Notes under the pieces: generated by a model
Seen by the model: the letters and a program-made list of their open reading frames with translations, nothing else
Databases searched by the model: none
Told to the model about the DNA's origin: nothing
In this document: piece by piece, positions 1 through 64,000 of the stretch
How the letters are laid out: every line of letters starts with the position of its first letter
How positions within the stretch are numbered: position 1 is the first letter of the stretch
DNA from: Nocardioides sp. AX2bis
GTDB lineage: Bacteria > Actinomycetota > Actinomycetes > Propionibacteriales > Nocardioidaceae
Assembly: GCF_902506435.1 (NCBI RefSeq)
Contig: NZ_LR733215.1
Span: forward strand, 3,515,696-3,579,695
Direction: 5' to 3'
DNA length: 64,000 nt
Translations under genes and position numbers: made by a program

Positions 1-81
1 AGCCGCGTCTAATGACAGGCCCGAACACAACAACTCGAAGAACTCATCGCGCTCTTCGTAGGAGACGTAACGCTTCGCCAT
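1..81 (-). CDS. IS30-type transposase, N-terminal fragment (cut by window edge)
   Basis: An ATG at 81 on the minus strand opens a frame that runs off the window after 27 codons. The visible start, MAKRYVSYEERDEFFELLCS, then GLSLDAA, resembles the N-terminal helix-turn-helix entry of actinobacterial IS30-family transposases, which bind the element's inverted repeats and carry out DDE transposition. Only 27 residues are visible, so no catalytic residue can be checked. Codons such as TTG, TGT and TTA differ from the GC3-rich genes around it, which fits a mobile element. The gene points away from ccsB; the element boundary should lie between about 107 and 213. It could also be an unrelated HTH protein. 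Confidence 0.4.
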   Translation of the reverse strand, partial: MAKRYVSYEERDEFFELLCSGLSLDAA

Positions 82-84
82 CTA

Positions 85-106
85 CAACACCTCTGCTCAG
101 GTGTTG
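85..106. repeat. 8-bp inverted repeat just upstream of the transposase start
   Basis: CAACACCT and AGGTGTTG form a perfect 8-bp stem with a 6-nt loop, starting four bases before the ATG of the partial transposase gene. It could fold in RNA and limit translation from transcripts entering the element, or it could be a binding site. A smaller stem GTAAC/GTTAC lies at 153-167. Confidence 0.45.
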
Positions 107-213
107 CTACGACCATCTGAATCCGCGTCGTCACGGCGCCGCACCAGACGAAGTAACACAGCGTTACAGCGCGCGCGGCGCCCGGATCGCGCTTGGCGCC
201 CGGCCCGTCGGGG

Positions 214-1290
214 CTACAGCAGGCGTGGTCCCGGGTCGCCGTCGCCCGCGACCACCGCGCCCGGCTCGGCCGGGCCGACCAGGGCCGGGGCGGCGTACGA
301 GTGCTGGCTCGTCGTGGAGAAGTAGTTGATGCCGATGAAGTTGAACCACAGCGTGGCCAGGCCCAGCAGCGCCAGGTAGGCCGCCTTGCGCCCACGCCAG
401 CCGGCGGTGGTGCGCGCGTGCAGGTAGGCGGCGTAGACGACCCAGGTGATGAACGCCCACACCTCCTTGGGGTCCCAGTTCCAGTAGCGCGACCAGGCCT
501 CGTGCGCCCAGATCGGGCCGGTGATCAGGACCGCGAAGGTCCAGACCGGGAAGGCGAAGGCGTGGATCCGGTAGGACGTGGAGTCCAGCCGCGCCAGCGA
601 CGGCGCGCGGCCCAGCAGGCCGGTCGTGGCGTCGGGGCGGCGCTCCTTGACCAGGTAGATCAGCGAGAGCAGCCCGCCGAGGGTGAAGGCGCCGGTGGCG
701 ATCACGGCGGAGACGACGTGGATGACCAGCCAGTACGAGTTCAGCGCCTCGGTGAGCGGCGCGACCGGGCTGTGCAGCCAGATCACGGCCACCATCAGCA
801 CCGCCAGCACGAACCCGACGACCAGCGGGGCCATCCAGTCCAGCCGGAAGCGACGGCGCACCACGACGTACATCAGCGCGACCACGAAGGTGCCGGCCAG
901 CGTGAACTCGTACATGTTGCCCCAGGGCACGCGGTTGGGGTCCGCGGCCATCCCGCGGCCCACCAGCGAGATCCCGTGCGCGACCAGCGCGACCACGGTG
1001 AGCAGCAGGCCGAGGCGCCCGAAGAGCGCGACGCGGTACGACGCCTGGCCGGTGTCGCCCGCCCCGTTGCGGGGGCCGGTCGCGACGGCGACGCCTCCCC
1101 CGGCCGCACGGGCGGCGCTCGCGGTGCTCCCGGCGCCCGTCGTGCTCGCGGTGGCGCGCGTGGCCTCCACGGCGCCGGGCTGGCGGAGCGCGGCCCACTC
1201 GACCAGGTGCGCCAGCAGCGCGAGGAAGTACACGATCCCCGCGGCCCCGACGGCCTGGTTGGAGAGCATCTCCCATGCGGTGTCGCTCAC
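214..1290 (-). CDS. ccsB: Cytochrome c biogenesis protein CcsB/CcsA (heme handling, System II)
   Basis: Integral membrane partner of ResB in System II cytochrome c maturation, which presents heme at the outer face of the membrane for attachment to apocytochrome CXXCH motifs. The 358-residue protein has several hydrophobic helices and the family's tryptophan-rich WWD-type segment at about residues 261-278 (W261, W270, W272, D273, W278), flanked by candidate heme-ligand histidines H191 and H243. It is the last gene of the operon and overlaps resB by 4 bp (ATGA), so translation is probably coupled. Length and topology are normal for actinobacterial CcsB/CcsA; the two names are used interchangeably. 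Confidence 0.93.
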   Translation of the reverse strand: MSDTAWEMLSNQAVGAAGIVYFLALLAHLVEWAALRQPGAVEATRATASTTGAGSTASAARAAGGGVAVATGPRNGAGDTGQASYRVALFGRLGLLLTVVALVAHGISLVGRGMAADPNRVPWGNMYEFTLAGTFVVALMYVVVRRRFRLDWMAPLVVGFVLAVLMVAVIWLHSPVAPLTEALNSYWLVIHVVSAVIATGAFTLGGLLSLIYLVKERRPDATTGLLGRAPSLARLDSTSYRIHAFAFPVWTFAVLITGPIWAHEAWSRYWNWDPKEVWAFITWVVYAAYLHARTTAGWRGRKAAYLALLGLATLWFNFIGINYFSTTSQHSYAAPALVGPAEPGAVVAGDGDPGPRLL

Positions 1291-2972
1291 GACTCGTCCT
1301 CTCCTGCACGTCCAGCTCGTCCTGCGCCGCGGGCGGTGCCGTCCGCGGGTCCTCCGAGGGCGGCGACGAGCTTGTCCAGCTCGTCCGGCCCCGCGTCCTC
1401 GTCGTCGGGCTCGGGCCCGGCGCTGGAGCGGCGCAGCACGGCCACCTCCACCATGCTCCCACCGCCCTGGTCAGCCTTCCGCGCGCGCACCCAGATCCGG
1501 CGCGGGCGGATGAACAGCGAGCCCAGCAGGCCGATCAGCGCGAGCACGACGCCGGCCAGCGCGATCTCCTTGCCGGGGGTCTGGCTGATCTGCACCCGGG
1601 TCCACGGCTCGACGCCCTCGAAGGTGACCGAGCCGAGGTCGTCGGGCAGGTCGGCGGTCTGACCGGGCTGCAGGTCGAGCCGGTAGCGCGACCCGTCCTC
1701 CTCGGTGACCTTCGGGGCGCCGTCCTTGTCCAGCACGTAGATCGACTGCGGCGAGCCGTCGTCGAGACCGAGGTCGCCGGCGAAGACCTCCATCGACAGC
1801 GTGGGGTTGCGGTCGTCGCCCATCACGTTGACCGGGTCGCCGTCGATCATCACGTAGGTCGGGTAGAAGAGCCCCTCGAGCCCGACGTCGGGCTCCGAGA
1901 GGGTCGACTTCGCCACGCCGTACGACAGCAGGCCCTGGTCCTGGGGCAGGAAGACGACCGGCTGCGAGTACATGACCTCGCCCTCGGTGTCGCGCACGGT
2001 GATCACCGGGGCGTACCCGTGCCCGATCAGGAACACGTCGGTGTCGCCGATCGAGAGCGGGTGGTTGACCCGGAGGTCGTACTGCTCCGTCTCGGCGTCC
2101 GGGCTCTCCTGGTAGGTCAGGCCGGCCTGGAAGCCGCGCGCCATCCCACGCCCGGCGCCGGACTCGATCCACTCCGCGCTGAACTCGTCGAGGGTGAAGG
2201 AGAACGGCTCCATGTCGGTGGGGTCGAACAGCGAGCCGGGGTTGAAGTCGTCGTACTGCGAGAGGTTGTTGGCGAACCCGGTGCCCTGGATGACGATCAC
2301 GCCACCCTGGTAGCCGAAGAGCCCCCCGAGCCCGAAGCCGACCATCACCACGATCACCGACACGTGGAACAGCAGGTTGCCGGCCTCGCGCAGGTAGCCC
2401 CGCTCGGCGGCCACCCAGCCGCCCTCGGGCCCGGCGTCGTCGTCGACGCGGACCCGGTAGCGCCGCCGGCGCAGCTCGCGGCGGGCGTCCTCGAGGACGG
2501 TGTGCGGGGAGGCGGAGACGCGGTACGCCGCGTGCTCGGGCAGCCGGGCCAGGTTGCGCGGGGCGGCCGGCGGCTTCGCACGCAGACCGCGCCAGTAGAC
2601 GAACGTGCGCGGGACGATGCAGCCGATCAGCGACACGACCAGCAGCAGGTAGATCGCGGAGAACCAGGGCGAGTCGTAGACCGAGAACAGCCCGAGCCGC
2701 TCGTAGATCGGCGCCAGCGTCGTGTGGGAGTCGCGCCACCGCGACGCCGCCAGGGAGTCGACCGAGTCCTGCGGGACGACGGACCCCGGTACGGCGGCCA
2801 GCGCCAGCAGGAGCAGCAGCACCAGCGCGGTGCGCATCGAGGTGAGCTGGCGCCACGACCACCGGCCCATCTCGCGGATCCCGAGCTCGCCGGGCCGGCG
2901 GGCGGGCGGCGCCTGCGGCGGCTCCGGCTGGGAGCCGGCCGCGGGCTGGGTCTGCTCGACGTCGGTACTCAC
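1287..2972 (-). CDS. resB: Cytochrome c biogenesis protein ResB
   Basis: System II component that works with CcsB to export heme and ligate it to cytochrome c. The 561-residue protein has a Pro-rich cytoplasmic N-terminus, a first membrane helix near residues 45-65, two more helices in the next 150 residues, a large extracytoplasmic domain and a last helix near the C-terminus followed by a basic tail. The GTG at 2972 is chosen because it overlaps the ccdA stop as GTGA. The frame stays open upstream through ccdA, but that stretch is an antisense-type artefact in the wrong frame. Between ccdA and ccsB the assignment is unambiguous. Confidence 0.92.
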   Translation of the reverse strand: MSTDVEQTQPAAGSQPEPPQAPPARRPGELGIREMGRWSWRQLTSMRTALVLLLLLALAAVPGSVVPQDSVDSLAASRWRDSHTTLAPIYERLGLFSVYDSPWFSAIYLLLVVSLIGCIVPRTFVYWRGLRAKPPAAPRNLARLPEHAAYRVSASPHTVLEDARRELRRRRYRVRVDDDAGPEGGWVAAERGYLREAGNLLFHVSVIVVMVGFGLGGLFGYQGGVIVIQGTGFANNLSQYDDFNPGSLFDPTDMEPFSFTLDEFSAEWIESGAGRGMARGFQAGLTYQESPDAETEQYDLRVNHPLSIGDTDVFLIGHGYAPVITVRDTEGEVMYSQPVVFLPQDQGLLSYGVAKSTLSEPDVGLEGLFYPTYVMIDGDPVNVMGDDRNPTLSMEVFAGDLGLDDGSPQSIYVLDKDGAPKVTEEDGSRYRLDLQPGQTADLPDDLGSVTFEGVEPWTRVQISQTPGKEIALAGVVLALIGLLGSLFIRPRRIWVRARKADQGGGSMVEVAVLRRSSAGPEPDDEDAGPDELDKLVAALGGPADGTARGAGRAGRAGEDES

Positions 2973-3730
2973 ACGCTCACCTCGAAGTCGCTGACGAGCT
3001 GGATCTGGACCCAGGTGACCAGCTGGTCCCAGGCGCCGGTGACCAGGGCGAGACCGACCAGGACGAGCATCAGCCCGCCGATCCGGGTCACCCACGCCTG
3101 GTGGCGCCGGACGAAGGAGACCGCACCGAGCGCCCGGCGGTAGGCCAGGCCGGCGATCACGAAGGGGATGCCGAGCCCGACGGCGTAGACCCCGGAGAGC
3201 AGCGCGCCGCGGGCGGCGGTGGCCTCGTTGACCGACAGGGTCAGGATGACGCCGAGGGTGGGCCCGATGCAGGGCGTCCAGCCGAGGCCGAAGATGATCC
3301 CGATCAGCGGGGCCGCGGCCAGGCCGACGGCCGGGACCTTGTGGACCCGCCACTCGCGCTGGAGCGCCGGGACCAGCCCGGCGAAGGCCAGGCCGAGCAC
3401 GATGATGACCACGCCGGAGACGACGGTGATCTCGCGCTGGTACTCGCGCAGCCACTGGCCCAGCGCGCCGGAGGCGGCGCCGATCGAGACGAAGACGGCG
3501 GCGAAGCCGAGGACGAAGAGCAGCGAGCCCAGGAGCATCCGGCCGCGGTGGTCGGCGGCCTTGCCGTCGGCCAGGTCGGCGCCGGAGAGGCCGGTGGCGT
3601 AGGACAGGTAGCCGGGCAGCAGCGGGATGACGCAGGGCGAGAAGAACGAGACCAGGCCGGCGAGCAGGGCCACCGGGAGGGCCAGGGCCAGGGATCCGGC
3701 CGCGGCCTGCTGGGTGAACCACTCAGCCAT
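2969..3730 (-). CDS. ccdA: Cytochrome c biogenesis thiol-electron transporter CcdA
   Basis: Membrane protein that carries electrons from cytoplasmic thioredoxin across the membrane to extracytoplasmic thiol reductases, here most likely the TlpA/ResA-like protein encoded just upstream, so that apocytochrome cysteines are reduced before heme attachment. The 253 residues form about six helices. The redox pair is visible: C33 in a FFSPC context in the first helix and C154 in GWTPC in a later one, both followed by proline- and glycine-rich segments typical of the DsbD-gamma/CcdA family. The ATG overlaps the preceding gene by 8 bp. Confidence 0.94.
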   Translation of the reverse strand: MAEWFTQQAAAGSLALALPVALLAGLVSFFSPCVIPLLPGYLSYATGLSGADLADGKAADHRGRMLLGSLLFVLGFAAVFVSIGAASGALGQWLREYQREITVVSGVVIIVLGLAFAGLVPALQREWRVHKVPAVGLAAAPLIGIIFGLGWTPCIGPTLGVILTLSVNEATAARGALLSGVYAVGLGIPFVIAGLAYRRALGAVSFVRRHQAWVTRIGGLMLVLVGLALVTGAWDQLVTWVQIQLVSDFEVSV

Positions 3731-4304
3731 CGGTGCGCACCCCGTCGACGACCTGCTCCAGCGTCAGCGCGGAGGGGATCTCGCCGCTGAACAGCGCGCC
3801 GACCCGGCCCTCCTCGTCGAGGACGACGGTGCTCGGCATCGACTGCGGCTGGTAGGGCGCCGGGAAGGCCAGCAGGGGCGCGGCGGTGTCGTCGTAGAAC
3901 GACGGGTAGGTGACCCCGACCTCCTTCTCGAAGGCCTCGGCGGTGCCCAGCCCGGGGTCGCGGGTGTTGATCCCGACGAAGGTCGCGTCGAGCTCGTCGG
4001 CCGCCGCGACCAGCATCGGCATCTCCGAGCGGCAGGGCCCGCAGCCGGACCACCACACGTTGACCACGGTGACCTCGCCGCGGCTGTCGGCGAGGTCGAG
4101 CGGCTCGCCCTGGATCGACTCCCCGCTCAGCTCGACCGGCTCACCGCGGTCGGCCTCGGGGATCTCGACGACGTTGCCCATCCCGCCGACGTACTGCAGG
4201 TCGCCGGTGCCCTCGAGCCCGCTGCAGCCGGCGAGCAGCAGCGGGGCCGCGGCGACGGTGGCGAGCAGCGCGGCACGCCGGGCACGACCGGGGGCGCGGC
4301 TCAT
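3723..4304 (-). CDS. TlpA/ResA-like lipoprotein thioredoxin
   Basis: Predicted membrane-anchored thiol-disulfide reductase that reduces apocytochrome c, taking electrons from CcdA. The 193-residue protein begins with a basic N-region and a hydrophobic segment ending in the lipobox LLAGC (C27), so it is probably a lipoprotein. The thioredoxin fold follows, with the active site C88-G-P-C91 after VNVWWSG and the cis-proline P157 in SMPST. The start ATG overlaps the upstream phosphatase stop (ATGA). It sits directly before ccdA, resB and ccsB, which supports a cytochrome c role rather than general disulfide chemistry. Confidence 0.9.
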   Translation of the reverse strand: MSRAPGRARRAALLATVAAAPLLLAGCSGLEGTGDLQYVGGMGNVVEIPEADRGEPVELSGESIQGEPLDLADSRGEVTVVNVWWSGCGPCRSEMPMLVAAADELDATFVGINTRDPGLGTAEAFEKEVGVTYPSFYDDTAAPLLAFPAPYQPQSMPSTVVLDEEGRVGALFSGEIPSALTLEQVVDGVRTDG

Positions 4305-5002
4305 CGCCCACCCTCGCCCGGGGCCTGGTAGGTGCCGCCGGAGGAGAAGGCCTGGGCGCGCTCGGCGGCCGGGATCAGGTCGGCGGCCGGCTCGGAGTAG
4401 GTCAGCGTGACCAGCCGCTCGTCGTCGAAGTGCAGCGAGGTGACCGAGCACAGCGTGCAGCGCCGGTTCTTCGGCAGGTGCAGGAAGGGCCGGCCCTCGA
4501 CGTGCAGCCGGGTGGTCCAGATCGGCAGCTGGTGGGAGACCACGACGGCCTCGTGGCCGAGCGCCTCGCGGCGGGCGTCGTGGATCGCGGCCATCATCCG
4601 GCCGACGATCAGGCGGTAGGGCTCGCCCCAGGACGGGCGCCACGGGTTGTAGAGGTGCCGCCAGGTGCGGGGGTCCTTGAGCGCGTTGTGGCCGTTGCCG
4701 AACCGCTCGCCCTCGAAGACGTTGCCGGACTCGATGACCCGCTCGTCGGTGCGCACCGCGAGGCCGCGCGCGGCGGCCAGCGGCGCGATCGTCTCCTGCA
4801 CCCGCTCCAGCGGGGAGGCGCGCAGGTGGACGATGTCGCGGTGACCCAGCGCCTCGGCGACCTTGTCGGCCATCGCCAGGCCGCGGGTCGAGAGGTGGAA
4901 GCCGTCGCGGCGGCCGTAGAGCACCCCGCGCGGGTTGTGGACCTCACCGTGGCGCAGCAGGTGCACGACGGTCCGGGTGGTGCCCGGCGCCGGGGCGCTC
5001 AC
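4301..5002 (-). CDS. Histidine phosphatase family protein
   Basis: Member of the phosphoglycerate mutase/histidine phosphatase superfamily. The catalytic LLRHGE motif (R17, H18, G19) starts the domain and a second histidine, H157 in VVVSHQLP, completes the active site; an [11 protein letters not shown] segment supplies the further arginine. It is 233 residues with the GTG at 5002, which overlaps the hemL stop as GTGA. The substrate cannot be read from sequence. Its fixed place between hemL and the cytochrome c maturation genes is, from memory, also seen in mycobacteria (a mutase-like protein after hemL), so the linkage is probably old. A true glycolytic mutase is unlikely. Confidence 0.85.
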
Positions 5003-6366
5003 GCCCGTCCCCCGGCGGCGGCGGCGGCGGCGGTGTCCTGGGCGGCGGCCGCGGCGCGGGCGGCGTCGGGCAGCGCGGCCAGGATCGTCGAGATCGCGCG
5101 GTCGTCGTGCGCGGCGGAGAGGAACCACGCCTCGTAGGCCGACGGCGGCAGGTAGACGCCGCGGTCGAGCATGGCGTGGAAGAAGGCCCCGTAGGCCGCG
5201 GCGTCGGTGCGGGAGGCCTCGGTGAAGTCGCGCACCGGGCCCTCGGTGAGGAACACCGAGAACATCGTGCCGGCGGACTGCACCGCGTGGGCGACGCCGG
5301 CGGCGTCGAGGGCCTCGGTGACGCCGGCCTTGACGACCTCGCCGGCCTTCGTGAGGTGGTCGTAGACCTCGTCGGTGGCCAGTCGCAGCGTGGTCAGCCC
5401 GGCGGTGGTGGCGACGGGGTTCCCCGACAGCGTGCCGGCCTGGTAGACCGGCCCCTCCGGGGCGAGGCGCGACATGACGTCGGCGCGGCCGCCGAAGGCC
5501 GCGGCCGGGAAGCCGCCGCCCATGACCTTGCCCATCACCACCAGGTCGGGCGTCCAGCCCTCGACGGCGCCGTCGATGCCCCAGTAGCCCTGGCGGCTGG
5601 CGCGGAAGCCGGTCATCACCTCGTCGGAGACGAAGAGCGCGCCGTGCTCGGCGCAGGTGCGGGACAGGAACTCGTTGAAGCCGGGCTCGGGCGGGACCAC
5701 GCCCATGTTGCCGGGCGAGGCCTCGGTCACCAGGCAGGCGATCCGGTCGCCGTGCTCGGCGAAGGCGGCCGTCACGGCCGCGCGGTCGTTGTAGGGCAGC
5801 ACGAGGGTGAGCTCGGTGGCCGAGGTCGGCACGCCGGGCGTGCCGGGGACCGCGAAGGTGGCCAGCCCGGAGCCGGCCGAGGCCAGCAGCGCGTCGACGT
5901 GGCCGTGGTAGCAGCCGGCGAACTTCACCACGACGTCGCGCCCGGTGAAGCCGCGGGCCAGCCGGATCGCCGACATCGAGGCCTCGGTGCCGGAGGAGGT
6001 GAAGCGGACCTTCTCCACCGGCGCCCGGGACACGATCTCCTCGGCCAGCTCGACCTCGGGCACGGTCGGGGCGCCGTACGACGTCCCGCGCGCGACCGCG
6101 GCCTGGACGGCGGCCTGGACCTCGGGGTGGGCGTGGCCCAGGAGCATCGGCCCCCACGAGCAGATCAGGTCGACCATCTCGTTGCCGTCGGCGTCGGTGA
6201 GCCACGCTCCCTGGGCCGAGGTGATGAAGCGGGGGCTGCCCCCGACCGCGGCGAAGGCGCGGACCGGCGAGTTCACGCCGCCGGGCGTGACCGCCCGGGC
6301 TCGCTCGAACAGGGCCTCGGAGGCGGGCGCGGCGGACGGCGTGCTGGACGGCGTGGCAGAGGGCAC
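4999..6366 (-). CDS. hemL: Glutamate-1-semialdehyde 2,1-aminomutase
   Basis: PLP enzyme that converts glutamate-1-semialdehyde, the product of glutamyl-tRNA reductase (hemA at 11969-13315), into 5-aminolevulinate. Visible features over 455 residues are the N-terminal PGGVNSPVR signature, the TSSGTEA phosphate-binding loop, an SDEV aspartate (D248) for the PLP ring nitrogen, and the Schiff-base lysine K280 in VMGKVMGGG. The GTG at 6366 follows a purine-rich GGAGGATGGGGAG stretch. An in-frame start further upstream would add about 30 residues with no family counterpart. It is the first gene of the six-gene overlapped operon ending in ccsB. Confidence 0.94.
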
Positions 6367-6522
6367 CTCCCCATCCTCCCGCGCCACGCAACGCCACCCA
6401 AACCGCACGGGGGTGGTCTCGGGCACGTCACACCCGGCTCGACGCCGGACCAGCACGTCGTACTGGGAGGACGAGTGTTCGCCCGATCTGCCCAGAGGGG
6501 TCCCGCTGGGACCTACCGACGC

Positions 6523-6538
6523 GTAACGTGACGGTCAC
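6523..6538 (+). promoter_or_regulatory. Candidate MtrA-type direct repeat
   Basis: GTAAC and GTCAC, separated by 6 nt, lie about 60 bp upstream of the transglycosylase start. Actinobacterial MtrA response regulators recognise GTNAC-like direct repeats upstream of cell-wall hydrolase genes, so a site here is plausible, but the match is short and could be chance. Confidence 0.3.
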
Positions 6539-6598
6539 TTGTGCGTTGTGTCACCTGTCAGGCCTTGTGGGAGGTCTGCGTCCACCGAGGAGTTGTGC

Positions 6599-7873
6599 AT
6601 GTCCGACCCCCGCCGCCGCCGGCTGCAGCGTGCCACGGCGATCCTGCCGCTGGCGCTGCTCTCCGCGGCCGTCACCGCCAGTCTCGCCTCGCCGCAGGCC
6701 GCCCTGACGACCGTCGACGGGCAGCAGGCGCTGCCGAAGCCGGGCTCGCTGCCCGACGGGTCGACGCTGCCGGAGCAGGCCATCGAGGCGCCGGCCAGCC
6801 TGTCGTCGCCCAGCCGCTCCGGTGGGCTGGGCCTGGGCGGGCGTGAGGCGGCGGTGCAGAACGCCTCCACCAACGACATCCCCTCGGCCGCCCTGGCGGC
6901 CTACCAGCGGGCCGCGACCGTCGTGAACGCCGCCGACGAGTCCTGCTCGATCCCGTGGCAGCTGATCGCCGCCGTCGGCCGGGTCGAGTCCGACCACGGC
7001 CGCTACGGCGGCAACGTGCTCGACGACGAGGGCCTGGCCACGCCCGGCATCTACGGCGTCCCGCTCACCGGCAGCAACGGCACGGCGCGGATCACCGACA
7101 CCGACGCCGGCCAGTTCGACGACGACCAGCGCTTCGACCGGGCCGTGGGCCCGATGCAGTTCATCCCCTCCACCTGGGCCGTGGTCGGGGTCGACGCCGA
7201 CGGCGACGGCGAGCGGAACCCGCAGGACATCGACGACGCGGCCCTGGCCACGGGCGTCTACCTCTGCTCGGGCCCCGACGACCTCTCCGAGCGCCCCGGC
7301 CAGCGGGCCGCGGTGTTCCGCTACAACAACAGCAACTCCTACGTCGACCTCGTGATCTCGGTGATGGAGTCCTACCTCGGCGGCGACTTCACCAGCGTCC
7401 CGACCGGCACCACCGCCTCCGAGCCGATCGCCCCGGCCCCGGCGCCCCCGGTCCCGCCGACGCAGCGGCAGTTCCAGCCCGTGGCGCCGAGCACCCCGAG
7501 CGGCGGTGGCTCGAGCAGCACCCCGCCCGAGGCCTCGACCGGCGGCTCGACGACCGACGGCGGCGGTTCGACCACCACCCCGCCCGACTCTGGCGACGGT
7601 GGCTCCACCCCGGTCACTCCCCCTGCGACGGGCGGCGGCGGAACCGGTGGCGGCGGCCTCGGCGACCTCGGCGGTGCCGTCGACGACGCCCTCGGCACCG
7701 GTGGCGGTGGCGGTGGCGGCAGCACCGGCGGCGGCGGAGGTGGCGGCGGCGCCGGCCCGGTCGAGGAGACGCTGACCAAGGCCGAGGCGACGGCGCAGTG
7801 CCTGGCCTCGGGCATCGGAGCTCTGGAGGTCGCGAAGCTGGCCGCCTGTGTCGAGGACCTGGTGAACCCCTGA
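6599..7873 (+). CDS. Secreted lytic transglycosylase with low-complexity tail
   Basis: Predicted secreted peptidoglycan hydrolase that cleaves the MurNAc-GlcNAc bond. The 424-residue protein has a basic, hydrophobic signal segment at residues 5-30 and a lysozyme-like transglycosylase domain at about 95-245. The candidate catalytic glutamate is E130 in RVESDHG, and the domain also has a GPMQFIPSTW motif. A Pro/Thr/Gly/Ser-rich tail of about 140 residues follows, with long glycine tracts, and then a C-terminal block of some 35 residues with two cysteines. The ATG at 6599 has GAGGAG six bases upstream. The tail is probably a wall-spanning linker. A strong palindromic terminator follows the stop. 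Confidence 0.88.
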   Translation: MSDPRRRRLQRATAILPLALLSAAVTASLASPQAALTTVDGQQALPKPGSLPDGSTLPEQAIEAPASLSSPSRSGGLGLGGREAAVQNASTNDIPSAALAAYQRAATVVNAADESCSIPWQLIAAVGRVESDHGRYGGNVLDDEGLATPGIYGVPLTGSNGTARITDTDAGQFDDDQRFDRAVGPMQFIPSTWAVVGVDADGDGERNPQDIDDAALATGVYLCSGPDDLSERPGQRAAVFRYNNSNSYVDLVISVMESYLGGDFTSVPTGTTASEPIAPAPAPPVPPTQRQFQPVAPSTPSGGGSSSTPPEASTGGSTTDGGGSTTTPPDSGDGGSTPVTPPATGGGGTGGGGLGDLGGAVDDALGTGGGGGGGSTGGGGGGGGAGPVEETLTKAEATAQCLASGIGALEVAKLAACVEDLVNP

Positions 7874-7896
7874 CCCACCCGGTCCCCGGACCGACC

Positions 7897-7932
7897 GAGA
7901 CCCCCGTACGGCAGCTGCCGTACGGGGGTCTC
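7897..7932. terminator. 36-bp perfect palindrome, likely intrinsic terminator
   Basis: GAGACCCCCGTACGGCAG is followed directly by its exact reverse complement, centred at 7914/7915. The first half begins 24 bp after the transglycosylase stop. No U-tract follows, as is usual in high-GC actinobacteria. Confidence 0.75.
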
Positions 7933-7981
7933 GTGCGTCTCATGCGTCCGGGTCGGCTCGGCGGGCCGCCCCGCGGGCGCG

Positions 7982-8031
7982 GGACGTCATCCGCCGCGAC
8001 GCTCGGCCCGACCGCAGCTCGTATGACGTCC
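7982..8031. repeat. 9-bp perfect inverted repeat with 32-nt loop
   Basis: GGACGTCAT (7982-7990) and ATGACGTCC (8023-8031) are exact reverse complements, with GC-rich flanks that could extend the stem if one base bulges. The repeat could be an outer stem of the adjacent RNA candidate or an operator for its promoter. Confidence 0.4.
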
Positions 8032-8065
8032 GCGGCCCGGCGGCTCGTCCACCAGGGCCAGACGT

Positions 8066-8213
8066 GCAAAGAACCCGTCTCAGCGGGCCCCCCGGCTCGC
8101 TCAAACGGGTTCTTGCTTGATCATGATGCGCATCCACCCCCCGGCGGAGGCATCACTCTCGGTGTTCGTGGAATCCCCCCGGATTCCGATCATCGATCAG
8201 GGCCCCCCGGCCC
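8066..8213 (+). ncRNA. 6C-like structured RNA with four C6 runs
   Basis: Four runs of exactly six cytosines lie within 121 nt (8088-8093, 8137-8142, 8175-8180, 8203-8208). Three sit in hairpins of one plan, with a stem ending in CC, four loop C and GG: 8082-8101 (8 bp), 8170-8187 (7 bp, GGAATCC/GGATTCC) and 8200-8213 (5 bp). The first is carried on a longer stem, 8066-8078 with 8105-8116, that has one bulge. TGATC-ATGAT (8118-8127) pairs with ATCAT-(C)-GATCA (8189-8199) to enclose the middle part. C-rich hairpin loops define the actinobacterial 6C RNA class. It lies between convergent genes, so it needs its own promoter, which I cannot see clearly. Exact ends are unknown. Confidence 0.62.
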
Positions 8214-8308
8214 CTCCCGACAAGGTCAAGGGTACGACCGGGCGGACCGGCCACCCACCCCTGGCGAGACACACCTGTTCAACAGATGAGTAACAGCTCC
8301 GGGGGCCG

Positions 8309-9283
8309 TCAGCGGTGCGCGAGCAGCCGGGCTGCCTCGGCCGCCCAGTAGGTCAGGACCACGTCGGCCCCGGCCCGTCGGATCGAGGTCAGCGTCTCCA
8401 GGATGGCGGCCTCGCGGTCGATCCAGCCGCGCTCGGCGGCCGCCTCGAGCATGGAGTACTCCCCCGAGACGTTGTAGGCCGCGACCGGGACCTCGACGGC
8501 GTCGCGCACGCGGCGCAGCACGTCGAGGTAGGCCAGGGCCGGCTTGACCATCACGAGGTCGGCGCCCTCAGCGACGTCGAGCCGGGCCTCGCGCACGCCC
8601 TCGACGGCGTTGGCGGCGTCCTGCTGGTACGTCCGCCGGTCGCCCTGGAGCGAGGACCCGACGGCCTCGCGGAACGGTCCGAAGAAGGCCGAGGCGTACT
8701 TCGCGGAGTAGGCCAGCACCGAGACGTCGGTGTGCCCGGCGCCGTCGAGCGCGGCGCGCACGACCGCGACCTGACCGTCCATCATCCCGCTCGGCCCGAC
8801 CATGTCGACGCCGGCAGCGGCGTGGGCACGGGCCATCTCGGCGTACCGCACGAGGGTCGCGTCGTTGTCGACGCGCCCGTCGGGCGTGAGCACCCCGCAG
8901 TGGCCGTGGTCGGTGAACTCGTCGAGGCACAGGTCGCTCATCACGGTCAGCGCCTCGCCCACCTCGCCGACGACGTCGGTGATGGCACGGTTGAGGACCC
9001 CGTCGGGATCGGTCGCGCCGGAGCCGACGGCGTCCTTGTGCTCGGGCACGCCGAAGAGCATCAGCCCGCCGAGCCCGAGCTCGGCGGCCTCGGCGGCCGC
9101 CCGGCGCAGGGAGTCACGGGAGTGCTGGACGACGCCGGGCATCGAGCCGATCGGCACCGGCTCGCTGAGGCCCTCGCGCACGAAGACCGGCAGCACGAGC
9201 TGCCGTGCCTCGAGCGACGTCTCGGCCACCATCCGGCGCAGCGCCGGGGTGGTCCGCAGCCGGCGCGGGCGCACCACCGGCAC
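8309..9283 (-). CDS. hemB: Porphobilinogen synthase (delta-aminolevulinate dehydratase)
   Basis: Condenses two 5-aminolevulinate molecules to porphobilinogen. The 324-residue protein carries both active-site lysines of the family, K195 in AYSAKYAS and K247 in VMVKPAL, and a cysteine-containing metal segment (C119, H127, C129) that suggests a Zn-dependent type. The GTG at 9283 has GGAGGG seven bases upstream. Later GTGs at 9277 and 9274 are less well spaced. The gene lies 26 bp after the HemD fusion gene and is probably the last cistron of the rex-hem operon. Confidence 0.95.
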
Positions 9284-9309
9284 GCCCGCACCCTCCGGCA
9301 GCCCGCCGG

Positions 9310-10950
9310 TCACGACGACGAGGTCGCCTTGCGTCGGGCCGCGGGCTTGCGCTCCGACGGCCGGGTGACGGCCACGCCCTCCTCGAGCAGGCCGGAGCGC
9401 CGGGTCGCGCCGAAGTCGGCGAGCGCGTCGGCCAGGACACCGACGTCGGGCTTGGGCGACATCACGTCGACGCGCAGCCCGTGCTCCTCGGCGGTCTTGG
9501 CCGTCGCGGGGCCGATCACCGCGATGATCGTCGAGGGGTGCGGCTTGCCCGCGATGCCGACCAGGTTGCGCACGGTCGAGGAGGAGGTGAAGACCACCGC
9601 GTCGAACTTGCCCGTCTTGATCGCGTCGCGGGTCGGGGCCGGCGGCGGCGCGGCGCGCACGGTCCGGTACGCGGTCACGTCGTCGCACTCCCAGCCGAGG
9701 TCGACCAGGCCGGCCACGAGGTTCTCGGTGGCGATGTCGGCGCGGGGCAGGAAGACCCGGTTGATCGGGTCGAGCGTCTCGTCGTACTCCGGCCAGTCCT
9801 CCAGCAGCCCGGCGGCCGACTGGTCGCCCGAGGGCACCAGGTCGGCCCGCAGGCCCCAGGTGGCCACCGAGGCGGCGGTCTTCTCACCGACGCAGGCGAT
9901 CTTGAGGCCGGAGAAGGCGCGGGCGTCCAGGCCGTACTCCTCGAACTTCTCGCGGACGGCCTTCACCGCGTTGACCGAGGTGAAGACGATCCACTCGTAG
10001 CGGCCCTCCACCAGGCCGCGGACGGCCTTGTCCATCTGCAGCGGGTTGCGGGGCGGCTCGACCGAGATGGTCGGCACCTCCTCGGGCACCGCGCCGTAGC
10101 CGCGCAGACGCGTCGACAGGGTCGCGGCCTGCTCCTTGGTGCGGGGCACCAGCACGCGCCAGCCGAACAGCGGCTTCGTCTCGAACCACGACAGCGTGTC
10201 GCGCAGGTCGACGACGTCACCGATCACGATGACCGCCGGCGGGGCGATCCGGGTGGCGCGGACGTCCGCGGCGACGTGCTCGAGGGTGGAGGTCAGCGTC
10301 TCCTGCTCGGTGGTGGTGCCGACCCGGGTGATCGCCACGGGCGTACGCGGGTCGCGTCCCGCGGCCACCAGCTCGGCGGCCGTGTCGCCGATGGTGCCGA
10401 CGCCGGAGAGCAGCACCAGCGTGTCGTCGCCGGCGTAGCGGCTCCAGTCGACCTTGCCGCCGCAGGTCACGACCGAGACCGCGCGGCGGTCCTTGGTGGT
10501 CAGCGGGATGCCGGCGTAGGCCGGGACCGCGGAGACCGAGGAGACGCCGGGCACGACCTCGAAGCCGATGCCGGCCTTGACGCAGGCCTGCGCCTCCTCG
10601 GGCCCGGAGGCGTAGAGGAACGGGTCGCCGACCATCAGCCGGGCCACGCGGCGTCCGCGCTTGGCGTGCTTGAGCACCACCTTGGCCCGTGCGGCGTGGG
10701 TCAGCGGCTGGCCGTCCTCGCCGAAGCCGCCGTCGACGACCTCGGGGACGTCCTCGCCGGCGCCGAGCAGCGCCGCGACGAGCGCCTCGTGCTCGGGGAC
10801 CTCGGTCACCACGACGTCGGCGTCACCGAGCACGCTGATCGCGCGCACGGTGAGCAGGTCGGGGTCGCCGGGGCCGGTGCCGACGAAGGAGACCCAGGGC
10901 TGGGTGTCGTTCGCGGCGTCCGCGGTGGTGGGGGTCGTGCCTCGCGTCAT
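9310..10950 (-). CDS. hemD: Bifunctional uroporphyrinogen-III C-methyltransferase / uroporphyrinogen-III synthase
   Basis: A 546-residue fusion. Residues about 18-260 form the SUMT (CobA-like) domain, with the [14 protein letters not shown] opening and the GDPFLYASG and [17 protein letters not shown] motifs; it methylates uroporphyrinogen III towards siroheme and cobalamin. Residues about 275-520 form the HemD domain, which cyclises hydroxymethylbilane. The tail is basic and Ser-rich. The ATG at 10950 is preferred. An earlier ATG at 11034 overlaps the hemC stop, but the intervening codons are mostly A-ending (CCA, GCA, CGA, AGA), unlike genuine genes here. The fusion places the heme/siroheme branch point in one polypeptide. 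Confidence 0.92.
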
Positions 10951-11030
10951 GGGGTCTGCACCTCTGCTGCTCTGCGGTCGTGCGGATGGTCGTTCCTGGC
11001 GTGGTGGTGCGGGTGGGTCGGTGGTCCTGG

Positions 11031-11972
11031 TCATGTGGGGGCCGCCTCGAGGTCGCCGGCGCCGTCGGCCAGCATCTCGGCGGCCAGCCGGGCGCCGAGC
11101 CCGGCCGGGTCGGAGACGGGACCGGCCGCGGAGCTGCGGACGGCGAGCCCGCCGTCGAGGGACAGCGCGACCGCGCGGACCCACAGCTCGTCGCCGTCCT
11201 CGCCCTCGACGAGCTCGGCCATGGCCCCGATCGGGGCCGAGCAGCCGCCCTCGAGCGTGGCGAGCACGGCCCGCTCGGCCTCGACGCAGGCCCGCGCACG
11301 GGGGTCGTCGAGGTCGGCCAGCGCGGTGGCCAGCGGGTCGTCGGTCCGGCACTCGACCGCCAGCGCGCCCTGCCCGGGGGCGGGGAGCACCTGGATCGGG
11401 TCGAGCACCTCGGTGACCTCGTCGAGCCGGCCGAGGCGGGCCAGGCCGGCGCGCGCGAGCAGGACGGCGTCGTACTCGCCGGAGCGGACCTTGCCGATCC
11501 GGGTGTCGACGTTGCCGCGCACGCCCCGCAGCTCGAGGCCCAGGCCGAGGGCGTGGACCTGCGCGACGCGGCGCGGGGAGCCGGTGCCGACGACGCTGCC
11601 GACGGGCAGCTCGCCGAGGGTCAGGCCGTCGCGGGCCACCACGACGTCGCGGGAGTCCTCGCGGCCGGGCACGGCGACCAGGGAGATGCCGGCGGCCGGG
11701 TAGGTGGGCAGGTCCTTCAGCGAGTGCACGGCCACGTCGACCCGACCGGCCAGCAGGGCGTCGCGCAGGGCGCCGACGAAGACCCCGGTGCTGCCGGCGG
11801 TGGTGCTCTCGACCAGCGGGGTGCCGGCGGCCTGGCTGCGGTCGCCCTCGGTGGTGACCTCGACCAGCTCGACCTCACGGCCGAGCCGCTCGCGGATCAT
11901 CACCGCGATCGTCTCGGACTGCGTGGTGGCGAGCAGGGAGCGCCGGGTGCCGACGCGCACGGGAGCGTTCAC
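11031..11972 (-). CDS. hemC: Hydroxymethylbilane synthase (porphobilinogen deaminase)
   Basis: Polymerises four porphobilinogens into hydroxymethylbilane, the substrate of the following HemD domain. In 313 residues it shows the catalytic aspartate D87 in HSLKDLP, the arginine-rich substrate region GTGSPRR (130-135), and C244 in EGGCSAP, which holds the dipyrromethane cofactor. The GTG at 11972 overlaps the hemA stop (GTGA). Confidence 0.95.
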   Translation of the reverse strand: MNAPVRVGTRRSLLATTQSETIAVMIRERLGREVELVEVTTEGDRSQAAGTPLVESTTAGSTGVFVGALRDALLAGRVDVAVHSLKDLPTYPAAGISLVAVPGREDSRDVVVARDGLTLGELPVGSVVGTGSPRRVAQVHALGLGLELRGVRGNVDTRIGKVRSGEYDAVLLARAGLARLGRLDEVTEVLDPIQVLPAPGQGALAVECRTDDPLATALADLDDPRARACVEAERAVLATLEGGCSAPIGAMAELVEGEDGDELWVRAVALSLDGGLAVRSSAAGPVSDPAGLGARLAAEMLADGAGDLEAAPT

Positions 11973-13315
11973 GACGGCCCCTCCTCCCCGACCTTGGGAC
12001 GGGTGACGGCGTCGACGGCCTCGGGGTCGAGGGAGAACAGCTCGGCGAGCGCGGCGGCGTACGACACCGCGCCCTGCTCGTCGGCGAGCTCCTTGACCCG
12101 GACGGTGGGCTCGTGGAGGAGCTTGTCGGCCACGCGGCGCAGGGTGTGCAGCACCTCGGCGCGCACCTCGGCCTCGAGCCCGGGCAGCCGGGTGTCGAGG
12201 CGACCCATCTCGGTGTCGACGACGCCGGTGGCCATCGAGCGCAGCGCCACGACGGTGGGCGTGACGCTGGCCTGGCGGCGTGCGGCCAGGAAGGAGGTGA
12301 CCTCGTGGGTGACGATGTCGCGGACCTGCTCGACCTCGCGGCCGGCCTCGGTGTGCTGGAGCGTCTCGGCGAGCTCGGAGAGGCCGACCAGGCCGACGCC
12401 GGGGAGGTCGGCGACGGCCGGCTCGACGTCGCGGGGCAGGGCGAGGTCCAGCACGCACAGCGGCTCCCCGGCGCCGCGGCCGGCGGCCTGCCGGGCGGCG
12501 CTGACCTGGGCGGCGCTGACCAGGACGCCGGTGGCGCCGGTGCAGGTGATGACCACGTCGGCCTCGCCGAGCGCGAGGGGCAGGTCGGCCAGGCGCAGGG
12601 CACGGGTGGAGCCGGGCCCGGACCCGTCGGCGCGGGGGCCGTGCTCGGCGGCGAGCCGGTCGGCGCGCTCGGCGGAGCGGTTGACGACCGTGACCCGGCC
12701 CGCGCCGGCGCGGGCGACGGTGGCCACGGCGAGCCCGGCCATCGACCCGGCCCCGACCACGACGACGTCCTTGCCCGCGATCGCGCCGACCTGCGCCTCG
12801 GCGCGCGCCAGCGCCACCGAGACCAGCGACGGGGCGACCAGGTCGATGTCGGTCTCGGCGCGCGAGCGCTTGCCGACGCGCAGCGCCTGCTGGAACAGCA
12901 CGTTCAGCGACGGTCCGACGGTGCCGAGCTCCTGGCCGGTGCGCAGCGCCTTGCGGGTCTGGCCGAGGATCTGGCCCTCGCCGACGGCCATCGAGTCGAG
13001 GCCCGCGGCGACCTGGAAGAGGTGGGAGACCGCGCCGTCGTCGTAGTGGACGTAGAGGTGCGGCAGCATCGACTCGTCCTCGCCGGCCTGGTCGATGAGC
13101 ATCCGCGACAGGGTCTCGACGCTGCCGTGGAAGCGGTCGACGTCGGCGTAGATCTCGACCCGGTTGCAGGTGGCGATCACGGTCGCCTCGCTGACGCGGT
13201 CGGCGGTCGAGACGTCCTGGACCAGCTTGTGGACGGCGTCGTCGCTGAGCGCGACCTTCTCCAGCAGGGAGACGGGCGCGGAGCTGTGCGAGATGCCGAC
13301 GACGAGGACGCTCAT
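11969..13315 (-). CDS. hemA: Glutamyl-tRNA reductase
   Basis: First enzyme of the C5 heme pathway; it reduces glutamyl-tRNA to glutamate-1-semialdehyde for HemL (4999-6366). The 448-residue protein has the catalytic cysteine C50 in IATCNRVE, the GQILGQ region, an NADPH-binding VVGAGSMAG motif near residue 180 and a C-terminal dimerisation helix region. The ATG at 13315 overlaps the rex stop (ATGA), so synthesis is coupled to Rex, which puts heme entry under redox control. Confidence 0.95.
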   Translation of the reverse strand: MSVLVVGISHSSAPVSLLEKVALSDDAVHKLVQDVSTADRVSEATVIATCNRVEIYADVDRFHGSVETLSRMLIDQAGEDESMLPHLYVHYDDGAVSHLFQVAAGLDSMAVGEGQILGQTRKALRTGQELGTVGPSLNVLFQQALRVGKRSRAETDIDLVAPSLVSVALARAEAQVGAIAGKDVVVVGAGSMAGLAVATVARAGAGRVTVVNRSAERADRLAAEHGPRADGSGPGSTRALRLADLPLALGEADVVITCTGATGVLVSAAQVSAARQAAGRGAGEPLCVLDLALPRDVEPAVADLPGVGLVGLSELAETLQHTEAGREVEQVRDIVTHEVTSFLAARRQASVTPTVVALRSMATGVVDTEMGRLDTRLPGLEAEVRAEVLHTLRRVADKLLHEPTVRVKELADEQGAVSYAAALAELFSLDPEAVDAVTRPKVGEEGPS

Positions 13316-14025
13316 GCGGAGCCCACCTTCCGGGTCGGGGCCGTGGTCGTGGAGTCGAGGCCGGCCTTGCGCTGCTGGTGGTAGGCGAGGATCTGCAGCT
13401 CGATGGAGAGGTCCACCTTGCGCACGTCCACGCCCTTGGGGACGGCGAGCACCGCCGGGGCGAAGTTGAGGATGCTGGTGATCCCGCAGCCCACCATCCG
13501 GTCGGCCACGTCCTGGGCGGCCACGGCCGGGGTGGCGATCACGCCGATCGCGACCCCCTGGTCGCGCACCACGCCCTCGAGGTCGTCGAAGGGGCGGACC
13601 TCGACCCCGGCGACGACCTGGTCGTGCCGGTCGGGGTCGGCGTCGAGCAGCGCGACCACGCGGAACCCGCGGCTGCGGAAGCCGGAGAAGCTGGCCAGCG
13701 CCTGACCGAGGTTGCCGATGCCCACGATGACCACGGGCCAGTCCTGGGTCACGCCGATCTCGCGGGCGATCTGGTAGCGGAGGTACTCCACGTCGTAGCC
13801 GACCCCGCGGGTGCCGTAGCTGCCCAGGTGGGAGAGGTCCTTGCGGAGCTTGGCGCTGTTGACGCCGGCCACCGAGGCCAGGTGCTCGCTGGAGCAGGTG
13901 GCCGTCCCGGCGTCGGCCAGCGCGTTCAGGGCGCGCAGATAGACCGGGAGGCGCGCCACCGTGGCCTCCGGGATGTCCCGGGTCGCCTCGGCCGCACCGG
14001 GTCCGGCGGGTGTCCGTGAGGTCAC
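13312..14025 (-). CDS. rex: Redox-sensing transcriptional repressor Rex
   Basis: NADH/NAD+-sensing repressor. The 237-residue protein has a winged-helix domain at about 18-90 (IPEATVARLPVYLRAL, then NSAKLRKDL and GSYGTRGVGY), a Rossmann NAD-binding domain from about 97 with GIGNLG (102-107), and a C-terminal swapped helix ending LQILAYHQQRKAG. The GTG at 14025 is preferred: in-frame starts further up lie at or before the apparent -10 box at 14096-14101, and the short N-terminus matches other Rex proteins. Rex controls rex-hemACD and cytochrome bd genes in Streptomyces, and here it is overlapped with hemA. Confidence 0.93.
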   Translation of the reverse strand: MTSRTPAGPGAAEATRDIPEATVARLPVYLRALNALADAGTATCSSEHLASVAGVNSAKLRKDLSHLGSYGTRGVGYDVEYLRYQIAREIGVTQDWPVVIVGIGNLGQALASFSGFRSRGFRVVALLDADPDRHDQVVAGVEVRPFDDLEGVVRDQGVAIGVIATPAVAAQDVADRMVGCGITSILNFAPAVLAVPKGVDVRKVDLSIELQILAYHQQRKAGLDSTTTAPTRKVGSA

Positions 14026-14095
14026 TGCTCTGCTTTCCAGCCGCACGACGACGTCGGGGGCGCCTCGGTGTGTGGTGCGCGTGGCGGCGTCGTTC

Positions 14096-14124
14096 ACTGT
14101 AGGAGTTTGTGAACGGGAGAACAA
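14096..14124 (-). promoter_or_regulatory. rex promoter with candidate Rex operator
   Basis: On the minus strand, TTGTTC (14124-14119) and TACAGT (14101-14096) are spaced by 17 nt, a plausible vegetative promoter about 65 nt upstream of the rex GTG. The 16-bp segment 14108-14123 matches the Rex operator TGTGAACNNNTTCACA at 10 of 13 defined positions, with one half perfect, and overlaps the -35 box and spacer. That is where a repressor would act, consistent with autoregulation. Confidence 0.55.
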
Positions 14125-14150
14125 AACGAGCGACCGCAGGGGCTAGCACA

Positions 14151-14164
14151 TGTGAGATGTCACA
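14151..14164. promoter_or_regulatory. Near-palindrome TGTGA-N4-TCACA upstream of rex
   Basis: TGTGAGATGTCACA matches its reverse complement at 12 of 14 positions. The half-sites match those of Rex and CRP/FNR operators, but the 4-nt centre is shorter than the 6 nt usual for both. Confidence 0.35.
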
Positions 14165-14221
14165 CCGTGCAGGGGGGTCGCCCGATCCGCCGACCGCAGG
14201 TCGCCACGGGTCACCCGCGGG

Positions 14222-14235
14222 TCACCCGCGGGTGA
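14222..14235. terminator. Palindrome at the end of the glutaredoxin gene
   Basis: TCACCCGCGGGTGA is a perfect 14-bp palindrome that includes the stop codon, next to a partial duplicate of the same motif at 14208-14225. It may act as a terminator; its short loop makes this uncertain. Confidence 0.35.
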
Positions 14236-14467
14236 GGGCGGCGCGCAGCCGCTGGGGGTCCACCCGCCAGAAGTCGTGCTGGCGGCCGTCGACGAAGGTC
14301 ACCGGCACCTCCTCGCCGAAGCGCTCGCGCAGGGCGGGGTCGTCGTCGACGGAGACCTCGTCGAACTCCTCCCCCAGCTCGGCGCAGACCGCGGCGACGA
14401 CCTCCCGCGCGACGTCGCAGAGGTGGCAGCCGGGCCGGCCGTAGAGCCGGACCCGTGGCGCGCTCAC
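14222..14467 (-). CDS. Glutaredoxin-family protein
   Basis: An 81-residue thioredoxin-fold protein with the redox motif C-H-L-C in GRPGCHLCD near the N-terminus, a cis-proline region EEVPVTF and a C-terminal helix. This is the compact glutaredoxin-like (DUF836) type. The GTG at 14467 overlaps the upstream AMP-ligase stop (GTGA). Its position near the rex-hem cluster is, from memory, shared with other actinobacteria, suggesting a link to redox or heme metabolism, but the partner is unknown. Confidence 0.82.
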   Translation of the reverse strand: MSAPRVRLYGRPGCHLCDVAREVVAAVCAELGEEFDEVSVDDDPALRERFGEEVPVTFVDGRQHDFWRVDPQRLRAALTRG

Positions 14468-16053
14468 GACGGGTCCGCGGTCGCGTCGCGGAGCCGGGAG
14501 CGGGCGACCTTGCCGGTCCGGGTGCGGGGCAGCCGCTCGGCGGCCACGACCCGGGCCGGTCGCTTGAAGGCGGCCAGGTGCTCGCGGGCGTGGGCCTCGA
14601 CGGCGGCCAGCACCTCCGCCGTGTCGGAGCCGGGCCGGGGCACCACGTGCGCGACGACGGCGTGCCCGGTCGACGGGTCGTCCACGCCGACCACGGCCGC
14701 GGCCAGCACCCCGGGCGCGGACACCAGCACGGCCTCGACCTCGACGGGGTAGACGGTGAACCCCGAGACCACGATCGTCTCGGCGACACGGTCGACCAGG
14801 AGCAGGTCGCCGGCCGCGTCCAGCAGCCCGACGTCCCCGGTGGCCCACCAGCCGTCCGGCCCGGGTCCGCCGACGCCGCCGGGCCAGTAGCCGCTGAAGA
14901 GGTGCCGCCCGCTGACCTGGACCTCGCCGGGGTCGCCGGCGGCCACCTCGCGACCCTCGGGGTCGACCAGCCGCAGTCCGACACCGGGCAGCGCGCGACC
15001 CACGGAGTACGCCTCGACCGGACCGCCCAGCGTGCTGGCCACGACCGGTGACGTCTCGGTGAGCCCGTACCCCTGGTGCACCACCAGGCCCGTGCGGGCG
15101 GTGAACTCCGCGGCGGCGGCCGGGTCCAGCGGCGCGGACCCCGACATCACCAGGCGTACGGGGCCCAGCCGGTCGGAGAGGTCCTCGACCGAGCGCCAGC
15201 GCTCCAGCACCCCGGGGGCGAGCGGCAGCACGCTGCAGGCCTCGTCCTCGATCAGGTCCAGGACGCCGCCGGGGTCGAAGGCGTCGGCCATCACCAGCTT
15301 GGCGCGCTGCCGCAGCACCGCACCGAGGACGGCGCAGAGCCCGTAGACGTGCGAGAGCGGCACCAGGCCGAGGACCACGTCGTCGCCGTGGACCAGGGGC
15401 GGTTCGACCTGCGCGACCTGCTCGACGTTGGCCCGCAGCGCGCGGTGCGTCAGCATCGCCGCGCGCGGGCGTCCGGTGGTGCCGGAGGTGTAGAGCAGGA
15501 CGGCGAGCTGCTCGGCGTCGTGGAGGGTCGACGAGCGGCGGGCGCGCTCGGCGCGCAGGTGCTCCCAGGAGCGCTCCCCGGGCAGCAGGGTGGTGCCGAC
15601 GGCGACCAGCCGGGGGCTGTAGGCCGCCCCGTCGGCCTGGAGCGAGGCCACGGCCGCGCGTACCGAGGTCACCGATCCCGCGTCGGCCAGGACCATCCGT
15701 GCGCCGCAGTCGAGGAGGAGCTCCGCCACCTCGGCCGGGGTCGAGCCGGGGCCGAGCGGCACCGCGACGGCCTGGGCGCGCAGCACGGCGAGGTAGCCGG
15801 TGACCATCTCGAGCCGGTTGCCCAGCACCAGCGCGACCCGGTAGCCGGCCACCACGCCGGCGTCACCGAGCCCGGTGGCCACCCGGGCCACCTCGGCGTC
15901 GAGCTCGCTCCAGGTCAGGCTCCGCCCGGACGCCTCGACCAGGGCCAGCTTGTCCGGCGACTCCCGGGCGGCGTGGACCAGGAGGTCGTCCAGGCCGGCG
16001 GCGGTCGGCGGGGGCGCAGGGGGGTCGACGGGGGGCGCAGCGGCGGCTGGCAT
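14464..16053 (-). CDS. AMP-dependent acyl-CoA synthetase/ligase
   Basis: Adenylate-forming enzyme of the ANL superfamily that activates a carboxylic acid as acyl-AMP, usually then as acyl-CoA. Of its 529 residues, the A3 phosphate loop YTSGTTGRPRAAML is near 195, the A5 GYGLTETSPV near 335 and A7 GWWATGDVG near 405. The C-terminal domain carries the A10 lysine in RTRTGKVAR. The acid substrate cannot be read. The ATG at 16053 has an AAGTAT box 6 nt upstream, which argues against the GTG at 16071. It is transcribed divergently from the HAD gene and overlaps the glutaredoxin gene. Confidence 0.87.
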   Translation of the reverse strand: MPAAAAPPVDPPAPPPTAAGLDDLLVHAARESPDKLALVEASGRSLTWSELDAEVARVATGLGDAGVVAGYRVALVLGNRLEMVTGYLAVLRAQAVAVPLGPGSTPAEVAELLLDCGARMVLADAGSVTSVRAAVASLQADGAAYSPRLVAVGTTLLPGERSWEHLRAERARRSSTLHDAEQLAVLLYTSGTTGRPRAAMLTHRALRANVEQVAQVEPPLVHGDDVVLGLVPLSHVYGLCAVLGAVLRQRAKLVMADAFDPGGVLDLIEDEACSVLPLAPGVLERWRSVEDLSDRLGPVRLVMSGSAPLDPAAAAEFTARTGLVVHQGYGLTETSPVVASTLGGPVEAYSVGRALPGVGLRLVDPEGREVAAGDPGEVQVSGRHLFSGYWPGGVGGPGPDGWWATGDVGLLDAAGDLLLVDRVAETIVVSGFTVYPVEVEAVLVSAPGVLAAAVVGVDDPSTGHAVVAHVVPRPGSDTAEVLAAVEAHAREHLAAFKRPARVVAAERLPRTRTGKVARSRLRDATADPS

Positions 16054-16118
16054 GGGCGGATACTTCCACACCCCGGCACGGCGCGCCGGGGACCCGGCCG
16101 GGCGGCGACCGGCTGCCC

Positions 16119-16124
16119 TAGGCT
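16119..16124 (+). promoter_or_regulatory. -10 box TAGGCT, leaderless start of HAD gene
   Basis: TAGGCT ends 6 nt before the GTG at 16131, placing transcription start at or next to the start codon. Confidence 0.55.
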
Positions 16125-16130
16125 CGGAGC

Positions 16131-17006
16131 GTGACCCCGTCGGAGCGTCCTCGACCGCGGCTGGACCTGCGCCAGCGCTCGATCCTGGCCGGGGAGGCCG
16201 CCGCGGCGGCGGCCGAGGTCGAGAACGCGCTCAGCCTGGTCGCCGACCCCACGTCGGCGGCGTTCTTCGACGTCGACAACACCGTCATGCAGGGCGCGAG
16301 CATCTTCCACCTCGCCCGCGGCCTGCACCGGCGCGAGTTCTTCACCACCCGCGACATCGTCGGCGCCGCCTGGAAGCAGGCCTACTTCCGGGTGGTCGGC
16401 GTCGAGGACCCCGACCACGTCTCCGAGACCCGCGAGGCCGCGCTCTCCTTCATCGCCGGGCACACCGTGGCCGAGCTCGAGGAGCTCAGCGAGGAGATCT
16501 TCGACGAGACCATGTCGCACCGGATCTGGCCCGGCACCCGCGCGCTGGCCCAGCTGCACCTGGACCAGGGCCAACGGGTCTGGCTGGTGACCGCGGCACC
16601 GGTCGAGATCGCCCGCATCATCGCGCGGCGCCTCGGCCTGACCGGCGCGATGGGCACGGTCGCCGAGCACGTCGACGGCGTCTACACCGGCCGGCTGGTC
16701 GGCGACATGCTGCACGGCCCGGCCAAGGCCGAGGCGATCCGGGCGCTCTCGGTGCGCGAGGGCCTGGACCTGGCGCGCTGCTCGGCCTACTCCGACTCCG
16801 TCAACGACCTGCCGATGCTGTCGCTGGTCGGCGACGCCTGCGCCGTGAACCCCGACGCCCGGCTGCGGGCCCACGCCCGCGCCGCGGGGTGGCGGGTGCG
16901 CGACTACCGGACCGGACGCAAGGCCGCCCGCGCCGGCCTGGTGCTGACCGCGGCCGCCGGGGCCCTGGGCGGCGCGGCCGCCGCCGGGCTGCGCCGCCGC
17001 TCCTGA
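16131..17006 (+). CDS. HAD-superfamily phosphatase, subfamily IB (SerB-like)
   Basis: A 291-residue phosphatase with the HAD nucleophile motif FFDVDNTVM (D47, D49), motif II threonine in LVTAAP, and the motif III/IV lysine and aspartates ending YSDSVNDLPM. Members include phosphoserine phosphatase-like enzymes. The segment after the catalytic core is a hydrophobic Ala/Gly stretch ending in arginines, so a membrane anchor is likely. No Shine-Dalgarno sequence is properly spaced; the upstream TAGGCT box supports a leaderless GTG start. It precedes the BldN-like sigma gene in the same direction. Confidence 0.85.
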   Translation: MTPSERPRPRLDLRQRSILAGEAAAAAAEVENALSLVADPTSAAFFDVDNTVMQGASIFHLARGLHRREFFTTRDIVGAAWKQAYFRVVGVEDPDHVSETREAALSFIAGHTVAELEELSEEIFDETMSHRIWPGTRALAQLHLDQGQRVWLVTAAPVEIARIIARRLGLTGAMGTVAEHVDGVYTGRLVGDMLHGPAKAEAIRALSVREGLDLARCSAYSDSVNDLPMLSLVGDACAVNPDARLRAHARAAGWRVRDYRTGRKAARAGLVLTAAAGALGGAAAAGLRRRS

Positions 17007-17047
17007 CAGCCCCCCGGCGAACCCCTGTGTCCCAGGTCTCCCGCGAC

Positions 17048-17053
17048 TACACT
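17048..17053 (+). promoter_or_regulatory. Possible -10 box TACACT for the BldN-like sigma gene
   Basis: TACACT lies 46 nt before the sigma ATG, with a weak CTGTGT 17 nt upstream as a -35 candidate. GGGAGGGG precedes the ATG as ribosome binding site. Confidence 0.35.
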
Positions 17054-17099
17054 CGGCAGGTCGCCCCAGGGCGGCAGCCATGGGAGGGGCGCAGAGCTG

Positions 17100-17855
17100 A
17101 TGGTGCACGGCGAGCAGCACGAGCGCGGGCTGGAGGCCCTGCGTCGCGCCGTCGCCCGCGCCCTGCTCGCGGCCGACCCGCTGCCGGCGGGGCCCTGCCC
17201 CCCGGGGATGCTGCTCAACGCCGCGACCTCGCCGGCGGGCCCGGCCGGGCCGGGCGCTCCGTACGGCGACCACGGCGACGCCGCCTCGTCGGCGGAGGAC
17301 GAGGGCGAGCGGAGCCGGCTGATCGCGCTGGTCGAGCTGGCCCGCGGTGGTGACGCGGAGGCCTTCGGGATGCTCTTCGACCACTACCACCCCCAGGTCT
17401 ACCGGTTCCTGTACCACCGCACCCGCTCCGTGACGCTGGCCGAGGACCTCACCTCCGAGACGTTCTTCCGCGCGCTGCGCCGGATGCCGGACTTCCGGTG
17501 GCAGGGCAAGGACTTCGGCGCCTGGCTGATGACGATCGCCCGCAACCTCACCGTCGACCACTTCAAGTCCGGCCGGGTCCGGATGGAGTCGACCACCGAG
17601 GACATGAGCCGGCACGACGACGTCACCGAGAGCACCGAGGACGCCGTGCTGGCGGCCCTCACCCACGAGGTGCTGCTCGACGCCCTGCAGCAGCTCTCCG
17701 ACGAGCAGCGCGACTGCCTGGTGATGAGGTTCCTGCAGGGCCTCAGCATCGCCGAGACCGCTGCCGTCCTCGGGCGCAGCGACGGCGCCGTCAAGCAGCT
17801 CCAGCTGCGCGGGGTGCGCAACCTCGCCAAGCTCGTCCCCGAGGACCTGCGGTGA
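17100..17855 (+). CDS. ECF RNA polymerase sigma factor, BldN-like
   Basis: Directs RNA polymerase to a dedicated promoter set. The 251-residue protein has an N-terminal extension of about 75 residues (Ala/Gly/Pro-rich), then region 2 (FGMLFDHYHPQVYRFLYHR through AWLMTIARN) and region 4 (LSDEQRDCLVMRFLQGLS with the helix-turn-helix to KQLQLRGVRN). The extension, the TSETFFRALRRMPDF stretch and the DHFKSGR stretch closely resemble Streptomyces BldN, which is made as a pro-protein and controlled by a membrane anti-sigma factor. The next long gene encodes a membrane protein, a probable partner. Confidence 0.88.
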   Translation: MVHGEQHERGLEALRRAVARALLAADPLPAGPCPPGMLLNAATSPAGPAGPGAPYGDHGDAASSAEDEGERSRLIALVELARGGDAEAFGMLFDHYHPQVYRFLYHRTRSVTLAEDLTSETFFRALRRMPDFRWQGKDFGAWLMTIARNLTVDHFKSGRVRMESTTEDMSRHDDVTESTEDAVLAALTHEVLLDALQQLSDEQRDCLVMRFLQGLSIAETAAVLGRSDGAVKQLQLRGVRNLAKLVPEDLR

Positions 17856-17968
17856 ACGCGACGCGCGTGGGCGACGACGCCGTAACCTCCGCCGCACGCC
17901 TGTCGTTGGGCGTCTCGAGCGGCGCGACGGACCAGTGGGCGCCCGAGACACCAGGACGGACCGCATGA
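17852..17968 (+). CDS. Candidate 38-residue small ORF between sigma factor and DUF5667 genes
   Basis: A GTG at 17852 overlaps the sigma stop (GTGA) and runs 38 codons to a TGA that overlaps the next ATG (ATGA), so it fits exactly between the two genes. About 84 percent of its codons end in G or C, against about 68 percent GC at first and second positions. That is a coding-like gradient, though weaker than in neighbouring genes. The product would be Ser/Ala/Thr-rich with one Trp and no recognisable domain. It could equally be untranslated spacer. Confidence 0.3.
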   Translation: MNATRVGDDAVTSAARLSLGVSSGATDQWAPETPGRTA

Positions 17969-19383
17969 CTCCGGGGTTCACGACGCGTGCACGAGCGGAC
18001 CGCTTCGACGCGTCGCTCGACGCGTCGCGCGACGCTGCCCCGCCGGGCGTCGACCCGGCCTGGCTGCGGCTCGTCGACCGGCTCCAGGCCGTCCCCGACG
18101 TGGCTCCCCGGCCGGAGTTCGCCTCCGCGCTGCGCGAGCAGCTGCTGGTCGCGGCCCGCAGCGAGCAGACGGCGACCGGGCTCGTCGCCGCGCCCCCCTC
18201 GCCCGACCCGCTGGACCGGCTGCGACTGGCGCCGGGACGCCCCCGGGGCCAGCGCCGGTTGACGGTGGCCGTGGCCGGCCTCGCGCTGGTCGGCGCCAGC
18301 GGCGGCATGGCCGTGGCCTCGCAGGGCGCCCTGCCCGGCGAGACCCTCTACCCCGTCAAGCGCGCCATCGAGGACGTCCGCACCGGCCTCGAGGACGACC
18401 CGTCGCAGAAGGGCACCCGCCTGATCGCCCAGGCCCGGGACCGGCTCACCGAGGTCGCCGCGCTGACCGTGGACGACGGCGCCGACCCGGTCGCCGTCGA
18501 GCAGACCCTGGACGACTTCGCCGCCCAGGCCGGCGAGGCCGCCGACCTCAAGCTCGAGGCGTACTACGCCTCCGGCAGCCAGGCCGAGGTGCTCGAGGTC
18601 CGGAACCTGGCCACCGACTCGGTGGCCGTCCTGGGCTCCCTCGAGCCCGTCGTGCCCGAGACCGCGCTGGGCGCCCTGCTGCGCGCGGCCCAGGACGTGC
18701 GGGCCTTCGACGCGGTGGCGCGGCAGGCCTGCGGCGGCTGCGGCGGACCCGTGGTGGACCTGGTCCCCGCCCTGGCGATCGACCCGGTCTCGGCCGACCT
18801 CGGCAGGGCCCTCGGCCTGCGCGAGCTCCGCGCCGCGGCGCAGCCCGGCACGAGCAGCGGGACGGGCGGCGAGGGTGGCGACGGCGGTACGCGGGCCGGC
18901 CGGCCTGACGGCGCTGCCACCGGCGGCGCCGGTGCCGGGCGAGCAGACGGTCGTCCGCAGGGCGGCGAGCGGGACGGCGGTCCGGACGGTCGGCAGGACG
19001 GCCGGCAGGACGGCCTCCCTGGCGGCGGTGCCTCGGTGCCGATCGACGGCGCCTCGGTCCCCGAGGTCGACGGTCCCCTGCGCGCCCTGACCGAGGGCGT
19101 CCGGGAGGGCCTGGGTCAGCTCGCCGGCTCCACCCCGCTCGGTGACCTGGGCGGAGGCCTGACCGGCGGCGGGTCCGACGGTGGGTCCGGCAGTGGGTCG
19201 GGCGGCGGGTCGGGCGGTGGGTCGGGCGGTGGGTCGGACAAGGGCTCCGACGGCGGCAAGGCCGACGGCCCGAAGAAGGGTGGCGGCAAGACCGGCGGCG
19301 GCGGCACGGGCGGCGGCTCGGGAGGCCTGCTCGGCGGGGCGCTCGAGGACGTCGACGACACCCTCGGCGGGATCCTGCCCTGA
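17965..19383 (+). CDS. DUF5667-like membrane protein, likely partner of the BldN-like sigma factor
   Basis: A 472-residue protein. Residues about 1-85 are cytoplasmic and include a PAWLRLVDRLQAVPDV segment and basic stretches; one membrane helix lies near 93-113 (LTVAVAGLALVGASGG). It is followed by a PGETLYPVKRAIEDV segment typical of DUF5667 proteins, then helical sequence with a CGGCGG pair, and a long Gly/Ser/Asp/Lys-rich tail. The cytoplasmic segment next to a sigma factor suggests an anti-sigma-like or tethering role; this is inference. The ATG at 17965 is preferred over an upstream GTG because AGGACGG precedes it. Confidence 0.7.
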   Translation: MTPGFTTRARADRFDASLDASRDAAPPGVDPAWLRLVDRLQAVPDVAPRPEFASALREQLLVAARSEQTATGLVAAPPSPDPLDRLRLAPGRPRGQRRLTVAVAGLALVGASGGMAVASQGALPGETLYPVKRAIEDVRTGLEDDPSQKGTRLIAQARDRLTEVAALTVDDGADPVAVEQTLDDFAAQAGEAADLKLEAYYASGSQAEVLEVRNLATDSVAVLGSLEPVVPETALGALLRAAQDVRAFDAVARQACGGCGGPVVDLVPALAIDPVSADLGRALGLRELRAAAQPGTSSGTGGEGGDGGTRAGRPDGAATGGAGAGRADGRPQGGERDGGPDGRQDGRQDGLPGGGASVPIDGASVPEVDGPLRALTEGVREGLGQLAGSTPLGDLGGGLTGGGSDGGSGSGSGGGSGGGSGGGSDKGSDGGKADGPKKGGGKTGGGGTGGGSGGLLGGALEDVDDTLGGILP

Positions 19384-19390
19384 CCGCGGC

Positions 19391-19405
19391 CGGACCCGAG
19401 GTCCG
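19391..19405. terminator. Short hairpin between convergent genes
   Basis: CGGACC-CGA-GGTCCG forms a 6-bp stem with a 3-nt loop 8 bp after the DUF5667 stop and 22 bp from the acyltransferase stop. Confidence 0.4.
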
Positions 19406-19426
19406 TCCGGCACCGCCGGGGGCGGC

Positions 19427-20512
19427 TCAGCCGAAGACGGAGTCGCGGTCCATCAGCAGCCGGTAGAGGGTCTGCTGGATCGTCTCGCGGACCTGGTCGG
19501 TCACGTCGAAGACCAGCATCGGGTCGTCGGCCGCACCGGGCTCGTAGTCGTCGGTGCGGATCGGCTCGCCGAACTCCAGCAGCCACTTCGAGGGCAGCGG
19601 GACCAGGCCGAGCGGCCCGAGCCACGGGAAGAGCGGGGTGATCGGGACGTACGGCAGGCCCAGCAGCCGGGCCAGGGCCGGGACGTTGCCGATCATCGGG
19701 TAGATCTCCTCCGCGCCGACCACCGCGAGCGGGACGATCGGGACGCCCGTGCGCAGCGCGGCCGAGACGAAGCCGCCGCGCCCGAAGCGCTGCAGCTTGT
19801 AGCGCTCGGCGTACGGCTTGCCGACGCCCTTGAAGCCCTCCGGCCACACGCCGACCAGCTCGCCCCCGCGCAGCATCCGCTCGGCGTCCTCCTGGCAGGC
19901 CAGGGTCGCGCCAGACTTGCGGGCCAGGGCGCTGACGACGGGGAGCCGGAAGACGAGGTCGGCGCCCAGGGGCCGCAGGAAACGGCCGGTGTGGTCGTGC
20001 ACGCTGACCATGGTCATCAGGCCGTCGACGGGGATCGTGCCGGAGTGGTTCGAGACCACCAGCGCGCCCCCGACCTCCGGGATGTTCTCGGCGCCCCGGA
20101 CCTCGATCCGGAACCACGAGCGCGCCAGCGGTCGCAGCGCGGCCAGCAGGAACCGCTCGGTGACCTCGGCGTCGAAGCCGTACTCGTCGACGGGGTAGTC
20201 GCCGGTCAGCCGTCGGCGCCAGAACGCCAGCAGCCGGGCCAGCTGCGGCTCCCACTGCTCGCCGAAGACCTCACGGGCCGCGGTCTGCAGCGCCCCGAGC
20301 CACTGGGCCGGCGACGCCTGCGCGAGCGGGTTCCGCTCCTGGGTGCGCGCCGCGGCGCGGCGCCCGGCCGTGGTCGGCACCGTCGCCGGCTCGACCGGCT
20401 CCGCGCCCGGGTCCGACGAGGCGGCCGGGGGCACCGCCACGAGGACCGGCTCGACGAGCTCCTCGGGGAGGTCCTCGACGGGGGGCTCGGCGGGGGGCTC
20501 GACGGATCCCAC
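19427..20512 (-). CDS. Lysophospholipid acyltransferase (PlsC-type)
   Basis: Transfers an acyl chain to a lysophospholipid or related glycerolipid at the membrane. The 361 residues include an acidic Pro-rich N-terminus of about 60, then the acyltransferase motif NHSGTIPVD (H156, D163) and motif III VWPEGFKGVGK (E225) with the later IVPLAVVG block. The His-to-Asp spacing is longer than the classical HX4D, as in one actinobacterial subgroup. The GTG at 20512 has GAGGAG almost touching it, so the true start is uncertain. It is divergent from the SigE-type sigma gene. Confidence 0.8.
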   Translation of the reverse strand: MGSVEPPAEPPVEDLPEELVEPVLVAVPPAASSDPGAEPVEPATVPTTAGRRAAARTQERNPLAQASPAQWLGALQTAAREVFGEQWEPQLARLLAFWRRRLTGDYPVDEYGFDAEVTERFLLAALRPLARSWFRIEVRGAENIPEVGGALVVSNHSGTIPVDGLMTMVSVHDHTGRFLRPLGADLVFRLPVVSALARKSGATLACQEDAERMLRGGELVGVWPEGFKGVGKPYAERYKLQRFGRGGFVSAALRTGVPIVPLAVVGAEEIYPMIGNVPALARLLGLPYVPITPLFPWLGPLGLVPLPSKWLLEFGEPIRTDDYEPGAADDPMLVFDVTDQVRETIQQTLYRLLMDRDSVFG

Positions 20513-20536
20513 CTCCTCGACCGCTCGCGCGGGGGC

Positions 20537-20641
20537 ATGTCGATCAGCTCCTGGGGCCCGTGGGGCTCCTACGACTCGTTCACCGGCTGGGTGGACGACC
20601 AGGTCCGGCTGGACGGGCCGCAGGGCGCAGGACCGGGATGA
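20537..20641 (+). CDS. Candidate 34-residue aromatic-rich small protein coupled to a sigma factor gene
   Basis: ATG at 20537 opens 34 codons whose TGA overlaps the sigma-factor ATG at 20638 (ATGA). All but three codons end in G or C, a strong coding bias for such a short stretch. The product contains WGPWGSYDSF and GWVDDQV with three tryptophans, then a Gly/Pro-rich end, and matches no family I know. It could be a regulatory peptide whose translation sets sigma-factor translation, or a small partner of the sigma factor. No good ribosome binding site is seen apart from a G-run. Confidence 0.42.
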   Translation: MSISSWGPWGSYDSFTGWVDDQVRLDGPQGAGPG

Positions 20642-21129
20642 GGGACGCCGAGCGGGAGACCGCCTTCACCGCCTTCGTCACCGCGCGCCGCGACCACCTG
20701 CGCCGGATCGCCTATGCCGTCTGCGGCGACTGGCACACCGCCGACGACCTCGTGCAGACCGCGCTGGTGAAGGCCTACGTGGCCTGGCCGCGGATCCGGC
20801 GCGAGGGCGAGGAGGAGGCGTACGTGCGTCGGATCATCGTCCGCGCCAACATCGACCGGCACCGGCGCGCCACGAACCGCGAGCTCGTCGGCGTGCCGGA
20901 GCACGGCGGGTCCTGCGATCCCGAGCCGGTCGAGGAGCGGTCGGCGCTCCTCGACGCCCTCCAGGGCCTGCCCGAGATGCAGCGCAAGGCGGTGCTGCTG
21001 CGGTACTGGCTGGGGATGTCGACCGCGGAGACCGCCGCCGAGCTCGGGATCGCCGAGGGGACGGTCAAGAGCCACGCCTCACGGGGCCGGGAGCGGCTCC
21101 AGGCCCTGCTGGCCGACGCCGACCGGTGA
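20638..21129 (+). CDS. ECF sigma factor, SigE family
   Basis: A 163-residue sigma factor with only regions 2 and 4: FTAFVTARRDHLRRIAYAVCGDWHTADDLVQTALV, seen as short motifs RRIAYAVCGD and DDLVQ, then LPEMQRKAVLLRYW and the region 4 helix AEGTVKSHASRGRERL. This is the compact SigE-family type of actinobacteria. The ATG at 20638 overlaps the stop of a 34-codon ORF, and GCAGGACC lies upstream. No anti-sigma gene follows; the next gene is a DUF2867-like protein with its own promoter. Confidence 0.87.
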   Translation: MRDAERETAFTAFVTARRDHLRRIAYAVCGDWHTADDLVQTALVKAYVAWPRIRREGEEEAYVRRIIVRANIDRHRRATNRELVGVPEHGGSCDPEPVEERSALLDALQGLPEMQRKAVLLRYWLGMSTAETAAELGIAEGTVKSHASRGRERLQALLADADR

Positions 21130-21154
21130 CACCGGCGGGGTGGCCGGGCCGCCG

Positions 21155-21160
21155 TACGCT
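21155..21160 (+). promoter_or_regulatory. -10 box TACGCT, leaderless start of DUF2867-like gene
   Basis: TACGCT ends 6 nt before the GTG at 21167; no Shine-Dalgarno sequence is present. Confidence 0.5.
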
Positions 21161-21166
21161 CACGGG

Positions 21167-21682
21167 GTGAGAGCCTTCCCCACCCTCCAGCGCAGCGGCC
21201 GCTCGACGACCCTGGACCGTCCGGCCGCCGACGTCTGGGCCGCGGTGGCCTCGGCGCGCCCCGACGCGGACGGGCACGTCTGGTACGTCGACGCGCCCGG
21301 CTTCGTGGTCCGTGGGGCGATCGACCGGGTCGCCCTCGGCCGGGGCCGACGCTGGCCCCTGCCCGACCGCGACCTGCTGCGCAGCGGCGACCGGGCCGGG
21401 TTCTGGGAGGTCCTCGAGGTCGACCACGACAACCGCCGGATGACCATGCAGGCCTCGGTGCGGGCGCCGGGCACGGTGCGGATGGAGGTCTCGGTCGCCG
21501 ACGCCGGCGCCGACTGGAGCGTGGCCACCCTGGCCATCTCCTTCGCCCCCCGCGGGGTGCTCGGCTGGACCTACCTGCTCACCGACCTCCCCGCCCGGGA
21601 GGTCGTGATGGAGCTGACGCAGAGCGCGCTGCTGGCCGACGTCGCGGCCGCCACCGGGGCGCGGGTCCGCACCGCCGGCTGA
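21167..21682 (+). CDS. DUF2867-like / SRPBCC-type protein
   Basis: A 171-residue protein with a START/SRPBCC-like pattern: an N-terminal RPAADVWAAV helix, alternating strands such as DRAGFWEVLEV and RRMTMQASV, and a long C-terminal helix. DUF2867-type proteins bind hydrophobic ligands or lack known function; no substrate can be inferred here. The GTG at 21167 is chosen over the in-frame GTG at 21140 because of the TACGCT box. It is convergent with the RNA methyltransferase gene 15 bp away. Confidence 0.6.
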   Translation: MRAFPTLQRSGRSTTLDRPAADVWAAVASARPDADGHVWYVDAPGFVVRGAIDRVALGRGRRWPLPDRDLLRSGDRAGFWEVLEVDHDNRRMTMQASVRAPGTVRMEVSVADAGADWSVATLAISFAPRGVLGWTYLLTDLPAREVVMELTQSALLADVAAATGARVRTAG

Positions 21683-21697
21683 CCTGACCCTGCCGGG

Positions 21698-22402
21698 TCA
21701 GCCCCGCCAGGTCTCCTCGGCGCCGAGGTCGGCGTGCTGGCGCACCCAGGTGTGCATCGCGATCGCGGCGGCCGCGGAGGCGTTGATGGAGCGGGTCGAG
21801 CCGAACTGCGCGATCGAGAAGGTCGCCTCGCACGCATCCCGGGCGTCCTCGGAGAGGCCCGGACCCTCCTGCCCGAAGAGCAGGCAGACCCGGCGGGGCA
21901 GCGCGAGCGTCTCGAGGTGCCGCGAGCCGGGCAGGTTGTCCACGCCGTAGAGCGGGGTGTCCTGCTCGGCGAGGTACGCCGCGAGGTCCGCGGCGGTCGG
22001 GTGGTGGCGCACGTGCTGGTAGCGGTCGGTCACCATCGCCCCGCGCCGGTTCCACCGCTTGCGGCCCACGATGTGCACCTCGGCGGCCAGGAACGCGTTC
22101 GCGGTGCGCACCACGGTGCCGATGTTGAAGTCGTGCTGCCAGTTCTCCACGGCCACGTGGAGGTCGTGGCGGCGGGTGTCGAGGTCGGCCACGACCGCCT
22201 CGAGCCGCCAGTAGCGGTAGCGGTCGACCACGTTGCGCCGGTCGCCGTCGCGCAGCAGGTCGGGGTCGTAGCGGGGGTCGTCGGGCCAGGCCGCCTCGCC
22301 GCCCGGCCACGGCCCGACCCCGACCTCGTCGGGGCCGTAGGGCATCGGGTCGTACGGCGCGCGCCGCTCGTCCTCGTCGGCCCCGGTCCCGCCCTCGCTC
22401 AC
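21698..22402 (-). CDS. SpoU/TrmH-family RNA 2'-O-methyltransferase
   Basis: SAM-dependent methyltransferase of the SPOUT class that methylates ribose in tRNA or rRNA. The 234-residue protein shows the three family motifs: NIGTVVRTAN (with N for substrate), LFGQEGPGLS, and GSTRSINASAAAAIAMHTW in short, of which SINASAAAAI forms the trefoil-knot SAM site. The N-terminal 75 residues are acidic and unusual. The GTG overlaps the upstream TIM-barrel gene (GTGA). The exact RNA target is not evident. Confidence 0.87.
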   Translation of the reverse strand: MSEGGTGADEDERRAPYDPMPYGPDEVGVGPWPGGEAAWPDDPRYDPDLLRDGDRRNVVDRYRYWRLEAVVADLDTRRHDLHVAVENWQHDFNIGTVVRTANAFLAAEVHIVGRKRWNRRGAMVTDRYQHVRHHPTAADLAAYLAEQDTPLYGVDNLPGSRHLETLALPRRVCLLFGQEGPGLSEDARDACEATFSIAQFGSTRSINASAAAAIAMHTWVRQHADLGAEETWRG

Positions 22403-23178
22403 GCCAGGTGCTCGCGCGCGAAGTCCAGGGACTCGCGCAGGTCGGCGACGCGCTCCTCACGGGTGCGGCAGCGCCGGGTGCTGATCTCGACCACGACCTC
22501 GCCGGTGAAGCCGGTCGACGCCACGTGCCGCAGGAACGCTGCGGCCCCGGTCGTGCCGCGTCCTGGGACGAGGTGCTCGTCCTTGGCGGTGCCGCTGCCG
22601 TCGGTCAGGTGCACGTGGCTCAGCCGGTCGCCGAGCCGCTCGGCCATCGCGACCGGGTCGGCCCGGGCGATCGAGGCGTGAGAAAGGTCGACGGTGGTGT
22701 GGGCGTAGGACTCCGCCGACGGGTCCCAGCCGGGCAGGTACATCTCGACGCCCCGCCGGGAGGAGGCGCGCCAGGGGTACATGTTCTCGACGGCGAAGGC
22801 CAGTCCGGTGGACTGCTCCAGCGCGGCGACGCCGTTGACGAAGTCGCGGGCGTACTCCTTCTGCCAGCGGAACGGCGGGTGCAGGACCACCACCTCGGCG
22901 CCGACCACGTGCGCCATCTCGGCCGCGCGCTCGAGCTTGCCCCAGGGCTCGACGCCCCAGACGCGCTGGGTGAAGAGCAGCGTCGGGGCGTGGATCGCGC
23001 TGATCGGCACGCCGTGGTGCTTCGAGAGCTGCGCGACCGCGCTGGTCTGCTGGCTGAGCCCGTCGACCCCGACCATCACCTCGACGGCGTCGTAGCCGAG
23101 GTCGGCGGCGTAGCCGAAGGCGTGCGCGGTCGACTCGGGGTAGACCGACGACGTCGAGAGCCCGATCCGGGGCGGCAT
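22399..23178 (-). CDS. Sugar phosphate isomerase/epimerase-like TIM-barrel protein
   Basis: A 259-residue AP-endonuclease-2-type TIM barrel, the fold of xylose isomerase-like epimerases and endonuclease IV. Metal-ligand-like residues appear in order: H in SAIHAPT, H in VVLHPP, E in AVENMYP, D and H in TVDLSHAS, H in HVHLTDGSG and E in VVVEIST. The ATG shares a base with the ppx stop (TGATG), so the two are coupled. The gene follows a Ppx/GppA gene in mycobacteria too (from memory). Substrate unknown. Confidence 0.8.
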   Translation of the reverse strand: MPPRIGLSTSSVYPESTAHAFGYAADLGYDAVEVMVGVDGLSQQTSAVAQLSKHHGVPISAIHAPTLLFTQRVWGVEPWGKLERAAEMAHVVGAEVVVLHPPFRWQKEYARDFVNGVAALEQSTGLAFAVENMYPWRASSRRGVEMYLPGWDPSAESYAHTTVDLSHASIARADPVAMAERLGDRLSHVHLTDGSGTAKDEHLVPGRGTTGAAAFLRHVASTGFTGEVVVEISTRRCRTREERVADLRESLDFAREHLA

Positions 23179-24137
23179 CAGGCGCCCGGCCGGGACCTGG
23201 CGGACGGGTCCTCACCGAGCCGGTCGATCCGCTCGAGGATCACGCCCTCGCGCAGCGCCCACGGGCAGATCTCGAGCTCGGCGAGGTCGAAGATGTCCAT
23301 GCAGGCCTCGGCCACGAGCGCCCCGGGGACGATCTGGTGGGCGCGGCTCGCGGAGACGCCGGGCAGCCCGGCGAGCTCCTCGACCGACAGCCCGACCAGC
23401 TCGGGCAGGCGTGCGCGCAGCGTGTCCAGGGCCAGGGTGCGGGGCACCAGCGGGCCGTCGTCGGACGGCGCGGCACCGCAGATCCGGGCCAGGGAACGGA
23501 AGGTCTTGGACGTCGCCGCGGCGCGGTGCGGCGGGCCGGCGCGCAGCAGCAGACCGGCGTCGCGGGCGATCTCGGCGCGGATCGTACGCCGCAGCGCCCG
23601 CAGGCTCCCGGCGTCCGCCGGGCCGTCGGCGAAGTGGCCGCGGGCCAGCCGGGCCGCGCCCAGCGGCAGCGACCAGGCCACGTCGGGCAGCTCGGAGGTG
23701 CCGCCGGCGATCTCGAGCGACCCGCCGCCGATGTCGAAGACGGCCAGCCGCCCGGCCGACCAGCCGAACCACCGACGGACGGCCAGGAACGTCAGCCGGG
23801 CCTCGTCCTCACCGGAGAGCACCGGGATCTCCACGCCGGTCTCGCGTGCGACGTGGGTCAGCACCTCCTCGGAGTTGACCGCGTCGCGCACCGCCGAGGT
23901 GGCGAACGGCAGCATCTCCTCGCAGCCCTTGTCCTCGGCGACCGCGACCGCCTCGGCGGTGAAGGCGGTCAGGGCGGCGACACCGTCGTCGGTGACGGCG
24001 CCGTGCTCGTCGAGGTGCTCGGCCAGGCGCAGCCGCTGCTTGTGGCTGGAGGCGGGCAGGGGTGCGGAACCGTCGTGGGCGTCCACCACGAGGAGGTGGC
24101 CGGTGTTGGAACCGATGTCGAGGACGCCGAGGCGCAT
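23178..24137 (-). CDS. ppx: Exopolyphosphatase / guanosine pentaphosphatase family protein
   Basis: ASKHA-fold phosphatase acting on polyphosphate or pppGpp. In 319 residues it has the N-terminal phosphate motif [10 protein letters not shown], the conserved [10 protein letters not shown], the second phosphate loop [10 protein letters not shown] and the later PLGAARLA. It is the short, two-domain form found in actinobacteria, which lack the C-terminal regulatory domain of E. coli Ppx. A TACGTT box 6 nt upstream indicates a leaderless ATG and makes this the first gene of a ppx - TIM barrel - methyltransferase operon. Confidence 0.88.
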
Positions 24138-24143
24138 GGGACC

Positions 24144-24149
24144 AACGTA
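24144..24149 (-). promoter_or_regulatory. -10 box TACGTT, leaderless start of ppx
   Basis: Minus-strand TACGTT ends 6 nt before the ATG at 24137. It is divergent from the box at 24191-24196, so two promoters share about 40 bp. Confidence 0.55.
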
Positions 24150-24190
24150 CCCGGGCGGGGCCTCCCCCCTCGCCCCGCTCCCCCGCGACG

Positions 24191-24196
24191 TAGGCT
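24191..24196 (+). promoter_or_regulatory. -10 box TAGGCT, leaderless start of cysteine-rich protein gene
   Basis: TAGGCT ends 6 nt before the GTG at 24203; no Shine-Dalgarno sequence is seen. Confidence 0.55.
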
Positions 24197-24202
24197 CCTG
24201 CG

Positions 24203-24961
24203 GTGCCCGAGGTCGACCTGGTGTTCCCCCGCGCCTTCGTGGAGTTCGAGAACCCCGAGGACGCCGACGAGGTGCTGCGCTGCGACCTCACCTGGCTCAC
24301 GTCGCGCTACCGCTGCATCTTCGGCTCGGGCTGCGCCGGCATCTACGCCGATTCCCCCGACGTCGGCTGCTGCACGCTGGGCGCGCACTTCTCCGACGAG
24401 GACGACGAGCGCCGGACCGCCGGTTTCGTGGCGCAGCTGGACGAGCGGCTGTGGCAGCTCCACCCCGGCCGCGAGGTCACCGAGGCCGACTGGGTCGAGG
24501 TCGAGGACGACGCCCGCAAGACGCGGGTGGTCGAGTCCGGGGGCCAGCGCGCCTGCGTCTTCAGCAACCGGCCGGGCTTCGCCGGCGGCGCCGGCTGCGC
24601 CCTGCACGCCCTGGCGCTGGAGCAGGGGCGCGAACCCCTGGAGACCAAGCCGGACGTGTGCTGGCAGCTGCCGATGCGGCGCACCTTCCGCGACGTCGAG
24701 CGCGCCGACGGCACGGAGTACCTCGAGGTCACCATCGGCGAGTACGACCGCCGCGGCTGGGGCCCGGGCGGGCACGACCTCGACTGGTACTGCTCGGGCA
24801 ACACCGAGGCGCACGACGCGCCGGAGCCGGTCTACGTGACCCACGCCCCGGAGCTGGTCGCGCTGATGGGACGGGGTGCCTACGACGAGCTGGTCGGGCA
24901 CTGCGAGACCCACCTCGCGGCCCGTCCGCGGCTCGCGCTGCACCCGGCCGACCCGGCCTGA
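24203..24961 (+). CDS. Cysteine-rich conserved protein, possible metal-binding (DUF3109/YkgJ-like)
   Basis: A 252-residue protein of unknown function. Cysteines are clustered: CIFGSGC and DVGCCTLG early, CVFSN and GGAGCALH in the middle, then PDVCWQLP and WYCSGN. This resembles Fe- or Zn-chelating YkgJ/DUF3109-type proteins, where spaced cysteines bind a metal cluster; that is inference from spacing only. It is divergent from ppx. From memory, a similar protein neighbours ppx in mycobacteria (the Rv0495c/Rv0496 pair), so the linkage seems conserved. The sequence is acidic and has no signal peptide, so it is probably cytoplasmic. Confidence 0.65.
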
Positions 24962-24974
24962 GGTCCGCCGGGGA

Positions 24975-24988
24975 CGGTCCCGGGACCG
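24975..24988. terminator. Palindrome after the cysteine-rich gene
   Basis: CGGTCCCGGGACCG is a perfect 14-bp palindrome 13 bp after the stop codon. It is a possible weak terminator. Confidence 0.4.
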
Positions 24989-25029
24989 CCCCACCCGGCC
25001 TGACCTCGGACGCGACCTCTCGACATCAA

Positions 25030-25049
25030 GACACCGGGACCCCGGTGTC
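25030..25049. repeat. 9-bp inverted repeat overlapping a probable -35 region
   Basis: GACACCGGG and CCCGGTGTC with a 2-nt centre. Its right arm reaches the expected -35 position of the VOC gene promoter, whose -10 candidate is CACAAT at 25071-25076. It could be an operator or part of a terminator for the preceding gene. Confidence 0.4.
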
Positions 25050-25082
25050 AAGCCTCCACGCGGCTGTGCGCACAATCTCGTC

Positions 25083-25718
25083 ATGCGCCTCGACCATGTC
25101 TCGTACGCAGCTGGACCCGATGGCCTGGAGGCCACGGCGGACCGCATCGGCGACCTGCTGGGCGCCACGTTCCTCGACGGCGGGATCCACCCCCGCTTCG
25201 GCACGCGCAACATGGTGCTGCCCCTGGCGGACCGCACCTACCTCGAGGTCGTCGAGGTGCTCGACCACCCGGCCTCGGACAAGGCGCCGTTCGGCCAGGC
25301 CGTCCGGGCCCGGTCCGTGCTCGGCGGCGGCTGGCTCGGCTGGGTCGTCGCGGTCGACGACATCTCCGAGGTCGAGGCCCGGCTGGGGCGTCCCTCGGTG
25401 GCCGGCAACCGGCACCGCCCCGACGGCGTCGAGCTGCGCTGGCACCAGATCGGCGTGAACAGCCTGATCGGCGACCCGCAGCTGCCGTTCTTCGTGTCCT
25501 GGGAGACCCCCGAGCTGCACCCCGGCGCCGAGAGCGACGGTCAGTTCTCGCTCGCCAGCCTGGAGATCGCCGGCGACCCGCAGCGCGTCAGCGAGTGGCT
25601 CGGGCAGTCGGTCGAGCAGCCGCTGGAGGACGTCAAGGTCGACTGGGTCGCCCCCCACGGCACGCCCGGCATCCTCGCCGCGGTGGTGCAGACGCCCACC
25701 GGGCTCGTCCGCATCTAG
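25083..25718 (+). CDS. VOC-family (glyoxalase-like) protein
   Basis: A 211-residue vicinal-oxygen-chelate protein. The N-terminal DHVSYAA begins the first beta-alpha-beta unit, and NMVLPLADRTYLEVVEV supplies a candidate metal-ligand glutamate. The second half includes a SWETPELHPG segment and a degenerate second unit. Many such proteins are dioxygenases, isomerases or resistance proteins; substrate is unknown. The ATG at 25083 has a CACAAT box 6 nt upstream and no ribosome binding site. The methyltransferase follows after 3 bp and is probably co-transcribed. Confidence 0.75.
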   Translation: MRLDHVSYAAGPDGLEATADRIGDLLGATFLDGGIHPRFGTRNMVLPLADRTYLEVVEVLDHPASDKAPFGQAVRARSVLGGGWLGWVVAVDDISEVEARLGRPSVAGNRHRPDGVELRWHQIGVNSLIGDPQLPFFVSWETPELHPGAESDGQFSLASLEIAGDPQRVSEWLGQSVEQPLEDVKVDWVAPHGTPGILAAVVQTPTGLVRI

Positions 25719-25721
25719 CGC

Positions 25722-26450
25722 GTGCTCCCCGGAGCGGTGCCCAGCCCGAACATCTGGCGCCACACCGACACCTACGAGCTCGAGAACCGCGCCGCCGACC
25801 CCGACGACCGGCTCTGGCAGGCGATGCGCGACGCCGTCCGGGCCGGCTCCGGCGGCGACGCGTTCGCCGGTCGCACGGTGCTCGACCTCGGCTGCGGCAC
25901 CGGCTTCCACCTGCCCCGCTTCGCCGACGAGGTCGGCCCCGACGGCAGCGTGATCGGCGTCGAGCCGCACCCGTCCCTGGTCTCGCTGGCCCGCCGCCGC
26001 GTGCGTGGCCTGCCGCGCGTCGACGTCCGCGAGGGCGTGGCCCAGGAGGTCCCGCTGCCCGACGCGAGCGTCGACGTCGTCCACGTGCGCTGGGCCTACT
26101 TCTTCGGACGCGGCTGCGAGCCCGGCCTGGTCGAGCTGGACCGGGTGCTGCGTCCCGGCGGCACGGCGCTGGTCATCGACAACGACGGCGCCCGGTCGAC
26201 CTGGGGGGCCTGGTTCCGCCGCGGCTACCCCCACCTCGACCCGCCGGAGGAGACCGAGCGGTTCTGGTCCACCCGCGGCTGGACCCGGGTCGGGGTCGAC
26301 ATGGGTTGGCGCTTCGACTCGCGCGCCGACCTGGAGGCGGTCGTGCGGATCGAGCTGCGGCCCGAGGTCGCCGACGCCGTGCTGGCCGGGCACCAGGGCC
26401 TCGAGGTGGACTACGCCGTCAACCTCTGGGTCAAGCACCGGCCGAGATGA
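25722..26450 (+). CDS. Class I SAM-dependent methyltransferase
   Basis: A 242-residue methyltransferase with the SAM-binding motif I VLDLGCGTGFH near residue 52, the acidic motif II GVEPHP, and post-I motif VLRPGGTALV. No domain tells the substrate. The start is uncertain between GTG 25722 and GTG 25737. The stop codon lies inside the first copy of the 22-bp repeat at 26442-26503, so the C-terminal PR residues are repeat-encoded. It is probably in one transcript with the VOC gene. Confidence 0.78.
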   Translation: MLPGAVPSPNIWRHTDTYELENRAADPDDRLWQAMRDAVRAGSGGDAFAGRTVLDLGCGTGFHLPRFADEVGPDGSVIGVEPHPSLVSLARRRVRGLPRVDVREGVAQEVPLPDASVDVVHVRWAYFFGRGCEPGLVELDRVLRPGGTALVIDNDGARSTWGAWFRRGYPHLDPPEETERFWSTRGWTRVGVDMGWRFDSRADLEAVVRIELRPEVADAVLAGHQGLEVDYAVNLWVKHRPR

Positions 26451-26503
26451 CGCTCGCGGACAGCCGAGATGACGGTTGCGGCGCCCCGAGATGACGGTTG
26501 CGG
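26442..26503. repeat. Tandem 22-bp repeat, locus A (three units)
   Basis: Three 18-bp cores of the form CCGAGATGACG[C/G]T[C/T]GCGG start at 26442, 26464 and 26486, separated by 4-nt linkers (ACAG, CGCC), giving an exact 22-bp period. The array sits between the methyltransferase stop and the LacI stop (convergent). The same unit recurs at 57898-57959 and, inverted, at 60044-60105. Confidence 0.9.
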
Positions 26504-27550
26504 TCAGCTGGAGCCGCGGACGCTGAGCGTCGGGACGAGCAGCAGACCGGGCTCGGGCCGCGGCTGGTGCGTCATCACGCCCTCGAGCGCGCGGACCACC
26601 TCGACGGCCACCTGCTCGAGCGGCTGGCGTACCGAGGTCAGGCCGGGCAGGACGAGCTGCGCGGCCTGGGAGTCGTCGAACCCCACGACGGCGACGTCGC
26701 GACCGGCGCTCAGACCGCGGTCGGCCAGGGTGTGGAGCACCCCGATCGCCAGGGTGTCGGAGGCGCAGACGAACGCCGTGGGGCGGGCCTCGTCCAGCAG
26801 CACGGCGCTGGCCTCGCGACCGCTGGCCACGGTGTCCTCGACCCGGGAGGCCAGCCCGCTGGTGGGCAAGCCGCGGTCGCGCAGGCCGCTGCTCCAGCCC
26901 GAGCGACGGTCCTCGCCGATGGTGGAGTCCTTGCGCCAGCCGATCCAGGCGATCCGCTCGTGACCGCGGTCGAGCAGGTGGTCGGTGGCCAGACGGGTGC
27001 CGGCGGCGCCGTCGACGTCGACCCACGGGTGCGGCGCGCCCGGGTCGTCCCAGGGTCGGCCGAAGGCGACGAACGGGGCGCCCCGCTCGTCGAGCAGCCC
27101 GGCCTGGGGGTTGCCGAGGTAGGTGTCGGTGACCACGAACGCGTCGACGGCCGTGGCCCGCAGCAGGTCGTCGTAGCCGGCCAGCGGGTCCGTGCGGTCG
27201 ACTGCGTCGAAGAGCAGCACGTGGTAGCCGGCGCCGCGGGAGGCCTCGACCAGCGAGTGCACGAAGCGGTCCATCGTGGCCTCGGCGGTGCCCTCGAGGT
27301 GCGGGCTGATCCGCAGGCCGAGCAGGTGCGAGGACCGGGTACGCAGGTTGCGCGCGGCCCGGTTGGGCAGGTAGCCCAGCTCCGCGATCGCCGCCCGCAC
27401 CCGTTCCAGGGTGTCGGGGCGCAGCAGCTCGGCGTTGTTGACCGCGTTCGAGACCGTCTGGCGGGACACCCCGGCCCGCTCGGCGACGTCGGCGAGGGTC
27501 GGCGGCGACCCGGGCAGCCTGCCCGGCACGCGCTCCGGCATCCGGCCCAC
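26504..27550 (-). CDS. LacI-family transcriptional regulator
   Basis: A 348-residue repressor. The N-terminal helix-turn-helix TLADVAERAGVSRQTVSNAVN (in short ADVAERAGVSRQTVS) is at about 18-38, followed by the hinge helix NRAARNLRTRSS and a periplasmic-binding-protein-like sensor domain (GHERIAWIG, FVCASDTLAIG, VAVVGFDDS). The GTG at 27550 has AAAGGAG upstream. No sugar transport or catabolic gene lies nearby, so it is an orphan; the effector is probably a sugar. A palindrome at 27562-27573 over its 5' region suggests autoregulation. Confidence 0.88.
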   Translation of the reverse strand: MGRMPERVPGRLPGSPPTLADVAERAGVSRQTVSNAVNNAELLRPDTLERVRAAIAELGYLPNRAARNLRTRSSHLLGLRISPHLEGTAEATMDRFVHSLVEASRGAGYHVLLFDAVDRTDPLAGYDDLLRATAVDAFVVTDTYLGNPQAGLLDERGAPFVAFGRPWDDPGAPHPWVDVDGAAGTRLATDHLLDRGHERIAWIGWRKDSTIGEDRRSGWSSGLRDRGLPTSGLASRVEDTVASGREASAVLLDEARPTAFVCASDTLAIGVLHTLADRGLSAGRDVAVVGFDDSQAAQLVLPGLTSVRQPLEQVAVEVVRALEGVMTHQPRPEPGLLLVPTLSVRGSS

Positions 27551-27561
27551 GGCGACTCCTT

Positions 27562-27573
27562 TGGATCGTTCCA
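27562..27573. promoter_or_regulatory. Candidate LacI-family operator
   Basis: TGGATCGTTCCA is palindromic at 10 of 12 positions around a central CG, the usual shape of LacI-family operators, and overlaps the ribosome binding site of the LacI gene. Confidence 0.45.
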
Positions 27574-27685
27574 GTCAGCGTACCGTCCAGGCCCGCCCGT
27601 CCCGCTCCCTCCCTGGGTGTGAACACCACCGCCCCACCACGTCGACGCCTGGGGACGGGTCGCGAGCGGTGTCGGCGCGATCGCC

Positions 27686-27691
27686 TAGGTT
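27686..27691 (+). promoter_or_regulatory. -10 box TAGGTT, leaderless start of radA
   Basis: TAGGTT ends 6 nt before the radA ATG at 27698. Confidence 0.55.
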
Positions 27692-27697
27692 GCGGGG

Positions 27698-29164
27698 ATG
27701 GCCAAGTCGAGCACCCGCGTCCGCGCCCTCTACCGCTGCAGCGAGTGCGGGTGGGAGACGGTCAAGTGGGTCGGGCGGTGCGGGGAGTGCCAGGCCTGGG
27801 GATCGGTGGCCGAGGCCGCGGCCGCGCCCGCGCGCTCGGCCGCCGCGACGCCCGTGACGACGCCGGCGGTGCCGATCGGGCAGGTCTCGGTCAGCGAGTC
27901 GGCCTTCCGCAGCAGCGGCGTCGGCGAGCTCGACCGCGTGCTCGGCGGCGGGCTGGTGCCCGGCGCCGCCATCCTGCTGGCCGGCGAGCCCGGTGTCGGC
28001 AAGTCCACGCTCCTGCTCGAGGTCGCCGCAAGCACCGCCGCGGCGACGGCCACCGGTGGCCCGCGGCGCGTCCTCTACATCACCGGCGAGGAGTCCGCCT
28101 CCCAGGTCCGGCTGCGCGCGGACCGCACGGGCGGCGTCCACGACGAGCTCTACCTGGCGGCGGAGACCGACCTGGGGGCCGTGCTGACCCACATCGAGCA
28201 GGTGCGCCCGCAGCTCATCGTGGTCGACTCCGTGCAGACCATCGCCGCGCCCGGCACCGAGGGCGTCCCCGGCGGCGTCACCCAGGTCAAGGAGGTCGCG
28301 GCGGCCCTGATCCGGGTGGCCAAGACCCGCAACATCACCACCGTGCTGGTCGGGCACGTCACCAAGGACGGCTCGATCGCGGGCCCCCGCGTGCTGGAGC
28401 ACCTCGTCGACGTCGTGCTGCACTTCGAGGGCGACCGGGAGAGCAGGTTCCGGATGGTGCGGGCGATGAAGAACCGCTTCGGCCCGGTCGACGAGGTCGG
28501 CTGCTTCGACCTGTCGTCCACCGGGATCCGCGCCGTCACCGACCCCACCGGGCTCTTCGTGGAGGACCACCACGGGCGGGTCTCGGGCACGTGCGTCGCG
28601 GTGACCATGGAGGGTCGCCGACCGCTGCTGGCCGAGGTCCAGGCGCTGGTCACCCCGTCGCCGCTCGAGCGCCCCCGTCGCACGGTCTCGGGCCTCGACG
28701 GCTCCCGGATCGCCATGGTGCTGGCGGTCCTGCAGCAGCACGCCAAGGTGATGCTGCACCACCACGACGTCTTCGCCTCCACCGTCGGCGGGGCCCGGCT
28801 CTCGGAGCCGGCCAGCGACCTCGCCGTGGCTGCGGCGATCGTCTCCGCCACCACGCTGACCCCGCCCCCGGTCGGGGTGGTCGCGATGGGCGAGATCGGG
28901 CTGGCCGGGGAGCTGCGGCGGGTGCGCGACCTCGAGCTGCGCGTGGCGGAGGCCGCCCGGCTCGGGTTCAAGATGGCCGTGGTCCCGATGGAGCCCGGCT
29001 CGCGGCGCACGCCCCGGCGCGACGCCGCCCGGATGGTCGACGGCCTGCGCGTGGTCGAGGCCCCCGACGCCGTGTCCGCCCTGCGCCTGATGGGTCTGCT
29101 CGGCACGCCCCGGCTGACGCTGACCAGCGCCGACGAGTCGATGCCGTCGCAGCGGCCCCGATGA
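27698..29164 (+). CDS. radA: DNA repair protein RadA (Sms)
   Basis: RecA-like branch-migration ATPase that processes recombination intermediates. In 488 residues, a four-cysteine zinc finger (C14, C17, C28, C31) is followed by the Walker A GEPGVGKS (96-103), the RadA-specific KNRFG motif near residue 258, and a C-terminal Lon-protease-like domain with PPPVGVVAMGEIGLAGELRR, seen as MGEIGLAGEL. It starts leaderless from TAGGTT. disA follows after 75 bp; the radA-disA pairing is widespread and functionally linked (RadA restrains DisA in other bacteria). Confidence 0.95.
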   Translation: MAKSSTRVRALYRCSECGWETVKWVGRCGECQAWGSVAEAAAAPARSAAATPVTTPAVPIGQVSVSESAFRSSGVGELDRVLGGGLVPGAAILLAGEPGVGKSTLLLEVAASTAAATATGGPRRVLYITGEESASQVRLRADRTGGVHDELYLAAETDLGAVLTHIEQVRPQLIVVDSVQTIAAPGTEGVPGGVTQVKEVAAALIRVAKTRNITTVLVGHVTKDGSIAGPRVLEHLVDVVLHFEGDRESRFRMVRAMKNRFGPVDEVGCFDLSSTGIRAVTDPTGLFVEDHHGRVSGTCVAVTMEGRRPLLAEVQALVTPSPLERPRRTVSGLDGSRIAMVLAVLQQHAKVMLHHHDVFASTVGGARLSEPASDLAVAAAIVSATTLTPPPVGVVAMGEIGLAGELRRVRDLELRVAEAARLGFKMAVVPMEPGSRRTPRRDAARMVDGLRVVEAPDAVSALRLMGLLGTPRLTLTSADESMPSQRPR

Positions 29165-29239
29165 CCCGGGGCGTGTCCTAGACTGCCGACCGGCCGGCGA
29201 CCGGACCCACCGTCGCGGCACCACGGAGGGAGCACGACC

Positions 29240-30322
29240 GTGCCCACGGACCGTCCCGACGCCGCCACCCGCCTGCGGGAGACGCTGGCACTGATCGCCC
29301 CCGGGACTCCCCTGCGCGACGGGCTCGAGCGCATCCTGCGCGGGCGCACCGGCGCCCTGATCGTCCTGGGCTCCGACGACCTGGTCCGCTCCATCGCCAC
29401 CGGCGGCTTCGAGCTGGACGTGCCCTTCACCTCCACCGGCCTGCGCGAGCTGGCCAAGATGGACGGCGCGATCATCGTCGACACCGACATCACCCGGATC
29501 CTGCGCGCCGCGGTGCACCTGATGCCCGACCACACCATCACCTCCGACGAGACCGGCACCCGCCACCGCACCGCCGACCGGGTGGCGCGCCAGACCGGCT
29601 TCCCGGTGATCTCGGTGTCGCAGTCGATGCAGATCATCGCCGCCTACGTCGACGACAACCGCTTCGTGCTCGAGGACTCCGGCCAGATCCTCTCCCGCGC
29701 CAACCAGGCCCTCGCGACGCTCGAGCGCTACAAGATGCGGCTCGACGAGGTCTCGAGCACCCTCTCGGCGCTCGAGATCGAGGACCTGGTCACGGTGCGC
29801 GACGTGGCCGTGGTCGCCCAGCGGCTGGAGATGGTCACCCGGATCGCCCGTGAGATCGAGGGCTACGTCCTCCAGCTGGGCACCGACGGCCGGCTGCTCG
29901 CCCTGCAGCTCGACGAGCTCGTCACCGGCGTCGACGTGGAGCGCGGCCTGCTGGTGCGTGACTACGTGGCCGCCACCCGCGGCGACCGGACCCCCCGCGA
30001 GCTGCTCGACGACCTCGAGGCGCTCTCCGCCACCGACCTGGTCGACCCGGCCGCGACGGCCGCCGTCCTGGGCCTCGGCGGCAGCGAGCACCTCGACGGC
30101 GCCGTCACCCCGCGCGGCTACCGGCTGCTGGCCCGCGTGCCGCGGCTCTCCCCCGCGGTCGTGGAGCGGCTGGTCGACCACTTCGGCTCGCTGCAGAAGC
30201 TCCTGTCGGCCGGTGTCGGTGACCTGCAGACCGTCGACGGCGTGGGCGAGCTGCGGGCCCGCGGCGTCCGCGAGGGCCTGTCGCGCCTGGCGGAGTCGAC
30301 GATCCTTGAGCGTTACGTCTGA
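29240..30322 (+). CDS. disA: Diadenylate cyclase DisA (DNA integrity scanning protein)
   Basis: Makes cyclic di-AMP from two ATP molecules and slows on encountering branched DNA. The 360-residue protein has the DAC domain with DGA at 75-77 and RHR at 108-110 (GTRHRTA), a linker helical domain (residues about 145-290) and a C-terminal helix-hairpin-helix DNA-binding domain containing [18 protein letters not shown], e.g. VDGVGELRA. The GTG at 29240 has GGAGGGAG upstream; a TAGACT box is near 29177. Confidence 0.95.
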
Positions 30323-30349
30323 CCGCCGTCCGACCCGGTCCGACCGCCG

Positions 30350-31192
30350 TCAGTCCTGGGCGGCGTCCCTGCGGTCCTGCCGCGCGGCCTTCTGCTCCTC
30401 GGCGTCGGCCTGGTCGGCCGACTCCTGCGCCTGCGCCTGGTCCGCGACGATGTCGCGGGGGTCGACCAGCTCGAACTGGACGTCGTTGGGCTCACCACCC
30501 AGCGAGGAGGCCACCACGTGGTAGTAGCCGGGTGCGGCGTACGGCGTGGTCCCCGGGCAGTCCTCGGCGGAGCGCTTGGCGTCCCAGACCAGGGACGTCG
30601 TGGTGGTGCTGTCCGCGCGGACGGTGAGCGTGGAGCGGGTCAGCCGCCCGGGGCACTGCTGGCTGGACCAGACGTCGTCGTCGCCGGAGGTGATCTTGAC
30701 CGTGAGGTGGGCCGGTCCGGTCTGCCAGGTGCACGCCTCGGTGGCCACGGTGCGCAGGTTCAGCAGCACGCTGACGTCGCTGCCGGCCACCGCCCCCTCG
30801 ACCACCGGCGTCACCACGACGTCGGCGTCGGAGCACCGGCCCTCGGGCTCGGCCAGCGGGGCGGTCGCGGCCTCGCGGGCGGCGCGCTCGGCGGCCCGCT
30901 CCGCCGCCTCCTCGGCCTCGGCGGCCGCCTCGGCCTCGGCGCGCTGCGCGTCGGCGGCGTCGACCTCGGCCTGGTCCGTGGCGCTCATCGTGGGCCCGGC
31001 GCTGGGCAGCGGCGCGTCCGGTGCCGTGGCGGCGGTGTCGTCGGCCACGGTGGTCGCCGCACCCGGCTCGTCCCCGCCGCCGCCGAGAGCGCGGAGCACC
31101 ACGACGACCAGCAGCAGGAGCACCGCCAGGACGACCAGCCGGCGCCGCCAGTAGACCCCGGGCGACAACGGGCCTCGCACCAGGGAGCTCAT
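30350..31192 (-). CDS. Membrane-anchored conserved protein of unknown function
   Basis: A 280-residue protein with one N-terminal membrane helix (RRRLVVLAVLLLLVVVVLRAL, about residues 17-37). Then come an Ala/Glu/Arg-rich predicted coiled coil (about 75-120) and an extracytoplasmic beta-rich domain with three or four cysteines (GRCSDAD, EACTWQTG, QQCPGRL, EDCPGT), and a charged, Gln/Ala-rich tail. No catalytic motif is seen. From memory, a membrane protein occupies the same slot between disA and mutY in mycobacteria (Rv3587c). The TACCGT box 6 nt upstream fixes the ATG at 31192. Confidence 0.7.
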   Translation of the reverse strand: MSSLVRGPLSPGVYWRRRLVVLAVLLLLVVVVLRALGGGGDEPGAATTVADDTAATAPDAPLPSAGPTMSATDQAEVDAADAQRAEAEAAAEAEEAAERAAERAAREAATAPLAEPEGRCSDADVVVTPVVEGAVAGSDVSVLLNLRTVATEACTWQTGPAHLTVKITSGDDDVWSSQQCPGRLTRSTLTVRADSTTTTSLVWDAKRSAEDCPGTTPYAAPGYYHVVASSLGGEPNDVQFELVDPRDIVADQAQAQESADQADAEEQKAARQDRRDAAQD

Positions 31193-31198
31193 GGGCGA

Positions 31199-31204
31199 AC
31201 GGTA
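31199..31204 (-). promoter_or_regulatory. -10 box TACCGT, leaderless start of membrane protein gene
   Basis: Minus-strand TACCGT ends 6 nt before the ATG at 31192. It is divergent from the mutY start region, where GACAAT (31247-31252) lies 7 nt before ATG 31260. Confidence 0.5.
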
Positions 31205-31259
31205 GCCAGCCCGGAGGGCGAGATCGGTGACGCCACACCGGGGGCCGACAATGGGGGCG

Positions 31260-32126
31260 ATGAACGAGCTGCACGCCCCGGTCCTGGCCTGGTACGACGC
31301 CCACGCGCGCGACCTGCCCTGGCGCGAGCCGTCGGCGTCGGCGTGGTCGGTGATGGTCTCCGAGCTGATGCTCCAGCAGACGCCGGTGGCCCGGGTCCTG
31401 CCCGTCCACGCCGCCTGGCTGGAGCGCTGGCCCACCCCTGCCGACCTCGCCGCGGAGCCGACCGGGGAGGCCGTGCGCGCGTGGGGGCGGCTGGGCTACC
31501 CGCGACGCGCCCTGCGCCTGCACGCCGCGGCGACGACGATCGTCGCCGAGCACGGCGGGGAGGTCCCGACCTCGCACGCCGTGCTGCTCACGCTCCCGGG
31601 CGTCGGCGAGTACACCGCCGCGGCGATCGCCACCTTCGCCTTCGGCCAGCGCCACGTCGTGCTGGACACCAACGTGCGTCGCGTCCTGGGCCGCGTGGTG
31701 GGCGGCGTCGAGCTGCCCGGCGCCTCGCTCACCCGGGCCGAGCGGGAGCAGGCGGCCGCGCTGCTGCCCGAGGACCCGCCCACCGCCGCGACCTGGTCGG
31801 TGGCGGTCATGGAGCTCGGTGCGCTCGTCTGCACGGCCGCCAACCCCCGCTGCCCCTCCTGCCCGGTCGCCGACCGCTGCGCGTGGGTCGCTGCTGGCCG
31901 ACCGGCCTACGACGGGCCGCCCCGCCGCGCCCAGACCTGGGCCGGCACCGACCGCCAGTGCCGTGGACGGCTGCTCGCGGTGCTCCGTGACAGCGAGGGC
32001 ACGGTGCCCCTCGCCCGCCTCGAGCAGGCCTGGGCCGACGAGCCGCAGCGCGTGCGCTGCCTGGCCGGGCTCGTCGACGACGGCCTCGCGGTCCGCCTCG
32101 ACGACGTCCGCTACGCCCTGCCCTGA
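31260..32126 (+). CDS. mutY: A/G-specific adenine DNA glycosylase
   Basis: Removes adenine mispaired with 8-oxoguanine. The 288-residue protein has the catalytic glutamate E35 (VSELMLQQT), the helix-hairpin-helix LPGVGEYTAAAI, the catalytic aspartate D136 (VLDTNVRR) and the 4Fe-4S loop C191-X6-C198-X2-C201-X5-C207. The C-terminal MutT-like domain that recognises 8-oxoG is reduced to about 60 residues, shorter than in E. coli. The ATG at 31260 is chosen by the GACAAT box 7 nt upstream; an in-frame start at 31227 is unlikely. Confidence 0.92.
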   Translation: MNELHAPVLAWYDAHARDLPWREPSASAWSVMVSELMLQQTPVARVLPVHAAWLERWPTPADLAAEPTGEAVRAWGRLGYPRRALRLHAAATTIVAEHGGEVPTSHAVLLTLPGVGEYTAAAIATFAFGQRHVVLDTNVRRVLGRVVGGVELPGASLTRAEREQAAALLPEDPPTAATWSVAVMELGALVCTAANPRCPSCPVADRCAWVAAGRPAYDGPPRRAQTWAGTDRQCRGRLLAVLRDSEGTVPLARLEQAWADEPQRVRCLAGLVDDGLAVRLDDVRYALP

Positions 32127-32135
32127 CCGGACGCA

Positions 32136-32170
32136 CCGGAGCCCCGGACCAGGACGGTCCGGGGCTCCGG
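32136..32170. terminator. Bidirectional terminator between mutY and clpC
   Basis: A perfect 15-bp stem (CCGGAGCCCCGGACC and its complement) with loop AGGAC lies 10 bp after mutY and 24 bp after clpC, which converge on it. Confidence 0.85.
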
Positions 32171-32193
32171 GGTGCTACGGGTGGTGCTGCCGG

Positions 32194-34800
<2,607 letters not shown>

Positions 34801-34869
34801 GCAGTGCTCCTCGGGGGCTTGAGGGGTGCCCGACCCGCCTGGGCTGACGGGTGGGCGTTCAGGACTATC

Positions 34870-34895
34870 AACCCCGTCCACAGCCTAGACGTTCC
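34870..34895 (-). promoter_or_regulatory. Candidate SigR/SigH-type promoter of clpC
   Basis: On the minus strand, GGAAC (34895-34891), an 18-nt spacer and GTT (34872-34870) match the redox-stress ECF consensus GGAAT-N18-19-GTT, about 70 nt before the clpC ATG. In Streptomyces and mycobacteria clpC is a target of that sigma factor class. No sigR/sigH gene is in the window. Confidence 0.45.
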
Positions 34896-34948
34896 CACCC
34901 ACGGACCAAGGGTCGTCCGCCGACAGCGAACAAGCCCGCCCCGACGCG

Positions 34949-34988
34949 CCGGACCCCCGCGCGCACCGAGGTGCGGGCGGGGGTCCGG
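34949..34988 (-). terminator. Terminator downstream of lsr2
   Basis: A 12-bp perfect stem CCGGACCCCCGC/GCGGGGGTCCGG with an inner CGCAC/GTGCG stem begins 21 bp after the lsr2 stop and isolates lsr2 from the clpC promoter. Confidence 0.8.
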
Positions 34989-35009
34989 GGTGGTGCCAGG
35001 GGTGCGTGG

Positions 35010-35348
35010 TCAGTGCGCGGCGTCGTACGCCTCGCGCACGTCGGCCGGGATGCGACCGCGGTCGGGCACCTCGTGGCCGGCCTCGCGCGCCCACTCGCGC
35101 ACGTCCTTGGCGGCGGGGCCGCCGGCGGTCGAGCCGGTGGAGGAGGCCGACCGCTTGGTCGTGCGGCGGCCGGAGCCGACCTTGCGGGCGTGGCCCACGT
35201 AGGCCGAGAGGGCCTCGCGCAGACCGGCGGCGTTCTCCTCGTTGAGGTCGATCTCGTAGCTGGTGCCGTCGAGCCCGAAGGAGACGGTCTCGGAGGCGTC
35301 ACCGCCGTCGAGGTCGTCCTCGAGAACGATGTGGACCTTCTGTGCCAT
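35010..35348 (-). CDS. lsr2: Nucleoid-associated protein Lsr2
   Basis: H-NS-like protein that bridges DNA and silences AT-rich, often horizontally acquired genes. The 112 residues contain the N-terminal oligomerisation strands (AQKVHIVLEDDLDGG), a flexible basic linker (about 55-80) and the C-terminal DNA-binding domain with the AT-minor-groove RGR motif at 97-99 (DRGRIPADV), the same numbers as in M. tuberculosis. AAGGAAA precedes the ATG. The 250-bp upstream region is unusually AT-rich for this window and holds palindromes, so autoregulation is likely. Confidence 0.94.
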   Translation of the reverse strand: MAQKVHIVLEDDLDGGDASETVSFGLDGTSYEIDLNEENAAGLREALSAYVGHARKVGSGRRTTKRSASSTGSTAGGPAAKDVREWAREAGHEVPDRGRIPADVREAYDAAH

Positions 35349-35385
35349 GGGGGTTTCCTTGCTCTCTGCTCACGGGGGTGGAGAA

Positions 35386-35401
35386 CCATCGAATTCGATG
35401 G
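35386..35401. repeat. 16-bp palindrome in the lsr2 upstream region
   Basis: CCATCGAATTCGATGG is a perfect palindrome 38 bp before the lsr2 start, within an AT-richer stretch. It may be an operator or 5' UTR hairpin. Confidence 0.5.
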
Positions 35402-35502
35402 GGCGCAATGCTTGATAAGCGCCCCGACGAAAACGAAGTTAGCACACGTTTCTTCTTGTGCACCAGAAAGCAAGATCCGTTAGCGAGGTGACCTCGGACC
35501 CC

Positions 35503-35525
35503 TTGTCCGAATTGTCCCGGACAAT
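35503..35525. promoter_or_regulatory. Three TTGTCC half-sites between coaX and lsr2
   Basis: TTGTCC at 35503-35508 is followed by ATTGTCC-C-GGACAAT (35511-35525), an exact 7-1-7 inverted repeat. The one-base centre suits protein binding better than an RNA hairpin. No regulator is assigned. Confidence 0.45.
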
Positions 35526-35598
35526 CGCGACGAAGGTCCCGACACCACCACCTCACCGATATTCGCGAGGTCGGTCCGGACGACCGACGAGAAAACGC

Positions 35599-36390
35599 TC
35601 AGGCGAAAGCGGAATTGCGCGAGAACACCAGTCCGAGGCCCTCGAGCGCGAGGTGCGGGACGTGCTCGGTGAAGCAGACGCACTCCCCCAGCACCACCGG
35701 TGCGAGGTGGCCGGTGGCGACCACCGCGACCTCGGCCGCGGGCGCGCCGAGCTCGGCGACCACCCGCGCGACCATGCCGTCGACCAGCGCGGCGCCCCCG
35801 AGGACGAGCCCCGACTGCAGCGCCTCGACGGTGTTGCGGGCGATCGCGGTCCGCGGCCGGACCAGCTCCACCTCCCGCAGCTGGGCGCCGGAGCGGCCGA
35901 GGGCGGCCGAGGCCACCTCCAGGCCCGGGGCGATCGCCCCGCCGACGTAGCGCCCCGCGGCGTCGAGGACGTCGAACGTGGTCGCGGTCCCGCCCAGGCC
36001 CACCACCACGGCCGGACCGCCGAACCGGTGCGCCGCGGCGACGGCGCCGACGACCCGGTCGGTGCCGACCTCGCGCGGGTTGTCGGTCAGCACGGGCAGG
36101 CCGGTACGGACCCCCGGCCCGACGACCACGTGCGGCACCCCGCCGACGTGCACGCGCAGCATCTCGCGCCACTCGTGCAGCACCGACGGCACCGCCGAGC
36201 TGACCGCCACCCCGTCGAGGTCGGGCACGGCCGCGCCGACCCCGGCGAGCAGGCCGCGCAGCAGCACCGCCCACTCGTCGGCGGTGCGACGCTCGTCGCT
36301 GGCCACCCGCCAGGTGGGACCGACCACGCCGTCGTCGAGCAGGCCCAGCACGGTGTGGGCGTTGCCGACGTCGACCGCGAGCAGGCTCAC
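35599..36390 (-). CDS. coaX: Type III pantothenate kinase
   Basis: Phosphorylates pantothenate, the first step from pantothenate to CoA; panC and panD upstream in the same run supply precursors. The 263-residue ASKHA-fold protein has the phosphate loop AVDVGNAHT with D7, the catalytic-site EVGTDRVVGAVAA (D near 110) and GGTATTFDVLD. The GTG at 36390 overlaps the nadC stop (GTGA), so it is the last cistron of nadB-nadC-coaX. Confidence 0.92.
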   Translation of the reverse strand: MSLLAVDVGNAHTVLGLLDDGVVGPTWRVASDERRTADEWAVLLRGLLAGVGAAVPDLDGVAVSSAVPSVLHEWREMLRVHVGGVPHVVVGPGVRTGLPVLTDNPREVGTDRVVGAVAAAHRFGGPAVVVGLGGTATTFDVLDAAGRYVGGAIAPGLEVASAALGRSGAQLREVELVRPRTAIARNTVEALQSGLVLGGAALVDGMVARVVAELGAPAAEVAVVATGHLAPVVLGECVCFTEHVPHLALEGLGLVFSRNSAFA

Positions 36391-37304
36391 GACAGCAGGT
36401 CGAGGCCGAGGTCGAGGACCGCCACCGAGTGCGTCAGCGCCCCCACCGAGACGAAGTCGACGCCCGTGGCGGCGACCTCGGCGGCCCGGTCCAGGCTCAT
36501 CCGACCGGTGGCCTCCAGGGTGGCGCGTCCCGCGGTGAGCCGCACGGCCTCCGCCATCGTGGCGGTCGCCATGTTGTCGAGCATGACGTGCGAGCACCCC
36601 GCGGCCAGCACCGCGACCAGCTGGTCGAGGTCGGTGACCTCGACGTGGACCACGAGGTCGGGGAAGCGCGCGCGGACCGCCTCGTAGGCCGCCACCGCGC
36701 CGCCGGCCGCGAGCACGTGGTTGTCCTTGACCATGGCCGCGTCGGCCAGCGAGAACCGGTGGTTCGTGCCGCCGCCGCAGCGCACGGCGTACTTCTGCAG
36801 GGCGCGCAGCCCCGGCAGCGTCTTGCGGGTGTCGAGCACGCGGGTGCGTCCCCCGCCCTCGGCCAGCGCGTCCACCCAGCGTGCCGTCGCGGTGGCGACG
36901 CCCGAGAGGTGGCAGACGAGGTTGAGCGCGGTCCGCTCCCCGGTCAGCAGGCCGCGCACGGGGCCGGCGACCTCGAGCACCCGGTCACCGGGCTCCACGC
37001 GGGTGCCGTCGGCGGCGCGGTGCCGGACCTCGACGTCGTCGCCCAGGACGTGGCGCCAGACCAGCTCGGCGACCGCCAGCCCGGCCACGACGCCGCCGTC
37101 GCGCGCCCCCATCACCGCGCGACCCCGCGCGTCGTCGGGCACCGTCGCCGCGCTGGTCACGTCGTCGGCGACCGGCCCGCCCGCGAGGTCCTCGTCGACG
37201 GCCGCGACCACCAGCGCGTGCACCGCGCGGGGGTCGAGGCCCGCCGCGGCCAGCTCGTCACGCAGGGCGACCGGCAGCGCGTCGTAGGCCGGACGCGCGA
37301 TCAC
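36387..37304 (-). CDS. nadC: Nicotinate-nucleotide pyrophosphorylase (quinolinate phosphoribosyltransferase)
   Basis: Converts quinolinate and PRPP to nicotinate mononucleotide. Typical motifs in 305 residues are DVTSAATV near the N-terminus, LNLVCHLSGVATATA, TRKTLPGLR (substrate-binding R and K), GGGTNHRFSLADAAMVKDNH (shortened: NHRFSLADA, KDNH), and the C-terminal barrel segments MLDNMATATM and FVSVGALTHS. The GTG overlaps the nadB stop (GTGA). NadA is not in the window. Confidence 0.94.
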   Translation of the reverse strand: MIARPAYDALPVALRDELAAAGLDPRAVHALVVAAVDEDLAGGPVADDVTSAATVPDDARGRAVMGARDGGVVAGLAVAELVWRHVLGDDVEVRHRAADGTRVEPGDRVLEVAGPVRGLLTGERTALNLVCHLSGVATATARWVDALAEGGGRTRVLDTRKTLPGLRALQKYAVRCGGGTNHRFSLADAAMVKDNHVLAAGGAVAAYEAVRARFPDLVVHVEVTDLDQLVAVLAAGCSHVMLDNMATATMAEAVRLTAGRATLEATGRMSLDRAAEVAATGVDFVSVGALTHSVAVLDLGLDLLS

Positions 37305-39046
37305 GGCACGACCCCGACCGGGGCGGTCCGGACCGGGGCGGTGTCGACCGGGGCGGTGTCGGTGGCCGCCGCGGGCGACCAGGAGGTGCCGAGCCGCCCT
37401 GCGTCGTCCAGCCGCAGGTCGACGTGGCCGGCGAACCGGGCGTCGTCGCGCTCGGGGTGGTCCTCGCGCCAGTGCGAGCCGCGGGTCTCGTCGCGCACGG
37501 TCGCGGCGGCGACCAGGGCGCTGCTCACGGTGACCAGGTTCGTGGCCTCCCAGGCGTCGACGCCGAGCGCGTCGGCCGGCCGGTCGGCGAGGGCGTCGAG
37601 CACGGCAGCGGCGTCGGCCAGCCCGTCGGCCGAGCGGAGCACCCCGGCCCGCGCGGTCATCGTCTCCTGCAGCACGCCCCGCACGGCGCCGTCGACGGCG
37701 CCGGGCGCGCGCGTCTCGTCGGCGGGGTCGCTCCAGCCGCGCAGCTCCTCGGGCAGCACCTCGGCGATGCGGCGCGAGAAGACCAGACCCTCCAGCAGCG
37801 AGTTCGAGGCCAGCCGGTTCGCGCCGTGCACGCCCGAGCAGGCCACCTCGCCGGTGGCGTAGAGGCCCGGCACGTCGGTGCGGCCGTGCAGGTCGGTGCG
37901 GACCCCGCCGGAGGCGTAGTGGCAGGCCGGGGCGACCGGCAGCAGCTGCGTGGCCGGGTCGACGCCGTGCCGACGCGCCGTGGCCAGGATGGTCGGGAAG
38001 CGCCGCTCCCAGAAGGCGGCGCCGAGGTGGCGGGCGTCGAGCCAGACGTGCGGACGGCCCTGCTCGTGCATCCGGCGGGTGATCGCCTTGGCGACCACGT
38101 CCCGCGGCGCGAGGTCGGCCAGCTCGTGCACCCCGGTCATGAACCTGTCCCCGGCGTCGTCGACGAGGAACGCGCCCTCGCCGCGGACGGCCTCGCTGAT
38201 CAGCGGCTGCTGACCGCGCGAGGCCGGCCCGAGCCACATCACCGTGGGGTGGAACTGCACGAACTCGAGGTCGCGCAGGGTCGCCCCCGCGCGCAGCGCC
38301 AGCGCCACGCCGTCCCCGGTGGAGACCGAGGGGTTGGTGGTCTGGGAGAAGACCTGGCCCAGGCCGCCGCTGGCCAGCACGACCGCCCGGCAGCGGACCG
38401 CGCCGACGCCGTCGCGCTGCCCCTCCCCCATCACGTGCAGCGTCACCCCGGCGACGCCGCCGTCGGCGGCGCGCAGCAGGTCGAGGGCCAGCGCGTGCTC
38501 GACGACCTCGATCTCGGGCGCGCGGGCCACCGCCGCGGTCAGCGCGCGCTGGATCTCCGCACCGGTCGCGTCGCCGCCGGCGTGCGCGATCCGGTCGCGG
38601 TGGTGCCCGCCCTCACGGGTCAGCGACAGCACGCCGTCGGGGTCGTGGTCGAAGACGGTGCCGAGCGCGATCAGCTCGCGGACGGCCTCGGGACCCTCGG
38701 TGACCAGCGCGTGCACGGCGTCCCGGTCGCAGGCGCCGGCGCCGGCGACGAGGGTGTCGAGGAGGTGCTCGGCCGGGGTGTCCCCGGGGCCGAGGGCCGC
38801 GGCGATCCCGCCCTGCGCCCACTGCGTGGAGCCGGCCGACAGCACGTCCTTGGTCACCAGCAGCACCGTCCCCCGCCCCGCCAGCCGGGCACGCAGGCGC
38901 AGCGCGGCGGTCAGCCCGGCGATGCCGCTGCCGACCACGACGACGTCGGCGGTGGTCGTCCAGCCCGGCGCGGGGGCCGCCAGCCGCGCGGGCACCCCCG
39001 CGGCCGGCCCGTCGACCGGTGGCACGCGTACGGGGCCCGTGGTCAT
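37301..39046 (-). CDS. nadB: L-aspartate oxidase
   Basis: FAD enzyme that oxidises aspartate to iminoaspartate for NAD synthesis. The 581-residue protein has the dinucleotide motif VVVGSGIAGLTAAL near residue 35, SAGSTQWAQGGIA, the active-site HPTVMW region with GEGAFLVDD, and the GEVACSGVHGANRLASNSLLEGLVF stretch (seen as GVHGANRLASNSL). The ATG at 39046 follows a TAGCCT box by 6 nt; its first three bases are the panD stop. So nadB-nadC-coaX can be transcribed separately from panCD. Confidence 0.94.
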   Translation of the reverse strand: MTTGPVRVPPVDGPAAGVPARLAAPAPGWTTTADVVVVGSGIAGLTAALRLRARLAGRGTVLLVTKDVLSAGSTQWAQGGIAAALGPGDTPAEHLLDTLVAGAGACDRDAVHALVTEGPEAVRELIALGTVFDHDPDGVLSLTREGGHHRDRIAHAGGDATGAEIQRALTAAVARAPEIEVVEHALALDLLRAADGGVAGVTLHVMGEGQRDGVGAVRCRAVVLASGGLGQVFSQTTNPSVSTGDGVALALRAGATLRDLEFVQFHPTVMWLGPASRGQQPLISEAVRGEGAFLVDDAGDRFMTGVHELADLAPRDVVAKAITRRMHEQGRPHVWLDARHLGAAFWERRFPTILATARRHGVDPATQLLPVAPACHYASGGVRTDLHGRTDVPGLYATGEVACSGVHGANRLASNSLLEGLVFSRRIAEVLPEELRGWSDPADETRAPGAVDGAVRGVLQETMTARAGVLRSADGLADAAAVLDALADRPADALGVDAWEATNLVTVSSALVAAATVRDETRGSHWREDHPERDDARFAGHVDLRLDDAGRLGTSWSPAAATDTAPVDTAPVRTAPVGVVP

Positions 39047-39052
39047 CTGAGC

Positions 39053-39058
39053 AGGCTA
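39053..39058 (-). promoter_or_regulatory. -10 box TAGCCT formed by the panD stop codon; leaderless start of nadB
   Basis: The minus-strand TAG stop of panD (39058-39056) is the first half of TAGCCT, which ends 6 nt before the nadB ATG. Confidence 0.5.
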
Positions 39059-39478
39059 CTGCCGGGCCGAGACGACGTCGCCGCGCACCAGCCCGCTGCC
39101 GGCCGGTGCCTCGGCGGGGTCCAGCCCGGTGGCGAGCACCCGGTTCGCGGCGTCGACGAAGACCACGTGCGGGCGGAGCTCGCGCGCCTCCTCGGTCGTC
39201 ATCTGGCCGTAGGCGATCAGGATGACGAGGTCACCGGGGTGCACCAGCCGGGCCGCCGCCCCGTTGATGCCGAGCACGCCGCTGCCGCGCTCGCCGGCGA
39301 TCGTGTAGGTCTCGAGCCGGGCGCCGTTGGTGATGTCGACGATGTGCACCAGCTCCCCGGGGAGCAGGTCGGCGGCGTCCAGCAGGTCCTCGTCGACGGT
39401 CACCGAGCCGACGTAGTGCAGGTCGGCCTGGGTCACGGTCGCGCGGTGGATCTTGCTCGTCATCATCGTGCGCAGCAT
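39056..39478 (-). CDS. panD: Aspartate 1-decarboxylase
   Basis: Makes beta-alanine for pantothenate. The 140-residue pyruvoyl enzyme self-cleaves at G24-S25 (HYVGSVTVD); K9 and the downstream NGAR and [16 protein letters not shown] (short: GINGAAAR) active-site segments are present. The ATG shares its first base with the panC stop (TGATG). Length is standard. Confidence 0.95.
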
Positions 39479-40380
39479 CAACCGCTCCGTTCGCTCGGGG
39501 TGCCCAGGACGGCGGGCAGGTTGTCGATCAGGCGGGTGGCCCCGACCCGCGCCGCGATCAGCACCCGGCACGGGGTGCCCGGTGCGGGGTCCTCGGGCAG
39601 CGGCCCCAGGTCGGGGTCGGTGATCTCGAGGTAGTCCAGGTCGACCCCGGGCGAGGCGCGCAGCTCGGCGCGGGCGGCGGCCAGGGCCGCGGGGAGCCCG
39701 TACGCCGCCTCGGCCACCGCGGCGTGCAGGGTGCGGGGCAGCGCCGTGGCGGCCTCGCGCTGCTCGGCGTCGAGGAACCGGTTGCGGCTCGACAGGGCCA
39801 GGCCGTCGGGCTCACGCACCGTCGGCGCCCCGACCACCTCGACGCCCAGGCAGAGATCGACGACCATCCGCCGCACCAGCACCAGCTGCTGGTAGTCCTT
39901 GTCGCCGAAGACGGCCACGTCGGGCCGGACCAGGCCGAGCAGCTTGGCCACCACGGTCAGCACGCCGCGGAAGTGGGTGGGGCGGGTCCGCCCCTCCAGC
40001 CGCTCGGCGAGCGGACCCGGCACCACCGTGGTCATCCCGGTGACCGGGTCGGGGTCGGGCCCTCCCGGGTAGACCTCGCCCACCGACGGCGCGAAGACCA
40101 GGTCGGCGCCCTCGGCGGCGCAGACCTCGAGGTCGGCCTCGAGGGTGCGGGGGTAGCGGTCGAGGTCCTCGCCGGGCGCGAACTGCAGGGGGTTGACGAA
40201 CACCGACACCACCACCGGGCCGTCGCCGGCCCGCGCCCGGGCCTCCCGCAGGAGGCTGGCGTGCCCGGCGTGCAGGGCGCCCATGGTCGGCACCAGCGCG
40301 ACCCTCGCTCCGGACCGGCGGGCCGGGGCCAGGGCGTCCTGCAGGGCGGCACGGGTGGTGAGGACCTGCGGTCGCGTCAC
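39478..40380 (-). CDS. panC: Pantothenate synthetase
   Basis: Ligates pantoate and beta-alanine with ATP. The 300-residue protein has [13 protein letters not shown] with the HIGH-like motif, the pantoate site [18 protein letters not shown] (as FVNPLQF and EDLDRYPR), FGDKDYQQL and the KMSKS-like LSSRNRFL. The GTG overlaps the upstream DUF2520 gene stop (GTGA). It directly precedes panD. Confidence 0.95.
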
Positions 40381-41309
40381 CGCACGTCACCGGCGGCCGG
40401 GTCCGCGACCCCGGCCCGGTCGGAGCCGGTCGCGGCGTCCAGGACCTGCACGAGGGCGTGGGCCCGCAGCGGGACCAGGCGCCCGTCGGTGACCGCGCGG
40501 GCGACGGTGGCGCGCGCGAGCGCGACGTACGAGCCGAGCGCCTGGGGCGCGGAGGCGCGCAGGTCGGCGAGGTGGGCGGTCACCGTGCCGACGTCCCCGC
40601 GGACGATCGGACCGGTGAGGGCCGCGTCGCCGTGGGCCAGGGCGTTGTCGAGGGCGGCGCCGAGCAGCGGGCGCAGGGTGCCGGCGGGGTCGTCGACCCC
40701 GGCGGCGGCCAGCATCTCCATCGCCTCGGTCACCAGCGTGACGAGGTGGTTCGCCCCGTGCGCCAGTCCCGCGTGGTAGAGCGTGCGCATCTCCTCGGGC
40801 ACCCACGTGGGCCGGGCGCCGAGGTCCGCCACCAGCGCCTCGGCGACCTCCCGCTCGCCGGGCCCGCAGGTCATCCCGACCACGCAGCCGGTGAGCCGGT
40901 CGAGGTCGAGGCGCGTGCCGGTGAAGGTCAGCGCGGGGTGCAGCGCGAGCGGCCGGGCACCGACGGCGCGCGCCGGCTCGAGGACGGCCAGGCCGTGCCG
41001 GCCGGAGGTGTGGGCGACCAGCTGGCCGGGGTGCAGGGCACCGCTGTCGGCCAGCACCCGCACGACGTTGGGCAGCATGTCGTCGGGCACGGTGAGCAGC
41101 AGCAGGTCGCAGGCGCGGGCGACCGCGCTGGGGCGCTGCGGCTCGAGCCCGGGCAGCAGGTCGGCGATCCGGGCGCGCGAGGCGTCGGACTCACCGGCGA
41201 CCGCGACGACGCGGTGACCGCTGGCGTGCAGGCGGGCGGCGAGGACGGCGCCGACGCGTCCTGCGCCGACCACCCCCACCCGCAGGCTCCCGCCGGGGAG
41301 GTGCGACAT
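40377..41309 (-). CDS. Rossmann-fold and DUF2520 domain protein (reductase-like)
   Basis: A 310-residue protein with an N-terminal NAD(P)-binding motif [16 protein letters not shown] and a C-terminal helical DUF2520 domain ([17 protein letters not shown] and later helices). The architecture is that of 6-phosphogluconate dehydrogenase-like and ketopantoate reductase-like enzymes. Its tight coupling to panC suggests a role in pantoate supply, possibly as a substitute PanE, but this is inference. AAAGG lies upstream of the ATG, and it is the first gene of the panC-panD run. Confidence 0.78.
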
Positions 41310-41420
41310 GGTCCAGCCTTTCGGTTCCAGTCCCGCCGCCCACCCTGGTCGGGGCCGGTCCGGGTACCAGACGTCGTGCTCGTGGTGTCAGGTCAGACCG
41401 TACGCCGCGCCGCGCGCCCC

Positions 41421-41440
41421 CACACCCGCCTCCGGGTGTG
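41421..41440 (-). terminator. Hairpin downstream of the glycosyltransferase gene
   Basis: CACACCCG-CCTC-CGGGTGTG, an 8-bp perfect stem with 4-nt loop, lies 55 bp after the minus-strand stop at 41495 and before the DUF2520-pan operon. Confidence 0.65.
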
Positions 41441-41494
41441 ACGTGGCCGACAGACCGGCAGCGGGGTGACAGGCGGGCCGACAGGCGGGCCGGG

Positions 41495-42466
41495 TCAGCC
41501 GAGCGCGGCCGCCGCGTCGCGGACCCGCTGCAGGCGCCGGCTGCGGGCGGCGGGGCCCTCCCTCGGGTCGACGACCTCGAACGGCCGGGGGCGGCCGGGC
41601 AGCCAGGTGCGCACGACGTGGTCGACCACCCCGGTGCCCTCCGGCGCCACCACCTCGTGCAGCCCGTCCGGCACGCGCCCGGCCCTCAGGTCGCGCACGA
41701 CCTCCCACTCGCGGCGCTTGCGCTGGTGGGTGCGGGCCGAGAAGGCGGTGGGATCGGTCCAGTGGTCGAACTCGTCGTCGTCGAGGTGCTTCAGCTCGAC
41801 GACGAGACCGGCGGGCAGGACGCGGGTACGGATACCGGGTGGCGTGGTGCGGATCTCCCACGACGGCGCCTTGGCGTAGACGTAGTCGGGCCCGGTCGGG
41901 AAGCCCCACTCCTCGACGTTGCGCCAGCCGAGGTCGACCCAGGCGTGGCCGTCGTCGACGAGGTAGACGCCGTGCCGGGGCGCGCGGACCACGACGGGGG
42001 TCCGCCCGACCTGCCAGCCGACGTCGCCGAGGGTGGCCTCGCCCTCGGCGGTCAGCGTCATGTCGCCGTCCCACTTCCACGACCACCGGGTGCGGACCTG
42101 GGCGAAGCACCAGTTGTAGAAGTAGGCCAGGGAGTGCACCGAGTCCGGGGGCGTCGCCTCGTGCTCGGCCCCCGCCCGGGCCACCGGGAAGGGGTAGTCG
42201 AGCACCCGCAGCCGGTGCCCCAGGCCCAGCCGCGCGGCGGCCGCGACGGCCACGGCGGCGCTGCCGTCGCGCGAGCCGTTGTCGACGAGGAGCACCTCGT
42301 CGCAGGCGCGCAGCAGGGGCGGGAGGGCGTACGGCAGCCAGCGCGCCTCGTCACGCACGCGCAGCACCGCCGTCGCGCCGTCGCGCAGGCGGCCCCGGTC
42401 CCAGGGCCACGTCGCGTCGTAGGCGTGCTCGCCCTCCCGGTTGCGCAGCGGCGGGCGGGTGATCAC
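41495..42466 (-). CDS. Family 2-like glycosyltransferase
   Basis: A 323-residue protein with a GT-A-type N-terminus: LRVRDEARWLPYAL, VLLVDNGSRDGS and, further on, a DGD motif in WKWDGDMTL, suited to metal and nucleotide-sugar binding. The C-terminal part (about 200-323) is charged and without membrane helices. Acceptor unknown. The GTG at 42466 lacks a clear ribosome binding site and lies 8 bp after the sulfotransferase stop, so translation may depend on that gene. The pairing suggests a sulfated glycan or glycolipid; this is inference. Confidence 0.72.
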   Translation of the reverse strand: MITRPPLRNREGEHAYDATWPWDRGRLRDGATAVLRVRDEARWLPYALPPLLRACDEVLLVDNGSRDGSAAVAVAAAARLGLGHRLRVLDYPFPVARAGAEHEATPPDSVHSLAYFYNWCFAQVRTRWSWKWDGDMTLTAEGEATLGDVGWQVGRTPVVVRAPRHGVYLVDDGHAWVDLGWRNVEEWGFPTGPDYVYAKAPSWEIRTTPPGIRTRVLPAGLVVELKHLDDDEFDHWTDPTAFSARTHQRKRREWEVVRDLRAGRVPDGLHEVVAPEGTGVVDHVVRTWLPGRPRPFEVVDPREGPAARSRRLQRVRDAAAALG

Positions 42467-42473
42467 CGGCGGG

Positions 42474-43523
42474 TCACCGGGGCCGGCCGACCGCGCGCCG
42501 CAGGCCCCGGCGCACGGGGCCCGGGACCATCGCGCGCAGGCCGTGCGGCACGGTGTCGGCCGTGTGCGGCCCGGCGTCCGGCGGCGTGGGGGGTCGCCGG
42601 TCCCGCCGGGCGGCGAGCACCGAGGACCGGGTGACCGCCTCGGCGTCGGAGTAGAGGTCGACGTAGGCCGCCCGCAGCTCGTCGAGGCGGGCGTGGGCCT
42701 CCGGGCCGTCGGCACCGGGCCCGGCCAGCAGGTCCAGCTCGGTCCAGGTCTCCTCGACCAGCTCCCGCAGCGAGGCCGGGAGGTCCAGCTCGCCCAGCCC
42801 GGTCGTCGTGCGGTGCAGCGACGGGTCCACGAAGCGGTGGCCGTCGCGCACCCGCTCCGACGTCGGCTCCCGCAGCGCGACGAGGTCCAGCACCCGCCCG
42901 ACGTGCGTGGTGGCGCGCACCCAGTCCTCGAGCAGGTCGGCGTAGCGGACGAGCACGCGCGGTCCGGCCGCGTCCTCGCCGACCGGGCACCTCGTGGCCC
43001 GCTCGACGTGCAGCTGCATGTTGAGCCAACCGGCCGCGAGGTGCGCCGCGCCGAGGCGGTCGCCGTAGTGCGTCTGCCTGCTGGCCACCACCTCGCCGGG
43101 GGCCCGGACCACCGTCGCCAGCACGGGACGGGCGCCGACGCGCAGGGCCGCGGCACGCCACAGCGGGACGAACCAGCCCAGCCGGGGGTCCTTGAGGACC
43201 AGGTCGGTGCCGGGGGCGAGCTGCTCCTCGAGCCAGCCGGCCACCCGGATGCGTGCGGCCTCGTCGGTGCACACCTCGGCGGCGTCCCACCACGCCGAGG
43301 GCCGGGCGTCGGCGACCTGGACGCCCACGCCCCGCAGCAGCCGCTCGTGCAGGTCGACGACCCACTGCGGCTCGGAGAAGCCGCGGGGGTTGCTGGGGTC
43401 GGGCCCGACCTCGGGCTGCGGCACCGACAGGCCCAGGACGCGGGCCAGACCGGCGAACGTGCTGGTCCCGCTGCGCCCGGCCCCGGCGACCAGCAGCACG
43501 GCGGGCGCCTGGGACTCGGTCAC
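42474..43523 (-). CDS. Sulfotransferase-family protein
   Basis: A 349-residue protein with the PAPS 5'-phosphosulfate loop AGAGRSGTSTF near the N-terminus and, further in, VLKDPRLGWFVPLW and VVRAPGEVVASRQ, corresponding to the 3'-phosphate binding strand and helix. C-terminal segments are Pro/Arg-rich. Kinase-like P-loop families are less likely because of the KDPRL and RAPGEV context. A TAGGCT box ends 8 nt before the GTG at 43523. No PAPS synthesis genes are in the window. Confidence 0.72.
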   Translation of the reverse strand: MTESQAPAVLLVAGAGRSGTSTFAGLARVLGLSVPQPEVGPDPSNPRGFSEPQWVVDLHERLLRGVGVQVADARPSAWWDAAEVCTDEAARIRVAGWLEEQLAPGTDLVLKDPRLGWFVPLWRAAALRVGARPVLATVVRAPGEVVASRQTHYGDRLGAAHLAAGWLNMQLHVERATRCPVGEDAAGPRVLVRYADLLEDWVRATTHVGRVLDLVALREPTSERVRDGHRFVDPSLHRTTTGLGELDLPASLRELVEETWTELDLLAGPGADGPEAHARLDELRAAYVDLYSDAEAVTRSSVLAARRDRRPPTPPDAGPHTADTVPHGLRAMVPGPVRRGLRRAVGRPR

Positions 43524-43552
43524 GGTCGGTGAGCCTAGAGGGTCCCGCCGGG

Positions 43553-43585
43553 GCCGACCGGGCATGGCACCGGACCCCGGTCGGC
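43553..43585 (-). terminator. Terminator downstream of the osmoprotectant-binding protein gene
   Basis: A 10-bp perfect stem GCCGACCGGG/CCCGGTCGGC with a 13-nt loop lies 24 bp after the minus-strand stop at 43609. Confidence 0.7.
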
Positions 43586-43608
43586 GGGGAACATCGGCCG
43601 GCCGTCGC

Positions 43609-44553
43609 TCAGAGCAAACCCTGCTCGGTGAGGAAGTCGGTCGCGACGTCCTCGGGCTGCTCGCGGTCGACGGCCACCCGACCGTTGAGCTCGGTGAGGT
43701 TCTCGGTGGTCAGCGCCGCCATCAGGGGGTTCAGGACCTCCTCGACGTCGGGGTTGGCCTCGAGGAACTCGGTGCTGACGGCGGGCACGAGGTTCTGCGC
43801 GGGCTGGATCTGCTGGTCGTCCTCGAGGACGACCAGGCCCTGGCTCTCGAGCGTGCCGTCGGTGGTGCTGGTCTCGCCGAGCTCGACCTCGCCGTCGAGG
43901 ACGGCCTGGTAGGTCTGGTTGCTGGCGTAGCCCAGCGGGAGGACCTCGGTGACGTCGATGCCGTACTCGTCGGACAGCCCGCCCTCGCAGTCCAGCCGGC
44001 CCTCGCAGTCGGGGGCGGCGGCGAGGGCGACCGACTCGCCCTCCAGGTCGGAGAGCGTCGCGAGGTCGTTCTCCTCGGCGAACTCCTGGGTGACGAAGAA
44101 GGCGTTGGAGTCGGCGGCGGCGGACGGCTCCAGCAGGGTGATCCCGGCGCCGGTCAGCAGGTCGCCGCCCTGCTCGACCAGCTCGGCCCCGTCGCCGGCG
44201 GTGAAGGGCTCGGCCTTGGCACCGTTCTCGCTGGCGTTGAGGAAGTTCACGATGCCGCCGACGTACTCGGGCACCACGTCGACGTTGCCCGGGAAGTCGG
44301 CCATGTAGGCGTCGCGGGCGTCGACCAGGGTGACCTCGGTCGTGTAGCCGGCCTCGGTGAGGAGCTGGTCGTACATCGCGGCGACGAGGGCGGCCTCGGG
44401 GAAGCTCTGCCCGGCGATGGCCACCGAGCCCTTGTCGCCGGAGCCCTCGGAGGAGCTGCCGGAGGAGTCGGAGGCGAGGTCGTCGCCGGCGCAGCCGGCG
44501 AGGAGGACGGCGCTCGCGGAGGCCACCGCGGCCAGGGTCAGGCGGAGCTGCAT
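43609..44553 (-). CDS. Osmoprotectant ABC transporter, substrate-binding lipoprotein
   Basis: Extracytoplasmic binding protein of the OpuC/ProX type, for glycine betaine, choline or similar quaternary amines. The 314-residue protein has a signal with lipobox LLAGC (C21), a Ser/Gly-rich linker, then the two-lobe domain with VAIAGQSFPEAAL, VDVVPEYVGGIVNFL and TSTTDGTLE. Aromatic residues such as Y97 in PEYVGG may form the cation-binding box. It is transcribed with two permease genes; the ATPase is encoded divergently. Confidence 0.87.
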   Translation of the reverse strand: MQLRLTLAAVASASAVLLAGCAGDDLASDSSGSSSEGSGDKGSVAIAGQSFPEAALVAAMYDQLLTEAGYTTEVTLVDARDAYMADFPGNVDVVPEYVGGIVNFLNASENGAKAEPFTAGDGAELVEQGGDLLTGAGITLLEPSAAADSNAFFVTQEFAEENDLATLSDLEGESVALAAAPDCEGRLDCEGGLSDEYGIDVTEVLPLGYASNQTYQAVLDGEVELGETSTTDGTLESQGLVVLEDDQQIQPAQNLVPAVSTEFLEANPDVEEVLNPLMAALTTENLTELNGRVAVDREQPEDVATDFLTEQGLL

Positions 44554-44667
44554 GGGAGAGGTCCTTGTGTGTCCCGCGGTGTGAGCCGCGCGTGTCCGGG
44601 GGCCCGCGGCCCGCCCGCGACGCGGGGTGGAGGGGCCGGTGGCGCTGTCGAGGAGGAGCCTAGGCCG

Positions 44668-45444
44668 TCACGCCGACGACGCCGTCACCCCTGGAGCCGA
44701 TGATGCGTGACCGTGACCATCGGGCTCCTCGACCCGACCGGCAGCCCCGGCGGCCGGGCCGGCCGGCACCGGTCGTACGGCGCGCTGCACGAGCGCCGCG
44801 AGCCCCTCCAGGACCAGCGCGACCACGGCGACGACCACGGCGCCGGCCAGGCCCTTGCCGTAGTCGGTGCGGAAGAACCCGTCGGTGATCACCCGGCCCA
44901 GACCGGGCCCGGCGACGAGCGCGGCGATGGTCGCGGTGGCCCACACCTGGACCAGCGCCAGGCGCACGCCCGAGACCACCAGCGGCAGGGCCAGCGGCAG
45001 CTCCACGCGGAAGAAGCGCTGCCGACCGGACATGCCCATCCCGGTGGCCGCCTGCACCACGTCGGCCGGCACCTCGCGGACGGCGACGTAGGCGTTGGTG
45101 ATGATCGGAGGCAGCGCGAAGAGGGTCAGCGCGATCAGCGTGGCCAGGCCGGCCCGGCCGTACGGCCCGAGCGTGTCGGTGCCGGGGAAGTCCGCGGTGA
45201 CCAGCAGCGCCAGCAGCGCGAACGTCGGCACCGCCCGACCGACGTTGGAGATGTTGATGGCCAGGAAGCCACCGCGGCCGAGGTGGCCCAGCCAGAGCGC
45301 GACCGGGAGCCCGACCGCGACCGCGACGAGCAGCGCGGTGACGGTGAGCAGCAGCTGCTGGCCCAGGAGCTGCAGCATGCCGCCGCTGCCGGACCAGTTC
45401 CCGCCGTCGGTGAGGTAGGCCCACATGTCGACCAGGACGGTCAT
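44668..45444 (-). CDS. Osmoprotectant ABC transporter permease (OpuCD-type)
   Basis: A 258-residue membrane protein with about six helices and the ABC permease EAA-like loop ATGMGMSGRQRFFRVELPLALP (here GMSGRQRFF and VELPLALP). The N-terminal WAYLTDGGNWSG stretch precedes the first helix. It pairs with the next permease as a heterodimer. The ATG overlaps the upstream permease stop (ATGA). The C-terminus is a short Ala/Pro/Gly tail. Confidence 0.87.
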   Translation of the reverse strand: MTVLVDMWAYLTDGGNWSGSGGMLQLLGQQLLLTVTALLVAVAVGLPVALWLGHLGRGGFLAINISNVGRAVPTFALLALLVTADFPGTDTLGPYGRAGLATLIALTLFALPPIITNAYVAVREVPADVVQAATGMGMSGRQRFFRVELPLALPLVVSGVRLALVQVWATATIAALVAGPGLGRVITDGFFRTDYGKGLAGAVVVAVVALVLEGLAALVQRAVRPVPAGPAAGAAGRVEEPDGHGHASSAPGVTASSA

Positions 45445-46166
45445 GCGCGCACCCCCCGGGTCCACGGCGTGAGCAGCCGCTGCAGCACCACGATGGCGAC
45501 GTCGAGCACCACGGCCAGCGCCACGCAGAGCACGGCGGCGGTCAGCAGCTGGGCGCGGAAGTCGGTGGAGACGCCCTCGCTGATCAGGTTGCCGAGCCCG
45601 CCGTAGGCGACCAGGGACCCGACGGTGGTCAGCGCGACCGTGGAGACGGTGGCGACCCGCAGCCCGGCCATCACCACCGGCAGCGCGAGCGGCAGCTCGA
45701 CCTTGAGCAGCAGCCGCGTCGGGCCGTACCCCAGGCCCCGTCCGGACTCCAGGACGTCCTCGGGCACCGCCCGCAGCCCCTCGAGCATCGCGCGGACCAG
45801 GACCGTGAGGGCGTAGAGCGCCAGCCCGATCACGACGGTGACCGGGCTGAGACCGGTGAAGGGCACGAGCAGCGGGAAGAGCGCGAGCGAGGGCACGGTG
45901 TAGAGGCCGGTGCTGACGCCGAGCACGCCGGCCTCCAGCCGCGGGAACCGGCGCGCCAGCAGCGCCAGCGGCAGCGCCACGGCCACGCCGAGCACCACCG
46001 CCGCGAGCGTGATCGCGACGTGCTGGAGCAGCGCGTCGAGGATCTGCGACTGCCGGTCCTGCACGTAGTCGAGGCAGAACCACTCGTTGACCAGGCGGCT
46101 GTAGCAGCTCGGCCCCGACGCGGCCTCGACGGACGGGACCGCGGCTCCGGCCACCAGTAGGGTCAC
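45441..46166 (-). CDS. Osmoprotectant ABC transporter permease (OpuCB-type)
   Basis: A 241-residue permease with a short extracytoplasmic-type N-terminus containing CLDYVQDRQSQILDALLQH, then helices and the coupling loop GRGLGYGPTRLLLKVELPLALP (seen as GLGYGPTRLL). The GTG at 46166 is 4 bp from the divergent ATPase ATG at 46170. A TAGTGT box (46179-46174) lies 7 nt before the GTG, inside the ATPase coding region, so the start looks leaderless. No later start fits before the first helix. Confidence 0.82.
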   Translation of the reverse strand: MTLLVAGAAVPSVEAASGPSCYSRLVNEWFCLDYVQDRQSQILDALLQHVAITLAAVVLGVAVALPLALLARRFPRLEAGVLGVSTGLYTVPSLALFPLLVPFTGLSPVTVVIGLALYALTVLVRAMLEGLRAVPEDVLESGRGLGYGPTRLLLKVELPLALPVVMAGLRVATVSTVALTTVGSLVAYGGLGNLISEGVSTDFRAQLLTAAVLCVALAVVLDVAIVVLQRLLTPWTRGVRA

Positions 46167-46179
46167 CGCATGGACACTA
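46158..46179. promoter_or_regulatory. Mutually embedded divergent leaderless promoters
   Basis: TAGGGT (46158-46163, plus) precedes ATG 46170 by 6 nt and lies within the first codons of the minus-strand permease. TAGTGT (46179-46174, minus) precedes GTG 46166 by 7 nt and lies within the first codons of the ATPase. Each -10 box is therefore downstream of the other gene's start. Confidence 0.55.
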
Positions 46180-47183
46180 CCGGCGCGGCGTCCCGCGCTG
46201 ACTCCGACGGGCCCGGCGAGACGATGATCCGGCTGTCGGGGGTCGGCAAGACCTACCCGGACGGCACGGTCGCGGTCCACGAGCTCGACCTCGAGGTGCG
46301 CCGCGGCGAGCTGGTCTGCCTGGTCGGCCCCTCGGGCTGCGGCAAGTCGACGACGCTGAAGATGATCAACCGGCTGATCGAGCCGTCCACCGGCCGGATC
46401 GAGATCGACGGCCAGGACGTCACCGACCAGGACCCGGTCGCGCTGCGCCGCGGCATCGGCTACGTCATCCAGCAGGTCGGGCTGTTCCCGCACCAGAAGG
46501 TGATCACCAACGTGATGACCGTGCCCCTGCTCTACGGCGAGTCGAAGGCCACCGCGCGCGCCCGCGCCGCGGAGCTGCTCGACACCGTCGGCCTGGACGC
46601 CGCGACCTACGGCCCGCGGTACCCCCACCAGCTCTCGGGCGGCCAGCGGCAGCGGGTCGGCGTGGCGCGCGCGCTGGCTGCCGACCCCCCGGTGCTGCTG
46701 ATGGACGAGCCCTTCGGCGCCGTCGACCCGGTCGTCCGGGTCCGGCTCCAGGACGAGTTCCTGCGCCTGCAGCGCGACCTCGGCAAGACCGTCGTGCTCG
46801 TCACGCACGACATCGACGAGGCCGTCCGGATGGGCGACCGGGTCGCGGTCTTCGCCGAGGGCGGCCGGCTCGCCCAGTACGGCACGCCGGCCGAGGTGCT
46901 CGGTCGACCGGCCGACGACTTCGTGGCCGACTTCGTCGGCTCCACCCGCGGCCTGCGCCGGCTGACCGTCACCCCGCTGGCCCGCGAGCACCTCGACCCG
47001 GTCGACGGCGTCACCGGCGGCCAGCTCGGCGGGTCCGTCTCGCTCGGGGTCAGCCTGGAGGAGGCCCTGGCCGAGATGCTGCGCCGCGACAAGCCGATGG
47101 TCGCGGTCCGCGAGGGCGCGCAGATCGTCGGCGTGCTGACCCCCGACGGCGTCCACCGGGCGCTGCGGGCCTCCCTGGCCTGA
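46170..47183 (+). CDS. Osmoprotectant ABC transporter ATP-binding protein (OpuCA-type)
   Basis: The transporter's ATPase. In 337 residues, Walker A GPSGCGKST is near 52-60, the Q-loop VIQQVGLFPH, signature LSGGQRQRVGVARAL, Walker B LLMDEPFGAVD and H-switch VTHDIDEA follow. The C-terminal part (about 270-337) resembles one CBS-like module, which in OpuA-type ATPases can sense ionic strength. It is divergent from its own permeases, an unusual arrangement for such a system. Confidence 0.92.
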   Translation: MDTTGAASRADSDGPGETMIRLSGVGKTYPDGTVAVHELDLEVRRGELVCLVGPSGCGKSTTLKMINRLIEPSTGRIEIDGQDVTDQDPVALRRGIGYVIQQVGLFPHQKVITNVMTVPLLYGESKATARARAAELLDTVGLDAATYGPRYPHQLSGGQRQRVGVARALAADPPVLLMDEPFGAVDPVVRVRLQDEFLRLQRDLGKTVVLVTHDIDEAVRMGDRVAVFAEGGRLAQYGTPAEVLGRPADDFVADFVGSTRGLRRLTVTPLAREHLDPVDGVTGGQLGGSVSLGVSLEEALAEMLRRDKPMVAVREGAQIVGVLTPDGVHRALRASLA

Positions 47184-47213
47184 GCGCGTCCCGGGCGGGC
47201 CGGGGGCCCTGGG

Positions 47214-48302
47214 TCAGTCGACCGGCACGTCGCGGTGCCAGGACTCGGTGACGTACTTGGTGCGCCAGCCCAGCGAGCCGTACAGCCCGTCGGCGCCGGT
47301 GGAGGAGTCGGCGTCGACCTCGAGCCCCACGCGGTCGCGGTCCCGGGCCGCGGCGTCGGCGATGATCGTGTGCAGCAGGCCCTTGGCCACGCCGCGGCCG
47401 CGGGCGGCCTCGCGGACGCCGATGTAGGAGACGTACGAGCCATCCGGGCCGGTGCTGCTCTCCGAGACGGTGCCGACCAGGGCCCCGACGGCCCGCGGCT
47501 CCGAGCCGTCGACGGTCTCGGCCAGCCACCAGTGGTCCCAGCGGTGGCCGGGGTCCTCGCGCAGGCGGTGCAGGAACTCCTCGAAGGTCTCCTCCCAGGA
47601 GTTGAAGTGGTCCAGGAAGGCCTCCTCGAGCACGTCGTGGACGTCGCGCAGGTCGTCCTCGTCGGGCATCCCGCTGCCGGCGCGGCGCACCAGGCGGAAC
47701 CGCACCCCCTTCTCGGGGCGCTCCCAGCCGGCCGGGTCGGGGACCAGGGCGGCCTCCTCGGGCTGCACCGGGCGGTTCATCTGCCACCAGGTCCGGACCT
47801 TCTCGAAGCCGGCGTCACGCAGCCACCGGGCCTGCCGCTCGTCCCCCTCGAAGGCGCCGGTGTCGATCTGCTGGACCTCCAGGCCCCGGGCCGCACCGAC
47901 CTCGCGGGCCTGGCCCACGGCCCACTCCACCAGCACGTCGGAGCACGCCCGGGCGACCCCGTCGGGCAGGCCGCGCTCGACCACGTGCAGCAGGAGCATC
48001 CGGCCCCCCGCACGGTCGTGCACGCTGCCCCAGGCACGGGCCGTCCCGTCGGCGTCGCGCACCACGACGTTCGAGCGGGTGCGCAGGCCCCGCTCGGAGA
48101 CCTCGACCAGCACGTCCTCCTCGGCGGCCCCGGCCCAGCCGCGGCCCTCCTTCTCGTGGGCGCGCAGCAGCACGGTCAGCCGGGCGACGTCGTCGGGGTC
48201 ACCGGGGTCGGGGACGTCGACGGTCCAGTCGCCGGGCAGCCCGGGCAGGTCGGGAAGGAGCTGCTCGGGGTCGGTCTCGAATCGGGAGTCCTCGGGGATC
48301 AC
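47214..48302 (-). CDS. Tandem GNAT acetyltransferase
   Basis: A 362-residue protein with two GNAT-like halves. The C-terminal half holds the stronger acetyl-CoA motif YIGVREAARGRGVAKGLL (as VREAARGRGVA) followed by LYGSLGWRTKY; the N-terminal half has a degenerate version. The two-domain form resembles mycothiol synthase MshD-like enzymes, but no specific residue proves that. The GTG at 48302 is chosen with a CATGAT box 8 nt upstream; a TTG at 48308 is an alternative. It is convergent with the ATPase gene. Confidence 0.75.
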   Translation of the reverse strand: MIPEDSRFETDPEQLLPDLPGLPGDWTVDVPDPGDPDDVARLTVLLRAHEKEGRGWAGAAEEDVLVEVSERGLRTRSNVVVRDADGTARAWGSVHDRAGGRMLLLHVVERGLPDGVARACSDVLVEWAVGQAREVGAARGLEVQQIDTGAFEGDERQARWLRDAGFEKVRTWWQMNRPVQPEEAALVPDPAGWERPEKGVRFRLVRRAGSGMPDEDDLRDVHDVLEEAFLDHFNSWEETFEEFLHRLREDPGHRWDHWWLAETVDGSEPRAVGALVGTVSESSTGPDGSYVSYIGVREAARGRGVAKGLLHTIIADAAARDRDRVGLEVDADSSTGADGLYGSLGWRTKYVTESWHRDVPVD

Positions 48303-48334
48303 GGTCAACGATCATGCCGCAACCGCCCGGACGG

Positions 48335-48348
48335 CCTCCGGCCGGAGG
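48335..48348. terminator. Palindrome downstream of the coiled-coil membrane protein gene
   Basis: CCTCCGGCCGGAGG is a perfect 14-bp palindrome directly after the minus-strand stop at 48351. It may end the folate operon transcript. Confidence 0.45.
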
Positions 48349-48350
48349 GC

Positions 48351-48950
48351 TCAGGCGCGCTTGCGCAGCGCCGGGGACACGGCCCACGCGGCGCGCTCGG
48401 CCTCCAGCGCGGTGGTGAGGACCAGGTGCTCGTCCTCGAGCTCGGCGAGGCGGACGATCGCCTCGGCGGCCCGCTCCTCGGCCTGGTCGAGCAGGCCGGT
48501 CAGCAGCCGGCCCTCGGCCTCGGCCCGGTCGGCCCGGTCGTGCTCGCGCTCGACGGCCAGCCGGGCCTCGGCGACCTCGGTCCGCGCCCCGGCCAGCTCC
48601 TCGACCAGGCCCGAGATGGTGCTGCGGTGACCCTCGAGCGTGGTCGTCGTGCGGCGCACGTAGTGCTGCTGCTCGGCGACGCGGTCCGCGGTCAGGTCGC
48701 GGTAGGCCTGGGCCTGCTCCGCACGGTCCTGGGCGGCGTCGCGACGGGAGTCGGCGAGCTCGGTGTGCGTGATGCGGGTGGCCGTCGCGCCCAGGAGGAC
48801 CGCGACCACGGCGGCCCCGAGCAGCGGTCCCGACCCACCGACCACGGCGGCACCGACCACCGCGACGGCGGCGAGGGCGAGCAGGACGCAGGCGACGAGC
48901 ACCCGGGCGGAGCGCTGACGACGCCGGGAGGGCAGGGTCGGGGAGGTCAT
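48351..48950 (-). CDS. Membrane coiled-coil protein of unknown function
   Basis: A 199-residue protein with two hydrophobic helices (about 15-37 and 40-58) separated by a short Gly turn, then a long Glu/Ala/Arg-rich coiled coil (about 62-180) and a basic C-terminus RKRA. No enzymatic motif. From memory, a membrane protein sits at the equivalent place after the DUF3180 gene in mycobacteria. A TAGCCT box overlapping the DUF3180 stop gives it a leaderless start at 48950. Confidence 0.62.
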   Translation of the reverse strand: MTSPTLPSRRRQRSARVLVACVLLALAAVAVVGAAVVGGSGPLLGAAVVAVLLGATATRITHTELADSRRDAAQDRAEQAQAYRDLTADRVAEQQHYVRRTTTTLEGHRSTISGLVEELAGARTEVAEARLAVEREHDRADRAEAEGRLLTGLLDQAEERAAEAIVRLAELEDEHLVLTTALEAERAAWAVSPALRKRA

Positions 48951-48956
48951 GCCCGC

Positions 48957-48962
48957 AGGCTA
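48957..48962 (-). promoter_or_regulatory. -10 box TAGCCT formed by the DUF3180 stop codon
   Basis: The minus-strand TAG stop of the DUF3180 gene (48962-48960) is the first half of TAGCCT, which ends 6 nt before the next ATG at 48950. This is the same arrangement as panD/nadB. Confidence 0.5.
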
Positions 48963-49505
48963 GGGCGCCGGGGGCTCCGGGGGGACGCGACACGCGCGCT
49001 CGAGGAGCATCGCGCTCAGCACCACCAGGCCGGCCGCCGCGGTGGTGAGCAGCGAGCGGAGGACGCGCTGGTCGGCCAGCTGGGACGGGTCGCCCAGCCA
49101 CGCGACGGCGTACCCGACGTAGCCGCCGCCGACCAGGGCGCCGACGACGGCGCTGGCGCGGGCCAGCAGCAGACGGTTCACGGCCAGCTGCGGCTGCTCG
49201 GCCACCCGGTGCGCGGGCAGGGCCGCGCGGGTGGCCCGGGCGGTGGCGAGCAGCACGGCGGACACCACGACCAGGACCAGCGCCTGGGACCAGCCCACGA
49301 CCGGGGCGATGCCCCCGGCCCACTCGACCGCAGGACGGACCAGGCGGCCCAGGACCACTCCGGCCAGGGCGACGCCGAGCAGCGCCGTCAGCGAGGTCGG
49401 CACCATCCGGTCGCCAGGCCCGTCACCGGGCCCGTCGCCGGGCCCGCCGACGCGCGGCTCGCGGTCCGGGTCGCCACCGGCGGGGCCCCGCGGGGCCGGG
49501 CTCAC
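48960..49505 (-). CDS. DUF3180 membrane protein
   Basis: A 181-residue protein with a Gly/Asp/Pro-rich cytoplasmic N-terminus containing GDGPGDGPGD repeats and four hydrophobic helices: TSLTALLGVALAGVVLG, WSQALVLVVVSAVLL, SAVVGALVGGGYVGY and LLTTAAAGLVVLSAM. It is the actinobacterial DUF3180 protein that almost always follows folK. Function unknown. The GTG overlaps the folK stop (GTGA). Confidence 0.8.
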   Translation of the reverse strand: MSPAPRGPAGGDPDREPRVGGPGDGPGDGPGDRMVPTSLTALLGVALAGVVLGRLVRPAVEWAGGIAPVVGWSQALVLVVVSAVLLATARATRAALPAHRVAEQPQLAVNRLLLARASAVVGALVGGGYVGYAVAWLGDPSQLADQRVLRSLLTTAAAGLVVLSAMLLERACRVPPEPPAP

Positions 49506-50071
49506 CCGAGATCGAGCTCGAGGTCGTCGCGTCGGGTCAGGCCCGACCCGTCGAGGGCGGCCAGCAGCTCGACGACGGGGCCGTGGTCGGGCAGCACCGC
49601 GTCGGGCTCGAGGTCGGCCCAGGGCTGGAGGACGAAGGCGCGCTCGTGGGCCCGCGGGTGCGGCAGGCGCAGCGAGTCGTCGTGGCTGCGACGGTCGCCG
49701 ACCACGATCAGGTCGACGTCGAGGGTGCGGGGGGCGTTCACGACGTCGGTGCGCTCGCGGTCGTAGACGTCCTCGATGGCCAGGGCGCGCTCCATGAGCC
49801 GGTGCGCGGCCAGCGTGGTGTCGACCAGGACGACGGCGTTGAGGAACGGCTCGGAGCCGGCGGGGGCGCCGACCGGCTCGGTCTCGTAGACCGGGGAGAC
49901 GCCGGTGACCCAGACGTCGGGGGTGTCGGCGATCGCGGAGACCGCCCCCTGGAGGCAGGACATGCGGTCGCCGAGGTTGGAGCCCAGGGCCAGCACGACG
50001 CGACGGATCGGTCGCATCTCACCGGTCAGGGTGTCGGCATCGACGATGTTGGGGTTCGGGGTCTCGGTCAC
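49502..50071 (-). CDS. folK: 2-amino-4-hydroxy-6-hydroxymethyldihydropteridine diphosphokinase
   Basis: Transfers pyrophosphate from ATP to the pterin before dihydropteroate synthesis. The 189-residue protein shows LALGSNLGDR near residue 30, then YETEPVG, FLNAVV, RTDVVNAPRTLDVDLI (in short PRTLDVDLI) and LPHPRAHERAFVLQPW, all standard HPPK motifs. The GTG overlaps the folB stop (GTGA). A first 20 residues of extra N-terminus precede the fold. Confidence 0.94.
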   Translation of the reverse strand: MTETPNPNIVDADTLTGEMRPIRRVVLALGSNLGDRMSCLQGAVSAIADTPDVWVTGVSPVYETEPVGAPAGSEPFLNAVVLVDTTLAAHRLMERALAIEDVYDRERTDVVNAPRTLDVDLIVVGDRRSHDDSLRLPHPRAHERAFVLQPWADLEPDAVLPDHGPVVELLAALDGSGLTRRDDLELDLG

Positions 50072-50442
50072 TGGCCCTCGCGTCTCCGGGTGATGGTCAG
50101 GGCGACGTCGGAGAACGCCACCTGCAGTGGGGCATCCGGCTTGTGGACGGTGACCCGGGCCCATTGAACACCACCGTCTGCGAGGCAGACGTCGGCGATC
50201 CGCTGGGCCACGGTCTCGATCAGGTCGACCGGATCGTTCTGCACGGCAGCGTGCACCGCGGCCCCGAGGGTCCCGTAGTCCACGGTGCGGTGCAAGTCGT
50301 CGGAGGCCGCGGCCTCCCGGGTGTCGAGCCCCAGCACGAGGTCCACCACGAAGCGCTGGCCGTCGCGACGCTCGTGCTCGAAGACGCCGTGGTGGGCCCA
50401 GCACTCCAGGCCGGTGACGGCCAGCTCGTCGGGCGCGCTCAC
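50068..50442 (-). CDS. folB: Dihydroneopterin aldolase
   Basis: Cleaves dihydroneopterin to hydroxymethyldihydropterin and glycolaldehyde. The 124-residue protein has CWAHHGVFEHERRDGQRF with the conserved E (H-G-V-F-E), and the C-terminal lysine in VTVHKPDAPL. The GTG overlaps the folP stop (GTGA). Confidence 0.93.
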   Translation of the reverse strand: MSAPDELAVTGLECWAHHGVFEHERRDGQRFVVDLVLGLDTREAAASDDLHRTVDYGTLGAAVHAAVQNDPVDLIETVAQRIADVCLADGGVQWARVTVHKPDAPLQVAFSDVALTITRRREGQ

Positions 50443-51311
50443 GGGCGGTCCGGGCCGGGGACGGTCGGGGCGGGGGCGGTGGTGCGGGGCATGCCCAGAC
50501 GCTCCCACACCGCCAACGCGTCCCGGGTCCCGCGTACGTCGTGCACGCGCACGCCCCACACGCCCTGGCCGGCCACCAGGACGCTCAGGGCGTGCCCGGC
50601 GACCTCCCGCCCGGACACCGGGCGGGGACCGCCCTCGTCGGCCAGCAGGCGGCCCAGGAAGGACTTGCGGCTCGCCCCCACCAGCAGCGGCAGGCCGAGC
50701 ACGGTCACGTCCGCGAGGTGGCGCAGCAGCTCCCAGTCGTGCTCCCCCCGCTTGGCGAAGCCCAGGCCGGGGTCCAGGACCAGCCGGTCGGCCGGCACCC
50801 CGGCCGCGAGCACGGCCTCGACCCGCTGCGACAGCTCGCGGTGGACCGCGGCGACCACCCCGCCCGGCTCGTCGTAGACCGCGAGGTCGCCCATCCGGTC
50901 CGCGTGGGCGCGCCAGTGCATCGCGACGTAGGTCGCCGCCGAGTCCGCCACCACGTCGAGGACCCGCGGGTCGGCGAGACCGCCGGAGACGTCGTTGACG
51001 AGCCGGGCCCCGGCGGCGACGGCCGCGGCGGCGACCTCCGCGCGCATCGTGTCGACCGAGACCACCGCGCCGGCCGCGACCAGCTCGCGGATCACCGGCA
51101 CCACCCGGTCGAGCTCCTCCGAGACCAGCGGCCGGGTCGCCCCGGGCCGGGTCGACTCCCCGCCGATGTCGACGAGGTCGGCGCCGTCCGCGACGAGCTG
51201 CAGGCCGTGGGCGACGGCGGCGTCGGTCGCGGCGTACCGACCGCCGTCGGAGAAGGAGTCCGGGGTGACGTTGAGGACCCCCATCACCAGGGGGCGGACA
51301 GGGGCCGGCAT
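50439..51311 (-). CDS. folP: Dihydropteroate synthase
   Basis: Condenses the pterin diphosphate with p-aminobenzoate; target of sulfonamides. The 290-residue TIM barrel shows VMGVLNVTPDSFSDGG near the N-terminus, DIGGESTRPGA, SVDTMRAEVA, NDVSGG, LDPGLGFAKR and GASRKSFLG. The ATG at 51311 has a TAGCGT box 7 nt upstream and no clear ribosome binding site, so folP-folB-folK may be transcribed separately from folE. The C-terminal tail is Pro-rich. Confidence 0.95.
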   Translation of the reverse strand: MPAPVRPLVMGVLNVTPDSFSDGGRYAATDAAVAHGLQLVADGADLVDIGGESTRPGATRPLVSEELDRVVPVIRELVAAGAVVSVDTMRAEVAAAAVAAGARLVNDVSGGLADPRVLDVVADSAATYVAMHWRAHADRMGDLAVYDEPGGVVAAVHRELSQRVEAVLAAGVPADRLVLDPGLGFAKRGEHDWELLRHLADVTVLGLPLLVGASRKSFLGRLLADEGGPRPVSGREVAGHALSVLVAGQGVWGVRVHDVRGTRDALAVWERLGMPRTTAPAPTVPGPDRP

Positions 51312-51318
51312 GGGCGCG

Positions 51319-51324
51319 ACGCTA
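51319..51324 (-). promoter_or_regulatory. -10 box TAGCGT, leaderless start of folP
   Basis: Minus-strand TAGCGT ends 7 nt before the folP ATG, in the 29-bp gap after folE. Confidence 0.5.
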
Positions 51325-51340
51325 CCGCCGACGGTCCGGC

Positions 51341-51955
51341 TCAGCGGCCCCGGTGGATGAGGCTCATCGCCTCCGAGCGGGTGGCCGCGTTGCGCATCAC
51401 GCCGCGCACCGCGGAGGTGATCGTGCGGGCGCCGGCCTTGCGGACCCCGCGCATCGTCATGCACAGGTGCTCGGCCTCGATCACGACGATCACGCCGCGG
51501 GCGTCGAGGATCCCGACCAGCGCGTCGGCGACCTGCGTGGTCAGCCGCTCCTGGACCTGGGGCCGCTTGGCGTAGACGTCGACCAGGCGGGCCAGCTTCG
51601 AGAGCCCGGTGATCTTGCCGTTCGAGGCCGGGATGTAGCCGACGTGGGCGACCCCGGTGAAGGGCACCAGGTGGTGCTCGCACATCGACCACAGCTCGAT
51701 GTCGCGCACCAGCACCATCTCGTCGTGGCCCAGGTCGAAGACGGTCGTCAGCACGTCCTCGGGCTGCTGGCGCAGCCCGGCGGTGAGCTCCTCGTACGCC
51801 CGGGCGACGCGGGCCGGCGTCTCGCGCAGTCCCTCGCGCTCGGGGTCCTCCCCGATCGCGTGGAGCAGCTCGCGGACGGCCGCCTCGGCGCGGGCGTGGT
51901 CGAAGGCGGGCGGCTCCCCGGTCGGCAGGGAGGCCGCCGAGATGATGTCGGTCAC
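51341..51955 (-). CDS. folE: GTP cyclohydrolase I
   Basis: Converts GTP to dihydroneopterin triphosphate, first step of folate synthesis. The 204-residue protein has the zinc ligands in [10 protein letters not shown] and HLCMTMRGV, and the [22 protein letters not shown] stretch (in short [15 protein letters not shown]). The GTG at 51955 follows ftsH by 7 bp with GAGG upstream. Confidence 0.95.
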
Positions 51956-51962
51956 CGCGACC

Positions 51963-54056
51963 TCAGAGGGTCCCCGAGGGGCCCGCCCCGGGCGCGGGCG
52001 GGACCGGGCCGGAGCCGCCGCCGTCCGGGGGCAGCGTCGGGTCGTGGACGTCGCCGTCGGCGCCGGGAGGGGTCAGGATCGTGCCGGAGTCGGCGGCCGG
52101 GAAGTGCCCGTTGGCCTGGGCGTGGGCCAGGGCGCGGTCCTTGATCTCCTGCGGCACCTCCACCGGCGGTATCACCGAGGGGTTGCGCGAGGGCGAGCCG
52201 GTCCAGGCGGGGCGGTCGGGCCGGCGGCGCAGGGCCTCGAAGACCTCGGCGATCTCCTTCTTGTCCAGGGTCTCGCGGTCGAGCAGCGCGAGCACCAGCT
52301 CGTCGAGGACGTCGCGGTTCTCCTCGAGGATGTCGAAGGCCTCCTGGTGCGCCACGGCGAGGAGCTTCTTGGTCTCCTCGTCGACGGCGGCGGCGACGTC
52401 CTCGGAGTAGTTGCGCTGGTGGCCCATGTCGCGGCCCAGGAACGGCTCGGAGGTGGCGTCGCCGAGCTTGATCGCGCCGAGCCGCTCGGTCATGCCGTAC
52501 TGGGTGACCATCGCGCGGGCCAGGTTGGTGGCCTTCTCGATGTCGTTGCCGGCACCGGTGGTGGGGTCGTGGAAGACCATCTCCTCCGCGGCGCGGCCGC
52601 CCAGCATGTAGGCCAGCTGGTCGAGCATCTGGCTGCGCGTCTGGGAGTAGCGGTCCTCGTCGGGCAGCACCATCGTGTAGCCCAGGGCCCGTCCGCGCGG
52701 CAGGATCGTGATCTTGTGGACCGGGTCGGTGCCGGGCAGCGCCGCGGCCACCAGGGCGTGGCCGCCCTCGTGGTAGGCGGTGATCAGCTTCTCGTGCTCG
52801 TTCATCAGCCGGGTACGGCGCTGCGGGCCGGCGATCACGCGGTCGATGGCCTCGTCGAGGGCCTCGGCGTCGATCAGCTTGCCGCCGTTGCGCGCGGTGA
52901 GCAGGGCGGCCTCGTTCAGGACGTTCGCGAGGTCGGCTCCGGTGAAGCCGGGGGTGCGTCGGGCGACCGAGACGAGGTCGACGTCCTCGGCCATCGGCTT
53001 GCCGCGGGAGTGGACCTGCAGGACCTGGTGGCGGCCCTTGAGGTCGGGGGCGTCGACCTGGATCTGGCGGTCGAAGCGGCCCGGGCGCAGCAGCGCGGGG
53101 TCGAGCACGTCGGGACGGTTGGTCGCCGCGATCAGGATCACGCCGCCCTTGACGTCGAAGCCGTCCATCTCGACCAGCAGCTGGTTGAGGGTCTGCTCGC
53201 GCTCGTCGTGACCGCCGCCCATGCCGGCGCCACGGTGGCGGCCGACGGCGTCGATCTCGTCGATGAACACGATCGCCGGGGCGTTCTCCTTGGCCTGCTC
53301 GAACAGGTCGCGGACGCGGGAGGCACCGACGCCGACGAACATCTCGACGAAGTCGGAGCCGGAGATCGAGTAGAACGGCACACCGGCCTCGCCGGCCACC
53401 GCCCGCGCCAGCAGGGTCTTGCCGGTGCCCGGGGGGCCGTAGAGCAGGACGCCCTTGGGGATCTTGGCGCCGACGGCCTGGAACTTCGCAGGCTCCTGGA
53501 GGAACTCCTTGATCTCGCCGAGCTCCTCGATCGCCTCCTCGCAGCCGGCGACGTCGGCGAAGGTCGACTTCGGCATGTCCTTGGAGATCAGCTTCGCCTT
53601 GGACTTCGCGAACTGCATGACCCCACGGCCGCCGCCGCCCTGCATCCGGTTCATCAGGAACAGGAAGATGCCGACGATCAGCAGGATCGGCAGGAACGCC
53701 CCGAGCAGCTGGCCCAGGAAGCTGGGCTGCGGGTTCTCGGAGTTCGACTCGCTGATCGTGCCCGCGGCGACCTGCTCGTCGACGGCGTCGACGATGCCCT
53801 CGATCTGGCCGAGCACGTAGGCGGACTGCACCTGCTCGCCCTCGTCGCGCACGCCGTCGTCGAGCGTGGCCTGGATGGACTGCTCACCGTCGATGAGGGT
53901 GATCTCGTCGACCTGGCCCTCGGCGATGTAGGACTCCATCTGCGAGGTCGGCACCTCGTCGTACCCGCCTCCGGGGACGAAGAAGTTCAGGGCGACCAGG
54001 ACCGCCACGACGGCGACCACGATCCAGACCCAGGGACCCTTGAGCGCTTTCTTCAC
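51963..54056 (-). CDS. ftsH: ATP-dependent zinc metalloprotease FtsH
   Basis: Membrane AAA+ protease. In 697 residues, helices lie at about 8-29 and 112-133, flanking an extracytoplasmic domain. The AAA domain has GPPGTGKT, Walker [11 protein letters not shown] and the RPGRFDRQ second region of homology. The protease domain has the zinc site [11 protein letters not shown] with a downstream aspartate. The C-terminus is a Gly/Pro/Asp-rich tail. A GTG start with GAGAGAAG upstream begins the ftsH-folate run. Confidence 0.96.
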
Positions 54057-54190
54057 AGACTTCTCTCGACCTCAGGCAGATGGGCGCCGCGACCTGCTCC
54101 GGCGGGTGAGGCCGGTCCGGCCGGCGCACGGTGGACTGACTTGCGACGGTACACGTGGACGGCAACGCCGCCCACGCGCAGCAGCAGGGC

Positions 54191-54742
54191 TCAGGAGTAG
54201 ACGTGCGGCGCCAGCGTCGCGATGTCGCGCAGGTTGCGGTAGCGCTCGCGGTAGTCCAGGCCGTACCCGACGACGAACTCGTTGGGGATGTCCCAACCGA
54301 CGTACTTGACGTCGACCGGCATCTGGAGGGCCTCGGGCTTGCGGAGCAGGGTCGCGATCTCGACGCTGGCGGGGTTGCGCGAGGAGAGGTTCGCGGTCAG
54401 CCAGGACAGGGTCAGCCCGGTGTCGATGATCTCGTCGACGACCAGCACGTGCCGGCCGGAGATGTCGCTGTCGAGGTCCTTGAGGATCCGGACGACGCCG
54501 CTGGACTTGGTGCCCGAGCCGTAGGACGACACCGCCATCCAGTCCATCTCCAGGTGCCGGCCGAAGGCCCGCGCCAGGTCGGCCATCACCATCACCGCGC
54601 CCCGGAGGATGCCCACGATGACCAGGTCCTGGCCCTCGTAGTCCTCCTCGATCTGGGCGGCCATCTCGGCCAGCCGCTCGCGGATCTGGGCCTCGGTGAA
54701 CAGGACGTTGACCAGGTCCTGCTCCACGTGCGACGCATCCAT
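54191..54742 (-). CDS. hpt: Hypoxanthine phosphoribosyltransferase
   Basis: Purine salvage enzyme forming IMP or GMP from PRPP. The 183-residue protein has the PRPP motif VLVVDEIIDTGLTL near 100-113, VGILRGAVMVMADL earlier, and the KYVGWDIPNEFVVGYGLDYRER purine-binding end (short: DIPNEFVVGYGLDY). The ATG at 54742 has GGAGG nine bases upstream. Confidence 0.94.
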   Translation of the reverse strand: MDASHVEQDLVNVLFTEAQIRERLAEMAAQIEEDYEGQDLVIVGILRGAVMVMADLARAFGRHLEMDWMAVSSYGSGTKSSGVVRILKDLDSDISGRHVLVVDEIIDTGLTLSWLTANLSSRNPASVEIATLLRKPEALQMPVDVKYVGWDIPNEFVVGYGLDYRERYRNLRDIATLAPHVYS

Positions 54743-54768
54743 GGCGGGAAGCCTCCCACAGGGTCGGC

Positions 54769-55617
54769 TCAGCGGCGCCCGGTGCCCTTGCCCTTCCTCG
54801 GCGGCTGGTCGACCTTGACCGCGGTACGGCCCGAGGTCGCCCGCACCAGGTCGGAGCCGGCGTAGCGGACCGTGAGGGTGTGCTTCCCGGGCTTGAGGGC
54901 CGGCAGCGTGAAGGCGGCGCGACCGTCGTCCTGGCGGGTCAGCGGCTGCCGGCCCCGGGTCCGGCCATCGACGCCCAGCAGGAGCCTCCCGGTCACCGGG
55001 TCGACGTCCGGGCTCGTCACGGTGACGGCCAGGCGCGCGGTGCGCCCGGGCTTCGAGACGTCGCGGGAGGCCTTGAGCCGGACCGTGGCGTCGGCCTTGC
55101 GCTCGAGGGTCATCACGGCGGTGCCCAGCTCCTTGACCTCGCCGGGCTGCTTCTTGCCTCCTCCGACGACGACGGCATCGTCGAGGGTGCGGGCCCGGTA
55201 CGGGTCGGCGGCCCCCTCGGGGCTGGAGAGGCGGACCTCGTACGACGCGGTGCGCCCCTGCGGGACGTAGAGCCGGTAGAAGCCGTGTGCGGGGCCGTCG
55301 GCCGGGTCGGCGTAGGTGAGCCACGACGAGACCGGCTCCGCGTCGGCGTCCGCGGCGAGGTCGTCGACGTCGAAGGCCTGCACGACCACGTCGTCCAGGC
55401 GCCGTCCGGCCTGGTCGACCACGAGGCCCTCCAGCCAGGCCCGCCCCTGCGGGGGCGCGTCGGGGGTGGCCAGGAGGCCCGTGCCGGCGACGGCATCGGG
55501 CGGCGCCGCCGCGACGGGGCCGGCGGCGACCCCTGCCACGAAGCCCAGGCCGGGGACGACGGCCGCCGTCAGGGCTCCGGTGGCGAGCAGGGCGAGCGGC
55601 GAGCGGCGTGCGGCCAT
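54769..55617 (-). CDS. Secreted Ig-like-domain protein of unknown function
   Basis: A 282-residue exported protein. A signal peptide at about 1-38 (MAARRSPLALLATGAL, ending near AAAPPDA) precedes a beta-rich middle domain (WLEGLVVDQAGRRLDD, carboxypeptidase-regulatory-like start) and a C-terminal bacterial Ig-like domain (KPGRTARLAVTVTS to KVDQP) with a basic Lys/Gly/Arg end. No enzyme motif. It is inserted between tilS and hpt, which are usually adjacent. GAGGA lies 8 bp before the ATG. Confidence 0.68.
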   Translation of the reverse strand: MAARRSPLALLATGALTAAVVPGLGFVAGVAAGPVAAAPPDAVAGTGLLATPDAPPQGRAWLEGLVVDQAGRRLDDVVVQAFDVDDLAADADAEPVSSWLTYADPADGPAHGFYRLYVPQGRTASYEVRLSSPEGAADPYRARTLDDAVVVGGGKKQPGEVKELGTAVMTLERKADATVRLKASRDVSKPGRTARLAVTVTSPDVDPVTGRLLLGVDGRTRGRQPLTRQDDGRAAFTLPALKPGKHTLTVRYAGSDLVRATSGRTAVKVDQPPRKGKGTGRR

Positions 55618-55772
55618 GGAGGGTCCTCGGGAGTACGGCGGAGGTCGGCGGGGCGGGAGGCCCGGCCCCTCGGGGGGATGGGACCGGGCGTCTCCCGCAC
55701 CCGGTGTCTCGGCCGTCGTGACGGCGGGCTTGAGGGCTGCCCGGCCGCGGTCCCGCCGGACCCGGCCCCGGC

Positions 55773-56780
55773 CTAGTCCGGGACCACCGTCGGGGTGAAC
55801 CGCAGCGTGCCGGCCGCCAGCGACCCCGTGACGTGCCCGGGCAGCTGCACCTGGCCGCGCAGGCGTCCGGCGACCAGGCGGTCCAGCGCGGTGACGTGCA
55901 CGTGGAAGAGCTCGGCGGCCGGCGACCCGGCCCGCAGCGCCGCCGCGCGCAGGACGCGGGTGCGCACGGCCGGGGGCAGGCCGGCGAGCGGGGCCAGGTC
56001 GAGCGCCCCGTCGCCGACCGAGACCGTGGCCAGGGCGCCCTCGGCCCACGCGTCGAGCGCCTCGGTGTCGGCCCGCAGCTGACCGGCCGTCCGGGCCAGG
56101 GTCTCGGCGACGCCGGGACCGAGCTCCTGCTCCAGGACCGGCAGCACCCGGTGCCGGACCCGGACCCGGGTGAAGCGGGGGTCCTCGTTGTGCGGGTCGT
56201 CCCACACCTCGAGGCCCTCGGCGGTGCAGTACGCCCGGGTCTCGGCGCGACGGACGTCGAGCAGCGGCCGCAGGAACGGCCCGAAACCGGGACGCATGCC
56301 GGCCACGGAGCGGCCGCCGGAGCCGCGGGCCAGTCCGAGCAGCACGGTCTCGGCCTGGTCGTCGAGGGTGTGGCCGAGCAGGACCGCGGCGGCGTCGAGG
56401 CTGGCCGCGACCTGCTCCAGCACGGCGTACCGCGCCTCGCGGGCGGCGGCCTCCGGCCCGCGTCCCTCGGTGGTGACCTGGACCCGTGCGGTGAGGGTCT
56501 CGTCGGCGCCGATCGCGGCCATCTGCGCGACCACCCGGTCCGCGTGCCCGGCCGAGCCGTCCTGGAGGCCGTGGTCGACCGTGGCGCCGACGACCCGGGG
56601 CGCCGGGGCGCCCGCACGGGCGGCGCGCGCCACCTCGGCGACGGTCGCGGACAGCAGCGCCAGGGAGTCCGCTCCGCCGGAGCAGGCGACCACCACCGGT
56701 CCGGTGCTGCGAGGGTCGAGACCGGCCAGGGCGTCGCGGACCGCGCGGCGGACCGCGACGACGGCGTAGTCGTGGCTCAT
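55773..56780 (-). CDS. tilS: tRNA(Ile)-lysidine synthetase
   Basis: Adds lysine to C34 of tRNA-Ile CAU, changing its decoding to AUA. The 335-residue protein has the PP-loop ACSGGADSLALL near 32-43, VDHGLQ and the LLGHTLDDQAETVLLGLARG stretch (as GHTLDDQAET), followed by a reduced C-terminal domain. The ATG at 56780 follows the metalloprotease stop by 16 bp with no strong ribosome binding site, implying coupling. Confidence 0.93.
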   Translation of the reverse strand: MSHDYAVVAVRRAVRDALAGLDPRSTGPVVVACSGGADSLALLSATVAEVARAARAGAPAPRVVGATVDHGLQDGSAGHADRVVAQMAAIGADETLTARVQVTTEGRGPEAAAREARYAVLEQVAASLDAAAVLLGHTLDDQAETVLLGLARGSGGRSVAGMRPGFGPFLRPLLDVRRAETRAYCTAEGLEVWDDPHNEDPRFTRVRVRHRVLPVLEQELGPGVAETLARTAGQLRADTEALDAWAEGALATVSVGDGALDLAPLAGLPPAVRTRVLRAAALRAGSPAAELFHVHVTALDRLVAGRLRGQVQLPGHVTGSLAAGTLRFTPTVVPD

Positions 56781-56796
56781 CGGGGGCGGGCCCGGA

Positions 56797-57870
56797 TCAG
56801 AGGACCCGGCGGATCCACGCCCCGTGGTCGAGCAGCTCGGCCTTGGTGGGCAGGTGCTCGGGTCGCTCCCAGACGGCGTTGAAGCGCTCCATGCCGACGG
56901 TGTCGACGACCCCGCGGACGAAGGCGGCGCCGTCGCGGTACTGCGCCATCTTGGCGTCGAGCCCGAGCAGCCGGCGCAGGACACGGTCCAGCGTGCCGAC
57001 GCCCTGCCGGCGCCGGTCGAAGGAGGCGCGGATGCGCTTGACCGACGGGATCACCTGCGGTCCGACGCCGTCCATCACGACGTCCGCGTGCCCCTCGAGC
57101 AGCGACATCATCCCGGTGACGCGGTCGAGCACGGCCTTCTGCTCGGGGCTGCCGAGCAGGTCGAGCAGCCCGCCCTGTCCCATGCCGTCGCGGCGCACGG
57201 CCCGCACGGTCTCGGTGAGCCGCTTGAGGGTCTCGTCGATCGGGGCGTCGGGTCGCACCGTGGCGGAGAGGTTCTCGATCTCGGAGAAGAGGTGCTCGCG
57301 CATCCACGGCACGGCGGTGAACTGCACCCGGTGCGTCTCCTCGTGCAGGCAGACCCACAGCCGGAAGTCGGTCGGGTCGACCCCGAGCTCGTCCTCGACG
57401 GCGACCACGTTGGGCGCCACGAGCAGCAGGCGTCCGGCCGGGTCGGCGAACGGGTCGAACTGGCCGAGCACCTTGCCGGCCAGGAAGCCGAGCAGGCCGC
57501 CGACCTCGGCGCCGGTGATCCGGGAGCCGACGGCGCGGGTGAGGCCGCTGGGGGGCTTGGCGCTGGTGATCCGGTCCGCGAGGGGGTCGATGATCCGGCG
57601 GAACCCGTCGGCGTTGGCCTGGATCCAGCCCGGCCGGTCGACGACCAGGACCGGGGCGCCGTGGTCCTCGGCCTCCAGGCCGGTGAAGTCGCGCACCAGC
57701 CCGGTCGAGCGGTCCGCGTCGGCGCGCAGCTCGGCGACGGCCGCGACGGCGCGGTCCCGCGGCACCCGCGGCCCCTCCCCCGCGAGCCGGGAGGCCAGCG
57801 AGACGGCGAGGTCCCAGTCGATCATCGACGGGCCGGAGGAGGACGGGCCGGTCGTGGCAGGGGAGCTCAT
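56797..57870 (-). CDS. Zinc-dependent metalloprotease (DUF2342 family)
   Basis: A 357-residue actinobacterial protein with the zincin motif HEETH in CLHEETHRVQF near 180. An IDWDLAVSLASRLAG N-terminal stretch, a GRLLLVAPNV segment and the downstream LEGHADVVMDGVG region supply further candidate zinc ligands. Substrate unknown; it was once confused with F420 biosynthesis proteins. A TAGATT box ends 7 nt before the ATG at 57870. The tilS neighbourhood is conserved in mycobacteria (from memory, Rv3625c-Rv3626c). Confidence 0.87.
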   Translation of the reverse strand: MSSPATTGPSSSGPSMIDWDLAVSLASRLAGEGPRVPRDRAVAAVAELRADADRSTGLVRDFTGLEAEDHGAPVLVVDRPGWIQANADGFRRIIDPLADRITSAKPPSGLTRAVGSRITGAEVGGLLGFLAGKVLGQFDPFADPAGRLLLVAPNVVAVEDELGVDPTDFRLWVCLHEETHRVQFTAVPWMREHLFSEIENLSATVRPDAPIDETLKRLTETVRAVRRDGMGQGGLLDLLGSPEQKAVLDRVTGMMSLLEGHADVVMDGVGPQVIPSVKRIRASFDRRRQGVGTLDRVLRRLLGLDAKMAQYRDGAAFVRGVVDTVGMERFNAVWERPEHLPTKAELLDHGAWIRRVL

Positions 57871-57877
57871 GTCCTGC

Positions 57878-57883
57878 AATCTA
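57878..57883 (-). promoter_or_regulatory. -10 box TAGATT, leaderless start of metalloprotease gene
   Basis: Minus-strand TAGATT ends 7 nt before the ATG at 57870, beside the repeat array at 57898-57959, which falls at the expected -35 side. Confidence 0.55.
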
Positions 57884-57897
57884 GCCGGGCCCCTCCG

Positions 57898-57959
57898 CCG
57901 AGATGACCCTCGCGGACAGCCGAGATGACGCTCGCGGCGCGTCGAGATGACGGTTGCGG
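57898..57959. repeat. Tandem 22-bp repeat, locus B (three units)
   Basis: Units start at 57898, 57920 and 57942, same orientation and 22-bp period as locus A; cores CCGAGATGACCCTCGCGG, CCGAGATGACGCTCGCGG and TCGAGATGACGGTTGCGG with linkers ACAG and CGCG. Located between the carboxypeptidase stop and the metalloprotease promoter. Confidence 0.9.
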
Positions 57960-57985
57960 ACACCCGCCGGGGGCGTACGGAGGCC

Positions 57986-59410
57986 TCAGCGCGTGCAGCG
58001 ACAGCCGGCCAGGGCCGCGGCAGCACGGTCCAGCGACTCCAGGGCCAGCGAGGTGCGCGAGAGCCGGATCCGGTCGGCCATCAGCGCGAAGACGACCGGC
58101 CGCCCGTCGGCGCCGACGGCCAGACCGGCGAGCCCGAAGACGTTGGACAGGGTCCCGGTCTTGGCCCGTACGCGCCCGGGTGCCCGCGGGTCGCCGGTGT
58201 CGAACCGGTCGGCGAGCGACCCGTCGAAGCCCGCGACGGGCAGGCCCGTGACGACCGCCCGCAGGTCGGGACGGTCCTCGGAGGCGGCCAGCTGGAGGAC
58301 GTCGACCAGGAGGTCGGGGTCGAGCAGGTTCTCCCGCGACAGCCCGCTCCCGTCCCAGAGCACCGACGGCGCGGCCAGGTCGACCCCGGCGGCGGCGAGC
58401 TCCTCCTGGACGCCGGCCCGACCGCCGTCGAAGGAGCCGGCCCGCCCGGTCGCCAGGCCGACGTGGCGCAGCAGGACCTCGGCGCCCTCGTTGTCGCTGA
58501 CCCGCAGCACCTGCTCGACGACCGCCGAGAGCGGGGCGGACTCCACCGAGGCCAGGTCGCGCGCCGCCGCGGGAGCCGTCACGGGCGCCGGAGCGCCGCG
58601 GACCCGGATCCCCTCGGCGCGCAGGGCGGCGGCGTAGGCGTCCGCGGCCGACCGCGGCGGGTCCACCACCCGGAAGCCATTGGTGTCGATCCCCTGATCC
58701 ACCCACAGCGCGTGGATCGGCGTCACCACGTCGGGCAGGTAGGTCGCGGGCCACCGGGGGCTCACCGACGGACCGGCGAACAGCGTGTCGTCGTAGCCGA
58801 CCCGGACCGCTCGCACGCCGTCGGCGCGCAGGGCCCGGGCGCTCTGGCGGGCGAGGTCGACGACGTCGGCGACCGGCGGGTACGCCTCCTCGCCGTCACC
58901 GGGCGGGGCGGTGGTCAGGAAGGGGTCGCCCCCGCCGACCAGCACCACGCGGCCGGGGCCGCCGGCCACGACCCGGGTCCTGAAGGTGTGCTCGGGGCCG
59001 AGGGCGAGCAGCGCCGCGGTCGCGGTGACCACCTTGGTCGTCGAGGCCGGCACGGCGACCTGGCCCGGTCCCGTCCCACCCAGCTCCCAGCGGGGACCCC
59101 CGTCGAGCCCGGCGACCGAGGCGACGACGTGCCGCCCGAGGTCGGGGTCGGCCAGGGGCCCGGCCAGCGCCCGCCGTACGGCCTCCGGAGCGACCGGTGC
59201 GGAGGGCGCGGCGTCGGCCACCGCGGGGGCCGGACGGGCCTGCGGCAGGTCGAGCCCGGGGGGCGGGGCGATCCCGGCCGGACCGGGCGGCTGCCGGGGC
59301 GGCTGGCGCAGCGCGAGGTCGGTGGTCACGGCGAGGACGACCGCGAGGACGGCGACGACCAGGACCACGAGGGCGCCCCGGCCCCGACGCCGCCCGGTCT
59401 GCTCGCTCAC
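57986..59410 (-). CDS. D-alanyl-D-alanine carboxypeptidase/endopeptidase (PBP4, class C type)
   Basis: Trims peptidoglycan peptides outside the membrane. The 474-residue protein has an N-terminal anchor helix ([19 protein letters not shown], about 12-30) and Pro-rich linker. The serine-acyltransferase motifs are ASTTK near 123 (SxxK), VSDNEG (SxN) and AKTGTLS (KTG), with the large insert between the first two typical of S13/PBP4 enzymes. The GTG at 59410 has GGAG close by and a CATGAT box 6 nt upstream. Two cysteines close the C-terminus (GCRC). Confidence 0.9.
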
Positions 59411-59528
59411 CGCTCCATCATGGCGTGCCGACGGCCGGTTCCGGGCGGGCGCCCCGGGCCCGGCCCCGGCCTGGCAGGATGAGCGCGCCACGGCCGCGGC
59501 GGTCGCGGCAGGCGAGAGAGGTGGACAG

Positions 59529-60020
59529 GTGCTCGAGTTCGACGTGCTCATTGAGATCCCCAAGGGCGAGCGCAACAAGTACGAGGTCGACCACGAGTCC
59601 GGGCGCATGCGCCTGGACCGGATGCTGTTCACCTCCACGCAGTACCCCACCGACTACGGGTTCATCGAGGGCACGCTCGGCCAGGACGGCGACCCGCTCG
59701 ACGCCATGGTGCTGCTGCAGGCCCCGACCTTCCCGGGCTGCCTGATCAAGTGCCGCGCGATCGGGATGTTCCGGATGACCGACGAGGCCGGCGGCGACGA
59801 CAAGGTGCTGTGCGTGCCGTCCACGGACCCCCGCGCGGAGCACATCCGCGACATCAACCACGTCCCGAAGTTCGACCGGCTCGAGATCCAGCACTTCTTC
59901 GAGGTCTACAAGGACCTCGAGCCCGGAAAGTCCGTCGAGGGCGCCGACTGGGTCGGGCGCACCGAGGCCGAGGCCGAGGTCAAGGCGTCCTTCCAGCGCC
60001 AGATCGACGAGGGTCACTGA
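59529..60020 (+). CDS. ppa: Inorganic pyrophosphatase
   Basis: Hydrolyses pyrophosphate, pulling biosynthetic reactions forward. The 163-residue soluble enzyme has the family's [30 protein letters not shown] (catalytic aspartates) and further [10 protein letters not shown] and KDLEPGK motifs. The GTG at 59529 has GAGAGAGG upstream. It is the only plus-strand gene in the terminal 16 kb. Confidence 0.95.
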
Positions 60021-60043
60021 CCCCTCCGGGTCTGCCTGGCGCG

Positions 60044-60105
60044 CCGAAATCGTCATCTCGGCGCGCCGCGAGCGTCATCTCGGCTGTCCGCAAGCGCCAT
60101 CTCGG
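60044..60105. repeat. Tandem 22-bp repeat, locus C (three units, inverted)
   Basis: Reverse-complement units start at 60044, 60066 and 60088 with the same 22-bp period and linkers CGCG and CTGT. The array lies between ppa and the methyltransferase gene and encodes the latter's last residues and stop. Confidence 0.9.
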
Positions 60106-60752
60106 CGGGCGCGGAGGTAGCCGAGCGCGCCGCTGACCTCCAGCTCCACGTCGACCATCCCGTGCGCGGCGAGCAGGTCGCGGACCTGGGCGGCGGTGAC
60201 GCCGGGGCCGAGGATCCCGCCGATCCGGCCGCCCACGCGCATCGGCCACCAGCGCGGGCCGGCGTCCTCCAGCACGGTGCTGCCGGTCAGGACCCCGCCG
60301 GGCCGCAGCACGCGGGCCATCTCGGCCACCGCGGCGGCGGGGTCGGGGAAGCAGTGCAGCCCGGTCAGGGTCAGCACCCGGTCGACGTGCGCGTCGGGGT
60401 ACGGCAGCGCGCCCACGTCGGCCCGCACCGTCGTGACCTGGTCGCCCACCCCGCGGTCGTGCGCGGCCTCGCGGGTGCGCCGCAGCATCGCCTCGCTGAC
60501 GTCGACCGCGAGGTAGTCCAGGCCCTGCCCGGGCCTCAGCCCGCGCAGCGCCACGCCCCCACCGCACGGCACGTCGAGCACCCGCGTGCCCGCGGGCAGG
60601 CTGCCGAGCTCGTACGTCGCCTCGTGCAGCAGCCGCAGCGGTGAGCCGAGGCCGACCCGGAACGCCGCTCCCCCGGCCACGGGGTGCTCGACCATCCAGT
60701 CGTAGACGTGCGCCCACAACGGGTCCTCGGACCAGCCGCCCACGACCTTCAC
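60075..60752 (-). CDS. Class I SAM-dependent methyltransferase
   Basis: A 225-residue methyltransferase with VLDVPCGGGVALRG (motif I), AVDVSEAML, RADVGALPYPDAHVD and VLRPGGVLTGS motifs. Substrate unknown. The GTG overlaps the upstream hydrolase stop (GTGA). The last eight or so residues (DGACGQPR) come from the 22-bp repeat: the first unit read has GATGGCG instead of GATGACG, so its stop is lost and translation ends in the next unit. Confidence 0.78.
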   Translation of the reverse strand: MKVVGGWSEDPLWAHVYDWMVEHPVAGGAAFRVGLGSPLRLLHEATYELGSLPAGTRVLDVPCGGGVALRGLRPGQGLDYLAVDVSEAMLRRTREAAHDRGVGDQVTTVRADVGALPYPDAHVDRVLTLTGLHCFPDPAAAVAEMARVLRPGGVLTGSTVLEDAGPRWWPMRVGGRIGGILGPGVTAAQVRDLLAAHGMVDVELEVSGALGYLRARRDGACGQPR

Positions 60753-61333
60753 GGCGTCACCCCCACCTGGCGGGCGAGCGCCGCCAGCGCCTCGCCGACC
60801 CGGTCGAGCACCGCCGCGGAGACCGCGGCCTCCCCGGGCAGGGCCAGGCCGTGGTCGGCGGCCTCGACCTCGAGCACCTCCACCGACGCCGCACGACCCA
60901 GACCGGCCGCGACGGCTGCGTCCCAGTACGCGTCGGCGGTGCCGCCCACCAGCAGCTGCGGCGCGGGGTTCGCGGCGATCCCGGCACGGCAGGACGCGTC
61001 GTCCAGCAGCGGGGTCAGCCAGGCCGCGGACCAGCCGCGGGAGGCGGCGTTCGCCGCCGCGCGGGTGCCGAGCGACTTCGCGACGACCAGCACCGCGCCC
61101 GCCCTCCCGGGCTGCAGGTCGGCGGTGGCGGCCCGGAGGTGCCGGACGACGAAGTCCTCCGCGACGCCCGGGTCGACCTCCCCGGGCAGGGGCGCCGGGC
61201 CGTCCCACGCGAGGCGCCGGACCTCCCACCCCTCCGCGGCCAGCACCTGGCCCGCACGGGCCAGCAGGGGCGCCGAGACGTCGTAGGCCCGACCGGGCAG
61301 GAGGACGGCGCAGCCACGCTCGCCGGGCACCAC
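60749..61333 (-). CDS. Small alpha/beta-hydrolase-like protein
   Basis: A 194-residue protein with an alpha/beta-hydrolase pattern: LLPGRAYD near the N-terminus, the nucleophile-elbow-like VVAKSLGTRAA (serine in A-K-S-L-G rather than G-X-S-X-G), LLVGGTADAYWD and a late ADHGLALPG histidine. It may be an esterase or a binding protein. The GTG start is uncertain (61333 or 61330), 14 bp after the dehydrogenase stop, without a clear ribosome binding site. Confidence 0.65.
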   Translation of the reverse strand: MVPGERGCAVLLPGRAYDVSAPLLARAGQVLAAEGWEVRRLAWDGPAPLPGEVDPGVAEDFVVRHLRAATADLQPGRAGAVLVVAKSLGTRAAANAASRGWSAAWLTPLLDDASCRAGIAANPAPQLLVGGTADAYWDAAVAAGLGRAASVEVLEVEAADHGLALPGEAAVSAAVLDRVGEALAALARQVGVTP

Positions 61334-61347
61334 CGGAGCCCCGCTGC

Positions 61348-63396
61348 CTAGTGGGTCTCGCCGGGCGCCGTGCGGGTGGCGTTGGCGTAGGCGTCGACCA
61401 GCGCGGGCGCGCGGAGCATCTCCGGCGGCACCCCGAAGCCGTCGACGTAGGCCTCGGCCAGCGGGCGCACCCGGCGGCACAGCGCGTTGACCTCGCGGCT
61501 GATCGCCTTGGACCGCGGCACCGAGAGCCGGCCGTGCTCCATGAACCAGGCCCGGTCGTCCTCGATCGTGCAGAGCGCGTGGAGGTCGCAGAGCAGCTGC
61601 AGCGCGTCGCGCAGCTCGCCCTCCGGCAGGCCGCGCACCTTCGCCACGAACGCCTCCAGCACGACCCGCTGCACGTGCGAGCGGGCCGCGGCGATGACGT
61701 GGTCCTGCACCTCGGAGAAGACCACGCCCGGGTTGCCGCCGGCGTCGATCCCGCGCTTCAGCCGGCGGGCCACGCCGCCGACCTGGTGCTCCTCGCGGAA
61801 GCGCAGCATCGTCAGGTGGTAGTCGGTGTCCCGGACCCCCTCGACGCCCTCGTCGTCGCCGCCGGGCAGCACGCCGCGCAGCCGCTCGAGGAGCTTGTGG
61901 ACGCTGGTGCGCTCCACGACGGTGTCGACGGCCATCCCGGCCACGAAGCGGGCCATCCCGAGCGAGTCGAGGTCCTCGAACTCCTCGGCGTAGTTCGTCA
62001 GCAGGCCCTTGGCGACCAGCTGCAGCAGGACGTGGTTGTCGCCCTCGAAGGTGGTGAAGACGTCGGTGTCGGCCTTGAGCGCCGGGAACCGGTTGACGGC
62101 GAGGTAGCCCGCGCCGCCACAGGCCTCGCGGCACTCCTGGATGGTGTCGGTGGCGTGCCAGGTACCGAGCGCCTTGATGCCCGCAGCCATCGTCTCCAGC
62201 TCGCGACGGCGGGTGTCGTCCTCGACCTGGTCGGTCAGCACGGTGTGCAGCTCGGCGGCCAGCGCCTCCTGGGCGAAGTGCATCGCGTAGCCGCGCGCCA
62301 GGCGCGGGAAGAGCCGGCGCTGGTGCATGCCGTAGTCCATGACCAGCTGCTCCTCGTCCTTCGACGCCGCCTCGAACTGGCGGCGGCGCAGGCCGTACTT
62401 CACCGCGACCGCCAGGGCGACCTTGGCGGCGTTGATGCCGGCGCCGCCGACGCAGACACGACCGGTGATCAGGGTGCCGAGCATGGTGAAGAAGCGCCGG
62501 TTCGGGTTCTCGATCGGGCTGGAGTAGACGCCCTCGGCGCTCACGGCGGCGAAGCGGTCCAGCAGCGCGTCACGCGGCACCCGCACCTGGTCGAACCACA
62601 GCCGCCCGTTGTCGACGCCGTTCAGCCCCATCTTGAGGCCGTCGTCCTCGATCCGGACGCCCGCGCAGGCCTCCCCGCCGGAGCGGATCGGGACCACGAA
62701 GGCGTGCACGCCGTGGCCCTCGCCGGCGACGCGGAGCTGGGCGAAGACGACGGCGACCTCGCCGTGCTGCGCGGCGTTGCCGATGTAGTCCTTGCCGCCC
62801 TGCTCGGTCGGCGTGTGCAGGACGAACTCCTCGGTGTCCGCGTCGTACGTCGCGGTCGTGTCCAGGGCCTGCACGTTGGAGCCGTGGCCGGTCTCGCTCA
62901 TCGCGAAGCAGCCGAGCAGCTCGCCGGTGATCAGCGGACGGAGGTAGGCGTCGTGGTGCCGCTTCGTGCCGAGCTGCTGGATCGCGCCCCCGAAGAGCCC
63001 GAACTGCACACCGGTCTTCACCAGCACCGACAGGTCGCCCAGGGCCAGCGTCTCGAAGGCGGCCACGGACGCGCCGATGTCGCCGCCCCCGCCGTACTCC
63101 TCGGGGAAGCCCATCCCGGTCTGGCCGGTGGCGGCCATCTCGAGCACGATGTCCTTGACCCGCTCGCGGTAGTCCGCGCGGCTCATCGTCTCGGCGTCCT
63201 CGAGCACGGAGGCGTACTCCGCGAGGTTGGAGCGCACCAGCGCCCGCACCTCGGTGTAGCGCCCGTCGAGCAGGCGGGTCATCGCGGCGGGGTCGAACGC
63301 CCCCTCTACCGGGGTGCCGCCGGGGGCGTGGGTGGCGTCGGTCACGCCCTCGCCCTCCGGCGTCGTGGAGCGCGGGGTCACGGTGTCAGTGGACAT
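61348..63396 (-). CDS. Acyl-CoA dehydrogenase/oxidase family protein
   Basis: A large 682-residue flavoenzyme for the first step of fatty acyl-CoA beta-oxidation. Flavin/substrate motifs GCFAMSETGHGSNVQ, ITGRVCVGGAGINAAK and QECREACGGAGYL, with the FTTFEGDNHVLLQ region that carries the catalytic glutamate in acyl-CoA oxidases, put it in the ACOX group rather than the short dehydrogenases. The N-terminal 40 residues are Thr/Gly-rich. A TAGCGT box ends 6 nt before the ATG at 63396. Confidence 0.88.
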   Translation of the reverse strand: MSTDTVTPRSTTPEGEGVTDATHAPGGTPVEGAFDPAAMTRLLDGRYTEVRALVRSNLAEYASVLEDAETMSRADYRERVKDIVLEMAATGQTGMGFPEEYGGGGDIGASVAAFETLALGDLSVLVKTGVQFGLFGGAIQQLGTKRHHDAYLRPLITGELLGCFAMSETGHGSNVQALDTTATYDADTEEFVLHTPTEQGGKDYIGNAAQHGEVAVVFAQLRVAGEGHGVHAFVVPIRSGGEACAGVRIEDDGLKMGLNGVDNGRLWFDQVRVPRDALLDRFAAVSAEGVYSSPIENPNRRFFTMLGTLITGRVCVGGAGINAAKVALAVAVKYGLRRRQFEAASKDEEQLVMDYGMHQRRLFPRLARGYAMHFAQEALAAELHTVLTDQVEDDTRRRELETMAAGIKALGTWHATDTIQECREACGGAGYLAVNRFPALKADTDVFTTFEGDNHVLLQLVAKGLLTNYAEEFEDLDSLGMARFVAGMAVDTVVERTSVHKLLERLRGVLPGGDDEGVEGVRDTDYHLTMLRFREEHQVGGVARRLKRGIDAGGNPGVVFSEVQDHVIAAARSHVQRVVLEAFVAKVRGLPEGELRDALQLLCDLHALCTIEDDRAWFMEHGRLSVPRSKAISREVNALCRRVRPLAEAYVDGFGVPPEMLRAPALVDAYANATRTAPGETH

Positions 63397-63402
63397 GTGT
63401 GC

Positions 63403-63408
63403 ACGCTA
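63403..63408 (-). promoter_or_regulatory. -10 box TAGCGT, leaderless start of acyl-CoA oxidase gene
   Basis: Minus-strand TAGCGT ends 6 nt before the ATG at 63396. Confidence 0.55.
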
Positions 63409-63461
63409 CCGCCAGCGAGCGGGTCGGGGGAGGTCTCCGCAAGGGCGGGTGCGCGCCCGGC

Positions 63462-64000
63462 TCAGGGGCGGGCGTAGAAGTCCGGCAGCCGCCAGTAGTA
63501 GATGGACTCCTCGACGACCGGGCGACCCGTGCGCGGGGCGTGGATGATCATGTCGTCCCCGGCGTAGAGCGCCACGTGGAAGATCGACCCGGGGTCGGAG
63601 GAGTCACCCCAGAAGACGAGGTCGCCGGGCTGCAGGTCGGACGGCGCGATCGGCGTCGAGGCCTCGTACTGTGCGACGGAGTAGTGCGGCAGGGGCGTCC
63701 CGCCGGCGGCCCAGGCGCCCATGGTCAGGCCCGAGCAGTCCCAGGAGTCGGGACCGTCGGCGGCCCAGACGTACGGCTCGCCGAGCTGCTGGCGGGCGAA
63801 GGCGACGGCAGCGGCTCCGCCGGTGGCGGACGGGGCTGCCGCTGCGGCGGCCGGAGCGGGGGCGGCCGGGACGGCGGGGAGGGCCGGCAGCGGTGCGGGC
63901 GCCGGCGGGACGTCCGGGATCGCGGGCAGGTCGGTGAGGTCGGGCGTCACGGGCGGCGGGACCGACGCCGGGGCGCGGTCCGTGGCGACGTCGAGTCCCT
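63462..64000 (-). CDS. NlpC/P60 cell-wall hydrolase, C-terminal part (cut by window edge)
   Basis: The last 178 codons of a secreted or wall-directed peptidoglycan endopeptidase. The NlpC/P60 domain has the catalytic cysteine in SWDCSGLTMGAW, the histidine in IFHVALYAGDD and the third residue near IHAPRTG. Before it lies a Pro/Ala-rich linker typical of RipA-like proteins. The frame remains open to the window edge, so the GTG at 63950 is probably an internal valine and the N-terminus lies outside. Confidence 0.85.
   Translation of the reverse strand, partial: GLDVATDRAPASVPPPVTPDLTDLPAIPDVPPAPAPLPALPAVPAAPAPAAAAAAPSATGGAAAVAFARQQLGEPYVWAADGPDSWDCSGLTMGAWAAGGTPLPHYSVAQYEASTPIAPSDLQPGDLVFWGDSSDPGSIFHVALYAGDDMIIHAPRTGRPVVEESIYYWRLPDFYARP

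Follow-up and report, generated by a model that had tools for sequence, protein, structure and literature searches.

Genomic context

The element studied here lies within a 64,000-nt stretch of the Nocardioides sp. AX2bis genome (the window) and is placed, as originally predicted, between convergent genes. Pfam identifies SLT_2 on one side, i.e., a transglycosylase-like gene, and ALAD (hemB) on the other. The features and their coordinates are listed in Table 1. The genes around hemB (4999-14149) read like a haem biosynthesis cluster, which we presume from the names suggested by their translations; of these, hemB was tested.

Downstream of the transglycosylase-like gene we find a perfect palindrome that is probably its terminator, with 61/62 positions kept in G143, a second genome of the genus. 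A match to the F6 sRNA family (RF01791) was rejected, since it is confined to this palindrome (7895-7934) and scores 34.8 bits compared to a gathering score of 46. Another, imperfect palindrome (7976-8036; GACGTCAT...ATGACGTC) looks like a dispersed repeat, i.e., matches of about 75-85% are found at many sites of the genus and at two more in the own genome.

Table 1. Annotated and predicted features of the locus (window coordinates)
Feature	Position	Strand	Remarks
Transglycosylase-like neighbour gene (SLT_2)	6539..7873	+	Pfam; start codon uncertain
Perfect 38-nt palindrome	7896..7933		3' of transglycosylase-like gene; outside the small RNA
Predicted small RNA, ~155 nt	8066..8222	-	start near 8222 and end near 8066, both predicted; from core conservation and fold
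Hairpin D, terminal, terminator-like (..GGGTTCTTT)	8069..8114	-	G6 run 8088-8093 in tip; aligns with terminal hairpins of relatives
Hairpin C	8124..8155	-	G6 run 8137-8142; from fold; contains substitution site 8127
Hairpin B	8170..8187	-	GGAATCC-GGGG-GGATTCC, G6 run 8175-8180; from fold
Hairpin A	8200..8213	-	G6 run 8203-8208 in tip; from fold
Predicted -10 box TACCCT (TAGTCT in G143)	8229..8234	-	61 bp after first T of TGTTAC
Activator-like motif	8279..8295	-	TGTTAC (8295-8290), 11 bp on TGTTGA (8284-8279); common to relatives
hemB neighbour (ALAD)	8309..9250	-	Pfam; covers the 3' part with most of the domain, start approximate

Run clustering and folding

On the plus strand, exact C6 runs start at 8088, 8137, 8175 and 8203, such that 121 nt separate the first from the last base (inclusive), in agreement with the original prediction. 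The window has 16 exact C6 runs in all, including these four. The cluster is something real and, as had been claimed, unlikely by chance: of 1000 dinucleotide-preserving shuffles of the window, 5 place four exact six-base runs of a single base inside 130 nt of either strand. This test is conservative, since the shuffles are richer in exact six-base runs than the window itself (mean 70 vs. 30 observed). The length of exactly six is no clue on its own, because all 30 C/G runs of at least six nucleotides within positions 1-64000 are six long and none is longer.

When each strand is folded, the tips of all four hairpins read CC-CCCC-GG on the plus and CC-GGGG-GG on the minus strand. That is, the predicted tip architecture is correct, while its count of three hairpins is not, as all four qualify. 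Compared to 200 shuffles per strand, the native sequence gives the better fold in every case (z of -4.84 for plus, -5.06 for minus), and because both strands fold about equally well the strand cannot be read from folding alone. Given a small RNA on the minus strand, the C6 runs of the plus strand are its G6 loops. In the following, we use 6G for arrays with G5-G7 runs in the hairpin tips of the RNA strand (4/4 in the window), a TGTTAC word with phased TAnnnT, and a terminator-like 3' hairpin.

Conservation at the locus

Among 215 genomes of the genus, the whole element has a DNA match in its own genome (G000) and in G143 only, which are about 93% identical over 18 kb. Within the core (8068-8222), 153/155 positions are identical between the window and G143, compared to 129/218 within the intergenic flanks (left 7936-8067: 63/132; right 8223-8308: 66/86; p=1.6e-22). 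This contrast holds against the flanks and not against the genome, since coding stretches also hold identical 155-nt windows. Together with the fold, this conservation supports the proposal of a structured RNA-like element. Absence of orthologues at this locus is based on the DNA search of the 215 genomes and not on hemB synteny; among the loci listed, the hemB-adjacent gaps differ between species. Hairpins are common in the convergent-gene gaps of relatives.

The two core substitutions between the window and G143 are found at 8115, which adjoins the stem of hairpin D, and at 8127 within hairpin C. For the latter, the plus-strand T is a C in G143, which keeps a G-U pair on the minus strand and gives a C-A mismatch on the plus strand.

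We also searched with a model of the whole element (R1). At E<=0.01 it matches 3/215 genomes, i.e., G000, G143 and, weakly, G075, where the match looks coding by eye. In G000 and G143, model R1 additionally picks up the antisense strand of hairpin D.

Identification of related arrays

A pattern of three CCCCCCGG matches 17/215 genus genomes; judged by eye from the matched sequences alone, most look like tandem repeats or C-rich stretches. The match that was followed further (G094) has three hairpins with different stems and the same tip type. On the right side, the window, G143 and G094 have the word ACAGNTNNGTAACA (plus strand) in common, which reads TGTTAC....CTGT on the minus strand. A C5 run located 60-90 bp before ACAGNNNNGTAACA occurs in 18/215 genomes, compared to 1 for the pattern read backwards. 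Among the 18 places behind this pattern (26 rows), 6 look like arrays, 11 belong to protein genes whose leaders carry a G run, and 1 looks like chance. The array-like loci (window, G143, G094, G016, G106 and G101) combine G-run hairpins with a terminator hairpin. The chance-like place, L193, appears to lie in a coding stretch and was dropped as a relative.

The arrays of G106 and G094 are both located 3' of the same conserved gene, which has no Pfam match and is present in 210/215 genomes. We evaluated the stretch downstream of this gene for 150 of the 210 genomes (30 from the search, 120 fetched; a few cut by contig ends). TGTTAC is present in 26/150 of these syntenic regions. At least two runs of five or more G are observed in 26/26 regions with TGTTAC and in 10/124 without (p=2.7e-21), where the 26 include G106 and G094, i.e., the loci that led to this gene. 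We further assessed the location of the G runs that follow TGTTAC, where a run counts as being in a hairpin loop if at least three of its Gs are unpaired within one loop of the local fold. This holds for 52/63 runs of the syntenic relatives vs. 17/59 for other stretches, 62/250 for hemB loci and 10-20/63 for shuffled flanks. According to Pfam, a LigD Prim-Pol gene follows the array in G106, and this tail can also be read in many of the others.

Relatives have diverged in sequence, and the number of loops changes while the loop type stays. Over 75 runs, 68 are preceded by two pyrimidines, 53 then have an A, and 43 are able to close a three-pair tip stem. That is, the 6G tip sequence is typical rather than constant. 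A second copy within the own genome (L345, C8:3175320-3175890) combines two G6 hairpins with one terminator hairpin. Two copies each are found in G000 and G143, two in tandem in G090 and at least two in G101. The tandem arrays of G090 (L244) are each preceded by their own TGTTAC promoter motif. Given these observations, the element is best described as a member of a putative small-RNA family in Nocardioides, with the window as its four-hairpin copy and at least one more copy in the own genome.

For the spread of the family, we used the pattern TGTTACN{33,63}TANNNTN{18,48}GGGGGG, which matches 25/120 genomes of the genus, 0/52 from the family's other genera and 14/219 of the rest of the order. 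Read backwards, the respective counts are 5/120, 6/52 and about 39/219; matches outside the genus are thus no more than chance, as the control matches as often or more. The pattern provides no census, because it misses the known arrays of G076 and G120, and some genus matches (L411, L426) are unlike the family. We read 22 of its genus loci; their rows were chosen by G6 and are therefore no independent evidence for it. For syntenic regions outside the genus, none of 20 has two or more runs of at least five G, i.e., no array is found. Single features there are one G6 run (L396), one G5 run (L390) and one TGTTAC/TGTCAC/TGTGAC word (L398).

Protein genes that combine the TGTTAC promoter type with a G5-G7 leader run were also seen (L180, L186, L188, L191, L195, L197; L181, L185, L402; L184, L190, L187). 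By eye, their products are Gly-rich, glycosyltransferase-like or secreted-like.

Promoter-like region

We compared the upstream regions of 30 loci, i.e., the 26 syntenic ones, the window, its G143 counterpart, G016 and G101. In 29/30 of them, TGTTAC is followed by a TAnnnT at about 40, 50, 61 or 71 bp, with the window at 61 bp, compared to a mean of 2 and a maximum of 8 in 2000 single-base shuffles; the phases (tolerance of one base) were picked after inspection of the data, and the 26 syntenic loci had been selected by TGTTAC itself. For the exception (G109), the second of two TGTTAC words had been used. Generic promoter and terminator scans report nothing on either strand at the window element, hairpin D included.

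TGG-type half-sites repeat at steps of about 11 bp, which looks like an activator array of the OmpR type. Some MtrA-bound fragments of M. tuberculosis given in PMC10609481 are similar to TGTTAC..TGTGG, where the authors find no clear affinity motif for MtrA. From this resemblance, MtrA is our candidate regulator. GlnR is another possibility; PMC10704036 describes its boxes as GTnAC-n6-G(a/t)nAC types. Half-sites spaced by 11 bp are common to MtrA/GlnR-type promoters and 6G, while the second half-site of 6G (TGTGGA) differs from the GlnR box.

Terminal hairpin and strand

An alignment is possible for 21 terminal hairpins with G5-G7 tips, among them that of the window. Both sides change in 8/13 predicted pairs, which reflects fewer independent events since several alignment rows are close relatives. 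Alignment and pair changes agree on a terminator-like 3' hairpin. For L408 and L421, a T tract is found at the end, which fits the minus-type direction.

Read as minus, the stems show more G-U than A-C combinations (109 to 76), compared to 851 to 853 for shuffled arms. As support for the minus strand this excess is modest, and it becomes weak when the set is reduced to 20 loci (78 to 61). The minus strand is favoured because the order of promoter-like and terminator-like parts in the relatives and the change at 8127 agree. We consider a minus-strand small RNA of the 6G family very probable on these grounds. Transcription from the opposite strand only, which the original prediction had named as contradicting its plus-strand RNA, is likely.

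Comparison with known RNA families

6C RNAs are defined by two hairpins whose loops, on the strand that is transcribed, are rich in C, and the element had been proposed to be 6C-like, with a search of Rfam as a check. The 6C model (RF01066) has no match in the window at gathering score and none within 7870-8320 even at E up to 5. It also matches 0/39 genomes, with the own genome among them; in 14 control genomes it gives a signal in one only (C. glutamicum), which is below the cut-off. The assignment to 6C is consequently not retained. For 12 loci of relatives, Rfam at E up to 0.5 reports three tRNAs in the flanks and a weak match to one miRNA model, i.e., the relatives tested fit no Rfam family. 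Within the open-access literature, we found no small RNA with G-rich loops in actinobacteria and no structured RNA in Nocardioidaceae; the Nocardioides small RNA covered there is Ms1. As far as open-access texts and Rfam go, the 6G family is apparently undescribed.

Among the known systems, 6C/B11 of mycobacteria is similar in being actinobacterial and in having several hairpins with one-base-run loops. According to PMC10470900, the loops of B11 act on a tract of six G within the eccB4 leader. In contrast, 6G loops are G6 on the strand assigned here, are carried by two to four or more hairpins, and have no Rfam match. For sX13 of Xanthomonas, PMC3771888 describes three stems whose apical loops consist of base runs and exert their effect in trans through pairing. 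6G likewise has several stems with such loops, while the C-rich loops and G-rich targets of sX13 are of opposite polarity and its host is unrelated.

Ms1, like 6G, is an actinobacterial small RNA traced through gene order. PMC9130861 places it next to HAD-hydrolase or oxidoreductase-type genes, whereas 6G is found beside SLT_2/hemB or, for other copies, a LigD-polymerase gene. Ms1 is ruled out by this gene order.

Sponge RNAs of the CsrB/RsmZ type have many hairpins with a repeated GGA loop motif that is bound by the CsrA protein. They share with 6G the repetition of one loop motif over many hairpins and differ in the motif itself (GGA and CsrA vs. G4-G7 loops).

Discussion

Structure, conservation, family, and promoter-like and terminator-like anatomy are supported by the sequence. 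From these we infer transcription, activator, pairing and targets as follows. An RNA of about 155 nt would be made from the minus strand, from about 8222 to 8066. Its promoter would comprise the half-sites TGTTAC and TGTTGA at 11 bp, to which a response regulator of the OmpR type, e.g., MtrA, probably binds, with the TAnnnT -10 box on the same helix face as the half-sites. The RNA itself would be a row of four hairpins with GGGG(GG) tips, the last of which doubles as terminator. The G-loops would most likely pair in trans with C-rich stretches of target RNAs, which inverts the C-loop arrangement known from 6C and sX13. We rate this explanation as a whole, from the minus-strand RNA over the phased promoter to G-loop pairing, as a coin toss.

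The pairing step, which we likewise consider about evenly balanced, is drawn from analogy to B11/6C and sX13, whose one-base-run loops pair with opposite-base runs in mRNAs according to PMC10470900 and PMC3771888. Against the explanation as a whole stand the tips, where all three closing pairs are possible in only 43/75 runs, and the presence of this copy in only 2/215 genus genomes.

The main rival, possible but rather unlikely, follows the logic of CsrB. That is, the same minus-strand RNA would act as a sponge that holds a G-loop-binding protein or C-rich RNA off mRNAs, namely those with a leader G run and the same promoter type. A variable number of loops with a constant loop type fits such a role, as do the protein genes with the same motif and a G5-G7 leader run, one of which, in G068, G112 and G101, is glycosyltransferase-like. 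However, these leader genes came from patterns that demanded the G run, and no G-loop-binding protein is known. We regard as somewhat less likely still an extended version, in which a CsrB-like circuit of Nocardioides' own would consist of G-loop RNAs, with at least two copies in several genomes, that share a response-regulator-type promoter with G-leader mRNAs, such that sponge and mRNAs would share the G-loop-binding protein or C-rich RNA.

It is improbable that the array is just a cluster of (bidirectional) terminator hairpins without function in trans. The convergent genes, the terminator-like hairpin D and the frequent hairpins in corresponding gaps of relatives would suit it, but G loops stay constant while stems change, a phased promoter-like motif is located beside the arrays, and the whole core is near-identical. 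Even less probable is the plus-strand RNA with C6 loops and 6C-like action of the original prediction: the plus strand shows C6 tips and a good fold, but no 6C match is obtained, the promoter-like/terminator-like order in relatives is that of the minus strand, and the 8127 change breaks a plus-strand pair. Finally, a 30-aa peptide encoded by the minus-strand RNA is hardly credible: its ORF is open in the window and G143, but both core substitutions alter an amino acid and no similar ORF is seen in the other 28 loci listed.

Returning to the 6G RNA, a caution applies to its strand: the hairpin array is alike on both strands, and the assignment made here derives only from the promoter and terminator context of the relatives. 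It is an open question in actinobacteria how small RNAs do their work in the absence of the usual chaperones. If true, the reading given here would add an apparently undescribed RNA family with base-run loops opposite in polarity to those of 6C. With loops that recur, a phased promoter that can be recognised and, in several species, genomes that carry it more than once, 6G would be directly testable.
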